IMG/VR virus record: IMGVR_UViG_3300048126_000291
Location: 1-26,844 of that record
Origin: a virus
DNA length: 26,844 nucleotides
Direction: 5' to 3' (one strand)
Shown: positions 1-26,844 of the stretch, in pieces
How the letters are laid out: each line of letters opens with the position of its first letter
Numbering within the stretch: position 1 is the first letter of the stretch
Translations under genes and position numbers: made by a program
The notes under the pieces: generated by a model
What the model was told of the DNA's origin: nothing
What the model saw: only the letters and a program-made list of their open reading frames with translations
Databases searched by the model: none

Positions 1-1
1 C

Positions 2-472
2 TTCCAAAAGAAACTATATAAGTCTCTCAACGTCCCAGTCAACAGACTCGAACAAGAAGCTCAGTTCTCCTTGGGTCGATCTTCTGAGATAACAAGGGAT
101 GAATTAAAATTTCAGAAGTTTATTAACAGACTTCGTAAACGTTTTTCTATGTTATTCATGGACTTATTGAAAACTCAGTTAGTACTTAAGGGTATTGTTA
201 CTGAAGAAGAATTTGATGAAATGAAGCAGAATATCAATATTGATTACCAAAAAGATACTCACTTTTCTGAATTAAAAGAATCAGAATTACTAAGAGAACG
301 TCTTGGTACTATTCGTGAAATGGATGAATATGTTGGTAAATACTTCTCTGTTGAGTGGCTACGCAAAAATGTTCTTATGCAAAGTGAAGAAGATATTAAA
401 AATATTGATGATCAAATTGCACAAGAAGCTGAAGATCAGCCAGAAGAAGGAGAAGATGATTTAGATGTTTAG
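2..472 (+). CDS. 20: Portal vertex protein gp20, C-terminal part (truncated by window edge)
   Basis: The reading frame is open from base 2 to the stop at 472, so the true start lies upstream of the window. The first codons read FQKKLYKSLNVPVNRLEQE, followed by FSLGRSSEITRDELKF and INRLRKRF, which match the conserved C-terminal region of T4 gp20. In T4 this protein forms the dodecameric portal that nucleates prohead assembly, passes DNA during packaging and joins head to tail. The tail of the protein is strongly acidic (EDQPEEGEDD near the end), as is common in this family. It is followed by prohead core, protease and scaffold genes in T4 order, which supports the call. The family assignment rests on recalled sequence; the 5' truncation is directly seen. 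Confidence 0.93.
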   Translation, partial: FQKKLYKSLNVPVNRLEQEAQFSLGRSSEITRDELKFQKFINRLRKRFSMLFMDLLKTQLVLKGIVTEEEFDEMKQNINIDYQKDTHFSELKESELLRERLGTIREMDEYVGKYFSVEWLRKNVLMQSEEDIKNIDDQIAQEAEDQPEEGEDDLDV

Positions 473-485
473 AAAACTAAATTTG

Positions 486-493
486 TATAAATA
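486..493 (+). promoter_or_regulatory. T4-type late promoter box upstream of gp67
   Basis: An exact TATAAATA octamer lies in the short gap between gp20 and gp67, about 30 nt before the gp67 start. This is the T4 late promoter consensus recognised by gp55-RNA polymerase. It suggests the prohead core, protease, scaffold and capsid genes can be transcribed from here late in infection. Confidence 0.75.
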
Positions 494-522
494 ATCATTA
501 GTAACAGGAGTATTAAAATATT

Positions 523-828
523 ATGGCAACTACAGAAGAACTGATTGATACATTATCAAAAGGCGATATGGTTCAAGCAAGTAATGCTTTTACTGATCTC
601 ATGCAAAGTAGAGTACAAAATGCATTAGATGATCGTAAAGTTGAGATTGGACAGCAAATGCATTTATCTCCAGAAGAGATTGAGCAAATGCACGCTGAAG
701 AAGATGAAGAAGAATTAGAAGAAGTAGACACTGAAGAGGATGAGTCTGAAGACGATTCCGAAGAAGCTGAAGAAGAGGAAGAATTAGAAGATGACGAAGA
801 CATTCAGCCAGTTTCGACAGAGTCTTAA
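523..828 (+). CDS. 67: Prohead core protein gp67-like (PIP)
   Basis: This 101-residue protein has a short helical N-terminus (MATTEELIDTLSKGDM) and an extremely acidic second half made almost entirely of E and D. That architecture and the position between gp20 and gp21 match T4 gp67, a small internal prohead core protein that is cleaved to peptides by gp21 during maturation. T4 gp67 is about 80 residues, so this one is slightly longer. A purine-rich AACAGGAG lies about 12 nt upstream. The 3' end overlaps the next gene by 38 nt in another frame. The acidic tail is low complexity, so the assignment depends on context and N-terminal resemblance. Confidence 0.8.
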   Translation: MATTEELIDTLSKGDMVQASNAFTDLMQSRVQNALDDRKVEIGQQMHLSPEEIEQMHAEEDEEELEEVDTEEDESEDDSEEAEEEEELEDDEDIQPVSTES

Positions 829-1024
829 TGAAGGGTTAAAACTTTCTGCAGGAGAAAAGGAAGTTAAACGTTTCAAAGTTGGTAAAAAGAAATATGAAGC
901 TGTGATTACAAAGAAAGCAAATTATTTCTGTGCATATATTGATGGAGATAAGTTAGATCAATTTAAGTCACAGAAAGAAGCTGAAAAAGCAATAAAAGAT
1001 TTTACAGATTTAATGGGTAAATAG
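791..1024 (+). CDS. Prohead core protein, gp68-like
   Basis: This 77-residue basic protein begins MTKTFSQFRQSLNEG, the kind of N-terminal segment common in phage prohead core and scaffold proteins. A lysine-rich segment follows (KRFKVGKKKYEAVITKK) with a predicted strand-helix pattern. It sits exactly where T4 has gene 68, between 67 and 21, and starts inside the end of gp67, which suggests translational coupling. T4 gp68 is longer, about 140 residues, so this is either a reduced form or a positional analogue. Its base composition agrees with its neighbours. The position is strong evidence for a prohead role; the sequence family is not recognised with certainty. Confidence 0.65.
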   Translation: MTKTFSQFRQSLNEGLKLSAGEKEVKRFKVGKKKYEAVITKKANYFCAYIDGDKLDQFKSQKEAEKAIKDFTDLMGK

Positions 1025-1025
1025 A

Positions 1026-1661
1026 ATGAAACTTATCACGGAACATGTTGAAGATATAAGATTTATTACCGAAGCAAAAGAAGACGGTGGTAAAAATTAT
1101 ATTATTGAAGGCATATTCATGCAGGCAAATAAGCCTAATCGAAATGGCCGCATGTACCCTCGTGAAATCCTTGAATCTGCGGTTAACAAATATGTAACCG
1201 AACAAGTTTCCAAAGGTAGAGCCGTTGGTGAATTAAATCACCCAGAAGGTCCTACTATTAATTTGGATAAAGTATCCCACAAGATTACCGAACTTAATTG
1301 GGATGGTAATAATGTTGTGGGTAAGGCAACTATTTTGGATACGCCTATGGGAAAGATTGTAAAAGGTCTTTTAGATGGGGAAGTTCAGGTAGGTGTCTCA
1401 AGTCGTGGAATGGGTAGTCTTGCTAATAAAGGCGGAGTGAATGTCGTAAATAATGACTTCATGTTAAATGCCGTGGATATCGTACAAGACCCATCTGCAC
1501 CAGAAGCATTCGTCAATGGCGTAATGGAAGGTGTAGAATGGATCTATGAAAATGGTATATTCAAACAGCAAGAAATTGAACAGTTCGAGACAGAGGTCAA
1601 AAGAGCTCCAAATGCAAATATGCAAATGAAAGCCTTTAAAGATTTCCTCTCAAAACTTTAA
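1026..1661 (+). CDS. 21: Prohead maturation protease gp21
   Basis: At 211 residues it is almost the length of T4 gp21 (212). The N-terminus (MKLITEHVEDIRFI, then NYIIEGIFMQANKPNRNGR) is typical of the herpesvirus-assemblin-like prohead protease clan. Likely catalytic residues are His72 in GELNHPEG and a serine at 125 or 126 in VGVSSRGMGS; the VQDPSAPEAFV segment near residue 155 is also conserved in the family. The enzyme degrades the scaffold and trims the capsid protein after (I/L)-X-Glu. It starts two bases after the upstream core gene and precedes the scaffold gene, as in T4. Confidence 0.93.
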   Translation: MKLITEHVEDIRFITEAKEDGGKNYIIEGIFMQANKPNRNGRMYPREILESAVNKYVTEQVSKGRAVGELNHPEGPTINLDKVSHKITELNWDGNNVVGKATILDTPMGKIVKGLLDGEVQVGVSSRGMGSLANKGGVNVVNNDFMLNAVDIVQDPSAPEAFVNGVMEGVEWIYENGIFKQQEIEQFETEVKRAPNANMQMKAFKDFLSKL

Positions 1662-1679
1662 CTCTGAAGGAGTAATTAA

Positions 1680-2705
1680 ATGTCAGATGAAAATCAAATC
1701 GACGTTGAAGATACGCTCCAAGATGAACTCGTGACTGATACTGTTGAAGTTTCTAATGAGGATAATCTTGAAGAAGCTGCTGTACCAGCAGAAGCTGATG
1801 GTGAAAAAGCCGCAGTCGATACTAAGAAAGCTATCGATAAAAGCGAACCCGCCCAAGCTCCTATGCCTAAGACTAAGGCAGGTATGGTAAATGCTATGTA
1901 TAGAGAGATGTCAAAAATGAATAAAGATAAGCTCATGGCGTCCTATAATAAAGTGATGAATAATGAGAGCACAGAAGCTGATGATGCTGAAGGAATCTTC
2001 GAAGAAGATCTTACTGCATTAGTTGATTCTGAAGCTACATTGTCAGAAGGTTTTAGGGACAAAGCTGAGATCATTTTTGAAGCTGCACTTAAGTCAAAGA
2101 TCGGAGAGCACGTTGAGCGTCTCGAAGAATCTTATGCTGAAGAGCTAGCCGAAGAAACCACTCGAATCCACAGCGATCTCGTAGAGAAAGTTGATGGCTA
2201 CCTTAACTACGTCGTAGAAAACTGGATGGAAGAGAATAAACTAGCAGTAGAAACCGGTCTTCGTACCGAGATCTCTGAGTCTTTCATGAAGTCGTTACAC
2301 GGTGTATTCAATGAGCATTACATTGATGTTCCTGAAAGCAAGGTTGATTTAGTAGACGAATTGTCTGCTGACAAAGACAAGCTTGAAGAGCAAGTTAATG
2401 CCACAATCGCTGATAATGTTGCACTTAAGGCTGAAGTTGAAAAACTTAACCGTGCCGTTATCGTTAACGAAGCTTCTGCCGGTCTTTCTGAGGCCCAAGC
2501 TGAAAAGCTTAAGTCTTTAACTACTGATATTGATGCAGCTGATGGTGAGCAATTCGCCGATAAAGTTCAGTCTGTAAAAGAATCATATTTTAAGACTAAA
2601 GTAACTTCAACCCAAGCTGAAGAAGAAGTCCTAACTGAAGGTGCTGATCAAGAGATTGCAGTATCTGGTTCAATGGCTACTTACTTAGCAGCACTTAACA
2701 AATAA
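1680..2705 (+). CDS. 22: Prohead scaffold protein gp22
   Basis: This 341-residue protein lies between the protease and the major capsid gene and has the expected scaffold features: a highly charged, glutamate-rich, alanine-rich composition with long helical and coiled-coil stretches (for example around residues 225-265, LSADKDKLEEQVNATIADN) and no cysteine. Several L-X-E motifs (ATLSEGF, EVLTEGA) fit gp21 cleavage sites. In T4 the scaffold assembles the prohead core and is destroyed before DNA packaging. A GAAGGAG ribosome site sits about 7 nt before ATG. Scaffold sequences diverge quickly, so synteny carries much of the assignment. Confidence 0.88.
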   Translation: MSDENQIDVEDTLQDELVTDTVEVSNEDNLEEAAVPAEADGEKAAVDTKKAIDKSEPAQAPMPKTKAGMVNAMYREMSKMNKDKLMASYNKVMNNESTEADDAEGIFEEDLTALVDSEATLSEGFRDKAEIIFEAALKSKIGEHVERLEESYAEELAEETTRIHSDLVEKVDGYLNYVVENWMEENKLAVETGLRTEISESFMKSLHGVFNEHYIDVPESKVDLVDELSADKDKLEEQVNATIADNVALKAEVEKLNRAVIVNEASAGLSEAQAEKLKSLTTDIDAADGEQFADKVQSVKESYFKTKVTSTQAEEEVLTEGADQEIAVSGSMATYLAALNK

Positions 2706-2724
2706 TCCATAGGGAGATACTATT

Positions 2725-4083
2725 ATGTTTACTACTGATAAACTTCTCGAGAAATGGAACCCAGTACTTGACGTAGATGGCGATTTGAAAGATCGTTATA
2801 AGCGTGGTGTTACTGCAACTGTTCTCGAAAACACTGAAAAAGCTCTTGCAGAAGAGCGTGGACATGCTCAGCATTCATTGACTGAGGCTGCTCCAACTAA
2901 CGCAACCGGCTCAAACATCGGCAACTGGGATCCAATTTTGATCTCCTTAGTACGTCGTTCTATGCCAAACCTTATTGCTTATGATATCGCTGGCGTTCAG
3001 CCAATGACTGGTCCAACAGGACTTATCTTTGCAATGAAATCTAAGTACGGCACACAGGGTGGTGATGAGGCTTTCTTTAACGAAGCTGATACTGACTTCT
3101 CTGGTGTTGGTTCAGGACACCTTGGTGGTTCTTCATCTCTCGTAGGTGATATTAACCCTCCAGGTCAATCTGGCCAATCTTCTGCTGACGCTAACAGCGA
3201 CGGTGTAGAAGACGTATTTGGTGCAGGTCAGCCTGCAGCTACAGCAAAAGCTGAAGCTCTTGGTGATGGCTCTGTATCCGGCATGGGTACTGGTGGTCAC
3301 TTTAATGAAATGGCATTCTCAATCGAAAAAGCTACCGTTACTGCGAAGTCACGTGCGCTTAAGGCTGAGTACTCCATGGAATTGGCCCAAGATCTTAAAG
3401 CAATCCACGGCTTGGATGCAGAATCAGAGTTGGCAAACATCTTGTCTGCTGAAATTCTTGCAGAAATTAACCGTGAGATCGTTCGTACAGTTAACGTAAA
3501 AGCCAAGCGTGGTTCTCAGCAAGCTGATATCACTGCTGCTGGTACTTTCGATGTTAACGCTGACTCAGATGGCCGTTGGTCAGTTGAGAAGTACAAAGGT
3601 CTTCTAGTACAAACTATGCGTGAAGCTAACGTTATTGCTAAAGAAACACGTCGTGGTAAAGGTAACTTTATCTTGTGTTCTTCAGACGTAGCTGCTGCTC
3701 TTAGCGCATCAGGCATGTTAGACTATACACCTGCTCTTGCTGGTAACGCTAACTTAACTGTAGATGATACAGGAACAACTTTCGCTGGAACACTTTCCGG
3801 TGGAATGAAAGTCTATATCGATCCATATGCAAACGTAGACTATATCAACGTCGGTTATAAGGGTGCAAATCCTTACGATGCTGGTCTTTTCTATTGCCCA
3901 TACGTTCCATTAACAATGGTACGTGCAGTTGGTGAGAATACTTTCCAGCCTAAAATCGGTTTCAAAACTCGTTATGGCATGGTTGCTAATCCATTCGTGG
4001 GTGCATCAGCTGGTAACGATACCGGTACAAACGCTGCTAACCAGTACTATCGTATCACAAAGATTACAAATATCCTTTCATAG
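2725..4083 (+). CDS. 23: Major capsid protein gp23
   Basis: This 452-residue protein contains hallmark segments of T4 gp23: WDPILISLVRRSMPNLIAYD, IAGVQPMTGPTGLIFAMKS and, near the C-terminus, IGFKTRYGMVANPF. It forms the hexameric lattice of the head. A gp21-type site LTE|AAP occurs at residues 52-57, so about 54 residues would be removed on maturation, comparable to the 65 in T4. T4 gp23 is 521 residues. Codons are visibly more C- and G-rich than in the replication genes, as expected for the most highly expressed protein. A GGGAG ribosome site lies 8 nt before ATG, and a strong terminator follows directly. Confidence 0.96.
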   Translation: MFTTDKLLEKWNPVLDVDGDLKDRYKRGVTATVLENTEKALAEERGHAQHSLTEAAPTNATGSNIGNWDPILISLVRRSMPNLIAYDIAGVQPMTGPTGLIFAMKSKYGTQGGDEAFFNEADTDFSGVGSGHLGGSSSLVGDINPPGQSGQSSADANSDGVEDVFGAGQPAATAKAEALGDGSVSGMGTGGHFNEMAFSIEKATVTAKSRALKAEYSMELAQDLKAIHGLDAESELANILSAEILAEINREIVRTVNVKAKRGSQQADITAAGTFDVNADSDGRWSVEKYKGLLVQTMREANVIAKETRRGKGNFILCSSDVAAALSASGMLDYTPALAGNANLTVDDTGTTFAGTLSGGMKVYIDPYANVDYINVGYKGANPYDAGLFYCPYVPLTMVRAVGENTFQPKIGFKTRYGMVANPFVGASAGNDTGTNAANQYYRITKITNILS

Positions 4084-4104
4084 GATTAGTAAATCTGAAG
4101 AGAG

Positions 4105-4131
4105 AGGCGGCCTTCGGGTCGCCTTTTTTTT
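4105..4131 (+). terminator. Intrinsic terminator after gp23
   Basis: An 8-bp stem (AGGCGGCC paired with GGTCGCCT, including one G-T pair) closes a TTCG tetraloop and is followed by eight T residues. The UUCG loop is exceptionally stable. It lies 21 bases after the gp23 stop and just before a late promoter, so it separates the capsid transcript from the tube-like and uvsY genes. Confidence 0.93.
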
Positions 4132-4134
4132 ATG

Positions 4135-4142
4135 TATAAATA
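4135..4142 (+). promoter_or_regulatory. T4-type late promoter box for the tail-tube-like gene
   Basis: An exact TATAAATA starts 4 bases after the T-run of the gp23 terminator and 22 bases before the ATG at 4164. The arrangement restarts transcription immediately after termination. Confidence 0.8.
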
Positions 4143-4163
4143 GATCTGTAATAGGAGATTAAT

Positions 4164-4700
4164 ATGCCATATCAATTAGATGTAGATTTTACAGATCAGG
4201 CTAGTGCTACAGCTCAAGCACCTTTAAACTATGTAAACCCAACTGCTTTTAAGTTGGTGATTGATAGTCAAAAGTATAAGAACGCTCAGTTTATGGCACA
4301 AACTATAGCTTTACCAGATGTTATCTTAGCAGGTGCAATATACAACACAAGGCAAAGAAATATTGTTGAAGCTCCTGATAAAGTAGAATACGGTCAATTT
4401 GATATGACTTTTCTTATTGATGAGTATTTACTTAACTATAAAGAAATTCATGATTGGATGATTGGTCTTGTAACTACAGATGATCAAGGTGTACGAAAAG
4501 AACGTGATATGACTTTACAAATCTTAAGTAGTCATAATAACGTAGTAGCTGAAATTCAATTTGCAAATGCTATTCCTATTAATTTAAGTTCATTACCGTT
4601 TGATGTAAAATCACAGGATGTGGAATATCTTACGGGCAATGTTACTTTCCAATATAGCTATTTTAAATTCTTAACAAAGGGATTTAACGGAGGCGTATAA
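4164..4700 (+). CDS. Tail-tube-fold protein (gp19-like or gp3-like)
   Basis: This 178-residue protein has the pattern of T4-type tail tube proteins: an N-terminal strand (NPTAFKLVIDS), a central ALPDVIL segment like the ATALPAGI region of gp19, and a C-terminal strand pair (VEYLTGNVTFQYSYFKF) like the EVTLALDYW end of gp19. In T4 the tube gene lies before gp20, whereas in marine T4-like phages the slot between gp23 and uvsY is usually held by tail completion protein gp3, which has a similar length (T4 gp3 is 176 residues). It may therefore be a tube paralogue, a baseplate-tube adaptor or the gp3 tube terminator. A virion tail protein is likely; the exact role is uncertain. Its own late promoter supports late expression. 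Confidence 0.55.
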   Translation: MPYQLDVDFTDQASATAQAPLNYVNPTAFKLVIDSQKYKNAQFMAQTIALPDVILAGAIYNTRQRNIVEAPDKVEYGQFDMTFLIDEYLLNYKEIHDWMIGLVTTDDQGVRKERDMTLQILSSHNNVVAEIQFANAIPINLSSLPFDVKSQDVEYLTGNVTFQYSYFKFLTKGFNGGV

Positions 4701-4703
4701 ATA
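4696..4703 (+). promoter_or_regulatory. T4-type late promoter box overlapping the upstream stop codon
   Basis: An exact TATAAATA contains the TAA stop (4698-4700) of the preceding gene and lies 22 bases before the uvsY start at 4726. The spacing to the start codon equals that of the box at 4135. Confidence 0.75.
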
Positions 4704-4725
4704 ATTTTACATAATGAGGTGAATG

Positions 4726-5169
4726 ATGAACTTAGATGATATATTTGCGATGTGGAAAAAGGACTCTCAAATTGATGAGAATAACCTAGATCAAGCCACA
4801 CTCGAGAATGCTAAACTGCATTCAAAATACCTAGAATTACATTCCAATGCTAAACTACAAGTTAAACGTAAAGAACTTGCTTTCAAGATCTTGCTGAAAG
4901 ACAAGTGGTTATGGTATAATGGAAAGATGACTCAAGAAGAAATGACAGCTAAAGGCTGGAGTTTTGACCCGCTTAATGGACTTAAAATACTGAAAGGTGA
5001 AATGGACTACTATTATGATTCTGATAAAGAGATTCAAGAAGCTCAAGCCACTATTGAATACTGGAAGACTATTGAAGAAGCTTTAAAAGAAATTATGGAC
5101 ACAATCAAATGGCGTCATCAGTCTATTAAAAACATGATTGAGTGGCGGAAGTTTACTTCAGGGGTGTAA
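4726..5169 (+). CDS. uvsY: Recombination mediator UvsY
   Basis: The 147-residue product resembles T4 UvsY (137 residues) throughout: MNLDDIFAMWKKDSQID at the N-terminus, LHSKYLELHSNAKL near residue 32 and a C-terminal IEYWKTIEEALKEI followed by IKNMIEWRKF. UvsY loads UvsX recombinase onto gp32-coated single-stranded DNA during recombination-dependent replication. There are two consecutive ATG codons, at 4723 and 4726. GAGGTG (4716-4721) is too close to the first, so 4726 is preferred. The stop overlaps the ATG of uvsW by one base (TAATG), implying coupled translation. In T4 uvsW and uvsY are also neighbours. Confidence 0.9.
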   Translation: MNLDDIFAMWKKDSQIDENNLDQATLENAKLHSKYLELHSNAKLQVKRKELAFKILLKDKWLWYNGKMTQEEMTAKGWSFDPLNGLKILKGEMDYYYDSDKEIQEAQATIEYWKTIEEALKEIMDTIKWRHQSIKNMIEWRKFTSGV

Positions 5170-6677
5170 TGCCAACAATAATCAAAATTAAGAAAAAGAA
5201 TCATGCAATGATTTTGATTGATTCAGAACCAAGTGTTTTGAATGAACTATCTGACTTTTTTACTTTCTATGTACCTGGTTATAAGTTTATGCCAGCTTAT
5301 AAGAATAAAGTATGGGATGGAAAGATACGTTTATTTGATATTCGTACACATGAGTTGTATGCTGGTTTGTATGCATATGTGAAAGAGTTTGCAAATGCCG
5401 AAGGTAGAGATTACGCTATTGAGCTTGAGCATGATAATTACTATGGCTATCCAGAAGTAACTGAAGAAATTGATATGTCTTTTTTGAATGATTACATTCT
5501 TACGGACAATCAAGGAGCGAAAATAGAACCTAGAGATTATCAATTACGTGCGATTCAGCATGGACTTAAGTCTAGAGCTGCAATGTTGATATCACCTACA
5601 GCTTCTGGTAAATCACTTATAATATACTGTTTAATGCGTTGGTACTTAGAAAACAAAGATAAAAGAGTTCTTATTATTGTACCAACTACTTCACTTGTAG
5701 AGCAAATGTATAGTGACTTTGAAGCATATAGTAAACAAGATAATGGGTTTGACATCAATAACGCAAAAAGAATATATTCAGGAGCACCAAAAAAGAGTGA
5801 AATGCCTGATGTTATTATTTCAACATGGCAATCGATTTATAAGTTACCTGGAGGATGGTTTGAGCAGTTTGGATGTGTATTTGGAGATGAAGCACATAAT
5901 TTTAAAGCTAAATCATTAACTAGCATATTAACTAAACTAAGAGATGCTGAATATAGATTTGGAACAACAGGTACATTAGACGGTACACAGACACATAAGT
6001 TAGTATTAGAAGGATTATTTGGACCAGCCTTTTATGTAACTACAACTAAGTCATTAATGGATAAAGGTTCATTAGCTCAACTTGATATTAAAGTACTATT
6101 ATTAAAATATAAAGAAGAGTACTGTCGTGAGGTGAATAAATATAAGTATCAGGACGAAATTGATTGGATAGTACGATACGAAAATCGTAATAACTTTATA
6201 AGTAATTTAGCTCTTGACCAAGATGGTAACACATTAGTTCTATTTCAATTTGTAGAAAAACATGGAAAACCTCTTTATGATCTAATATTAAACAAAGCCC
6301 ATAAGAGACGTAAAATATTCTATGTCTCTGGAGAAACAGATACTGATACAAGAGAACATGTACGTAAGATAACAGAGGAGCAAAAGAATGCTATCATTGT
6401 CGCATCTTTGGGTACTTTTAGTACCGGTATTAATATTAGGAATTTACACAATATTATCTTTGCGTCACCTTCAAAGAGTCAGATCAAAGTTTTACAATCA
6501 ATTGGACGAGGATTAAGAAAAAGTGATGATGGAAAAAATACCATATTGTACGACATTGCAGATGACTTACATTGGAAGAGTTCCAAAAACTATACACTCT
6601 TACATGCAGCCGAAAGAATTAAAATATACACTAAAGAACACTTTACTTTTAACATTATAGAGATACCTTTACCATGA
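5169..6677 (+). CDS. uvsW: RNA-DNA/DNA helicase UvsW
   Basis: This 502-residue superfamily 2 helicase has an N-terminal region like T4 UvsW (ELSDFFTFYVPGYKFMP, VWDGKIRLFD), Walker A SPTASGKS at residues 142-149, a DEAH box at 240-243 and motif VI QSIGRGLRK near residue 443. T4 UvsW has DECH at motif II. It unwinds R-loops and branched intermediates and switches the phage from origin-dependent to recombination-dependent replication. The ATG at 5169 is chosen because it overlaps the uvsY stop and because the following residues align with the T4 start; an upstream in-frame start at 5142 would add nine unsupported residues. Confidence 0.95.
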   Translation: MPTIIKIKKKNHAMILIDSEPSVLNELSDFFTFYVPGYKFMPAYKNKVWDGKIRLFDIRTHELYAGLYAYVKEFANAEGRDYAIELEHDNYYGYPEVTEEIDMSFLNDYILTDNQGAKIEPRDYQLRAIQHGLKSRAAMLISPTASGKSLIIYCLMRWYLENKDKRVLIIVPTTSLVEQMYSDFEAYSKQDNGFDINNAKRIYSGAPKKSEMPDVIISTWQSIYKLPGGWFEQFGCVFGDEAHNFKAKSLTSILTKLRDAEYRFGTTGTLDGTQTHKLVLEGLFGPAFYVTTTKSLMDKGSLAQLDIKVLLLKYKEEYCREVNKYKYQDEIDWIVRYENRNNFISNLALDQDGNTLVLFQFVEKHGKPLYDLILNKAHKRRKIFYVSGETDTDTREHVRKITEEQKNAIIVASLGTFSTGINIRNLHNIIFASPSKSQIKVLQSIGRGLRKSDDGKNTILYDIADDLHWKSSKNYTLLHAAERIKIYTKEHFTFNIIEIPLP

Positions 6678-7063
6678 CATACACATTAGACGATATCAAT
6701 ATTAAGTTATTTAAGCTCTCATCAGGAGAAGAGATAATCTCTCTTATTTCTTCAGTTCCTAATGATAATGTAATTGAGTTAGAGTCTCCACTTCTATTAC
6801 ATAGGAAAGTTAGTATCACTAATCACTCTTTTGCTTTCAGTGACTGGATGGCTCTATCAAAAGAAAGAGGTAGAGTATCACTTAATCCGATGCATGTGAT
6901 TTCTTCGGCCGATGTTGATGATGAAATTAAAGACAGATATATCAGAATGTGTCTCCAAATGCGTAAAGATGATGAGAGAGAAATAGAGGATGAATATGAA
7001 TACGATGATTCAAAACTAGAAGAATATATGGAAAAGATATTCAGAAAACAAACTATTCATTAA
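6674..7063 (+). CDS. Small protein after uvsW, possible Sm-like fold
   Basis: This 129-residue protein starts inside the uvsW stop (ATGA overlap). Residues 8-45 (INIKLFKLSSGEEIISLIS, then VIELESPLLLHRKV) show the strand-turn-strand pattern of small Sm/Hfq-like phage proteins, where a K-L-x-(S/T)-G-E-E turn is followed by a 'v-i-e-x-P' strand. The last 40 residues are highly charged (DDEREIEDEYEYDDSK). Conserved hypotheticals of this type follow uvsW in several marine T4-like phages, to my recollection. An RNA-binding role is a guess from the fold pattern only. No gene follows for 163 bases. Confidence 0.55.
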   Translation: MTYTLDDINIKLFKLSSGEEIISLISSVPNDNVIELESPLLLHRKVSITNHSFAFSDWMALSKERGRVSLNPMHVISSADVDDEIKDRYIRMCLQMRKDDEREIEDEYEYDDSKLEEYMEKIFRKQTIH

Positions 7064-7098
7064 CTGTGGGTATCCTCCCCTCCTCAGCCTACTCTATT

Positions 7099-7127
7099 AT
7101 TATAACATACTTTTGGCCAGTTGTAAA
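7099..7127 (-). promoter_or_regulatory. Minus-strand sigma70-like promoter, antisense to the late block
   Basis: On the minus strand the sequence reads TTTACA (7127-7122), 17 bases, then TATAAT (7104-7099), with TG one base before the -10 and an upstream GAAAAAAGTCC tract. It is the same promoter type as the nine + strand copies. No minus-strand gene follows; the first possible ORF (MNSLFSEY..., 14 codons) stops quickly. Transcription would start near 7092 and run antisense through the 6674-7063 gene and uvsW. Confidence 0.75.
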
Positions 7128-7160
7128 GGACTTTTTTCAATTATTTTCAATTATTTTTTG

Positions 7161-7189
7161 TTTACAATTCCATTAAACTATGTTATAAT
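7161..7189 (+). promoter_or_regulatory. Sigma70-like promoter for the gp55 operon
   Basis: TTTACA at 7161-7166 and TATAAT at 7184-7189 are separated by 17 bases, with an extended -10 TG at 7181-7182. The transcript would start near 7196 and reach the gene at 7227 and gp55. Confidence 0.88.
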
Positions 7190-7226
7190 ATATGTATTAA
7201 AAATGAAATAAAGGAATTATAACCAT

Positions 7227-7421
7227 ATGAATATAAACTTAAAAACACACTATCGGGACTTCCAATCCATTATGGATGATACTCTTAAAATCAAATACTT
7301 AATGGACAACATTGATGACCTATCTACATATAATATCAATGTACCTAACTTAATCAAGGCCTTTGAAACAAATGATTGGCCATGGAATAGACCAAAAATT
7401 GACGGAGAATCCTTGGGATGA
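7227..7421 (+). CDS. Hypothetical protein upstream of late sigma factor
   Basis: This 64-residue acidic protein begins MNINLKTHYRDFQSIMDD and ends NDWPWNRPKIDGESLG. It is the first gene after the + strand promoter, with AAGGA 11 bases before ATG, and its stop overlaps the gp55 start (ATGA at 7418-7421), so the two are translationally coupled. I do not recognise the family. By position it could be an accessory of the late transcription machinery, such as a diverged gp33, but it lacks the hydrophobic C-terminal clamp-binding tail expected of gp33, so this remains speculation. Its codon use resembles that of its neighbours. Confidence 0.7.
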   Translation: MNINLKTHYRDFQSIMDDTLKIKYLMDNIDDLSTYNINVPNLIKAFETNDWPWNRPKIDGESLG

Positions 7422-8005
7422 AACCAAAACAAAAACCACATTATGTGAACAATAAAGAATTCTCACACTCAGTTGTTGAATATGTGAGAACTGTAAATGA
7501 AGCTCAAAGCAAAGGAGAACGGCTACCTGTAGTAACTGATTATATTGCAACTTGCTTTTTAAAGATCGCACAAGGCTTGTCACACAAGGCTAATTTTATT
7601 CGCTATACATATCGCGAAGAGATGGTAATGGACGCGGTAGAAAACTGTTTAAAAGCAATTATGAACTATAATATTGATGCGGCTACACGTACTGGTAACC
7701 CAAATGCATTTGCATACTTTACACAGATTTGCTACTATGCTTTCTTACGTAGGCTAGCAAAAGAAAAGAAACAACAAGACATTAAATTTAAATATATAGA
7801 GAAAGCTGGTATTGAGGACTTTATTGTAAATAATGAAGGTGACACTCAGTCAAACTCAGTATCAAGAGCTTTTGTCGATCAATTAAGAGATCGTATTTCT
7901 GTTGTAAGATCAAAAGATGAGGTATTGAAAGATTTTGCAAAAGAAGAAAAGAAGAAAGATAAAGAACGAGCCGCTTCCGGCCTCGAATTATTCATGGGAA
8001 ATTAA
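7418..8005 (+). CDS. 55: Late-promoter sigma factor gp55
   Basis: The 195-residue product resembles T4 gp55 (185 residues). The N-terminal HYVNNKEF matches YNYVNNKEL of T4, and the middle (YREEMVMDAVENCLKAIMNYN, split here as YREEMVMDAVENC and LKAIMNYN, then NAFAYFTQICYYAFLRRLAKEKK) is the sigma region-2 homology. gp55 replaces host sigma70 and recognises TATAAATA boxes. The last residues, SGLELFMGN, form a short hydrophobic tail that corresponds in position to the T4 gp55 tail SLDFLYE that binds the gp45 clamp. A GGAG ribosome site lies about 10 nt upstream. Confidence 0.93.
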   Translation: MKPKQKPHYVNNKEFSHSVVEYVRTVNEAQSKGERLPVVTDYIATCFLKIAQGLSHKANFIRYTYREEMVMDAVENCLKAIMNYNIDAATRTGNPNAFAYFTQICYYAFLRRLAKEKKQQDIKFKYIEKAGIEDFIVNNEGDTQSNSVSRAFVDQLRDRISVVRSKDEVLKDFAKEEKKKDKERAASGLELFMGN

Positions 8006-8011
8006 TCATAA

Positions 8012-9073
8012 ATGAAAATTGCAGTCTTGAATGACACACACGCTGGTGTCAGAAATAGCTCAGACATATTTCTAAATTATCAAAAGAAGTTCTATAGCGA
8101 AGTATTCTTTCCATATTGTCAAGAGCATGGTATTACACAAATCTTGCATTTGGGTGATTACTATGATCATAGAAAGTTTATTAACTTCAAAACACAAAAT
8201 GAGAACAGAAAGATGTTCCTTGAACCTATGAAAGAACTAGGTATCACAATGGACATTATACCTGGCAATCATGATGTGTTCTATAAAAATACTAACAACT
8301 TATGTTCATTAAAAGAGTTGTTGGGTTACTATACATCAAACGTTAATATCATGATGAAGCCAACTACTATAGACTATGAAGGTCTTCGTATTGCTTGTAT
8401 TCCATGGATCAATAACGAAAACTATGATGAAACTATGAAATACCTTTCTAACTGTAATGCTGATTGGGTTGGATCTCATTTAGAATTACAAGGATTTGAA
8501 ATGATGCGCGGTGTAACAAACACTCATGGTATGACTAGAGAAACTTTTAAAAGGTTTGAGCTGGTTATGTCAGGTCATTTTCATACTAAATCAAGTCAAG
8601 ACAACATACATTATCTAGGCTCTCAATTCGAGTTTACATGGGCAGATGCTGGTGATCCTAAGTACTTCCATGTTATTGATACTGAAAAGAGAGAACTTAT
8701 CCCTATCAAAAATAATAACACCATTTTCAAAAAAGTGTTTTACAATGATGAGAAAGTGTGTTATAATAGCTATAATTGTAATGAACTTATAGATAAGTTT
8801 GTAAAGGTAGTTGTTGTGAGCAAAACGAATCATTTTATGTTTGATACGTTTATTGATCGTATTCAGAATATAGATCATCATGAGCTAAAGATTGCCGAAA
8901 CATTTGATGAGTTTATTGGTGAAAATGTAATGGACGAAAGTATCTCTGTTGAAGACACTACTGAGTTGTTAGACTCATATGTGGAAGCAGTAGATACAGA
9001 TTTAGATAAAGAGCGCATGAAAGGTCTTATGAGATCTTTATATGTTGAAGCTCAAAATAGTGAGGTACTATGA
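8012..9073 (+). CDS. 47: Recombination endonuclease subunit gp47 (Mre11-like)
   Basis: This 353-residue calcineurin-like phosphoesterase has the metal-binding motifs in order: D8 and H10 in NDTHAG, D49 in HLGDYYDH, N86-H87 in IPGNHDVF, a GSHLE motif near residue 150 and H189/H191 in SGHFHTK. With gp46 it forms the phage counterpart of Mre11-Rad50/SbcCD, resecting DNA ends for recombination-dependent replication and degrading host DNA. T4 gp47 is 339 residues. It overlaps gp46 by four bases (ATGA) and carries an internal promoter at 8739-8767. The ribosome site is weak; this ATG gives the conserved N-terminal MKIAVLNDTHAG. Confidence 0.95.
   Translation: MKIAVLNDTHAGVRNSSDIFLNYQKKFYSEVFFPYCQEHGITQILHLGDYYDHRKFINFKTQNENRKMFLEPMKELGITMDIIPGNHDVFYKNTNNLCSLKELLGYYTSNVNIMMKPTTIDYEGLRIACIPWINNENYDETMKYLSNCNADWVGSHLELQGFEMMRGVTNTHGMTRETFKRFELVMSGHFHTKSSQDNIHYLGSQFEFTWADAGDPKYFHVIDTEKRELIPIKNNNTIFKKVFYNDEKVCYNSYNCNELIDKFVKVVVVSKTNHFMFDTFIDRIQNIDHHELKIAETFDEFIGENVMDESISVEDTTELLDSYVEAVDTDLDKERMKGLMRSLYVEAQNSEVL
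8739..8767 (+). promoter_or_regulatory. Sigma70-like promoter inside gp47, ahead of gp46
   Basis: TTTACA at 8739-8744, a 17-base spacer and TATAAT at 8762-8767 match the other promoters of this window, including the TG before the -10 and an upstream CAAAAAAGTG tract. It lies within the gp47 coding sequence about 300 bases before gp46, so it could raise gp46 and thyX expression independently of gp55 and gp47. Confidence 0.7.
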
Positions 9074-10785
9074 TTAAATTTCGGTCAGTAAAATGGAAGA
9101 ACTTTCTTTCAACCGGTAATAATGAAACTCTAATAGAATTGAATAGGTCTCCATCCACTCTGATTGTTGGTCAGAATGGTGCTGGTAAGAGTACATTACT
9201 AGATGCACTTTCCTTTGCTTTGTTTGGTAAACCACACCGAGCGATCTCTAAAAATCAGCTAGTCAATACTATAAACAAGAAGCACACTAATGTTGAAGTT
9301 GAGTTTGATGTGGGTGTTCATAAGTTTAAAATTGTCCGTGGTATTAATCCAGGGAAGTTTGAGATTTGGCAGAATGGTAAAATGATTAATCAATCATCTA
9401 CTGCTCGTGACTATCAGAAGTTCCTTGAGACTAACATATTGAAATTAAACCATAAATCGTTTCATCAAATAGTAGTCCTTGGTTCATCATCCTTTATTCC
9501 ATTTATGCAGTTAAACTCTGGTAACCGTAGAGATGTTATTGAAGATCTATTAGACATTCAAGTATTCTCAAAGATGAATAGTATTCTTAAAGATCGTATC
9601 TCAAAAACACGTGAAGAGATAAATGATGCAAATTATCGTCTTGAGTTGGCTAAAGAGAAAATCAATATGCAAAGGAAGTATATTAGGGATATAACTGAGA
9701 TTAATGATGAAGTAATACGCGAAAAGGGAGTTCTGATTGAGCAGAACAAAAGTGAATGGGTATTCTTACAATCAGGTAACTCAGACTTATCTGAGCAAAT
9801 AGAGAAAAAAGAAAAGCCTCTAATGGTTAGTCTATCAACACTTCATGACAAAAAACAATCCCTTTTATCCTATTCAGCTCAATTTAAACAACAAATGCAG
9901 GGTGTAGTCAAGGATGCAAAGTTCTATGAGGACAATGAAAATTGCCCTACTTGTCAACAAACAATAAAAGAAGATTTAAGGCAAAATAAGCTTAAAAGTG
10001 CTAAAAGTAAAGCTAAAGAATTACAAGGCGCAATGGACAAAGTCAATACACAAGGTAACGAGGTAGAAACTTCTATAAGTGATGTCAATACACAGTTACA
10101 AGAAGTGCGTGATATGCAATCAACAATTAATGCCAACAATATAGCTATTACAAGACTTCAAAAAGAAATCAATTCTTTAGAGACAGATATAAATAAACTT
10201 ACAGGCAGTGAAGGTGACTTAGGCGAAGCCAATAAAGACTTGGCCGATGTTATTTCTGAACGTGATACTCTTGGTGAACTTAAGCTTAGGCTTATGGAAG
10301 AAAAGAGTTATGCAGATGGAGCTGCCGAAATGCTAAAAGATACTGGCATTAAGACAAAAGTAATTAAACAGTATCTTCCAGTCATGAACAAGTTGGTTAA
10401 CCAATACCTACAGGTTCTTGATTTCTTTGTTTCGTTTAATCTCGATGAAAATTTCAACGAGGTGATTAAGTCAAGACATCGTGATGCATTTAACTATGCA
10501 TCATTTTCTGAAGGTGAAAAACAAAGAATCGATTTATCATTGTTATTCACATGGAGGCAAATTGCAAAGATGAAAAACTCTACATCAACAAATCTTTTGA
10601 TTCTTGATGAGACTTTTGACTCTTCGCTAGATCATGATGGTATTGACAACTTGATGAAGATTCTTGGAACATTAGAAGATGACAGTAATGTATTCGTTAT
10701 ATCACATAAAGGTGATTTGCTGGACGGTAAGTTCAGATCCAAGATTGAATTCGTTAAAGAACATAACTTTTCAAAGGTAGCGTAA
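9070..10785 (+). CDS. 46: Recombination endonuclease subunit gp46 (Rad50-like ATPase)
   Basis: This 571-residue SMC/Rad50-type ATPase has Walker A GQNGAGKST at residues 34-42, a long coiled coil split near the middle by the zinc-hook motif CPTC (about residues 292-295), the ABC signature FSEGEKQRIDLS near 479 and Walker B LLILDETFD near 509-517. It pairs with gp47 to resect DNA ends. The length is close to T4 gp46 (560). It overlaps gp47 at its start and thyX at its stop (TAATG), so the three genes form one translational unit. Confidence 0.96.
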   Translation: MIKFRSVKWKNFLSTGNNETLIELNRSPSTLIVGQNGAGKSTLLDALSFALFGKPHRAISKNQLVNTINKKHTNVEVEFDVGVHKFKIVRGINPGKFEIWQNGKMINQSSTARDYQKFLETNILKLNHKSFHQIVVLGSSSFIPFMQLNSGNRRDVIEDLLDIQVFSKMNSILKDRISKTREEINDANYRLELAKEKINMQRKYIRDITEINDEVIREKGVLIEQNKSEWVFLQSGNSDLSEQIEKKEKPLMVSLSTLHDKKQSLLSYSAQFKQQMQGVVKDAKFYEDNENCPTCQQTIKEDLRQNKLKSAKSKAKELQGAMDKVNTQGNEVETSISDVNTQLQEVRDMQSTINANNIAITRLQKEINSLETDINKLTGSEGDLGEANKDLADVISERDTLGELKLRLMEEKSYADGAAEMLKDTGIKTKVIKQYLPVMNKLVNQYLQVLDFFVSFNLDENFNEVIKSRHRDAFNYASFSEGEKQRIDLSLLFTWRQIAKMKNSTSTNLLILDETFDSSLDHDGIDNLMKILGTLEDDSNVFVISHKGDLLDGKFRSKIEFVKEHNFSKVA

Positions 10786-11486
10786 TGCAAGTAAAATTAG
10801 TAAGTCATTCAGTTCCAACTGAAGAATATCGTATTCAAGGAATTGAAGATACTCAAGACCTAGTAGCATACACAGCCCGTGTATCTAATCCAGGCAATCA
10901 AACAAATAAACAAACAGCTGATAAACTTATAAAGTATCTAATGAAGAATGACCATTGGTCTCCATTAGAAATGGCTAGTGCTTGTTTGGAAATAACTACA
11001 ACCCGTGATATTGCTAGACAAATCTTAAGGCATCGTTCATTCTCATTCCAAGAGTTTTCTCAACGATATGCTAATCCAGATAAAGAACTAGCTGGAGCAT
11101 TTGTAACTCGTGAAACACGATTGCAAGATCCAAAGAATAGACAAAATTCTATTGAGATAGAAAAAGACCCTAATATACAATTAAATGCTGCTCAGCAAGA
11201 ATTAGTAACTGACTGGCAACGAAGACAGCATTCTGTTACTAATGCAGCTAAAACTGCATATGAATGGGCCATTGAAAATGGTATTGCTAAAGAACAAGCT
11301 AGAGCAGTTTTACCAGAAGGTATGACTATTTCTAGAATGTATATGAATGGAACTCTAAGATCGTGGGCCCATTTCATTAACCTACGATCGGGGAATGGAA
11401 CACAAAAGGAATGCATGGAAGTAGCAAAAGCAGCAGCAAAAGCACTAGAACCAATATTTCCGATGATAACAGACTTCGTGAAGTAA
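10785..11486 (+). CDS. thyX: FAD-dependent thymidylate synthase ThyX
   Basis: This 233-residue protein carries the ThyX signature RHRX7S as RHRSFSFQEFS at residues 82-92, followed by QRYANP. ThyX makes dTMP from dUMP using methylenetetrahydrofolate and reduced FAD, and is unrelated to the ThyA-type enzyme (td) of T4. Marine T4-like phages often carry ThyX. C-terminal motifs (ARAVLPEGM, NLRSGNGTQ) that form the nucleotide site are present, so it looks intact. The ATG overlaps the gp46 stop. It would provide thymidine nucleotides for replication of this AT-rich genome. Confidence 0.95.
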   Translation: MQVKLVSHSVPTEEYRIQGIEDTQDLVAYTARVSNPGNQTNKQTADKLIKYLMKNDHWSPLEMASACLEITTTRDIARQILRHRSFSFQEFSQRYANPDKELAGAFVTRETRLQDPKNRQNSIEIEKDPNIQLNAAQQELVTDWQRRQHSVTNAAKTAYEWAIENGIAKEQARAVLPEGMTISRMYMNGTLRSWAHFINLRSGNGTQKECMEVAKAAAKALEPIFPMITDFVK

Positions 11487-11572
11487 CATATACTCAAAGA
11501 GACTGGGACCGAACTGTAGGTTGGGGCTCAGTCCCTGAGAAATATAAATTGAAAAAAAGTGAAAAAAAGTGA
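11411..11572 (+). CDS. Possible small protein overlapping the thyX 3' end
   Basis: A 53-codon frame starts inside thyX in another frame and continues into the region thought intergenic. Beyond the thyX stop it reads YTQRDWDRTVGWGSVPEKY before a lysine-rich tail, a composition that looks like real protein and explains the otherwise unassigned GC-richer patch at 11495-11540. AAAGGA lies immediately before the ATG, too close to be an ideal ribosome site, and the N-terminal part (MHGSSKSSSK) may only be a shadow of thyX. Its tail runs into the A-tract of the next promoter. I do not recognise the family. Confidence 0.4.
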   Translation: MHGSSKSSSKSTRTNISDDNRLREVTYTQRDWDRTVGWGSVPEKYKLKKSEKK

Positions 11573-11581
11573 AAATAATCC

Positions 11582-11610
11582 TTTACAATTACGCAAAAGT
11601 GTGATAGAAT
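11582..11610 (+). promoter_or_regulatory. Sigma70-like promoter for the VWA gene
   Basis: TTTACA at 11582-11587, 17 bases, TAGAAT at 11605-11610 with TG at 11602-11603. Only the third base of the -10 departs from the consensus of the set. Two GTGAAAA repeats form an A-rich tract directly upstream. Confidence 0.8.
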
Positions 11611-11619
11611 ATACATAAT

Positions 11620-11638
11620 GGAAAATTAAATGTTTTCC
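11620..11638 (+). promoter_or_regulatory. 5' hairpin in the VWA gene leader
   Basis: GGAAAA (11620-11625) and TTTTCC (11633-11638) form a perfect 6-bp stem with a 7-base loop. It begins within about five bases of the expected transcript start, so it would cap the mRNA 5' end, perhaps protecting it from decay. No T-run follows, so it is not a terminator. Confidence 0.45.
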
Positions 11639-11661
11639 GTTATATGGAAGGAGACTAAATA

Positions 11662-13839
11662 ATGATTGGAAGTAACTCAAAATCGATTCTAGCTAGGCTA
11701 CTAGCGAAAGAGAATGTAGAGGTAATTCATGGTAATTACAAAACTGCATTCTTTGATGTTGAAAGACGTGTATTAGGTTTACCATTATGGGATAACCTAC
11801 CTGATGTCTATGACCTATTGGTTGGACATGAGGTTGGCCACGCTCTTGAAACCCCACCTGAAGGCTGGCACGATGCAGAGGTAGAAATACCTGGTTGCCC
11901 TCGTAGTTATCTGAATGTTGTTGAGGATGTAAGAATCGAGAAAAAGATACAACGTCGTTATCCTGGTCTTGTCTCTTGCTTTAAAAGAGGCTATCAAAAA
12001 TTATATGATGATGATTTCTTTGGTGTTAATCAAATACCAGAGTTAACCTCTAGTTATGTAAACTTGATTGATAGAATTAATCTAAAGGCTAAACTAAGAG
12101 ATCTTGTACAAGTTGAATTTACTTCAGTTGAACAACCTCTTGTTGATGAAGTCTTTGCTGTGGAAACATGGGAAGATGTGCTTGAAGCCTGTAAAAAGCT
12201 TTATGCATATGCGTTAGAAAATTCAGTCCAGCAGTCTCCTTCCATACCTAATTTCGATAGTAAAATGGAGAGTAATAACAATAATGAAGATCAAGCAGAA
12301 ATGGATCCAACTGCTGACCAGAATGAGACTAGCTCTTCTGAATCTAGAAGCATGGATGATACTTCGGAAAGCCAAGAGGAAACTACACAAAGCGCACCTA
12401 CTTCGAATGAAGAAAATGAAGAAGAAGATACGAGTACAGTAGAAGAATCTAAAGAAGAATCTAACCAAATTAATTCTGAAGGTGGTAAGGATTATGAGCA
12501 AACTCCTTTTGATCCAGCTGAATCTGTAACCGATAAAGCTTTTCGTGATAATGAGCATAAGCTTATTAGTAAAGGAAAAAACGAAAATCCAGTTCGTGTT
12601 ACTAATGGGTTTAGCAATAAACAAATCAAAGATATGATTATTGACTTTGATACTATTCAAAAAGCTAGAAGTGAGCTATTTGATGAAAAACGTAGAGGTA
12701 TGACATCAGATAAGTATTATAATGATTTTATCAATGACAATAAAAAAATAGTTCAAGTTATGTCTAAAGAGTTTGAAATGCGTAAAGCAGCTTGGAGAAC
12801 AGTAAGGGCTCAAACAGCAAGATCTGGATCACTTGATGTAAACAAATTGTATGCATATAAGTACACAGATGATATTTTCAAGCGTATGACTAATTTGCCA
12901 GATGCTAAAAACCATGGTATGTTTATGATGGTTGATTATTCTGGGTCAATGTCACATACTCTTGGATCAGTTATCAAACAAGTATGTGTGCTTTCAATGT
13001 TTTGTAAAAAAGTAAACATTCCATTTGAAGTTTATGGATTTACATCACGTAGTCGTAGAAACGATATTGATATTGAAACAGTACCTTTTGGTAATATCTA
13101 TCATGGCGATGTTAGACTTATGCATCTTCTTTCTTCTTCTATGAATAAAATTGATCAAGAAAAAGCTTTGAAAGGTTTAATCACAAACTCATTTCGTTTA
13201 AACTATAATATATGGCCAACACAATCAACAGCAGAAGACTTGGGTGGTACACCTTTAAATGAAGCTCTTATTGCTGCACCTCTGCTTATTAAAGAGTTTG
13301 CTGCAAAGTACAATATTGAAAAGACTAACTTCATAATTCTTACTGATGGATGTGGTGGAAGCATGAATGTAAGGCGTCACGAAAAAGAAGAAGATATTGG
13401 ATATAGAAGTGGTGGAGTTGCTGTAAACGTTCAAGGTAGGTCAGTTAAAGCTTTTGGAGAACATAAGGATCTTACAGAAGCTCTTTTAAAGAATATGAAA
13501 AACTACTGTTCTTCAGTAACAGGATACTTTCTAGCAAACGGCCGACATGATTTTAATTACGCTGTTGGTGGAGTTAGACCTGACATATCATATAACGATA
13601 GTAATAAATTACGTAGAGAGTTTCTAAGAAACAAGTTTTCTTCATTTGATAATGTTGGTGGATATGACAGATTCTTTATTCTTCGTAATGATAGAAAGTC
13701 ATTAGACACATCAACTGATGATTTTGAAGTTCGTGATGGAGCAAAGAAAGGTGAAATATCTAGAGCTTTTAGAAAGCATAGTGCATCCAAAAAAGCAAAT
13801 AGAACATTGGCAGTTAAGTTCGCCGAGACGGTCGCATAG
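11662..13839 (+). CDS. CobT-like VWA protein with N-terminal HExxH metalloprotease-like domain
   Basis: This 725-residue protein has three parts. The N-terminal domain has GHEVGHAL (H56, E57, H60) and a downstream NVVED (E88), the layout of gluzincin zinc peptidases. Residues about 200-290 form an acidic, serine-rich linker of low complexity. The C-terminal half is a von Willebrand A domain with a complete MIDAS: DYSGS (D425, S427, S429), a threonine in LGGTPLNEAL and an aspartate in ILTDGCGG. The MoxR-type AAA+ ATPase gene follows after a tRNA, so the pair resembles CobS-CobT, NorQ-NorD and CbbQ-CbbO, in which the VWA protein links the ATPase to a client. No cobalt chelatase CobN is seen, so a role in cobalamin synthesis is unlikely. 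It ends inside the tRNA gene. Confidence 0.85.
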   Translation: MIGSNSKSILARLLAKENVEVIHGNYKTAFFDVERRVLGLPLWDNLPDVYDLLVGHEVGHALETPPEGWHDAEVEIPGCPRSYLNVVEDVRIEKKIQRRYPGLVSCFKRGYQKLYDDDFFGVNQIPELTSSYVNLIDRINLKAKLRDLVQVEFTSVEQPLVDEVFAVETWEDVLEACKKLYAYALENSVQQSPSIPNFDSKMESNNNNEDQAEMDPTADQNETSSSESRSMDDTSESQEETTQSAPTSNEENEEEDTSTVEESKEESNQINSEGGKDYEQTPFDPAESVTDKAFRDNEHKLISKGKNENPVRVTNGFSNKQIKDMIIDFDTIQKARSELFDEKRRGMTSDKYYNDFINDNKKIVQVMSKEFEMRKAAWRTVRAQTARSGSLDVNKLYAYKYTDDIFKRMTNLPDAKNHGMFMMVDYSGSMSHTLGSVIKQVCVLSMFCKKVNIPFEVYGFTSRSRRNDIDIETVPFGNIYHGDVRLMHLLSSSMNKIDQEKALKGLITNSFRLNYNIWPTQSTAEDLGGTPLNEALIAAPLLIKEFAAKYNIEKTNFIILTDGCGGSMNVRRHEKEEDIGYRSGGVAVNVQGRSVKAFGEHKDLTEALLKNMKNYCSSVTGYFLANGRHDFNYAVGGVRPDISYNDSNKLRREFLRNKFSSFDNVGGYDRFFILRNDRKSLDTSTDDFEVRDGAKKGEISRAFRKHSASKKANRTLAVKFAETVA

Positions 13840-13906
13840 CTCAGCTGGATAGAGCGCTGGTCTACGAAACCAGAGGCCGGGAGTTCGAATCTCTCTGCGA
13901 CCACCA
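13830..13906 (+). tRNA. tRNA-Arg (anticodon ACG)
   Basis: The 77-nt cloverleaf is complete. GGTCGCA (13830-13836) pairs with TGCGACC (13896-13902), the D-arm begins TAGCTCAG, and the anticodon stem CTGGT/ACCAG encloses the loop CTACGAA with anticodon ACG. The T-arm contains GTTCGAATC, and discriminator A and CCA are encoded. After A-to-I editing at position 34 it reads CGU, CGC and CGA, and CGT is common in the genes of this window. The first ten bases overlap the 3' end of the VWA gene, whose TAG stop is formed by tRNA bases 8-10. Confidence 0.97.
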
Positions 13907-13936
13907 AAAAAAAGTGAAATAAATTGAAAATAATCC

Positions 13937-13965
13937 TTTACAATCCTCAAAAAGTATGATATAAT
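13937..13965 (+). promoter_or_regulatory. Sigma70-like promoter for the MoxR gene
   Basis: TTTACA at 13937-13942, 17 bases, TATAAT at 13960-13965 with extended TG. It starts 30 bases after the tRNA and shares the upstream GAAAATAATCC block with the promoter at 11582, so the VWA and MoxR genes have sister promoters. Confidence 0.88.
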
Positions 13966-13999
13966 ATACTTATAAAATGGAAATGACGGAGTTTATATT

Positions 14000-15175
14000 A
14001 TGAATACATTAACGTTCTCACAACGAGCCCTCCTTGAAAGAGTGGCTGAAACTTACCCTAACAAGGAAGAGTTTCGTAAACCTGAACTTAAGATTATTGC
14101 TGATCAAGTTGGTATCTCTCATAAAGATGTCGATAAGATCTTTAATCTTGGTCAGAAAGTACGCTATGGAGTGTACAATTTGCAAGCGGTAATTCTACCG
14201 TTTCAAAACAAACAACCTCAAATTAATACTAAGGAGTCGCCTAAAGTGCAAAACGTTCAATCTGTTATGAACGATGAAATCTTTGTACCAGAGCAAGATC
14301 CGTATTTCGTACGTTGGGGTCATTTTAGTGACGTTGAAGCTATCGTTGCTAGTAACTTATTCTATCCAGTCTATGTCACTGGTCTTTCAGGTAATGGTAA
14401 AACTATGATGGTTGAGCAGGCTTGTGCTAAAGCTAAAAAGCAATACCTAAGAGTTCAAATTACTCCTGAGACTGATGAAGATGATTTGATTGGTGGTTTT
14501 CGTTTGGTCAATGGTGAAACAGTTTTTGCCGAAGGTCCAGTTATTAAAGCTATGAAAACTGGTGCTCTTCTTCTTATTGATGAGTTAGATCGTGGATCAA
14601 ACAAAATTATGTGTCTTCAAGGTGTACTTGAAGGTAAGCCAGTTCTTATTAAAAAGACTGGTGAAATTGTAAAACCTGCTGAAGGTTTCAATGTTATTGC
14701 TACTGCAAATACAAAAGGTAAAGGATCAGAAGATGGTCGGTTTATCGCAGCTAATATTATTGATGAAGCTTTCCTTGAAAGGTTTACAATCACAATGGAA
14801 CAACCTTATCCTACTTCTGGTATTGAAAAGAAAATCATTAAGAAGCATATGGATAAGTTTAATAAAGTTGATGATGACTTTGCAGAAATGCTTACTATCT
14901 GGTCAGAAACTATTCGTAAGACTTTTGAAGATGGTGGTGTAGATGATCTTATCTCTACTCGTCGTCTATGTCATATTGTTCAAACATTCTCTATCTTTGG
15001 TGATCGTCAAAAAGCTATAGAGTTATGTGTTAACAGGTTTGATGTAGATACTAAAGAAGCTTTCATTGATCTATACCAAAAGGTAGATGGTACAACTAAT
15101 GTTGGCGAACCAGATCTAACAGATATACGTGCACAACATGATGCACTTAACGAAATAATTGAAGAGGTATCATAA
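14000..15175 (+). CDS. MoxR/CobS-like AAA+ ATPase
   Basis: This 391-residue protein has an N-terminal region of about 100 residues followed by a AAA+ core: Walker A GLSGNGKT at residues 128-135, Walker B LLLIDELDR around 190-198, sensor 1 VIATANTKG near 233 and an arginine-rich STRRLCH segment near 320. This matches the 'CobS' ATPase widely annotated in marine T4-like phages. CobS itself is the ATPase of aerobic cobaltochelatase, but MoxR ATPases with VWA partners act more broadly as remodelling chaperones. The partner VWA gene is just upstream. A GACGGAG ribosome site precedes ATG. The stop overlaps the next start (TAATG). Confidence 0.88.
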   Translation: MNTLTFSQRALLERVAETYPNKEEFRKPELKIIADQVGISHKDVDKIFNLGQKVRYGVYNLQAVILPFQNKQPQINTKESPKVQNVQSVMNDEIFVPEQDPYFVRWGHFSDVEAIVASNLFYPVYVTGLSGNGKTMMVEQACAKAKKQYLRVQITPETDEDDLIGGFRLVNGETVFAEGPVIKAMKTGALLLIDELDRGSNKIMCLQGVLEGKPVLIKKTGEIVKPAEGFNVIATANTKGKGSEDGRFIAANIIDEAFLERFTITMEQPYPTSGIEKKIIKKHMDKFNKVDDDFAEMLTIWSETIRKTFEDGGVDDLISTRRLCHIVQTFSIFGDRQKAIELCVNRFDVDTKEAFIDLYQKVDGTTNVGEPDLTDIRAQHDALNEIIEEVS

Positions 15176-15561
15176 TGGAAGTAGATTATAAATTTAATGA
15201 GGGCAATCTAATTGCCCAATTAAAGAAGTATATTGATGGCACATATAACGGCCATTATTCTAAGAATAAGTTTCAGTCAACAGAATTTATTATTGACTGT
15301 GGTCATGGCATGGGTTTTGCTTTAGGTAATGTTCTAAAGTATGCCCAACGTTATGGCAAAAAAGATGGAGCAAATCGTAAAGACTTAATGAAGATTTTAC
15401 ACTATTCGCTTATTGCATTACATCAACATGATTTAGATGATGCAGAGCAGTGGCCAGAAGAAGGAAGAATAGAATGTGATTTTTCAAATAATTATGTTTA
15501 CAAAGGTCCAGAAATGTGTTATAATATATCTACAAATTATGAAAATAAGGAAACTAAATAA
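15175..15561 (+). CDS. DUF3310-like protein
   Basis: This 128-residue protein contains GMGFALGNVLKYAQRYGKKD followed by RKDLMKILHYSLIALHQH, the 'FxLGNxxKY..R.GKK...DL.K...Y' pattern of DUF3310 phage proteins, sometimes called SaV-like nucleotide kinases. The biochemical function is not firmly known; a nucleotide-metabolism role is the common suggestion. The start overlaps the MoxR stop and the stop overlaps the gp45 start. The last third (DFSNNYVYKGPEMCYNIST) is encoded by DNA that also contains the gp45 promoter, so that sequence serves two purposes. Confidence 0.7.
   Translation: MEVDYKFNEGNLIAQLKKYIDGTYNGHYSKNKFQSTEFIIDCGHGMGFALGNVLKYAQRYGKKDGANRKDLMKILHYSLIALHQHDLDDAEQWPEEGRIECDFSNNYVYKGPEMCYNISTNYENKETK
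15497..15525 (+). promoter_or_regulatory. Sigma70-like promoter for gp45
   Basis: TTTACA at 15497-15502, 17 bases, TATAAT at 15520-15525 with extended TG at 15517-15518. It lies inside the 3' end of the DUF3310-like gene and would start transcription about 30 bases before the clamp gene. Confidence 0.8.
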
Positions 15562-16244
15562 TGAAACTATCTAATGAAACACGTGATGTGCTAAAAAACT
15601 TTGCTGCCATCAATTCAAATATCGTATTCAACGGTGGAAACGAAATCAAAACTATGAGTGAGGCTAAGAATATCTTGGTATCAGCTACAGTTGATGAGAC
15701 TTTCCCCGATAATCAATTAGGTATATATGACCTAAACGAGTTCCTCGGAGTCCTAAGCATGTTTGATGACCCAGAGCTAGCTTTTTCACAAGACTTTAAT
15801 TCTGTCAAAATTGTACAGGATAATAGGTCAGTGAATTACTACTTTTCGGATCCTTCCATTTTAACAACTCCGTCCAAGGCTATCACTATGCCGGACCCCG
15901 AGGTTACAGTTACGCTAACAGTAGATGATATCGCTCAAATGCGAAAAGCTGCTTCAGCGTTAGGAGTTAGTGATGTAGTTATTACGGCTAATCCTGGTGA
16001 TCCCAAAATCACAGTCCGTGTAACCGACGTTGAAGATGCAACAGCTAATAATTTCGAATTATCTGTTGATGGCCCTGCAGCAACTGCACCATATAGATTT
16101 ATCTTTAACATCGCTAACTTCAAAATTATGCAGGGAGATTATAATGTTCAGATATCTTCTAAACTTATCTCTCAATGGACCCACTCTTCTAGTGAATTGA
16201 CTTATTTTATTGCACTAGAAAAATCATCTACTTACGGAGGCTAA
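15561..16244 (+). CDS. 45: Sliding clamp gp45
   Basis: At 227 residues it is nearly identical in length to T4 gp45 (228) and aligns end to end: MKLSNETRDVLKNFAAINSN against MKLSKDTTALLKNFATINSG, then LGIYDLNEFLGVLSMF and RFIFNIANFKIMQGDYNVQ. The trimeric clamp confers processivity on gp43 and is also the mobile activator of gp55-dependent late transcription. It has its own promoter. An AAGGAAACTAAATAATG context provides the ribosome site. Some stretches (15690-15910) use more C-ending codons than the surrounding genes. Confidence 0.95.
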   Translation: MKLSNETRDVLKNFAAINSNIVFNGGNEIKTMSEAKNILVSATVDETFPDNQLGIYDLNEFLGVLSMFDDPELAFSQDFNSVKIVQDNRSVNYYFSDPSILTTPSKAITMPDPEVTVTLTVDDIAQMRKAASALGVSDVVITANPGDPKITVRVTDVEDATANNFELSVDGPAATAPYRFIFNIANFKIMQGDYNVQISSKLISQWTHSSSELTYFIALEKSSTYGG

Positions 16245-16245
16245 T

Positions 16246-16416
16246 ATGTCTATTGTAAGTGAAACGGATAGGTTAATAGTTCTTATGGAAGAAATTGCAA
16301 TATTGCAAACTAGAATTCAACCACAAGATACTGGTCATATCCACACAACAATCAATACTCTAGAAAGTAGAGTAAAAGAAATTAAGGAGAAAATACATGG
16401 AAGCACCTCAGCTTAA
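16246..16416 (+). CDS. Small coiled-coil-like protein after gp45
   Basis: This 56-residue frame begins one base after the gp45 stop with an excellent ribosome site (GGAGG at 16236-16240, 5 bases before ATG). It reads MSIVSETDRLIVLMEEIAIL, then a central QPQDTGHIHTT, then a charged heptad-like helix (LESRVKEIKEKI). The hydrophobic spacing suggests a helical hairpin or coiled coil. It overlaps the next gene by 20 bases. I do not recognise a family. The strong ribosome site and tight spacing make it a credible gene that length filters would miss. Confidence 0.75.
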   Translation: MSIVSETDRLIVLMEEIAILQTRIQPQDTGHIHTTINTLESRVKEIKEKIHGSTSA

Positions 16417-16651
16417 TATTCAAGATCTCGAGGCAGTTGTAAAGATCATTGATGCTTGCTCAGAACGTGGAGCCTTTAAAGGAAACGAGATGGCTTCCGT
16501 TGGTGCAGTTCGTGAAAGAATAAACGAATTTGCTATAGCTAACAAACCAGAACCAGTGGCAGAGCCACAGGAGAATGATAATGAAAAAGATGATGGTATT
16601 GACTACGATGAGTCTAACCCTATTGTCATCGACAGTGATAGCAAAGACTAA
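16397..16651 (+). CDS. Hypothetical acidic protein
   Basis: This 84-residue protein has a structured N-terminal half (NIQDLEAVVKIIDACSERG, then VGAVRERINEFAI) predicted as two helices, and a disordered acidic tail (ENDNEKDDGIDYDESNP). AAGGAG lies 6 bases before the ATG. It overlaps the small gene upstream by 20 bases and contains the start of the next gene in another frame. Similar small proteins near gp45 occur in marine T4-like phages, to my recollection, but I cannot name a function. Confidence 0.75.
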   Translation: MEAPQLNIQDLEAVVKIIDACSERGAFKGNEMASVGAVRERINEFAIANKPEPVAEPQENDNEKDDGIDYDESNPIVIDSDSKD

Positions 16652-17111
16652 TTGCGATTACACTCATGTTGTAGGAGAAAACTTTACTCATAAAATAGAG
16701 TCAATGACTAATTATGAACGTAAAGTTTTTCCCTATATTGAAGACACAAGAGCATGTGTAGTATCTATGAATGTTAAAATTGATGGCATATCATATCATA
16801 CTAAAGGTAAATTTGTTTTTGGCCCAGACCAGACTGAAACTAAATCGTGTATGCAGGCTGAAGTAAGAGCTAAACAAAACATTATTAGACAAGTTTCTCC
16901 TGAGTTGTTATCCTCAAATACTACTATGGATTGCAAACCAGCTGAAAAGCTCAAAGTAGTAGAATACGTGCATCCTAATGATGCCGATATTACTACTCAT
17001 CCTGATTTTTTAAAAGGTTGGGCTAAGCCAATACCTCAAAGGTCGAATAGGCAATTGAACTTTGGTACTATGTTAAGTGGAGTCGGTTTGGCTCTACAAC
17101 TGTTGAATTAA
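16581..17111 (+). CDS. Exported protein with Sec signal peptide, unknown function
   Basis: The product starts MKKMMVLTTMSLTLLSSTVIA followed by KTNCDY, a textbook signal peptide with likely cleavage after VIA. The ATG at 16581 is chosen because AGGAG (16569-16573) is 7 bases upstream; an in-frame ATG at 16575 would be too close. The mature protein has several cysteines (NCDY, RACVVS, SCMQAE, MDCK), which fits disulfides in the periplasm, and ends with a glycine-rich hydrophobic segment (GTMLSGVGLALQLLN). It overlaps the previous gene by 71 bases. Two further exported proteins follow. No family is recognised. Confidence 0.8.
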   Translation: MKKMMVLTTMSLTLLSSTVIAKTNCDYTHVVGENFTHKIESMTNYERKVFPYIEDTRACVVSMNVKIDGISYHTKGKFVFGPDQTETKSCMQAEVRAKQNIIRQVSPELLSSNTTMDCKPAEKLKVVEYVHPNDADITTHPDFLKGWAKPIPQRSNRQLNFGTMLSGVGLALQLLN

Positions 17112-17125
17112 TTATGGAGATGAAT

Positions 17126-17776
17126 GTGAAACAGTATCTATTATTATCTGCCGCAGCTATAGCTTTAACTGCGTGTGGTTCTACTGATAAGCTAACTAAA
17201 GTTGCACTTATTGAAGAGCAACGAGAAATGGTAGAAGATCAAATTGACACTATGCCAAAATGGTTTACTAAAATTCCTGTAAAAAATGAAAGTATTTTTG
17301 CAGTAGGAACAGCCGTAACTCCTGACTTACAACTAAGTTATGATATTGCAGTTCTTAATGCTAAGACTACTTTGGCTGATAGGATTAATGGTAAAGTTCG
17401 ATCTCAAACTAAAAACTTTATGGCTAAGGTTGGCAATACTGACCTAGATGCCGCAGTTATGAATGAAGTTGAAAAGGTAACTAAGAATGTTATTGCTGAT
17501 GTAGATGTTGCAGGTTATGCAGTATCTGAAGCTGAAATCTTCCCTGATGGTACACAATATCGTGCATTTGTATTACTTGAGTATAACGATGTTGAAGCTG
17601 AAAAGATTATTGTAAATCGACTTCGTAAAGATCGTTTACTTTACTCAAAGCTTAGGGCCAATAAAGCCTTTAAAGAACTTGATGAGTCTGTAGATAAGAT
17701 TAAAGAAGAAGAGTCTAATCAATCAGAAATTAACCTTAAATTAGAGGAGCTTATTCCAAATGACAATATGGGCTAA
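17126..17776 (+). CDS. LPP20-like outer-envelope lipoprotein
   Basis: The N-terminus reads (V/M)KQYLLLSAAAIALTACGS: a positively charged n-region, a hydrophobic core and a lipobox LTAC for lipid attachment at the cysteine. A GTG start at 17126 is preferred, as GGAG (17116-17119) is 6 bases upstream; in-frame ATGs at 17114 and 17120 are also possible. The mature part (MPKWFTKIP, IFAVGTAVTPDLQLSYDIAV, LNAKTTLADRING) resembles LPP20-family lipoproteins, a group that includes Vibrio FlgP. The C-terminus is a charged helix. In phages, early lipoproteins can block receptors against superinfection (T5 Llp), but a role here is inferred only. Confidence 0.8.
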   Translation: MKQYLLLSAAAIALTACGSTDKLTKVALIEEQREMVEDQIDTMPKWFTKIPVKNESIFAVGTAVTPDLQLSYDIAVLNAKTTLADRINGKVRSQTKNFMAKVGNTDLDAAVMNEVEKVTKNVIADVDVAGYAVSEAEIFPDGTQYRAFVLLEYNDVEAEKIIVNRLRKDRLLYSKLRANKAFKELDESVDKIKEEESNQSEINLKLEELIPNDNMG

Positions 17777-18008
17777 AACTGCTGCTATATGTGGAATATT
17801 TCTCTTACCAACTTGTCATCCGGTAAACGCTCATGAGCCAATTGAAGGATGTGAACCATTTTACACCTATGACTATATGACTGATATGCCGGAGTATTGT
17901 AACCCACATCCTATTGAAAAGGATATGGGTGAGTGGATTCAAGTAGATGAAAAAATTACTATTATAATAAATGGAAAAGAGTTCACTTTTGGGTTTACAA
18001 AGCCATAA
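17760..18008 (+). CDS. Small exported protein
   Basis: This 82-residue protein begins MTIWAKTAAICGIFLLPTCH and continues PVNAHEP, a signal peptide with likely cleavage after VNA. The short mature part has two more cysteines (EGCEPF, EYCNPH), many acidic residues and a C-terminal beta-rich segment (ITIIINGKEFTFGF). GAGGAG lies about 9 bases upstream of the ATG, and the start overlaps the lipoprotein gene by 17 bases. Because LPTC is a weak lipobox-like match, an alternative is a lipoprotein. The family is not recognised; the neighbours suggest an envelope function. Confidence 0.7.
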   Translation: MTIWAKTAAICGIFLLPTCHPVNAHEPIEGCEPFYTYDYMTDMPEYCNPHPIEKDMGEWIQVDEKITIIINGKEFTFGFTKP

Positions 18009-18022
18009 TAATGTGATATAAT
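17994..18022 (+). promoter_or_regulatory. Sigma70-like promoter for gp44
   Basis: TTTACA at 17994-17999, 17 bases, TATAAT at 18017-18022 with extended TG at 18014-18015. It overlaps the stop of the exported-protein gene and precedes gp44 by about 30 bases. Confidence 0.88.
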
Positions 18023-18050
18023 ATACTTATATAATGATGAGGAATGTGAA

Positions 18051-18983
18051 ATGAGTAATGAATTTTTATGGGTCGAAAAGTATCGACCTAAAACTATATC
18101 TGAATGTATTCTTACTGATGAGATGAAGAATACTTTTGAAGCTATCCTAAAGACTGGTGAGCTTCCAAATATGATGTTTTCTGGATCAGCTGGTACTGGT
18201 AAAACTACTGTTGCAAAAGCATTATGTGATGAACTAAATCTTGATTGTATTGTAGTTAATGGGTCTGAAGAAGGCAATATTGATACACTACGTGGTAAGA
18301 TTAAACAGTTTGCATCTTCTGTTTCACTTCAAGGTGGGTACAAAGTAGTTATTCTTGATGAAGCAGATTATCTAAACCCACAATCAACTCAACCAGCACT
18401 ACGTGGCTTTATTGAAGAGTTTAGTAACAATTGTAGGTTTATCCTAACTTGTAATTTTAAAAATCGTATTATTGAGCCACTGCACTCTAGATGTTCTGTC
18501 TACGAGTTTGCAATACCTAAAGACCAAAAGGCAACGATCGCCCATAAGTTTTTCGTAAGACTTCAATCAATTCTTAAGGATGAGAACGTTGAAGCAGAAC
18601 AGGCGGTCGTTGCTGGTCTAATCAATAAGCACTTTCCAGACTTTCGTAGAGTTCTAGGCGAATGCCAAAGATATAGTGTATCAGGTAAAATAGATGCTGC
18701 ATCTGTCACTATTGTTCAAGATCAAAATGAGTTAACTAAGCATTTAAAGAATAAAGACTTTAAACAAATGCGTGCATGGGTTGCTAATAATATTGATGTT
18801 GAACCACAACAGATTTTTAGAATGATTTATGACAATATGGCAAGTATGGCTAAACCACAATCAATCCCACAACTAGTTCTTATTCTTGCTGACTATCAGT
18901 ATAAGAATGCATTTGTAGCTGACCATGAATTAAACATGGTTGCTTGCATGACGGAGCTTATGGCTAATGTCGAGTTTGCTTAA
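18051..18983 (+). CDS. 44: Clamp loader large subunit gp44
   Basis: This 310-residue AAA+ protein aligns with T4 gp44 (319): an N-terminal EKYRPKTISECIL, Walker A GSAGTGKTT at 45-53, Walker B VVILDEAD at 98-105 and the SRC arginine-finger motif at 146-148. A C-terminal ALPxx-free helical collar follows. Four gp44 subunits with one gp62 load the gp45 clamp at primer ends. A GAGGAATG purine run precedes ATG. Its promoter separates it from the exported-protein cassette. Confidence 0.96.
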   Translation: MSNEFLWVEKYRPKTISECILTDEMKNTFEAILKTGELPNMMFSGSAGTGKTTVAKALCDELNLDCIVVNGSEEGNIDTLRGKIKQFASSVSLQGGYKVVILDEADYLNPQSTQPALRGFIEEFSNNCRFILTCNFKNRIIEPLHSRCSVYEFAIPKDQKATIAHKFFVRLQSILKDENVEAEQAVVAGLINKHFPDFRRVLGECQRYSVSGKIDAASVTIVQDQNELTKHLKNKDFKQMRAWVANNIDVEPQQIFRMIYDNMASMAKPQSIPQLVLILADYQYKNAFVADHELNMVACMTELMANVEFA

Positions 18984-18987
18984 TACA

Positions 18988-19143
18988 ATGTGGAGAATAT
19001 GGGCTAAAACAATTGGCAGTAAAATTGGCGATACTAAAGAAAGCGATATTGCTGCTATTCTAAGAACAGTTTGGGTTATAACTCACCTTGTGGCATGTTT
19101 CTTTATTATTGCACACAATGGTATAAAATTAGGATGGTTTTAA
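18988..19143 (+). CDS. Small membrane protein between gp44 and gp62
   Basis: This 51-residue frame reads MWRIWAKTIGSKIGDTKESD, then a single transmembrane segment (TVWVITHLVACFFIIAH) and a short NGIKLGWF tail. It starts 4 bases after the gp44 stop and its TAA overlaps the next ATG (TAATG). Proteins beginning MWRIWAK with the same helix are, to my recollection, a recurrent small protein in marine T4-like phages near the clamp-loader genes. Function is unknown; a basic N-terminus with one helix suggests an inner-membrane peptide. Base composition fits its neighbours. Confidence 0.75.
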   Translation: MWRIWAKTIGSKIGDTKESDIAAILRTVWVITHLVACFFIIAHNGIKLGWF

Positions 19144-19373
19144 TGTGGAATAAATGTAGTGATAAAATGCCTGAAATTGGCCAACGACTTTGGTATTACT
19201 TTAAGCCTGTTGGTAGATGGCGTGGAACCTTTGAAGGATACTATGTATCTGAAAAAGGTGTAACTTATAATGGTATGCATATTTTTGTTAATGATGAGCA
19301 AACTGGGTTTTTAACTGGTGATGTTACTCACTGGCATAATGACCAAGAGGAGGTTCCAAATGAACCCGTTTGA
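19143..19373 (+). CDS. DUF551-like small protein
   Basis: This 76-residue protein starts MWNKCSDKMPEIGQRLWYYF and ends with a conserved-looking VTHWHND, matching the 'W...s.MPe.g..V......VTHWmp' pattern of DUF551 phage proteins. The ATG at 19143 overlaps the stop of the membrane-protein gene by one base, which fixes the start; an earlier in-frame TTG at 19071 would cross that gene without support. The 3' end overlaps gp62 by 14 bases. The biochemical role of the family is unknown. Confidence 0.7.
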   Translation: MWNKCSDKMPEIGQRLWYYFKPVGRWRGTFEGYYVSEKGVTYNGMHIFVNDEQTGFLTGDVTHWHNDQEEVPNEPV

Positions 19374-19740
19374 GTATCTAAATGCTATTAATAATACTAA
19401 GCAAGATCTTATGGTTGATGCTGAAGCTGAAAAGAAGTACAATGGGTTCATGGTAAATCGTGGCCTATCGTACTTTTATGACACAGCATTACTTGCTAAT
19501 GAGATGAATCGTAATCACCACTTGGATAATCGCCTCCAATTTGATTTTCTTATAAATACAATTAGGAAACAAAAGCGTTTTAGCAAGTGGTTGAAAGCTG
19601 ATAAGACCGAAGCATTAGAAGCGGTCAAAGAATATTATGGTTATAGCAATGAAAAAGCTCGCCAAGCTCTCACCTTACTAAACGATGAACAGACTAATGT
19701 ATTGAAACAAAAGGTGAATAAAGGTGGAAAATCAAGATAA
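19360..19740 (+). CDS. 62: Clamp loader small subunit gp62 (short form)
   Basis: At 126 residues it is shorter than T4 gp62 (187) but matches its middle and later parts: EYLNAINNTKQDLMVDAEAE, then YNGFMVNRGLSYFYDTALL, then FLINTIRKQKRFSKWLKAD, the equivalent of NYLMAAVPRGKRYGKWAK. gp62 is the fifth, non-ATPase subunit of the clamp loader. A strong AAGAGGAGG lies at 19345-19353, 6 bases before ATG, so the start is secure and the missing N-terminal region is real. It overlaps regA by 17 bases. Confidence 0.9.
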   Translation: MNPFEYLNAINNTKQDLMVDAEAEKKYNGFMVNRGLSYFYDTALLANEMNRNHHLDNRLQFDFLINTIRKQKRFSKWLKADKTEALEAVKEYYGYSNEKARQALTLLNDEQTNVLKQKVNKGGKSR

Positions 19741-20143
19741 CGAAGTACAGGAATGGACACCAGCTATGATGCTGGAAGTCATTCTTAACGAACCAGATGA
19801 CTTCCTTAAAGTACGTGAAACACTTACTCGTATCGGTGTAGCATCACGCAAAGACAACATGTTATATCAGTCTTGCCACATATTACATAAACAAGGTAGG
19901 TACTTTATCACGCATTTTAAAGAATTATTTTTATTAGACGGGAAGCCGTCCAACTTAATGGAAAATGATGTTGAACGTAGAAACACAGTTGCAACACTAT
20001 TATCGGACTGGGGTTTAATTACTATTGTCAATGGTGAACAAGCTAAAAACAAAGCGCCACTAAGACAAATCAAAATCATTTCTTACAAAGATAAGGACTC
20101 ATGGCAGTTATGTCCAAAGTATAATATTGGAACAAATAAGTAA
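19724..20143 (+). CDS. regA: Translational repressor RegA
   Basis: The protein matches T4 RegA (122 residues) closely: DDFLKVRETLTRIGVASRKD, LYQSCHILHKQGRYFI, THFKELF, LLSDWGLITIV and a C-terminal WQLCPKYNIG. RegA binds early mRNAs at their start codons and represses translation. A GTG at 19724 gives 139 residues with 15 extra at the N-terminus. An ATG at 19769 gives MLEVILNEPDDF, aligning exactly with the T4 start MIEITLKKPEDF, but it lacks a well-spaced ribosome site. Either is possible; the T4-like start may be the true one. In T4 regA also follows 62. Confidence 0.93.
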   Translation: MENQDNEVQEWTPAMMLEVILNEPDDFLKVRETLTRIGVASRKDNMLYQSCHILHKQGRYFITHFKELFLLDGKPSNLMENDVERRNTVATLLSDWGLITIVNGEQAKNKAPLRQIKIISYKDKDSWQLCPKYNIGTNK

Positions 20144-20236
20144 ATGCCATGGCCAAGAAAGAATCGTCCTCCGAAAGGAAGACGTAAAAAAGGTTCAAAT
20201 AAGCGTAAAAGCGCAAGAAAGAACCGTAAGAAGTAG
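20144..20236 (+). CDS. Tiny highly basic protein after regA
   Basis: A 30-residue frame begins directly after the regA stop and reads MPWPRKNRPPKGRRKKG, then SNKRKSARKNRKK. Sixteen of 30 residues are Arg or Lys. Such composition suggests nucleic-acid binding, and an ORF of this look after regA is familiar from marine T4-like phages, though I cannot verify it. There is no independent ribosome site beyond coupling to regA. The stop codon touches the late promoter box at 20237. Confidence 0.6.
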   Translation: MPWPRKNRPPKGRRKKGSNKRKSARKNRKK

Positions 20237-20244
20237 TATAAATA
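20237..20244 (+). promoter_or_regulatory. T4-type late promoter box for hsp20
   Basis: An exact TATAAATA abuts the stop codon of the basic mini-gene and lies 65 bases before hsp20. It gives a rather long leader that contains a hairpin. Confidence 0.8.
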
Positions 20245-20254
20245 ACTATGGATG

Positions 20255-20267
20255 CCGCATAATGCGG
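20255..20267 (+). promoter_or_regulatory. Leader hairpin upstream of hsp20
   Basis: CCGCA and TGCGG form a perfect 5-bp GC-rich stem around a TAA loop, at the expected 5' end of the late hsp20 transcript. No T-run follows. The rest of the leader runs ACCTTGCTAATAG then AGGAGGT (20297-20303), a near-ideal ribosome site. Confidence 0.5.
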
Positions 20268-20308
20268 GTCCGATATAACCTTGCTAATAGTCAAACAGGA
20301 GGTAACTT

Positions 20309-20788
20309 ATGACTGGTAATTTCGCATATCCCCGAAACGCATTTTTAGGTTTCGACCACATCTTCGATCAGCTGGAGTCAATCCACCAACATTCGAAGGA
20401 TACATATCCCCCACATAACGTAGTCAAACATGATAGTATGAACTATGAAATTGAGTTAGCCGTAGCCGGCTTTAATCAAGATCATATTGATATTGAAGTC
20501 AAAGATCACGTTCTTACGATTAAAGGAGACCGACCACAAAGGCGTAATCCTGATTCGTATGTCCATAAAGGGATTAGTGCTCGTAAATTTACAAAATCTT
20601 ATCGTTTATCCGAATACACTGAAGTCACTGGAGCGGACATGAAGGATGGAATTCTCACCGTCAAGTTAGAGGTGGTTCTACCTGAAGAAAAGCGTCCTCG
20701 CAAAATTAACATTAATAGTTCATTTAACGAGGAAAACAATGACAGCAATAGCACTACAAAGCCTGAATTTCTCAGGGAAACTACTTAG
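20309..20788 (+). CDS. hsp20: Small heat-shock protein Hsp20
   Basis: This 159-residue protein has an alpha-crystallin domain at about residues 40-135: YEIELAVAGFNQDHIDIEVK, LTIKGDRPQRR and the closing ADMKDGILTVKLEV (A-x-x-x-x-G-I-L motif), followed by a KRPRKININ extension. It would act as an ATP-independent holdase. Phage Hsp20 is a frequent gene of marine T4-like phages and is thought to assist capsid or host protein folding. The start has AGGAGGT 5 bases upstream. The late promoter suggests a role in virion assembly. Confidence 0.93.
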   Translation: MTGNFAYPRNAFLGFDHIFDQLESIHQHSKDTYPPHNVVKHDSMNYEIELAVAGFNQDHIDIEVKDHVLTIKGDRPQRRNPDSYVHKGISARKFTKSYRLSEYTEVTGADMKDGILTVKLEVVLPEEKRPRKININSSFNEENNDSNSTTKPEFLRETT

Positions 20789-20987
20789 TACTTTATGGAA
20801 AGGTACTAAGAAGACACTTCAAGGTATAATGATTGGTTGGATTATCGCAAGACAAACTCAAGCGAATCAGCATATCGCACGACAACTGGTAGACTCTGGT
20901 GAGTATCGTAGAGAAGAATATTGGAATTTATTACATCAATTAAATGCCAAATGCATCTCATCAATTCACAAAGAGTTTAAAGTATAA
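20739..20987 (+). CDS. Hypothetical protein after hsp20
   Basis: This 82-residue protein overlaps the hsp20 end by 50 bases and has GAGGAAA before its ATG. It reads MTAIALQSLNFSGKLLSTLW, then a hydrophobic stretch TLQGIMIGWIIARQTQANQ that could be a membrane-associated helix, then a polar helical C-terminus (EYRREEYWNLLHQLN). I recognise no family. The tight chain hsp20-this-20987-21136 suggests one late transcript ending at the terminator at 21191. Confidence 0.7.
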   Translation: MTAIALQSLNFSGKLLSTLWKGTKKTLQGIMIGWIIARQTQANQHIARQLVDSGEYRREEYWNLLHQLNAKCISSIHKEFKV

Positions 20988-21136
20988 TGAATATGGTACT
21001 AGAAATCAGTGGTCTTAAGAAGTGGTGGTCTAACTTATGGATGGATCCAACAACTAAATATCTTTCTCAGTCTGTAGATCATATGGACTTAGAGCAAAGG
21101 ATAAAAAGGTTACAACGCAAAGGGATCTGGCTATAA
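20987..21136 (+). CDS. Small DUF3563-like protein
   Basis: A 49-residue frame starts in the previous stop (TAATG). It reads MNMVLEISGLKKWWSNLW, then TKYLSQSVDHMDLEQRIKRL and QRKGIWL. The 'YLxQSxDxxDLExRxxxLxR' core is the pattern of DUF3563 small proteins, known from bacteria and phages and without assigned function. Its stop overlaps another ATG at 21136. The clear family-like core makes a coding role likely despite the size. Confidence 0.65.
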   Translation: MNMVLEISGLKKWWSNLWMDPTTKYLSQSVDHMDLEQRIKRLQRKGIWL

Positions 21137-21183
21137 TGTGGCCGTATACTGAAGATGAGGCTGACTTTTATAGAGTCAAATAA
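21136..21183 (+). CDS. Possible 15-residue peptide
   Basis: A 15-codon frame (MWPYTEDEADFYRVK) begins in the stop of the preceding gene (TAATG) and ends 8 bases before the terminator stem. Coupling and codon choice fit a gene, but the length is near the limit of what can be claimed. It may be a relic of a longer protein. Confidence 0.3.
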   Translation: MWPYTEDEADFYRVK

Positions 21184-21190
21184 ATACCTA

Positions 21191-21217
21191 AGAGAGCGGT
21201 GAAAGCCGCTCTTTTAT
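21191..21217 (+). terminator. Intrinsic terminator after the hsp20 cluster
   Basis: AGAGCGG (21193-21199) pairs with CCGCTCT (21206-21212) around a TGAAAG loop, followed by TTTAT. Flanking A/T bases extend the stem. It closes the hsp20 late unit just before the gp43 promoter. Confidence 0.85.
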
Positions 21218-21229
21218 CAAAAAAAGTCC

Positions 21230-21258
21230 TTTACAATTGGGCTAAGATGTGATATAAT
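21230..21258 (+). promoter_or_regulatory. Sigma70-like promoter for gp43
   Basis: TTTACA at 21230-21235, 17 bases, TATAAT at 21253-21258 with extended TG. The upstream CAAAAAAAGTCC follows the terminator T-run directly. The downstream ATACTTACATAATGGAGG block includes the gp43 ribosome site. Confidence 0.9.
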
Positions 21259-21285
21259 ATACTTACATAATGGAGGTAACACCTA

Positions 21286-23895
21286 TTGAAATTCTACACA
21301 TCTATTAATCGTTATGGCAATCAGCTTCTTTATCGTGGTTATGACAATGGTCAACCAGTATCAAAAAAGATAAAGTACGAGCCTACGTTATTCGTAAAAT
21401 CACAAAAACCAGAAACTGGCTACAAAAGTCTTGATGGTGTATCAATTGAGCCTAGATTGCTTGATGATATGCGTTCAGCTAAAAACTTTCTTAGTACATA
21501 TCAAGATGTGGAAAGCTTTAACATCTATGGTTCTACCAACTATGTAAATGCATATATTGCTGAACAGGAAGAATGGAAAGATGATATTGAGTTTGACCGT
21601 GATAAAATCAAAGTAACTTCTATTGATATTGAGGTACAGTCTGATGATGGATTCCCAGAACCAGATCAAGCTGCTCAGCCAATTATCTCTATTGCATGTA
21701 AAAACAATATTGATAATATCTATTTTGTCTGGGGCTTTGGTGACTATGACGTATCAAAGTCTATTATGCAAGATTGTCAAGTTGTCTATCGTAAAATGGA
21801 TAACGAAATACATCTATTGTCTGAGTTTCTTAAGTGGTGGAATTCACCAGCACACTGTCCAGATGTAATCACTGGTTGGAATGTCCGTGGCTTTGATGTT
21901 CCATATATGGTAAATCGTATCAATAAAGTTCTTGGTGAAGGTCAAGCAAATCGCTTATCACCTTGGGAACACGTTAATGAAAGAGTTATGAAGTTCAAAG
22001 GTCGTGATCTTACTACTTATGAACTATATGGTATTGTTACACTTGACTATATGGACATGTTCAAAAAGTTTGGTTATGCATACGGCCCACAAGAATCGTA
22101 TTCACTTAATCATATATCTCATGTAGTCCTTGGTGAAAAGAAACTATCTTATGAAGAACACTCTTCACTTCATGGTTTATATGAAGCTGACTTCCAAAAG
22201 TTTATTGACTACAATATCAAGGATGTTGAGTTAGTTGATCGCCTTGAAGATAAAATGGGTCTTATTACTTTGGTAATGACAGTTGCCTATAAAGCTGGTA
22301 TCAACTATATGGATGCATTTGGTACTACTTCGATGTGGGATACTATTATTTACCGTACTCTTTCAAAGAAAAACATATATCCAAATGTGGAAAAGATCGC
22401 AGGTAATACTGATTATGTAAAAGCTGGATCTACTGTTGGAACCGGTAATGCTACTCATGTAACTAAAGATGGGATACGTACTGGTGAAGTAAAAGAATCT
22501 AGTTTTGCTGGTGGCTATGTTAAAACACCACAAGTTGGTTTACATGAGTGGGTTGTATCTTTTGATTTGAACTCACTATATCCAAATATTATTGTTCAAT
22601 GGAATATGTCACCAGAAACTATCGTATCCGGTACTACACTTGGCGTTACACCTGATACATGTCTTGGTGGTTACAATACTAAAAACTCAGATAAATCTAC
22701 TTCTATGGCAGCCAATGGTGTTCACTTTAAGAAAGATGGGATTGGTGTTCTACCATCTTTGATTATTGATTACTATGCTGAACGTAAAGCTATCAAAGAT
22801 AAGATGCTGGCCTCTCAACAAGAACGTCAGGGTATTGACCCAAGTCAAAAGCAAGAAATCTACCGTATTGAACGTGATATGAATCGATTTGAAAACCAGC
22901 AAATGGCTATTAAGATTATGATGAATAGTTTATATGGTGCACTTGGTAACAAATGGTTTCGTTATAATGATATCTCTATGGCTGAAGCTATCACTCTTTC
23001 TGGTCAGTATGCTATTCGTTTTGCTGAAAAGACAGTCAATAATCATATGAATGAGTTACTTGGTACTGATGAAGACTATGTTATAGCAATTGATACTGAT
23101 TCATTGTATGTTAACTTTGGTCCATTAGTTAAAAAGCTAAATCCAAAAGACCCAGTTGCCTTCCTTGATAAGATTTGCCAAGAAAACTTTGAAATTGTTA
23201 TCAAAGATGCTTACAAAGAGTTATTTGATCATATGGATTGTGCCCGTCCACGTATGGAAATGGGTCGGGAAGCTATTGCTGATGTCGGTATCTGGACTGC
23301 TAAAAAGCGTTATATTCTAAATGTTCACAACAATGAAGGTGTAGCTTATGCTGAACCTAAGCTTAAGATTATGGGTATTGAAGCTATTAAGTCATCAACT
23401 CCATCTCAGTGTCGTGATGCTCTTAAAGCTTTATTCAAAGTTATTGTAACTGGATCAGAGGATAAAACACAAGAAGCTATTCGCCAATTCAAACAGCATT
23501 TCTTTAAATTACCAGCCCATGAAGTCTCATTTCCTCGTGGTGTAAATGATGTTGATAAGTGGACACGTAAAACTGGTTATGCCAAAGGTACTCCCATACA
23601 TGTTCGTGGTGCTATCTTACATAATCAAGCTATCAAGTCAGCCAGTCTGGATACTAAATATGAGTATATCCGCAATGGTGACAAAGTCAAGTTTTGTTAT
23701 CTTAAAAAGCCAAACCCTATCAAAGAGAATGTGGTGTCATTCAAAGACTTCTTGCCTCCAGAGTTACAGCTTGATAAGTACATTGACTATGATCTACAAT
23801 TTCAAAAAACCTTTCTAGATCCTATTGAACCAATCCTTACATCGATTGGCTGGAATCAAGAAGAACAAGCTACATTGGAGGCATTCTTTGGTTGA
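21286..23895 (+). CDS. 43: DNA polymerase gp43 (family B)
   Basis: This 869-residue polymerase aligns with T4 gp43 (898). Exonuclease motif I is D114/E116 in SIDIEV (T4 D112/E114). Polymerase motif A is FDLNSLYPNIIVQW, motif B KIMMNSLYGALGNKWFRYND and motif C AIDTDSLYVN, so both activities look intact. The C-terminus, ATLEAFFG, is a plausible clamp-binding tail. Translation starts at TTG (21286), with GGAGG 9 bases upstream and the following KFYTSINRYGN matching the T4 N-terminus; no in-frame ATG is nearby. The weak start codon may limit polymerase levels. Confidence 0.97.
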   Translation: MKFYTSINRYGNQLLYRGYDNGQPVSKKIKYEPTLFVKSQKPETGYKSLDGVSIEPRLLDDMRSAKNFLSTYQDVESFNIYGSTNYVNAYIAEQEEWKDDIEFDRDKIKVTSIDIEVQSDDGFPEPDQAAQPIISIACKNNIDNIYFVWGFGDYDVSKSIMQDCQVVYRKMDNEIHLLSEFLKWWNSPAHCPDVITGWNVRGFDVPYMVNRINKVLGEGQANRLSPWEHVNERVMKFKGRDLTTYELYGIVTLDYMDMFKKFGYAYGPQESYSLNHISHVVLGEKKLSYEEHSSLHGLYEADFQKFIDYNIKDVELVDRLEDKMGLITLVMTVAYKAGINYMDAFGTTSMWDTIIYRTLSKKNIYPNVEKIAGNTDYVKAGSTVGTGNATHVTKDGIRTGEVKESSFAGGYVKTPQVGLHEWVVSFDLNSLYPNIIVQWNMSPETIVSGTTLGVTPDTCLGGYNTKNSDKSTSMAANGVHFKKDGIGVLPSLIIDYYAERKAIKDKMLASQQERQGIDPSQKQEIYRIERDMNRFENQQMAIKIMMNSLYGALGNKWFRYNDISMAEAITLSGQYAIRFAEKTVNNHMNELLGTDEDYVIAIDTDSLYVNFGPLVKKLNPKDPVAFLDKICQENFEIVIKDAYKELFDHMDCARPRMEMGREAIADVGIWTAKKRYILNVHNNEGVAYAEPKLKIMGIEAIKSSTPSQCRDALKALFKVIVTGSEDKTQEAIRQFKQHFFKLPAHEVSFPRGVNDVDKWTRKTGYAKGTPIHVRGAILHNQAIKSASLDTKYEYIRNGDKVKFCYLKKPNPIKENVVSFKDFLPPELQLDKYIDYDLQFQKTFLDPIEPILTSIGWNQEEQATLEAFFG

Positions 23896-24196
23896 ACAAA
23901 CTATAAAAGAAAAGATTAAACAACGTCGAGCTCAGATGCTTGTACATTCATATATCTACTATCAGTTAGATGATAACATTGTTAGTGATCATACTTGGCA
24001 GCAATGGGCAGATGAGTTAACAGAACTTCAAAATGCTAATCCTAGTGAATGCAATATTGATTACTATGATAAAGAGTTCAAAGACTGGAATGGAGCAAGT
24101 GGAGCATTTCTTCCACTTGACGATCCTAAAGTTATAGCTAAAGCAGAAAGATTAATTAGTTTTGAAAAAGAGGTTTACAATGCAACAAAAGTGTGA
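23888..24196 (+). CDS. DNA ligase LigA-related protein
   Basis: A TTG at 23888 with TGGAGG (23876-23881) 6 bases upstream starts a 102-residue protein that overlaps gp43 by 8 bases. The segment KQRRAQMLVHSYIYYQLDDN, then IVSDHTWQQWADELTELQ resembles domain Ia of NAD+-dependent DNA ligases, the small N-terminal part that binds NMN, and stand-alone phage proteins named 'LigA-related'. No adenylation domain is present, so it cannot ligate by itself. Its TGA stop is also the TGA of the next promoter's extended -10. Confidence 0.7.
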   Translation: MVEQTIKEKIKQRRAQMLVHSYIYYQLDDNIVSDHTWQQWADELTELQNANPSECNIDYYDKEFKDWNGASGAFLPLDDPKVIAKAERLISFEKEVYNATKV

Positions 24197-24202
24197 TATA
24201 AT
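24174..24202 (+). promoter_or_regulatory. Sigma70-like promoter for the MazG-like gene
   Basis: TTTACA at 24174-24179, 17 bases, TATAAT at 24197-24202 with TG at 24194-24195. The spacer is the last 17 bases of the LigA-related gene, including its stop codon. Confidence 0.88.
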
Positions 24203-24225
24203 ATACTATAAGAATGGAGAAAGAT

Positions 24226-24645
24226 ATGAGTAAAGATTGGACTACCGATATTGAAGAAATGCACAAAAAGTATGGTGTTGATCAATGGATGGGAGAAAAG
24301 CTACTTATGGTTGATACCGAAGTACTAAAAAAGTTCTTAGAATTCCGTATGGCTTTTCTTAAAGAAGAACTAGATGAAACTAACTTGGCAGTACAAAACA
24401 ATGACCCAGAAGAAATTGTTGATGGTCTTATTGATTTATGTGTTGTAGCAATTGGTACACTTGAAGCTTTTGGTGTAGATGCTCACAAAGCGTGGGATAC
24501 TGTATTAGAAGCTAATATGAATAAAGAAGTTGGTGAAAAAGCTGAAAGACCTAATCCTCTTGGTTTGCCAGACTTAGTTAAACCAGAAGGTTGGAAATCT
24601 CCAAGCCACGAAGGAAACCATGGTTGTCTCGACTACACTTTTTAA
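24226..24645 (+). CDS. MazG-like nucleoside triphosphate pyrophosphohydrolase
   Basis: This 139-residue all-alpha protein carries the NTP-pyrophosphohydrolase metal motif EExxE followed by ExxD: EELDE at about residue 51, then PEEIVDGLIDLC. Such enzymes hydrolyse (d)NTPs or related nucleotides to monophosphates; phage members may clean nucleotide pools or lower alarmones. The ATG at 24226 has GGAG 6 bases upstream; the ATG at 24214 would overlap that site. The C-terminal 30 residues (RPNPLGLPDLVKPEGWKSP) are a proline-rich extension seen in phage members of the group. It overlaps the primase-like gene by 26 bases. Confidence 0.8.
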   Translation: MSKDWTTDIEEMHKKYGVDQWMGEKLLMVDTEVLKKFLEFRMAFLKEELDETNLAVQNNDPEEIVDGLIDLCVVAIGTLEAFGVDAHKAWDTVLEANMNKEVGEKAERPNPLGLPDLVKPEGWKSPSHEGNHGCLDYTF

Positions 24646-25552
24646 GAGTATATACGATAACAAAACAGATACTCGATTAGTCTTTAAGGACTTTAATGCC
24701 TTTGAAGAGTCTTTGTATAAGTTATCTGAAAGACCTATAGCATCAAAGAAAGATGCACCATTGATGTCGCCTGCAGTCTATCAAGCCGATACCACACGAG
24801 CTAATGCTAATGTAATTGAGTGGGCCGGTTGGGCTGCAGTTGATGTTGATGAACATAAATTTCAAGGAGACCTACAAAATGAGCTTACCTCTTTATATGG
24901 TAATTGGTATTACGTTTGTTATAGTACTGCTAGCTCTACCATCGATCATCCGAAGTTCAGACTTGTCTTCCCTCTTAAAGGAAGAGTTAAAGCAGATAGA
25001 ATTAAGAAATTCTGGTATGCACTCAACACGCTCTTGGACTCAATCGGAGATAGACAAACTAAAGATCTTTCAAGAATGTATTACGTCCCAGGCCAATATG
25101 CTGGTGCATACAACTTTATATTCAGTAATGCTAACGGCTCTTATTTGGATCCTGATGCGTTAATTGATAAGTATCCTTTAGATGAAAAGAAAGGTGGAAA
25201 GACTTTCTTTGATCGTTTGCCTGAAGAAATACAAAACCAAATAGTTGAGCATCGTAAAAACTCAGCTGATAATAGAGATTTTAATTGGACAACATATCAT
25301 GACTGTCCATTTGTGAATAGAAAGTTAGTGGCAGAATATAAGACCATTAATGAAACTGGATGGTATCATGGGCTATATCGTATCATGGTATCTATTGCTG
25401 GTAATGCTGTAAGTAATAACTACCCAATTACTTCTAACCAGATCGCAGAGCTCTGTAAAGAGATTGATAATGAAACCGGCCAATGGTATGATAACCGGCC
25501 ACTTGAAAAGGAGGCAGATCGTGCAATCGAATTCGTCTATAAAAACGTATGA
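24620..25552 (+). CDS. AEP-like primase (PrimPol type)
   Basis: The 310-residue protein has the arrangement of archaeo-eukaryotic primase superfamily catalytic cores: a metal-binding DVDEH at residues 75-79, a STIDHPKFRLVFP strand (about 105-118) with histidine and arginine for nucleotide binding, and a third acidic motif KDLSRMYYVPGQ (D149) in the 'D.sRmyyvPG' form. Residues about 235-305 (HGLYRIMVSIAGNAV, ITSNQIAELCKEID) resemble a helical PriCT domain. T4 uses a DnaG-type primase (gp61), so this is a different primase type, next to the polymerase gene. AAGGA lies 6 bases before ATG. The function is inferred from motifs. Confidence 0.6.
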   Translation: MVVSTTLFKSIYDNKTDTRLVFKDFNAFEESLYKLSERPIASKKDAPLMSPAVYQADTTRANANVIEWAGWAAVDVDEHKFQGDLQNELTSLYGNWYYVCYSTASSTIDHPKFRLVFPLKGRVKADRIKKFWYALNTLLDSIGDRQTKDLSRMYYVPGQYAGAYNFIFSNANGSYLDPDALIDKYPLDEKKGGKTFFDRLPEEIQNQIVEHRKNSADNRDFNWTTYHDCPFVNRKLVAEYKTINETGWYHGLYRIMVSIAGNAVSNNYPITSNQIAELCKEIDNETGQWYDNRPLEKEADRAIEFVYKNV

Positions 25553-25985
25553 TATTTTTAATATGGATATGAGTTTTAATATTGATGATATCCAAAATAA
25601 AGCTGAATGGCATGAAAGAGCTATGAATGAAGCAAAACAAATTCATAGTAAACCATCAACAGCTCGTGGTAGATCTTTAGATGAAATCTATGAAACAAGA
25701 CTATATGGTGGTGTTGCTGAACAATATCTTCTTGAAACAGGCTGGGAAGATGACACAAGAAAGTTTAAAGATGTAATTGATCCTCAAGGTGATCCTGTTG
25801 AAGTTAAAACTACATCATGCTTAGAAAATGTTTGGCATGTTCTTGACCGTTGTAGAAAGGCTAAGCTTGAGACATGGAGAAACTATCAGGATATTGTATA
25901 TGTCTTTATCAATGATACTAAGTCTAAAGAGTTTGTACATGAGGGCACATACCTTTGGAATGGAGAAAAGTTTGAAAGAAATTAA
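25521..25985 (+). CDS. PD-(D/E)XK-like nuclease
   Basis: A GTG at 25521 with a perfect AAGGAGG (25508-25514) 6 bases upstream starts a 154-residue protein. Candidate active-site residues are E67 in GGVAEQYL, D91 in PQGD and E94/K96 in PVEVKTT, the order of PD-(D/E)XK endonucleases. A following strand (YQDIVYVFIND) fits the fold. It could be a Holliday-junction or flap nuclease, or a DNA-processing partner of the primase whose gene it overlaps by 32 bases. The fold assignment comes from motif spacing only. Earlier in-frame starts lie inside the primase gene without a ribosome site. Confidence 0.55.
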   Translation: MQSNSSIKTYDIFNMDMSFNIDDIQNKAEWHERAMNEAKQIHSKPSTARGRSLDEIYETRLYGGVAEQYLLETGWEDDTRKFKDVIDPQGDPVEVKTTSCLENVWHVLDRCRKAKLETWRNYQDIVYVFINDTKSKEFVHEGTYLWNGEKFERN

Positions 25986-26009
25986 TTTGAAAAAAAGTGA
26001 AAAAAGTCC

Positions 26010-26038
26010 TTTACAATATGCATAAACTATGATATAAT
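26010..26038 (+). promoter_or_regulatory. Sigma70-like promoter for the nucleotide-metabolism operon
   Basis: TTTACA at 26010-26015, 17 bases, TATAAT at 26033-26038 with extended TG, preceded by GAAAAAAAGTGAAAAAAGTCC. It would drive the genes at 26072, 26253 and gp42. Confidence 0.9.
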
Positions 26039-26071
26039 ATACTTATAAAATGATAAATGGAAGGAAATCAA

Positions 26072-26251
26072 ATGTCATATAATTACAAAGTTCTCGAATC
26101 TGTTCTTAAAAATATTGCTAAAGACGATTCAACTGAAAATATCTATGATCAAATTGAACGTCTTACAACCGATGAAATTCGTAAGATGAAAGATCTATTT
26201 GCTATCATGGATCAAGCTGGTTCTGATAAAATCCAACACATGGGAGAATAA
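26072..26251 (+). CDS. Hypothetical helical protein
   Basis: This 59-residue protein (MSYNYKVLESVLKNIAKDDS, then DQIERLTTDEIRKMKDLFAI) is predicted to be helical and acidic. GGAAGGA (26059-26065) precedes the ATG; an in-frame upstream ATG at 26057 overlaps that ribosome site and is not used. It is the first gene of an operon with two nucleotide-metabolism genes. I recognise no family and assign no function. Confidence 0.7.
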   Translation: MSYNYKVLESVLKNIAKDDSTENIYDQIERLTTDEIRKMKDLFAIMDQAGSDKIQHMGE

Positions 26252-26252
26252 C

Positions 26253-26570
26253 TTGAAGTTTGATAAAGACAAACCACCTATGGCTTTGATTCCACCCGAA
26301 GCCCTTTATGAAATTGCCGAAGTATTTCGCTTTGGTGCAGAAAAGTATGGTGTTAACAACTGGCGTGATGATGGTGACTGTACTGAATTTGCGCGTACGT
26401 ATTCATCTATTCAACGCCACTTAAATGCTTGGTGGACAGGTGAAGATATTGATCCAGACTCTGGTAAGTCTCACCTAGCACATGCTACTACACAAATGAT
26501 GATTTTAATGATCCACCAAATGGAACACCCTGAGATGGACGATAGATATAAGCCTAAGGATAAAAAATGA
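26253..26570 (+). CDS. dATP/dGTP diphosphohydrolase-type protein (DUF5664-like)
   Basis: A TTG at 26253 with GGGAG 6 bases upstream gives 105 residues beginning (M)KFDKDKPPMALIPPEALYEIA. The core FRFGAEKYGVNNWR, then RHLNAWWTGEDIDPDSGKSH and LAHA is the pattern of the phage dATP/dGTP diphosphohydrolase N-terminal family, a MazG-related all-alpha fold. It probably cleaves deoxynucleotides and so reshapes the dNTP pool. It starts two bases after the previous stop and overlaps gp42 by 4 bases (ATGA). Specificity cannot be told from sequence alone. Confidence 0.75.
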   Translation: MKFDKDKPPMALIPPEALYEIAEVFRFGAEKYGVNNWRDDGDCTEFARTYSSIQRHLNAWWTGEDIDPDSGKSHLAHATTQMMILMIHQMEHPEMDDRYKPKDKK

Positions 26571-26844
26571 TAATGTATTCAGTGTCAGATATACGTCAGT
26601 ACTTCATTGATGAATTACGTGACAAAGCCTTTACCGAAGATCGCACGGGCCAGAAGACTATAGAGCTTCTCGGCGCCTCCTTCCTCGCCGATGAACCGGC
26701 GATCTTCGGTATGCCCAATCAAGATTATATTGAAGCAGAACTTGAATGGTATAATTCATGCTCTACTAATATTAATGACATTCACCCAGATAAAGATGCA
26801 CCTGCCGCTTGGCAGTATGCTGCAAATGACCATGGCGAAATTAA
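26567..26844 (+). CDS. 42: dCMP hydroxymethylase gp42-like (3' truncated by window edge)
   Basis: Ninety-two codons are visible. They align with the T4 gp42 N-terminus: KTIELLGASFLADEPAIFG against KTIEIIGASFVADEPFIFG, then DYIEAELEWYNS and WQYAANDHGEI against WQQVASSKGEI. The enzyme is a thymidylate-synthase relative that makes hydroxymethyl-dCMP, which in T4 replaces cytosine in DNA. The residue that separates it from thymidylate synthase lies beyond the window, so specificity is inferred. AAGGA 6 bases before the ATG supports this start. The stretch 26640-26710 is much more GC-rich than the rest of the gene. Confidence 0.8.
   Translation, partial: MIMYSVSDIRQYFIDELRDKAFTEDRTGQKTIELLGASFLADEPAIFGMPNQDYIEAELEWYNSCSTNINDIHPDKDAPAAWQYAANDHGEI

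Follow-up and report, generated by a model that had tools for sequence, protein, structure and literature searches.

In bacteriophage T4, the replication origin oriE adjoins gene 5 and its early transcript runs opposite to the late genes, and the promoter of oriF, or ori(uvsY), reads towards uvsY and later genes. G-rich or polypurine RNA stabilises RNA-DNA hybrids, as in ColE1 RNA II and mitochondrial CSB II. The promoter of oriF, which lies beside uvsY and uvsW, is MotA-dependent, and this non-late promoter is needed for the UvsW-regulated origin. The oriE (repEA/repEB) region has evenly spaced 12-nt iterons and coding early transcripts (repEA, repEB), and its promoter, near a switch of the transcribed strand, is read by the unmodified host polymerase (PMC3016281). 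The R-loops (RNA-DNA hybrids) from which early T4 replication is primed are unwound by UvsW, which is expressed from a late promoter (PMC3016281). Cyanomyoviruses have neither motA nor the T4 enzymes that alter the host polymerase; their early transcription is believed to start from plain sigma70 promoters, and their late genes are transcribed from NATAAATA with gp55 (PMC2984593). The known antisense RNA of this phage group is CfrI of cyanophage S-PM2 (Millard et al. 2010; PMC2984593, PMC5931967), a cis-antisense transcript of about 225 nt that is expressed against the 3' end of the photosynthesis gene psbA and a homing endonuclease gene.

The locus described here belongs to a T4-like marine phage and lies in an IMG/VR virus fragment of 26.8 kb (the window, i.e. 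the whole stretch of 26,844 nucleotides that was analysed). Its genes run, all on the plus strand, from the gp23 region through the tail-tube protein, uvsY, uvsW, a gene of 129 aa, a gap of 163 nt and an ORF of 64 aa to gp55, gp47 and gp46. The best isolate match of its uvsW is phage C48C1 (57% identity), followed by Synechococcus, Methylophilales and Prochlorococcus phages; a near-DNA search of phage isolates with the window found no relative. The features of the locus are as follows.

4696 to 4703, plus strand: TATAAATA, late-promoter-like motif in front of uvsY (T4/cyanophage late motif according to PMC2984593)
4723 to 5169, plus strand: uvsY recombination mediator, third gene opposed to the antisense promoter
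5142 to 6677, plus strand: uvsW helicase, second opposed gene
6674 to 7063, plus strand: gene for an Sm/LSm-like protein of 129 aa, first opposed gene (phrog_471/527; profile match to PDB 3BY7)
7074 to 7085, minus strand: G-rich purine tract GAGGAGGGGAGG in the initial transcribed region
7092 to 7093, minus strand: predicted transcription start, A/G 6-7 nt past the -10 and the most conserved leader positions (from spacing and column conservation)
7099 to 7127, minus strand: antisense promoter TTTACA-N17-TATAAT with extended -10 (TGt), a pattern match kept in relatives
7128 to 7138, minus strand: tract GAAAAAAGTCC, abutting the -35, common to some plus-strand promoters, not conserved in relatives
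7161 to 7189, plus strand: divergent partner promoter TTTACA-N17-TATAAT of the gp55-47-46 block, a pattern match
7227 to 7421, plus strand: small ORF of 64 aa between the plus-strand promoter and gp55, with no family match
7418 to 8005, plus strand: gp55-like late sigma factor (phrog_234)

The perfect minus-strand promoter with extended TG that the initial annotation had reported is present exactly at 7127-7099: TTTACA (7127-7122), a 17-nt spacer ending in TGt and TATAAT (7104-7099) match without exception. The site thus has the near-consensus hexamers 16-18 nt apart and the TG before the -10 that characterise sigma70 extended -10 promoters. The pattern TTTACA-N15-19-TATAAT was found nine times in the window, against 0.15 expected by chance, and eight of these matches are on the plus strand, leaving 7127-7099 as the sole minus-strand site. 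Its upstream tract, initially described as the same as that of the plus-strand promoters, is shared with only some of them: GAAAAAAGTCC occurs exactly upstream of one (25999/26010) and with one or two mismatches, in the same abutting position, at three others (21219, 13926 and 11571), and relatives do not have it. All sizeable genes to the left of the promoter are indeed on the plus strand, and no minus-strand gene was found downstream of it. It does face the uvsW block, but the 3' end into which it points is that of the separate 129-aa gene (6674-7063) between uvsW and the promoter, and not that of uvsW itself. Elsewhere in the window, other perfect sigma70 promoters overlap coding sequences, internally or at their ends (8739-8767 in gp47, 15497-15525 in the ORF 15175-15561 and 24174-24202 in the ORF 23825-24196), and read into the gene that follows.

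Of the known cases, CfrI and the early transcript of oriE come closest. The arrangement in the window resembles CfrI in that a cis-antisense transcript of a lytic T4-like marine phage would be made against the 3' end of a phage gene: the promoter faces the Sm-like gene, uvsW and uvsY, and has no conserved minus-strand ORF behind it. It differs from CfrI in lying at the uvsW/Sm-like/gp55 border, in being kept in nearly all sampled relatives including the clade of the window, and in that its transcript is predicted. With oriE it shares a promoter suited to the unmodified host polymerase near a switch of the transcribed strand, whereas a coding frame and iterons are lacking and the role as an origin is putative. 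With oriF it shares the position beside uvsY and uvsW; however, the promoter in the window is a plain sigma70 promoter and points against uvsW.

The gap in which the promoter lies separates two differently controlled gene blocks. To the left of the site there is no strict sigma70 plus-strand promoter, either in the window or in 23 kb of the 126-kb contig G001, whereas eight and 15, respectively, lie to the right; the gap therefore marks the border between the late block and the middle block of gp55-47-46. No plus-strand terminator is predicted after the Sm-like gene, and no perfect TATAAATA exists on the minus strand of the window. In front of uvsY, where the window has this motif, roughly half of about 30 close relatives have a late-type motif and about ten have a sigma70 promoter (the entries L022, L051 and L044 of that list are mis-hits at the gp55 promoter). 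The relatives with the sigma70 promoter carry no late motif there, yet the antisense promoter stays, so that it is kept with either class of uvsY promoter. Early silencing of late genes by the antisense RNA, as proposed in the initial annotation, thus cannot be the full account, since about one in three close relatives has a sigma70 promoter at uvsY itself. The promoter class changes here at a single locus (sigma70 in L037, L048, L049, L060, L067, L028 and L072; TATAAATA at 4696-4703 in the window).

Loss of the motif between uvsW and gp55 in close relatives had been named as a finding that would speak against the promoter; instead, nearly all relatives keep it at the exact place. Loci were gathered by gp47 protein similarity, blind to the promoter, and the count comprises 75 distinct versions of the gap that separates the 129-aa gene from gp55; loci L107-L226, which were found by the promoter pattern itself, were excluded from the statistics. 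The minus-strand promoter has no mismatch in its 12 positions in 42 of the 75 gaps, one in 26, two in six and three in one, and the corresponding frequencies in shuffled gaps are 0.2%, 2.1%, 17% and 40%. At most one mismatch is thus found in 68 of the 75 relatives versus 2% of the shuffles, and at most two in 74 versus 19%, the 75 gaps being kin sequences and not 75 independent tests. In the clade of the window (25 distinct sites) the TATAAT and the TG are invariant and most spacer positions vary, and perfect hexamers persist in relatives down to about 60% protein identity with the spacer drifting.

Annotated records with the same gene order, read by eye, have a TTGACA-like hexamer, a spacer of 16-17 nt and TAnnnT on the minus strand in 19 of 20 cases (C48C1, P-SSM2, P-HM2, S-PM2, S-SKS1, S-RIM2, S-CAM3, S-CAM9, S-SM2, S-SRM01, S-SZBM1, S-PRM1, ACG-2014b, ACG-2014f, Sf-FS3, DSL-LC02, DSL-LC03, AG-345-E02 and AG-345-L05). 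The exception is Melnitz, with only a weak extended -10 on the minus strand. The corresponding minus-strand starts are predicted near 120709 in P-HM2 (NC_015284.1), 74897 in S-PM2d (LN828717.1) and 124805 in P-SSM2 (AY939844.2); for P-HM2 on Prochlorococcus MED4, a strand-specific RNA-seq study counted both sense and antisense reads (PMC5082946). In BUCT-ZZ01, in which gp55 and uvsW lie apart, there is no minus-strand promoter at gp55 or at the end of the gene after uvsW. Because 68 of 75 relatives chosen without regard to the promoter carry it in the same gap with at most one mismatch, it is no accident of this genome, and because almost all sampled T4-like ocean phages keep it at the same spot, the comparison of sequences indicates that it is very probably real and useful.

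The G-rich leader that had been expected is real as well: from a start near 7092 the predicted RNA reads AGUAGGCUGAGGAGGGGAGGAUACCC. In the clade of the window, a purine tract containing six to 12 G comes after the start, always about 13-25 nt past the -10. The distance of the tract from the -10 varies less (sd 1.8) than that from the stop codon of the opposed gene (sd 2.6), that is, the tract is fixed relative to the promoter and not to the target sequence. The 12-mer at the tract position has seven to nine G in the four antisense promoters from the window, G001 and G002, versus at most five in 40 further promoters that match the same strict pattern; its mean over the 25 clade sites is 8.3 G (rank test p = 5e-12, the sequences being related). 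In this clade the G-rich tract was found at antisense promoters only. The cyanophage leader, AACTCTGnnAGGGTTnAAGRGA or a variant of it, is less G-rich, and the leader is conserved within each clade.

A product of the minus strand was sought in several ways. The antisense ORFs after the start have 1 to 80 codons and are not conserved as peptides. An antisense ATG is conserved, but follows from the TIH/TLH end of the plus-strand protein, since the same C-terminal T-I/L-H is found in Melnitz, where the promoter is weak. Among 23 leaders no conserved base pair was found, the folds of single leaders were no better than those of shuffles, and Rfam gave matches only at chance level, far below the gathering scores, so that a structured small RNA was rejected; the small regulatory RNA suggested initially finds no support in RNA structure or in a conserved peptide. 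A G-quadruplex was discarded because some leaders (e.g. AGUCCACUUGAGGCCAGGGG and GAGCAGAGGUAGACC) have, by eye, no four G runs, and so was the palindrome AACTCTGnCAGGGTT centred on the start in cyanophages, because its left half precedes the expected start and leaders of the P-HM2 type do not have it. Rather than to a structured RNA, the G-rich region transcribed first probably belongs to the promoter module, with a role in start, escape or stability.

The same module occurs at other places. Of 120 exact IMG/VR matches to the cyanophage promoter plus leader, 90 are at this junction in antisense and 30 elsewhere (within L108-L226), mostly before sense ORFs. In complete cyanophage genomes it is present one to three times each, e.g. 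before cpeT; sites elsewhere include ACG-2014b 12546 and 46771, Sf-FS3 178115 and S-CAM9 141573. As it also drives some sense genes there, the leader is in cyanophages a feature of the promoter class and not specific to antisense transcription, and TTGACA-N17-TAnAAT-nnCTnTGnnAGGGTT may represent a promoter class, with a downstream element, that is as yet undescribed. Across ten long contigs, nearly all matches to the strict pattern are on the coding strand. Eight of these contigs have the promoter in the uvsW-gp55 gap as their sole opposite-strand match, and G001 and G002 have others. Only one of these further matches has a G tract, at G001 104431-104403 (L293), between gp5- and gp25-like genes and facing baseplate genes; a non-coding stretch of 215 nt next to it contains short repeats and palindromes. 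This second site (L309-L320) is kept in 11 close contigs, in five of which the opposed gene is different, and the promoter is absent at gp25 in more distant phages.

Most likely, to judge from the sequence, the promoter makes an early antisense RNA. We infer its transcription, timing, transcript length and repressive effect as follows. In T4-like marine phages (Kyanoviridae and relatives), unmodified host sigma70 RNA polymerase would read this promoter, which is kept where the late block meets the middle block. As cyanomyoviruses seem to use plain sigma70 promoters early and gp55 for late genes, the promoter should fire leftward before the late phase, and its cis-antisense transcript would cover the 3' end of the Sm-like gene and extend into uvsW. 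As long as sigma70 transcription lasts, these promoter-distal genes would be kept low by pairing with the antisense RNA and by interference from polymerases that meet head-on, until gp55 redirects the polymerase to late promoters and the block is released. Premature UvsW would be harmful, since the T4 protein, a late product, unwinds the very hybrids with which early replication is primed. Because the opposed block is not always purely late, with uvsY under sigma70 control in some relatives, repression would have to act on the distal genes only. We give early cis-antisense restraint of the Sm-like gene and uvsW a probability of roughly 0.48; counted against it are the second site in G001, where the promoter stays while the opposed gene changes, the absence of a conserved RNA fold, and the presence of the cyanophage promoter plus leader at sense genes.

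Several of these observations would be accommodated by a transcript-primed (R-loop) replication origin, modelled on T4 oriF (beside uvsY) and, as proposed, on oriE (early-mode promoter), the chief rival reading, which we consider unlikely. The leftward RNA with its G-rich start would stay on the template and prime leading-strand synthesis. Such a function would be independent of the opposed gene and fits both the gene changes at the second site and the swaps of the uvsY promoter, as well as a G tract tied to the promoter and not to a target; G-rich or polypurine RNA favours stable RNA-DNA hybrids, and an early or middle promoter, as at T4-type origins, is present. The site adjoins uvsY/uvsW, and the second antisense promoter with a G tract in G001 lies between gp5- and gp25-like genes, but position is weak evidence because T4 origins share no sequence motif (PMC3016281). 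In five genomes, the GC skew of fourfold sites does not switch consistently across the locus; a shift in strand composition is found near T4 oriE, oriF and oriG, but not at oriA and oriC, so it is not required (PMC3016281). Instead of an iteron array such as that of oriE, the window site has only short two-copy repeats, the less G-rich cyanophage leaders belong to a module that also drives sense genes, and the second site is limited to one close clade. Rather improbable, too, is the fuller proposal that the polypurine, RNase-H-resistant-like RNA start marks a conserved R-loop-primed origin beside the UvsW gene, and that the same module forms a second, lineage-specific origin beside gp5; if it were true, the origin of marine T4-like phages would adjoin the gene for the helicase that later erases it.

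The missing plus-strand terminator and the constant position at a block border could also mean that the back-to-back promoters part the late and gp55 blocks, with leftward polymerases stopping rightward late ones by collision in place of an intrinsic terminator. Melnitz, the one isolate with a weak minus-strand promoter, has by eye an A+T-rich hairpin followed by T in the gap. However, late read-through into gp55-47-46 is not obviously harmful, a terminator would be simpler, and collisions would terminate transcription only if the promoter fired constantly, whereas sigma70 promoters should be weak in the late phase; we regard this as clearly unlikely. A small RNA acting in trans, perhaps bound by the Sm-like protein encoded opposite, or a small peptide is very unlikely: the leader is conserved in each clade, resembles repeated Shine-Dalgarno motifs and opposes a gene for an Sm/LSm-like protein, but the fold, Rfam and ORF results given above speak against such a product, no conserved terminator is nearby, and the one conserved antisense ATG is explained by the protein. 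That the promoter-like sequence arose by chance or is a functionless relic of rearrangement is extremely unlikely. Weak promoter-like sites are common in A+T-rich regions (36 found versus 33 expected), but perfect hexamers kept to about 60% protein identity while the spacer drifts, at the same place in cyanophages, have largely refuted this already.

Early phage promoters for cis-antisense RNA are of a known kind, and we rate the clade-wide conservation and the unusual initial transcribed region as what sets this case apart. The literature searched makes no mention of an antisense RNA at uvsW/gp55, and it may have been noticed earlier. The T4-like phages that infect marine bacteria belong to the most abundant viruses, and the timing of their genes and their replication starts are barely known; a non-coding promoter that nearly all sampled relatives keep at one position is a strong pointer to a control step so far overlooked. 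It makes two questions testable, namely whether antisense transcription keeps uvsW off early in infection, and where replication starts in marine T4-like phages.

The locus also draws attention to the protein encoded exactly opposite the promoter. By sequence profile and structure prediction, the 129-aa gene encodes an Sm/LSm-like protein of the family of PDB 3BY7, an Sm-like protein of putative cyanophage origin; this likeness is a feature of the opposed gene, not of the promoter. The profile of the 129-aa family matched 3BY7 with E = 2.6e-11 at about 21% identity, and the predicted structure (pLDDT 81) gave a target-normalised TM of 0.88-0.90 against its best chains. The Pfam Sm_like cut-off is passed by cyanophage members of the family, but not by the copy of the window alone. 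In T4-like cyanophage records this gene is usually named 'methylamine utilization', which is misleading. Finally, in the replication-gene region of the window, the adjoining ORFs 16575-17111 and 17114-17776 have signal-peptide-like starts, the second with a lipobox-like LTACGS; exported proteins are unusual for such a phage block.
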